Shown: positions 1 through 6,380 of the stretch, one piece after another | Layout of the letters: each line of letters starts with the position of its first letter | How positions within the stretch are numbered: the first letter of the stretch is position 1 | NCBI GenBank assembly: GCA_027063545.1 | Contig: JAMORN010000154.1 | Coordinates: 1-6,380, forward strand | Origin: JAMORN01 sp027063545 [NCBI: bacterium] | Lineage (GTDB): Bacteria; JAMORN01 | Length of the DNA stretch: 6,380 nt | Direction: 5' to 3' | Translations under genes and position numbers: made by a program | Notes under the pieces: model-generated | The model's input: only the letters and a program-made list of their open reading frames with translations | What the model was told of the DNA's origin: nothing | The model's database searches: none

Positions 1-309
1 TATATTAATTTCATCTACTTTTTCATAAAAGTTATTATCTATTATATATTTTGCCAATGCTCTTATACCATTACCACACATCTCAGCAAAACTTCCATCA
101 CTATTCCAATAATCCATGAAATAAAATCCACTTTCTCCTCTAACTAATCCAATTAGTCCATCGCATCCAATTCCAAAGTGTCTATCACATATTTTTTTTG
201 CGAGTTCACTCATTTTTTCTCTGGGGATAATTCCAGAGAGATTATCAAATATAACAAAATCATTACCTAAACCATGAATTTTTTGAAATTCTATTTTTAT
301 CTTTGCCAT
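1..309 (-). CDS. dapF: Diaminopimelate epimerase, N-terminal part (runs off the left edge)
   Basis: The reverse strand from 309 encodes 103 codons with no stop. DapF interconverts LL- and meso-diaminopimelate in the cytoplasm, the penultimate step of lysine synthesis and the source of meso-DAP for peptidoglycan. The family signatures are clear: FQKIHGLGNDFV at residues 8-19 with the substrate-binding Asn16, CDRHFGIGCDGL at 41-52, and NSDGSFAEMCGNGIR at 69-83. Cys78 in that last motif is the first of the two catalytic cysteines. The second lies in the C-terminal half, outside the window. The usual family length is about 270-280 residues, so just over a third is seen. The ATG at 309-307 is supported by AAGGAG at 324-319, nine bases upstream, and by the short lead into the first motif. 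It is the last visible gene of the leftward unit, two bases after the HAD gene. Identification is secure; completeness cannot be judged. Confidence 0.96.
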   Translation of the reverse strand, partial: MAKIKIEFQKIHGLGNDFVIFDNLSGIIPREKMSELAKKICDRHFGIGCDGLIGLVRGESGFYFMDYWNSDGSFAEMCGNGIRALAKYIIDNNFYEKVDEINI

Positions 310-311
310 AT

Positions 312-959
312 TTATCTTCTCCTTTTTATATAGTGTATTATATCATATATATTATTTATAATAGTAATATCATTTGTTTTCCCATTTAAAGAAGAATTAT
401 CATATTCCCATTTTAACCAAAAACATTTCCATCCTAAATTACAAGCAGGATATAAATTTATAAGTCTATCATCTATAAAAATTATATCATTTTCATTAGG
501 GTATATCTTTTTTATATATTGATTAACCTTTTTATAGCTTTCTTTATTTGGTTTTCCAGAAAAACTAAAAAATTCGATATCAAAGATTTCATTAAAAAAT
601 TCATGTATTCCCAGCATTTTTAAACCTTTTTTAATATATCTTTTTAACCCATTACTAAATATAAATTTATCACCTTCTATATGATTTAATAGATTTATCA
701 GATCAGAATCTTTTTTTAATGTTAGATCTATATCTAGAATAAAATCGAAGTACTCTTTAGGATTAATATTATGATGTAGTTTTAGCCCTTCTATAGTGGT
801 ACCATATTTATTATAATAATCTTTTCTTATATTATGAGCTTTTTCGATAGAAACATTTAGTTTTATTTTTATAAATTCAGCTATTTTATCATCAATTTTT
901 TCAATTATACCTAAGTCAGCGGGATATAAAACATTATCGTAATCAAAAATAAAAATCAT
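312..959 (-). CDS. HAD-superfamily hydrolase, pyrimidine 5'-nucleotidase type
   Basis: This 215-residue cytoplasmic protein has all four HAD motifs. Motif I is FDYDNVLYP at 5-13, with Asp6 the expected nucleophile and Asp8 the general acid/base. Motif II is FSNG at 101-104 with Ser102. The motif III lysine is Lys136 in SGKP, and motif IV is FIDDRLINL at 161-169 with Mg-binding Asp163/Asp164. The LYP after motif I and YGTT at 52-55 in the helical cap are typical of the SDT1/Phm8-like pyrimidine 5'-nucleotidase group (HAD subfamily IA). This suggests dephosphorylation of a nucleotide or another small phosphate ester, but the true substrate cannot be read from sequence. Length is normal for the group. 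The ATG at 959-957 places motif I five residues in, as expected; GAGGAAG at 980-974 is a ribosome-binding site with a rather long 14-base spacer. The gene starts 6 bases after the 212-residue gene, and its last codons contain the dapF ribosome-binding site. Confidence 0.85.
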   Translation of the reverse strand: MIFIFDYDNVLYPADLGIIEKIDDKIAEFIKIKLNVSIEKAHNIRKDYYNKYGTTIEGLKLHHNINPKEYFDFILDIDLTLKKDSDLINLLNHIEGDKFIFSNGLKRYIKKGLKMLGIHEFFNEIFDIEFFSFSGKPNKESYKKVNQYIKKIYPNENDIIFIDDRLINLYPACNLGWKCFWLKWEYDNSSLNGKTNDITIINNIYDIIHYIKRRR

Positions 960-965
960 AAATTA

Positions 966-1604
966 TTATATATCTTCCTCAATCCCATCAATTAATTCAG
1001 TTAACATCTTTATTTCTTCAATGTATTGAGAAGTATAATCTTCTTTAGAATCAAAATATTCCAATAATTCCTCTGTAATTTCATCATTTAAATCAAAAGT
1101 GGATTTTTTTACTTTATCGCCAACTTCAAATCCCCATCTTTCTAATAATTCTGGAGTAACCTCTAAGGCATCTTCTAGAGATAAAAATTTCATTGGTCCC
1201 CAAAATGCCCACCATGATTTAATTCTATTTGAGGTAGCTTTATTAAAACAAGATTCTATTCTTCCATACATATCTTTAATCTTTACAACAGTCATCATTC
1301 CTGTTATTAAGATTTTATCTTTATATTCTTCATTTATTCCTTTATATTTTGTAAGAAAGAAGATATACTTTTTTTGTCTTTTAACAAATAAATCCCTTTC
1401 TTTTAGATTTAAACAATCATAATATCCAAAAGTAGAAGTCTCTATATTAGGATCTTTTAATTTAAAATCTTTTCTTTGTTCTCCAAAAATATCCCTAATA
1501 GGAAGTTCTGCTGATAAACTGGTATTATAAGTGAGTATAAATCCTTCTTTGCTTGTTGTAGTGTAATCATCCCATAAGAAAAGGTTGATATCATTATTTA
1601 GCAT
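966..1604 (-). CDS. Conserved-looking protein of unknown function, 212 residues
   Basis: I do not recognise this family. The product looks soluble and cytoplasmic: no signal peptide and no membrane segment. The N-terminal half reads as alternating strands. A hydrophobic strand pair, KKYIFFLTKY (78-87) and KILITGMMTVVKIKD (97-111), resembles the core of small beta-barrel nucleotide- or RNA-binding folds such as PUA/EVE-like domains, but that is only an impression. A Trp-rich stretch SWWAFWGPMKF at 130-140 is striking and may mark a ligand pocket. The segment LSLEDALEVTPELLERWGFEVGDKV (141-165) is helical with a short turn. The C-terminal 40 residues are acidic and helical. The ATG at 1604-1602 has AGGAGA at 1616-1611, six bases upstream. 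It is the first gene of the leftward unit with the HAD hydrolase and dapF. That it is a real gene rests on the ribosome-binding site, the tight spacing and the protein-like composition. Confidence 0.8.
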   Translation of the reverse strand: MLNNDINLFLWDDYTTTSKEGFILTYNTSLSAELPIRDIFGEQRKDFKLKDPNIETSTFGYYDCLNLKERDLFVKRQKKYIFFLTKYKGINEEYKDKILITGMMTVVKIKDMYGRIESCFNKATSNRIKSWWAFWGPMKFLSLEDALEVTPELLERWGFEVGDKVKKSTFDLNDEITEELLEYFDSKEDYTSQYIEEIKMLTELIDGIEEDI

Positions 1605-1739
1605 GTTAAATCTCCTATTTAAAATTTAAGTTTTAATAAAAGTAGAAAAAAATTTATTTTATATATAGAAATTTATGTTAAACTAAAAATAGAAAAAATA
1701 GATATATAAAATCAAGAGAAAAAATAGGAGAAGATATAG
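1605..1739. promoter_or_regulatory. Divergent intergenic region, presumed promoters for both blocks
   Basis: This 135-base gap separates the leftward hypothetical-HAD-dapF unit from rightward argJ, so it must hold at least one promoter in each direction. It is almost pure A/T. On the plus strand the best -10-like site is in TATATAAAAT at 1703-1712, with TTAAAC at 1678-1683 as a poor -35 at non-ideal spacing. On the minus strand TATAAA (1663-1658) is a fair -10, but the only good -35-like hexamer, TTAACA (1681-1676), is too close to pair with it. I see no arginine-repressor operator resembling known ARG boxes and no riboswitch or hairpin. The argJ ribosome-binding site AGGAG is at 1726-1730. 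The inference of promoters rests on gene layout; the exact elements are uncertain. Confidence 0.4.
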
Positions 1740-2960
1740 ATGTATGATTTTCATATAATAAAAGGCGGTGTTACTGCACCTTTAGGATTTGATGCTGCAG
1801 GAATTAGAGTTCCTATAAGGGAGGATAATAAGAGAAAGCCTGATCTTGCTGCTATTTATTGTAGAGAAAGAGCAATTGTTGCAGGAGCTTTTACAACTAA
1901 TGTGGTAAAAGCAGCCCCTGTTTTATGGGATATGGAAATAGTAAAAAAAGGATATGCAAGAATAATAGTTGCAAATTCTGGTATTGCTAATGCAGCTACA
2001 GGGAAAGAAGGTTATAATGATATGATAAAGATTATAAAAAGTATTTCTGAGGTATGGGATATACCAGAAGAAGAGATTTTAGTTGCTTCTACAGGAGTAA
2101 TTGGAGAGAGATTACCTGTTGATAGAATAATTAAGAAACTTCCAGCTTTAAAGAAGAAATTAGGAAGAGATATAAAAGAAACATATGCTAAAGCTATAAT
2201 GACTACAGATACTTTTCCCAAGACAGCTGCTGTATCTTTGGATATAGATGAGCATATAGTAACAATAGGAGGTGTAGCTAAAGGAGCTGGGATGATACAT
2301 CCTAATCTTGCAACTATGTTAGCCTTTTTTACTACAGATGTAAATATAACAAAAGAGATGCTTGATATTGCAATAAAAAGAGTCGTAGAGCATTCTTTTA
2401 ATTCAATAACTGTAGATGGTGACACATCAACAAATGATACAGTTCTTATTATGTCTAGTAATATGGCGGGAAACAGAATAATAGATAAGGAAGATGAGAG
2501 ATTTGAGAAATTTTATAAGGCTTTAGAATTTGTAGCTCAAGATTTAGCAAAAAAGATAGTAAAAGATGGAGAAGGTGCAACAAAGTTAATTACTATTATA
2601 GTTGAAGGGTTAAAAAGCTATGAAGATGCGAAAAAAATAGCTGTTAGTATTGCTAAGTCAAATTTAGTAAAAACTGCCTTTTTTGGTAATGATCCTAATT
2701 GGGGGAGAATTTTAGCAGCAGCTGGAAGTGCTGGAGTAGATTTTGATCCTAATAAGATAGAGATATTACTAAATGATATTCCAATTGTACAGGATGGTAT
2801 AACTTCAGAGTATTTTGAAGAGTCAATAGTAAAGAATGAAATGAAAAAGAAAGAGGTTACTTTGGTAGTAAACTTTCACAATGGGCCTGTAAGTAGTACT
2901 GTTTGGACATGCGATATGACTTATGATTACATAAAGATTAACGCATCATATAGAACTTAA
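1740..2960 (+). CDS. argJ: Glutamate N-acetyltransferase / ornithine acetyltransferase ArgJ
   Basis: ArgJ transfers the acetyl group of N-acetylornithine to glutamate, releasing ornithine and closing the cyclic arginine pathway. Some members also use acetyl-CoA as N-acetylglutamate synthase; sequence alone does not show which type this is. The 406 residues match the usual family length. The opening GGVTAPLGFDAAGI (9-22) is typical. STGVIGERLP (117-126) carries the Thr118-Gly119 oxyanion-hole pair. GAGMIHPNLATML (182-194) contains the self-cleavage site between Ala191 and Thr192; Thr192 becomes the N-terminal nucleophile of the beta chain. VDGDTSTND (225-233) and FGNDPNWGRILAAAG (315-329) are further signatures, and the end NASYRT supplies the Asn401 and Thr406 conserved in the active site. 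No key residue is missing. The ATG is preceded by AGGAG with a nine-base spacer. It stands as a single gene: no argC, argB or argD adjoins it, and a sigma-54 promoter begins the next unit. Confidence 0.97.
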   Translation: MYDFHIIKGGVTAPLGFDAAGIRVPIREDNKRKPDLAAIYCRERAIVAGAFTTNVVKAAPVLWDMEIVKKGYARIIVANSGIANAATGKEGYNDMIKIIKSISEVWDIPEEEILVASTGVIGERLPVDRIIKKLPALKKKLGRDIKETYAKAIMTTDTFPKTAAVSLDIDEHIVTIGGVAKGAGMIHPNLATMLAFFTTDVNITKEMLDIAIKRVVEHSFNSITVDGDTSTNDTVLIMSSNMAGNRIIDKEDERFEKFYKALEFVAQDLAKKIVKDGEGATKLITIIVEGLKSYEDAKKIAVSIAKSNLVKTAFFGNDPNWGRILAAAGSAGVDFDPNKIEILLNDIPIVQDGITSEYFEESIVKNEMKKKEVTLVVNFHNGPVSSTVWTCDMTYDYIKINASYRT

Positions 2961-3007
2961 ATTTTTTTCTTTGTTTTTCTTCTTTAAGCTTCCTTTTTTA
3001 TTCCTTT
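2961..3007 (+). other. Pyrimidine-rich tract between argJ and the flagellar promoter
   Basis: Almost every base here is T or C on the plus strand, broken only by A at 2961, a G at 2973, AAG at 2986-2988 and an A at 3000. No stem of useful length precedes any of the T runs, so a classical intrinsic terminator for argJ is not evident; the only palindrome is the six-base AAGCTT at 2986-2991. The tract abuts the -24 element of the sigma-54 promoter. It may simply be a flexible AT-rich upstream region, or a weak transcription-termination zone. Confidence 0.4.
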
Positions 3008-3024
3008 TTGGCATATTTATTGCA
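3008..3024 (+). promoter_or_regulatory. Sigma-54 (RpoN) -24/-12 promoter for the hook gene cluster
   Basis: The 17 bases TTGGCATATTTATTGCA align without gaps to the sigma-54 consensus YTGGCACGRNNNTTGCW. All six bases of the -24 core YTGGCA and all five of the -12 core TTGCW match; the three mismatches are in the CGR positions. The invariant GG (3010-3011) and GC (3022-3023) are separated by exactly ten bases, the spacing sigma-54 requires. Transcription should start near 3034-3036, giving a leader of about 45 bases before the ATG at 3080. Sigma-54 promoters need an AAA+ activator bound upstream, so the cluster should be switched on by a flagellar or other response regulator rather than expressed constitutively. 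No sigma-28-like or good sigma-70-like site competes with it in this gap. Confidence 0.8.
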
Positions 3025-3079
3025 TTCCCATTTTTAATGTAAATACTGAAAAAATTTTTGAGAAAGGAGATGTAAAATT

Positions 3080-3691
3080 ATGGATGAAAGGAAATTAATA
3101 ATTATTATAATGATCGTATTTATGATTTCTCAGTTTATTATATTTGGAACCTTATTTTTTGCAGGATTATTTAGATTTGAAGTTTCAACGCCGGAAAGTA
3201 GTAAGATTTTTGATGTACACACTGTATTAGAAAATAAACGAGAAGTACGATTGGATTCAATATTAGCCAAAAATTATTATATGTATGAAGCATTAAAGAG
3301 ACAACAAAAGTTATTAGAAGCTAAACAGGAAAGTTTAATTGTATATGAGAATAGAATAAAGATGTTAGAAAAGGAGATTCAAAAAAGAAAAGCTGAGATT
3401 GAGAAGACAAAAAAAGAAATAGAGAATTTGGTTCTTGAGAATAAAAAATTAGAAGCCAAAAAAGAGACTATTCTAGATAAAAAGTATAAAAGATTGGCTA
3501 AAATATACGCTAATATAGAACCCCAGCAAGCAGCTAGATATTTGGAAGCTATGGATAGTAAAACAGCAATAGAAATTTTAATAAGGATGAATCCAGAGAA
3601 TGCAGGCGCTATAATGAAGTACTTAAAGGATACAAAAAAGGGTATAGAAATTACTAAAGCTGCCTTAAAAGGGTTAATAAAAAAGAATTAA
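3080..3691 (+). CDS. Membrane-anchored coiled-coil flagellar protein, MotE/YlxF/FlbB-like
   Basis: This 203-residue protein has three parts. Residues 6-31 form one transmembrane helix with a very short N-terminus (MDERK) on the likely cytoplasmic side. A long charged helix (about 66-132, rich in Glu, Lys and Leu) is probably a coiled coil. A compact C-terminal domain follows at about 137-187, with IEPQQAARYLEAMDSKTAIEILIRM at its centre, which resembles the MgtE N-terminal/FliG-like helical repeat. This arrangement and the position immediately before fliK match YlxF of Bacillus, FlbB of Borrelia and MotE-type proteins, which act at the stator or motor base. A periplasmic placement of the coiled coil is the usual picture for a single N-terminal anchor. 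The ATG is chosen because AAAGGAG at 3063-3069 sits ten bases upstream and the membrane segment follows at once. It is first in the sigma-54-driven unit. The exact role is inferred from context. Confidence 0.8.
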   Translation: MDERKLIIIIMIVFMISQFIIFGTLFFAGLFRFEVSTPESSKIFDVHTVLENKREVRLDSILAKNYYMYEALKRQQKLLEAKQESLIVYENRIKMLEKEIQKRKAEIEKTKKEIENLVLENKKLEAKKETILDKKYKRLAKIYANIEPQQAARYLEAMDSKTAIEILIRMNPENAGAIMKYLKDTKKGIEITKAALKGLIKKN

Positions 3692-3708
3692 TATAAAAGG
3701 AGAAAGCC

Positions 3709-5535
3709 ATGCTAAACTCTACTAATATCACCTCTTTAAATAAAATAGAGAAAATTCAGATGAACGATTTGAATTTTAATAAGAATAATGATTTAAAAGA
3801 AGAAAATTTTTCCTCTTTTGAAAGTTTATTAGATTTACTGTTGTCTAAAACTTTTAACAGTACAATACAGACCCAATCTATAGATAATTCTGCAAATACA
3901 TTAAATAACTCTATAAAAAATAGTTTTTTAGATAGATTAAAATACGATAATAGCCGTGTAATGAAAAATATAGATCAAAGAGAATATGTAAAAATAGAAA
4001 AGAAGTCTTTAGATAAAGAAAGTAAAGCTATTAATAGGAAAGATAATAAAATAGAAAATAAAATAGAAGAAATAAAAGACTCAGAAGATTTGAAAAAAAC
4101 AAAAAGAAAGATTCCAAAAAGAAATTATAAAGTCTACACCCAAGAATTATTTTATTTAAATATTAGCCTTATCCAAACAATAGTAACAGATTTGAATAAT
4201 AAATTAGATGTAAATGAATTAAGTAAGTCTAAATTTTCAGATCCTATTATAGAAAATAGCGAGACTTTAAATAACTTTATAAATAAACTTTCAAATATTT
4301 TAAATAATTTTTTTAAGTTAGAAGATTATACAAATAAAGATGTTCCAAAAGAAAATATATTATCAGTATTAAAAACAATAAAACAAGAACTTCTTTTATT
4401 AAAAGAGAATGAAATATTTAAAAATTTAGTTCAATCAAATGAATTCCAACATAAATTAGATTATAATCTTAAACTTCTTGATAGTCTTATAAATTTTTTT
4501 GCTTCTAAGGATAATAATGAATTAGAAAATAATGAGGATTTGCATTTTAATAAATTAGTAGAACTACTAAATAAAGATTTAAAAGATATTAATAAAAATT
4601 TTACGTCTACTAATAAATTAAATAATGAAAACCAGACTTCTGAAAAACAATATATTTCTCAAAAGATCTTCGTAGAATTAAAAAAATTAAGTGTAGAATT
4701 TAAAGAAATAGAAATAAAGTTAAATAATGAGCCTAAAATAAGTAAAGATGCTTTATCTTCTTTAAAGAATATGTTGTCCCAATTGGAAAATAATGTTTAT
4801 TTGAAAGAAAATAAGGTATCATTAAATAATGATTTTAACCAAAATTCTATCCAAATTGATCAGTCTTTAGGTTTTAATATTAAAGAAGGTAAAAAAACAT
4901 CTAATATAATAAATACTTTTTTTAATAAAGATGGTAAAGGAAAAATTTTCCCTACAATAAAAGAGGATAATAATCAATCAATAGTTTCTAATCATCAAAA
5001 TGGAAAAAATTTTTCTGAAATAGCCAATTCTGGGAAAATTTTAAACATAGAAGAGGTAAAAGAACCAGAAAATCTAATTAAAACAGAAAAAAGTACTAAA
5101 AATTATGGTAAAAATATAATAGAACAAATAAAATCAGAATTTAAGAAATATACCAATATTCATAAAGTTAAACATATAACAGTTAAATTAGAACCTAAAA
5201 CTCTAGGAAAGTTAGATATTGAGTTAGTTTTCAAAGACAAAGATTTAAAAATGCATATTAAAGTTTTAAATCCTGAAACTCATGCTATATTAAAGGAAAA
5301 TATTCATCATTTAAAGGAGACTTTGAATAATATTGGCATAAATATTGTAAATATAGATTTAGAGATGAAAGAGAATAATGAAGAGAACTTCAAAGAAGCT
5401 TTAAATAAAGAGTTTGGTTCTTTTAAAGACAATAGCAAAGAAAAAGAAAATTTAGATTATAAAGAAGATAGTAATGGAAATAAAAGATTTTTAAAGAGAA
5501 AATATGGTAACTCAAGATATGAGATAATAATATAA
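3709..5535 (+). CDS. fliK: Flagellar hook-length control protein FliK
   Basis: FliK is secreted through the flagellar export apparatus, measures the growing hook and switches the export gate from hook to filament substrates. The identifying part is the C-terminal Flg_hook domain at about 472-558. It includes VKLEPKTLGKLDIELVFKD (492-510), the family's LxPxxLGxlxVxl signature, followed by LKENIHHLKETLNNIGINIVNIDLEM with the usual Leu and Gly spacing. A charged tail of about 50 residues follows. The first 470 residues are low-complexity, very rich in Asn, Lys, Ser, Glu and Leu, with no cysteine that I can see and few prolines. This part is expected to be poorly conserved and to act as the ruler and secretion region. 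At 608 residues it is longer than the roughly 400-500 of well-studied FliKs. AAAAGGAG at 3695-3702 with a six-base spacer supports the ATG. It lies 17 bases after the MotE-like gene and 14 before flgD, in the standard order. Confidence 0.88.
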   Translation: MLNSTNITSLNKIEKIQMNDLNFNKNNDLKEENFSSFESLLDLLLSKTFNSTIQTQSIDNSANTLNNSIKNSFLDRLKYDNSRVMKNIDQREYVKIEKKSLDKESKAINRKDNKIENKIEEIKDSEDLKKTKRKIPKRNYKVYTQELFYLNISLIQTIVTDLNNKLDVNELSKSKFSDPIIENSETLNNFINKLSNILNNFFKLEDYTNKDVPKENILSVLKTIKQELLLLKENEIFKNLVQSNEFQHKLDYNLKLLDSLINFFASKDNNELENNEDLHFNKLVELLNKDLKDINKNFTSTNKLNNENQTSEKQYISQKIFVELKKLSVEFKEIEIKLNNEPKISKDALSSLKNMLSQLENNVYLKENKVSLNNDFNQNSIQIDQSLGFNIKEGKKTSNIINTFFNKDGKGKIFPTIKEDNNQSIVSNHQNGKNFSEIANSGKILNIEEVKEPENLIKTEKSTKNYGKNIIEQIKSEFKKYTNIHKVKHITVKLEPKTLGKLDIELVFKDKDLKMHIKVLNPETHAILKENIHHLKETLNNIGINIVNIDLEMKENNEENFKEALNKEFGSFKDNSKEKENLDYKEDSNGNKRFLKRKYGNSRYEIII

Positions 5536-5549
5536 AAAGGAGTATAAAA

Positions 5550-6287
5550 ATGGAAGTAAAACCATTAAACGTAGAAGAGTTAATGCAAAGCTTTCAAAAT
5601 AAAGATAATAATAAAACAGAAAGAAATGTTTCCAAAGATCCTCTTAAGTGGGATAAGACGGAGTTTTTAAAACTTTTAATTATGCAATTAAAATATCAAA
5701 ATCCTATGAATCCTGTTGATAATGAAGGCTTTGTTGAGCAATTATCTCAACTTACAGCATTGGAAACTTCACAAAATACATATAATTTATTAAAAGAAAT
5801 GAAAGATAGTTTTGATAATATAGAAAGTACTTTTAAAAATTCTGCCGAGAGCTTAAAACAGGCTTCTGTATTAAACATTATAGGAAAAAAAGCAGTTGTT
5901 TTAGGGGATAGATTTAGTGTTGAAGATACAGAAAATCCTGTAGAAATCAATTTTAAATTTAGTGAACCTAATGAATTGCCTGATAGATTTAGAATGGAAA
6001 TATATGATAATGCAGGTAACCTAATTAATTACTATACGATTTTGAGTTCTACATTAAAAGATGGAGAAGGTAGTTTTAATTGGGATTTAAGAGATAATAA
6101 TGGAATATTAGTACCTAAAGGCGAATATAAGGTTATTTTTAAAGATTTTGATGGTAATATAATAAACGATGGCGGAATATTGACTGAAGGTAGTGTAGAT
6201 GGGGTAAAATTTTTGAAAGAAGGTCAAGTATCATTAATTATAAATGGAAATGTATATAATTTTGAAGACATTGAAGAAATAAAATAA
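5550..6287 (+). CDS. flgD: Flagellar hook assembly (hook cap) protein FlgD
   Basis: FlgD is exported and forms the temporary cap under which FlgE subunits polymerise into the hook. The N-terminal family signature is clear at 38-72: EFLKLLIMQLKYQNPMNP is followed closely by FVEQLSQLTALE. The middle (about 108-140) fits the small beta domain, beginning with IIGKKAVVLGD. The Ig-like domain follows at about 140-215, with the typical FNWDLRDNNGILVPKGEYKV at 176-195. The segment 78-105 is helical. At 245 residues the length is normal for the family. The ATG has AAGGAG at 5537-5542, seven bases upstream. No membrane segment or Sec signal is present, as expected for a type III export substrate. It sits between fliK and flgE, the standard hook order, and should be co-transcribed with both. 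Confidence 0.95.
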   Translation: MEVKPLNVEELMQSFQNKDNNKTERNVSKDPLKWDKTEFLKLLIMQLKYQNPMNPVDNEGFVEQLSQLTALETSQNTYNLLKEMKDSFDNIESTFKNSAESLKQASVLNIIGKKAVVLGDRFSVEDTENPVEINFKFSEPNELPDRFRMEIYDNAGNLINYYTILSSTLKDGEGSFNWDLRDNNGILVPKGEYKVIFKDFDGNIINDGGILTEGSVDGVKFLKEGQVSLIINGNVYNFEDIEEIK

Positions 6288-6305
6288 AAAAATTTAAAAT
6301 AAAAA

Positions 6306-6312
6306 AAGGAGG
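6306..6312 (+). promoter_or_regulatory. Strong ribosome-binding site of flgE
   Basis: AAAGGAGG is nearly complementary to the whole anti-Shine-Dalgarno core and lies six bases before the ATG at 6319. It is the strongest such site in the window, which fits the need for about a hundred or more hook subunits per flagellum compared with a handful of FlgD or FliK molecules. It also fixes the start of the truncated flgE. Confidence 0.75.
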
Positions 6313-6318
6313 CCCAAG

Positions 6319-6380
6319 ATGCTTCGCTCAATGTATGCAAGTGTATCAGGTTTAAGAAATCACCAAGTAAGATTAGATAT
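6319..6380 (+). CDS. flgE: Flagellar hook protein FlgE, first 20 codons (runs off the right edge)
   Basis: The visible peptide MLRSMYASVSGLRNHQVRLD is the conserved N-terminal D0 helix of rod and hook proteins. FlgE polymerises into the hook, the universal joint between the basal body and the filament. The same opening motif occurs in FlgF and FlgG, so sequence alone does not separate them. The place immediately after flgD, 31 bases downstream, makes FlgE by far the most likely. The start is fixed by the ribosome-binding site six bases upstream. The gene continues beyond the window, so length and integrity cannot be judged. Confidence 0.88.
   Translation, partial: MLRSMYASVSGLRNHQVRLD

Follow-up and report, generated by a model that had tools for sequence, protein, structure and literature searches.

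A 17-base element in the gap before the hook genes motE-fliK-flgD-flgE is very probably a real sigma-54 switch for these genes, because it also precedes other flagellar operons and because the same genome encodes the matching sigma factor and activators. The window, by which we mean the whole stretch of 6,380 nucleotides analysed, is an entire contig (C154) of a 1.57 Mb genome in 355 contigs that is 82.7% complete. The lineage is very isolated, with no second genome of its phylum in the comparison set. The window contains the following features.

1740 to 2960, + strand: argJ, the non-flagellar upstream neighbour on the same strand (PF01960, E 2.6e-148)
3008 to 3024, + strand: putative sigma-54 -24/-12 promoter element TTGGCATATTTATTGCA, from the pattern match and an identical 17-mer upstream of flgB
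3035 to 3079, + strand: predicted 45-nt 5' leader, from the sigma-54 spacing rule
3061 to 3070, + strand: ribosome binding site AGAAAGGAGA, read from the sequence
3080 to 3691, + strand: MotE/YlxF-like gene, the first of the operon, from position and weak family matches
3709 to 5535, + strand: fliK (hook-length control), PF02120 (Flg_hook) E 3.1e-15, over the Pfam cut-off
5550 to 6287, + strand: flgD (hook cap), PF03963 E 1.5e-14, over the Pfam cut-off, and PF13860 E 7.7e-8
6319 to 6380, + strand: beginning of a flgE-like hook gene that runs off the contig, identified by reading the sequence only

The gene series behind the element agrees with the motE/ylxF-fliK-flgD-flgE order first proposed for it: FliK and FlgD pass their Pfam cut-offs, while motE is weak and flgE was read by eye. 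The first product, which has one strongly hydrophobic, N-terminal stretch, is tentatively called MotE/YlxF-like from its position and from matches below the family cut-offs (MgtE_N, 22.8 bits against 25.9; NCBIfam FlbB, 26.3 bits against 110). The gap between argJ and this series measures 119 bp, and the element lies within it, on the claimed + strand and just before the series, 47 bases from the argJ stop codon to its start and 56 from its last base to the MotE-like ATG at 3080. At sigma-54 promoters the transcript starts about 12 bases after the GC, which predicts the leader given above. No stable structure was found in this leader (fold z-score 0.61, 3036-3095).

The element has its GG at 3010-3011 and its GC at 3022-3023 with ten bases between, and TTGGCATATTTATTGCA matches the pattern TTGGCAYRNNNNTTGCW with 0 mismatches. 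It has the form of a sigma-54 promoter (-24 GG, -12 GC, TTGGCAY-N5-TTGCW). The preliminary description had called it a near-consensus sigma-54 promoter; the sigma-54 match holds, but "near" understates it, as the TTGGCAY form is matched in full. The general form is given as TGGCACN5-7TTGCT in PMC12316311, and 11 of the 12 fixed positions of the consensus used in a Clostridiales study, TTGGCATNNNNNTTGCT as printed in PMC6615313, are matched by the element. An order-2 Markov model built from 126,744 bases of the same genome predicts, over both strands, 0.001 occurrences of TTGGCAYRNNNNTTGCW in the window and 0.25 in the genome. About 7 GG-N10-GC cores are expected in the window, so this core by itself is uninformative. 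A stricter window pattern with TGGCACR, one base too long, was rejected; it gave four chance-like matches.

Across the whole genome, TTGGCAY-N5-TTGCW was found 5 times against 0.52 expected under the Markov model. One of the five sites lies inside a gene and the other four precede a same-strand gene at distances of 38-110; three of these four are flagellar.

Sigma-54 element before motE, in the window, distance 56
Sigma-54 element before flgB, on contig C85, distance 45, identical 17-mer
Sigma-54 element before flgJ-flgN-flgK, on contig C134, distance 38

The identical 17-mer occurs twice in the genome, each time before flagellar genes. A scan of other flagellar operons for the same element, suggested at the outset, thus places it at the head of flgB and flgJ-flgN-flgK, so that several rod and hook operons (flgB, flgJ-flgN-flgK and motE-fliK-flgD) share it. 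The fourth site, also a full match, stands at 1106-1122 of C123 (L076), at distance 110 before an M23 peptidase gene, and overlaps the 3' end of the upstream ORF by 12 bases. The peptidase possibly serves cell-wall remodelling for flagella.

What carries the argument is the extended motif together with where it lies, because correctly spaced halves without the extension show no excess over chance (TGGC-N7-TTGCW, 9 observed against 8.46 expected). With the halves one base further apart (TGGC-N8-TTGCW), 12 matches were obtained, 12/12 inside ORFs of at least 70 aa. The TGGCAY continuation is present in 7/9 matches at the right spacing and in 0/12 of this control. Placement was counted on mechanical ORFs, not called genes: four of the nine right-spaced matches lie inside genes, or five under the 70-aa ORF limit, at which the site on C281 falls within a 74-aa ORF treated as spurious; at a 90-aa limit this site is intergenic. 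The intergenic shares of 5/9 and 4/9 against 0/12 give p = 0.006 and 0.021 in Fisher tests. A reversed-pattern control returned 0 matches but was not counted in favour: reversing the letters creates CG, possibly rare in such an AT-rich genome.

Absence of rpoN had been named beforehand as grounds for giving up the claim. The claim survived: the genome that holds the element also encodes a complete RpoN, with three Pfam domains, the RpoN box ARRTVAKYR and a match of E 3.7e-79 to solved sigma-54. By eye, the neighbours of rpoN resemble an LptB-type ATPase gene, an hpf-like gene and a MlaD-like gene. A search for AAA+ activators, likewise suggested in advance, found PF00158 matches at seven places, four of them proteins with a complete domain and GAFTGA; one of the four, on C176, runs into a contig edge at its N-terminal end. 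The other three places hold one RtcR-like protein, truncated within the domain where its contig stops, and two weaker matches.

Which of these activators would serve the hook genes? One candidate lies on C143 (L079, 3209-6089) in a tight row of genes for a 229-aa protein, the activator, fliW and csrA. Its build is of the FleQ/FlrA type (AAA+, degenerate receiver, Fis-type HTH): the N-terminus retains a Response_reg remnant (E 0.029) whose phospho-acceptor position is an Asn and whose acidic pocket is mostly gone, and HTH_8 is matched at 7.5e-15. The 229-aa protein gave no match in Pfam or NCBIfam and no convincing one in the PDB; the name CheX, considered for it, is unsupported by all three. 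FliW was matched in 48 of 145 genomes, this one included, and in the 30 FliW loci scanned, all from other genomes, no GAFTGA activator stands beside fliW within the flanks examined (0/30). The second candidate, on C149, is an NtrC-type regulator with an intact receiver and GAFTGA that follows a PAS histidine kinase; the kinase has no evident membrane helix (maximum 19-residue hydropathy 0.9), and no flagellar neighbour was recognised on this contig. In both, the AAA+ domain resembles those of solved FleQ and of flagellar regulatory proteins A and C (E 1e-62 or lower), a similarity that is family-wide, as an NtrC-family protein scores best in each case. Neither reaches the curated cut-off of 750 of NCBIfam FlgR (NF049963), with 386.9 bits for C149 and 317.7 for C143.

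The neighbours fliW and csrA suggest that the C143 activator is the one best linked to flagella, and for that reason we give it better odds than C149. Our proposal, a tentative one that we hold as possible rather than probable, is that this FleQ/FlrA-like dead-receiver activator, co-transcribed with fliW-csrA, drives one sigma-54 class of rod, hook and hook-associated operons. If true, FliW-CsrA flagellin homeostasis and hook-class transcription would be wired together in one regulatory operon. A serious alternative, which we rate at somewhat short of an even chance and which is compatible with a working sigma-54 promoter before motE, is that the class is driven by the C149 kinase and regulator as a pair of the FlgS/FlgR or FlrB/FlrC type. 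The intact receiver, the GAFTGA motif, the kinase gene directly upstream with its product lacking an evident membrane helix, and the FlgR score all speak for the pair. Against it, all 25 of the 25 NCBIfam matches listed fall under their cut-offs, AtoC (457.1 bits) outscores FlgR, and flagellar neighbours were recognised beside the C143 activator rather than here. A search for activator sites across the promoters identified no usable shared site: the best shared 12-mer is no better than those of shuffles; the best shared 16-mer beats 12/12 shuffles, but it is a T-rich tract beside the sigma-54 site.

The two other flagellar copies of the element extend the picture beyond the hook operon. On C85 the element is followed by the first 81 residues of flgB (NCBIfam FlgB 56.2 bits, cut-off 59.05), and C156 carries flgC-fliE-fliF-fliG-fliH-fliI-fliJ, with FliJ under its cut-off, preceded by what looks like the last part of flgB. 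The two contigs do not overlap, and that they are neighbours is deduced from the way the flgB pieces fit; the flgB copy probably heads flgB...fliJ. In the operon on C134, FlgN, FlgK and a transglycosylase domain pass Pfam cut-offs, and FlgJ is named tentatively, from the transglycosylase domain, the neighbouring genes and a weak match to NCBIfam FlgJ. Here the element begins in the T-tail of an intrinsic terminator, 38 bases from the ATG. A search for FlgD in a wider set of genome contigs returned four loci, all distant.

In the Bacillus fla/che operon the order is flgB...fliJ-ylxF-fliK-flgD. The same gene order is kept within each half here; the difference is a break between fliJ and motE, and the two halves carry identical sigma-54 elements. 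Among 14 foreign MotE loci, with genes read by eye, fliJ or a gene of its size stands immediately before motE in 7: fliI-fliJ-motE in five (L032, L033, L037, L038, L039) and a fliJ-sized gene directly before motE in two (L034, L041). L042 has a fliJ-like gene and one more gene before motE, and six were unreadable (L031, L035, L036, L040, L043, L044). In the 300 bases upstream of motE, no GG/GC-core site within 3 mismatches was found at any of the 13 foreign loci scanned, all but L035, which has no covering frame. Since argJ precedes motE here, the block is cut between fliJ and motE, and both parts carry the same element; the earlier suggestion that a new transcription unit begins at motE gains support.

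Is the element the main promoter? We consider it highly likely that it works as the sigma-54 promoter of motE-fliK-flgD-flgE. The idea that it is real and auxiliary, with another promoter giving the main transcription and sigma-54 only modulating it, strikes us as unlikely. It has a precedent in C. jejuni flgE/CJnc230, described in PMC11187230, where an RpoN-dependent flagellar gene is followed by a second, RpoD-type promoter. The flgB copy, too, has a sigma-70-like site (10/12) on its upstream side; chance alone would give 2.9 over that stretch, and the site may mark an additional promoter at flgB. On the other side, a sigma-70-like scan from argJ to motE found no site in the gap, its only + strand match (3084-3111) lying inside motE, and the only sigma-70-like site of flgJ (4515-4542 of L077) lies ahead of the terminator that runs into the element. 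Still less credible, and in our judgement very improbable, is a chance match with the hook operon read from argJ or a sigma-70 promoter: a scan found no intrinsic terminator between argJ and the element, so that read-through is conceivable, and the gap is T-rich; yet a full pattern expected 0.25 times genome-wide recurs as an identical 17-mer, both times before flagellar genes, and the scan of the gap found no sigma-70-like site.

The flagellin genes carry a different signal. Two were identified, one of them truncated at a contig end, and each is preceded by a sigma-28-like site (1 and 2 mismatches of 12); no sigma-54 site with at most 1 mismatch was detected on the flagellin contigs. The pattern TAAA-N15-NCCGATAW has 5 matches in the genome, two of which precede the two flagellin genes, and 6 when read backwards, so that the count itself is meaningless. 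No FliA exceeded the cut-off in the 82.7%-complete genome, the best match being RpoD-like, which decides nothing because about a sixth of the genome is missing. Because the flagellins have sigma-28-like sites instead, the layout resembles the Campylobacter/Vibrio hierarchy. One row on C151 (L094, 2286-6155) runs from a sigma-28-like site through a flagellin, an unknown gene and a FliK-like gene (Flg_hook E 0.0038, under cut-off) to a lone FlhB C-terminal domain. A further sigma-28-like site, on C57 (L099, 1171-1527), lies at distance 34 before a 98-aa ORF; by eye this ORF was considered as FlgM, a name with no Pfam or NCBIfam support.

How might these parts work together? RpoN-RNA polymerase would form a closed complex on the element, to be opened by an AAA+ activator, presumably a flagellar one; the transcript, starting near 3035, would carry motE-fliK-flgD-flgE. 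Because the same element heads flgB (with flgC...fliJ, by the two-contig fit) and flgJ-flgN-flgK, we infer a single sigma-54 class that takes in the genes for rod, switch, hook and hook-associated proteins, and the flagellins, with their sigma-28-like sites, would make up a late class. The usual fliJ-motE junction would have been broken, leaving each half its own copy of the element. The preliminary description had foreseen an intermediate, activator-dependent sigma-54 hook class in this lineage, and the rpoN gene, the activators and the repeated element before flagellar operons all favour it.

The flagellar cascade of Vibrio and Pseudomonas uses FlrA/FleQ plus FlrBC/FleSR. The genome studied here is similar in having one degenerate-receiver activator (C143, Asn) and one kinase/regulator pair with an intact receiver (C149); it differs in that the AAA+ similarity is family-wide and the C143 activator is joined to fliW-csrA. 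Campylobacter and Helicobacter, where RpoN acts with FlgS/FlgR, have sigma-54 for rod and hook genes, sigma-28 for the major flagellin and CsrA-FliW, as described in PMC11187230, a scheme that the classes predicted here resemble; here the lineage is distant, the operon is motE-fliK-flgD-flgE, FliA was not found in an incomplete genome and the activator is only a candidate. The mechanism is not new, because sigma-54 flagellar control is well known and the three steps are already found in C. jejuni (PMC11187230). What is new is the lineage, the splitting of the operon into two parts with an element on each, and the joining of an activator gene to fliW-csrA in one operon. Sigma-54 hook control had been credited to gamma- and epsilonproteobacteria and Caulobacter. 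That much is known, but the list is too short: PMC12316311 predicts sigma-54 flagellar control in classes of Thermodesulfobacteriota, Planctomycetota, Verrucomicrobiota and Deferribacterota, and names hook and capping genes in several classes of proteobacteria and desulfobacteria. That sigma-54 is linked to flagella and lipopolysaccharide across phyla was argued in 2011 (PMC3162934). The Clostridiales sigma-54 promoters of PMC6615313 are alike in consensus (TTGGCATNNNNNTTGCT); the main text of that study has "flagell" once, in its background section, and "motility" not at all. A literature search on FliW, RpoN enhancer-binding proteins and flagella surfaced only work on Pseudomonas syringae RsmA, and among the matches listed for a ylxF-fliK-flgD operon with sigma54, none appears, from its entry, to describe such an arrangement.

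These observations would extend the sigma-54/sigma-28 flagellar hierarchy, seen mostly in Pseudomonadota and Campylobacterota, to a lineage that stands alone in its phylum here. They bear on whether hook-class sigma-54 control is old or was repeatedly acquired, and they illustrate one possible layout of such a class, a split operon both parts of which bear the promoter element.

Relaxing the pattern to one mismatch adds 20 further sites, 15 of them inside ORFs and five intergenic. One, on C281 (L078, 1-4739), precedes a ParA-like gene at distance 31; the four proteins encoded after that gene have no Pfam match, and one of them is cut by the contig end. Another, at 4980-4996 of C165 (L097), is at distance 45 before an Hsp20 gene, and a third, at 969-985 of C76 (L055), is at distance 55 before the gene of a secreted protein that looks porin-like by eye.
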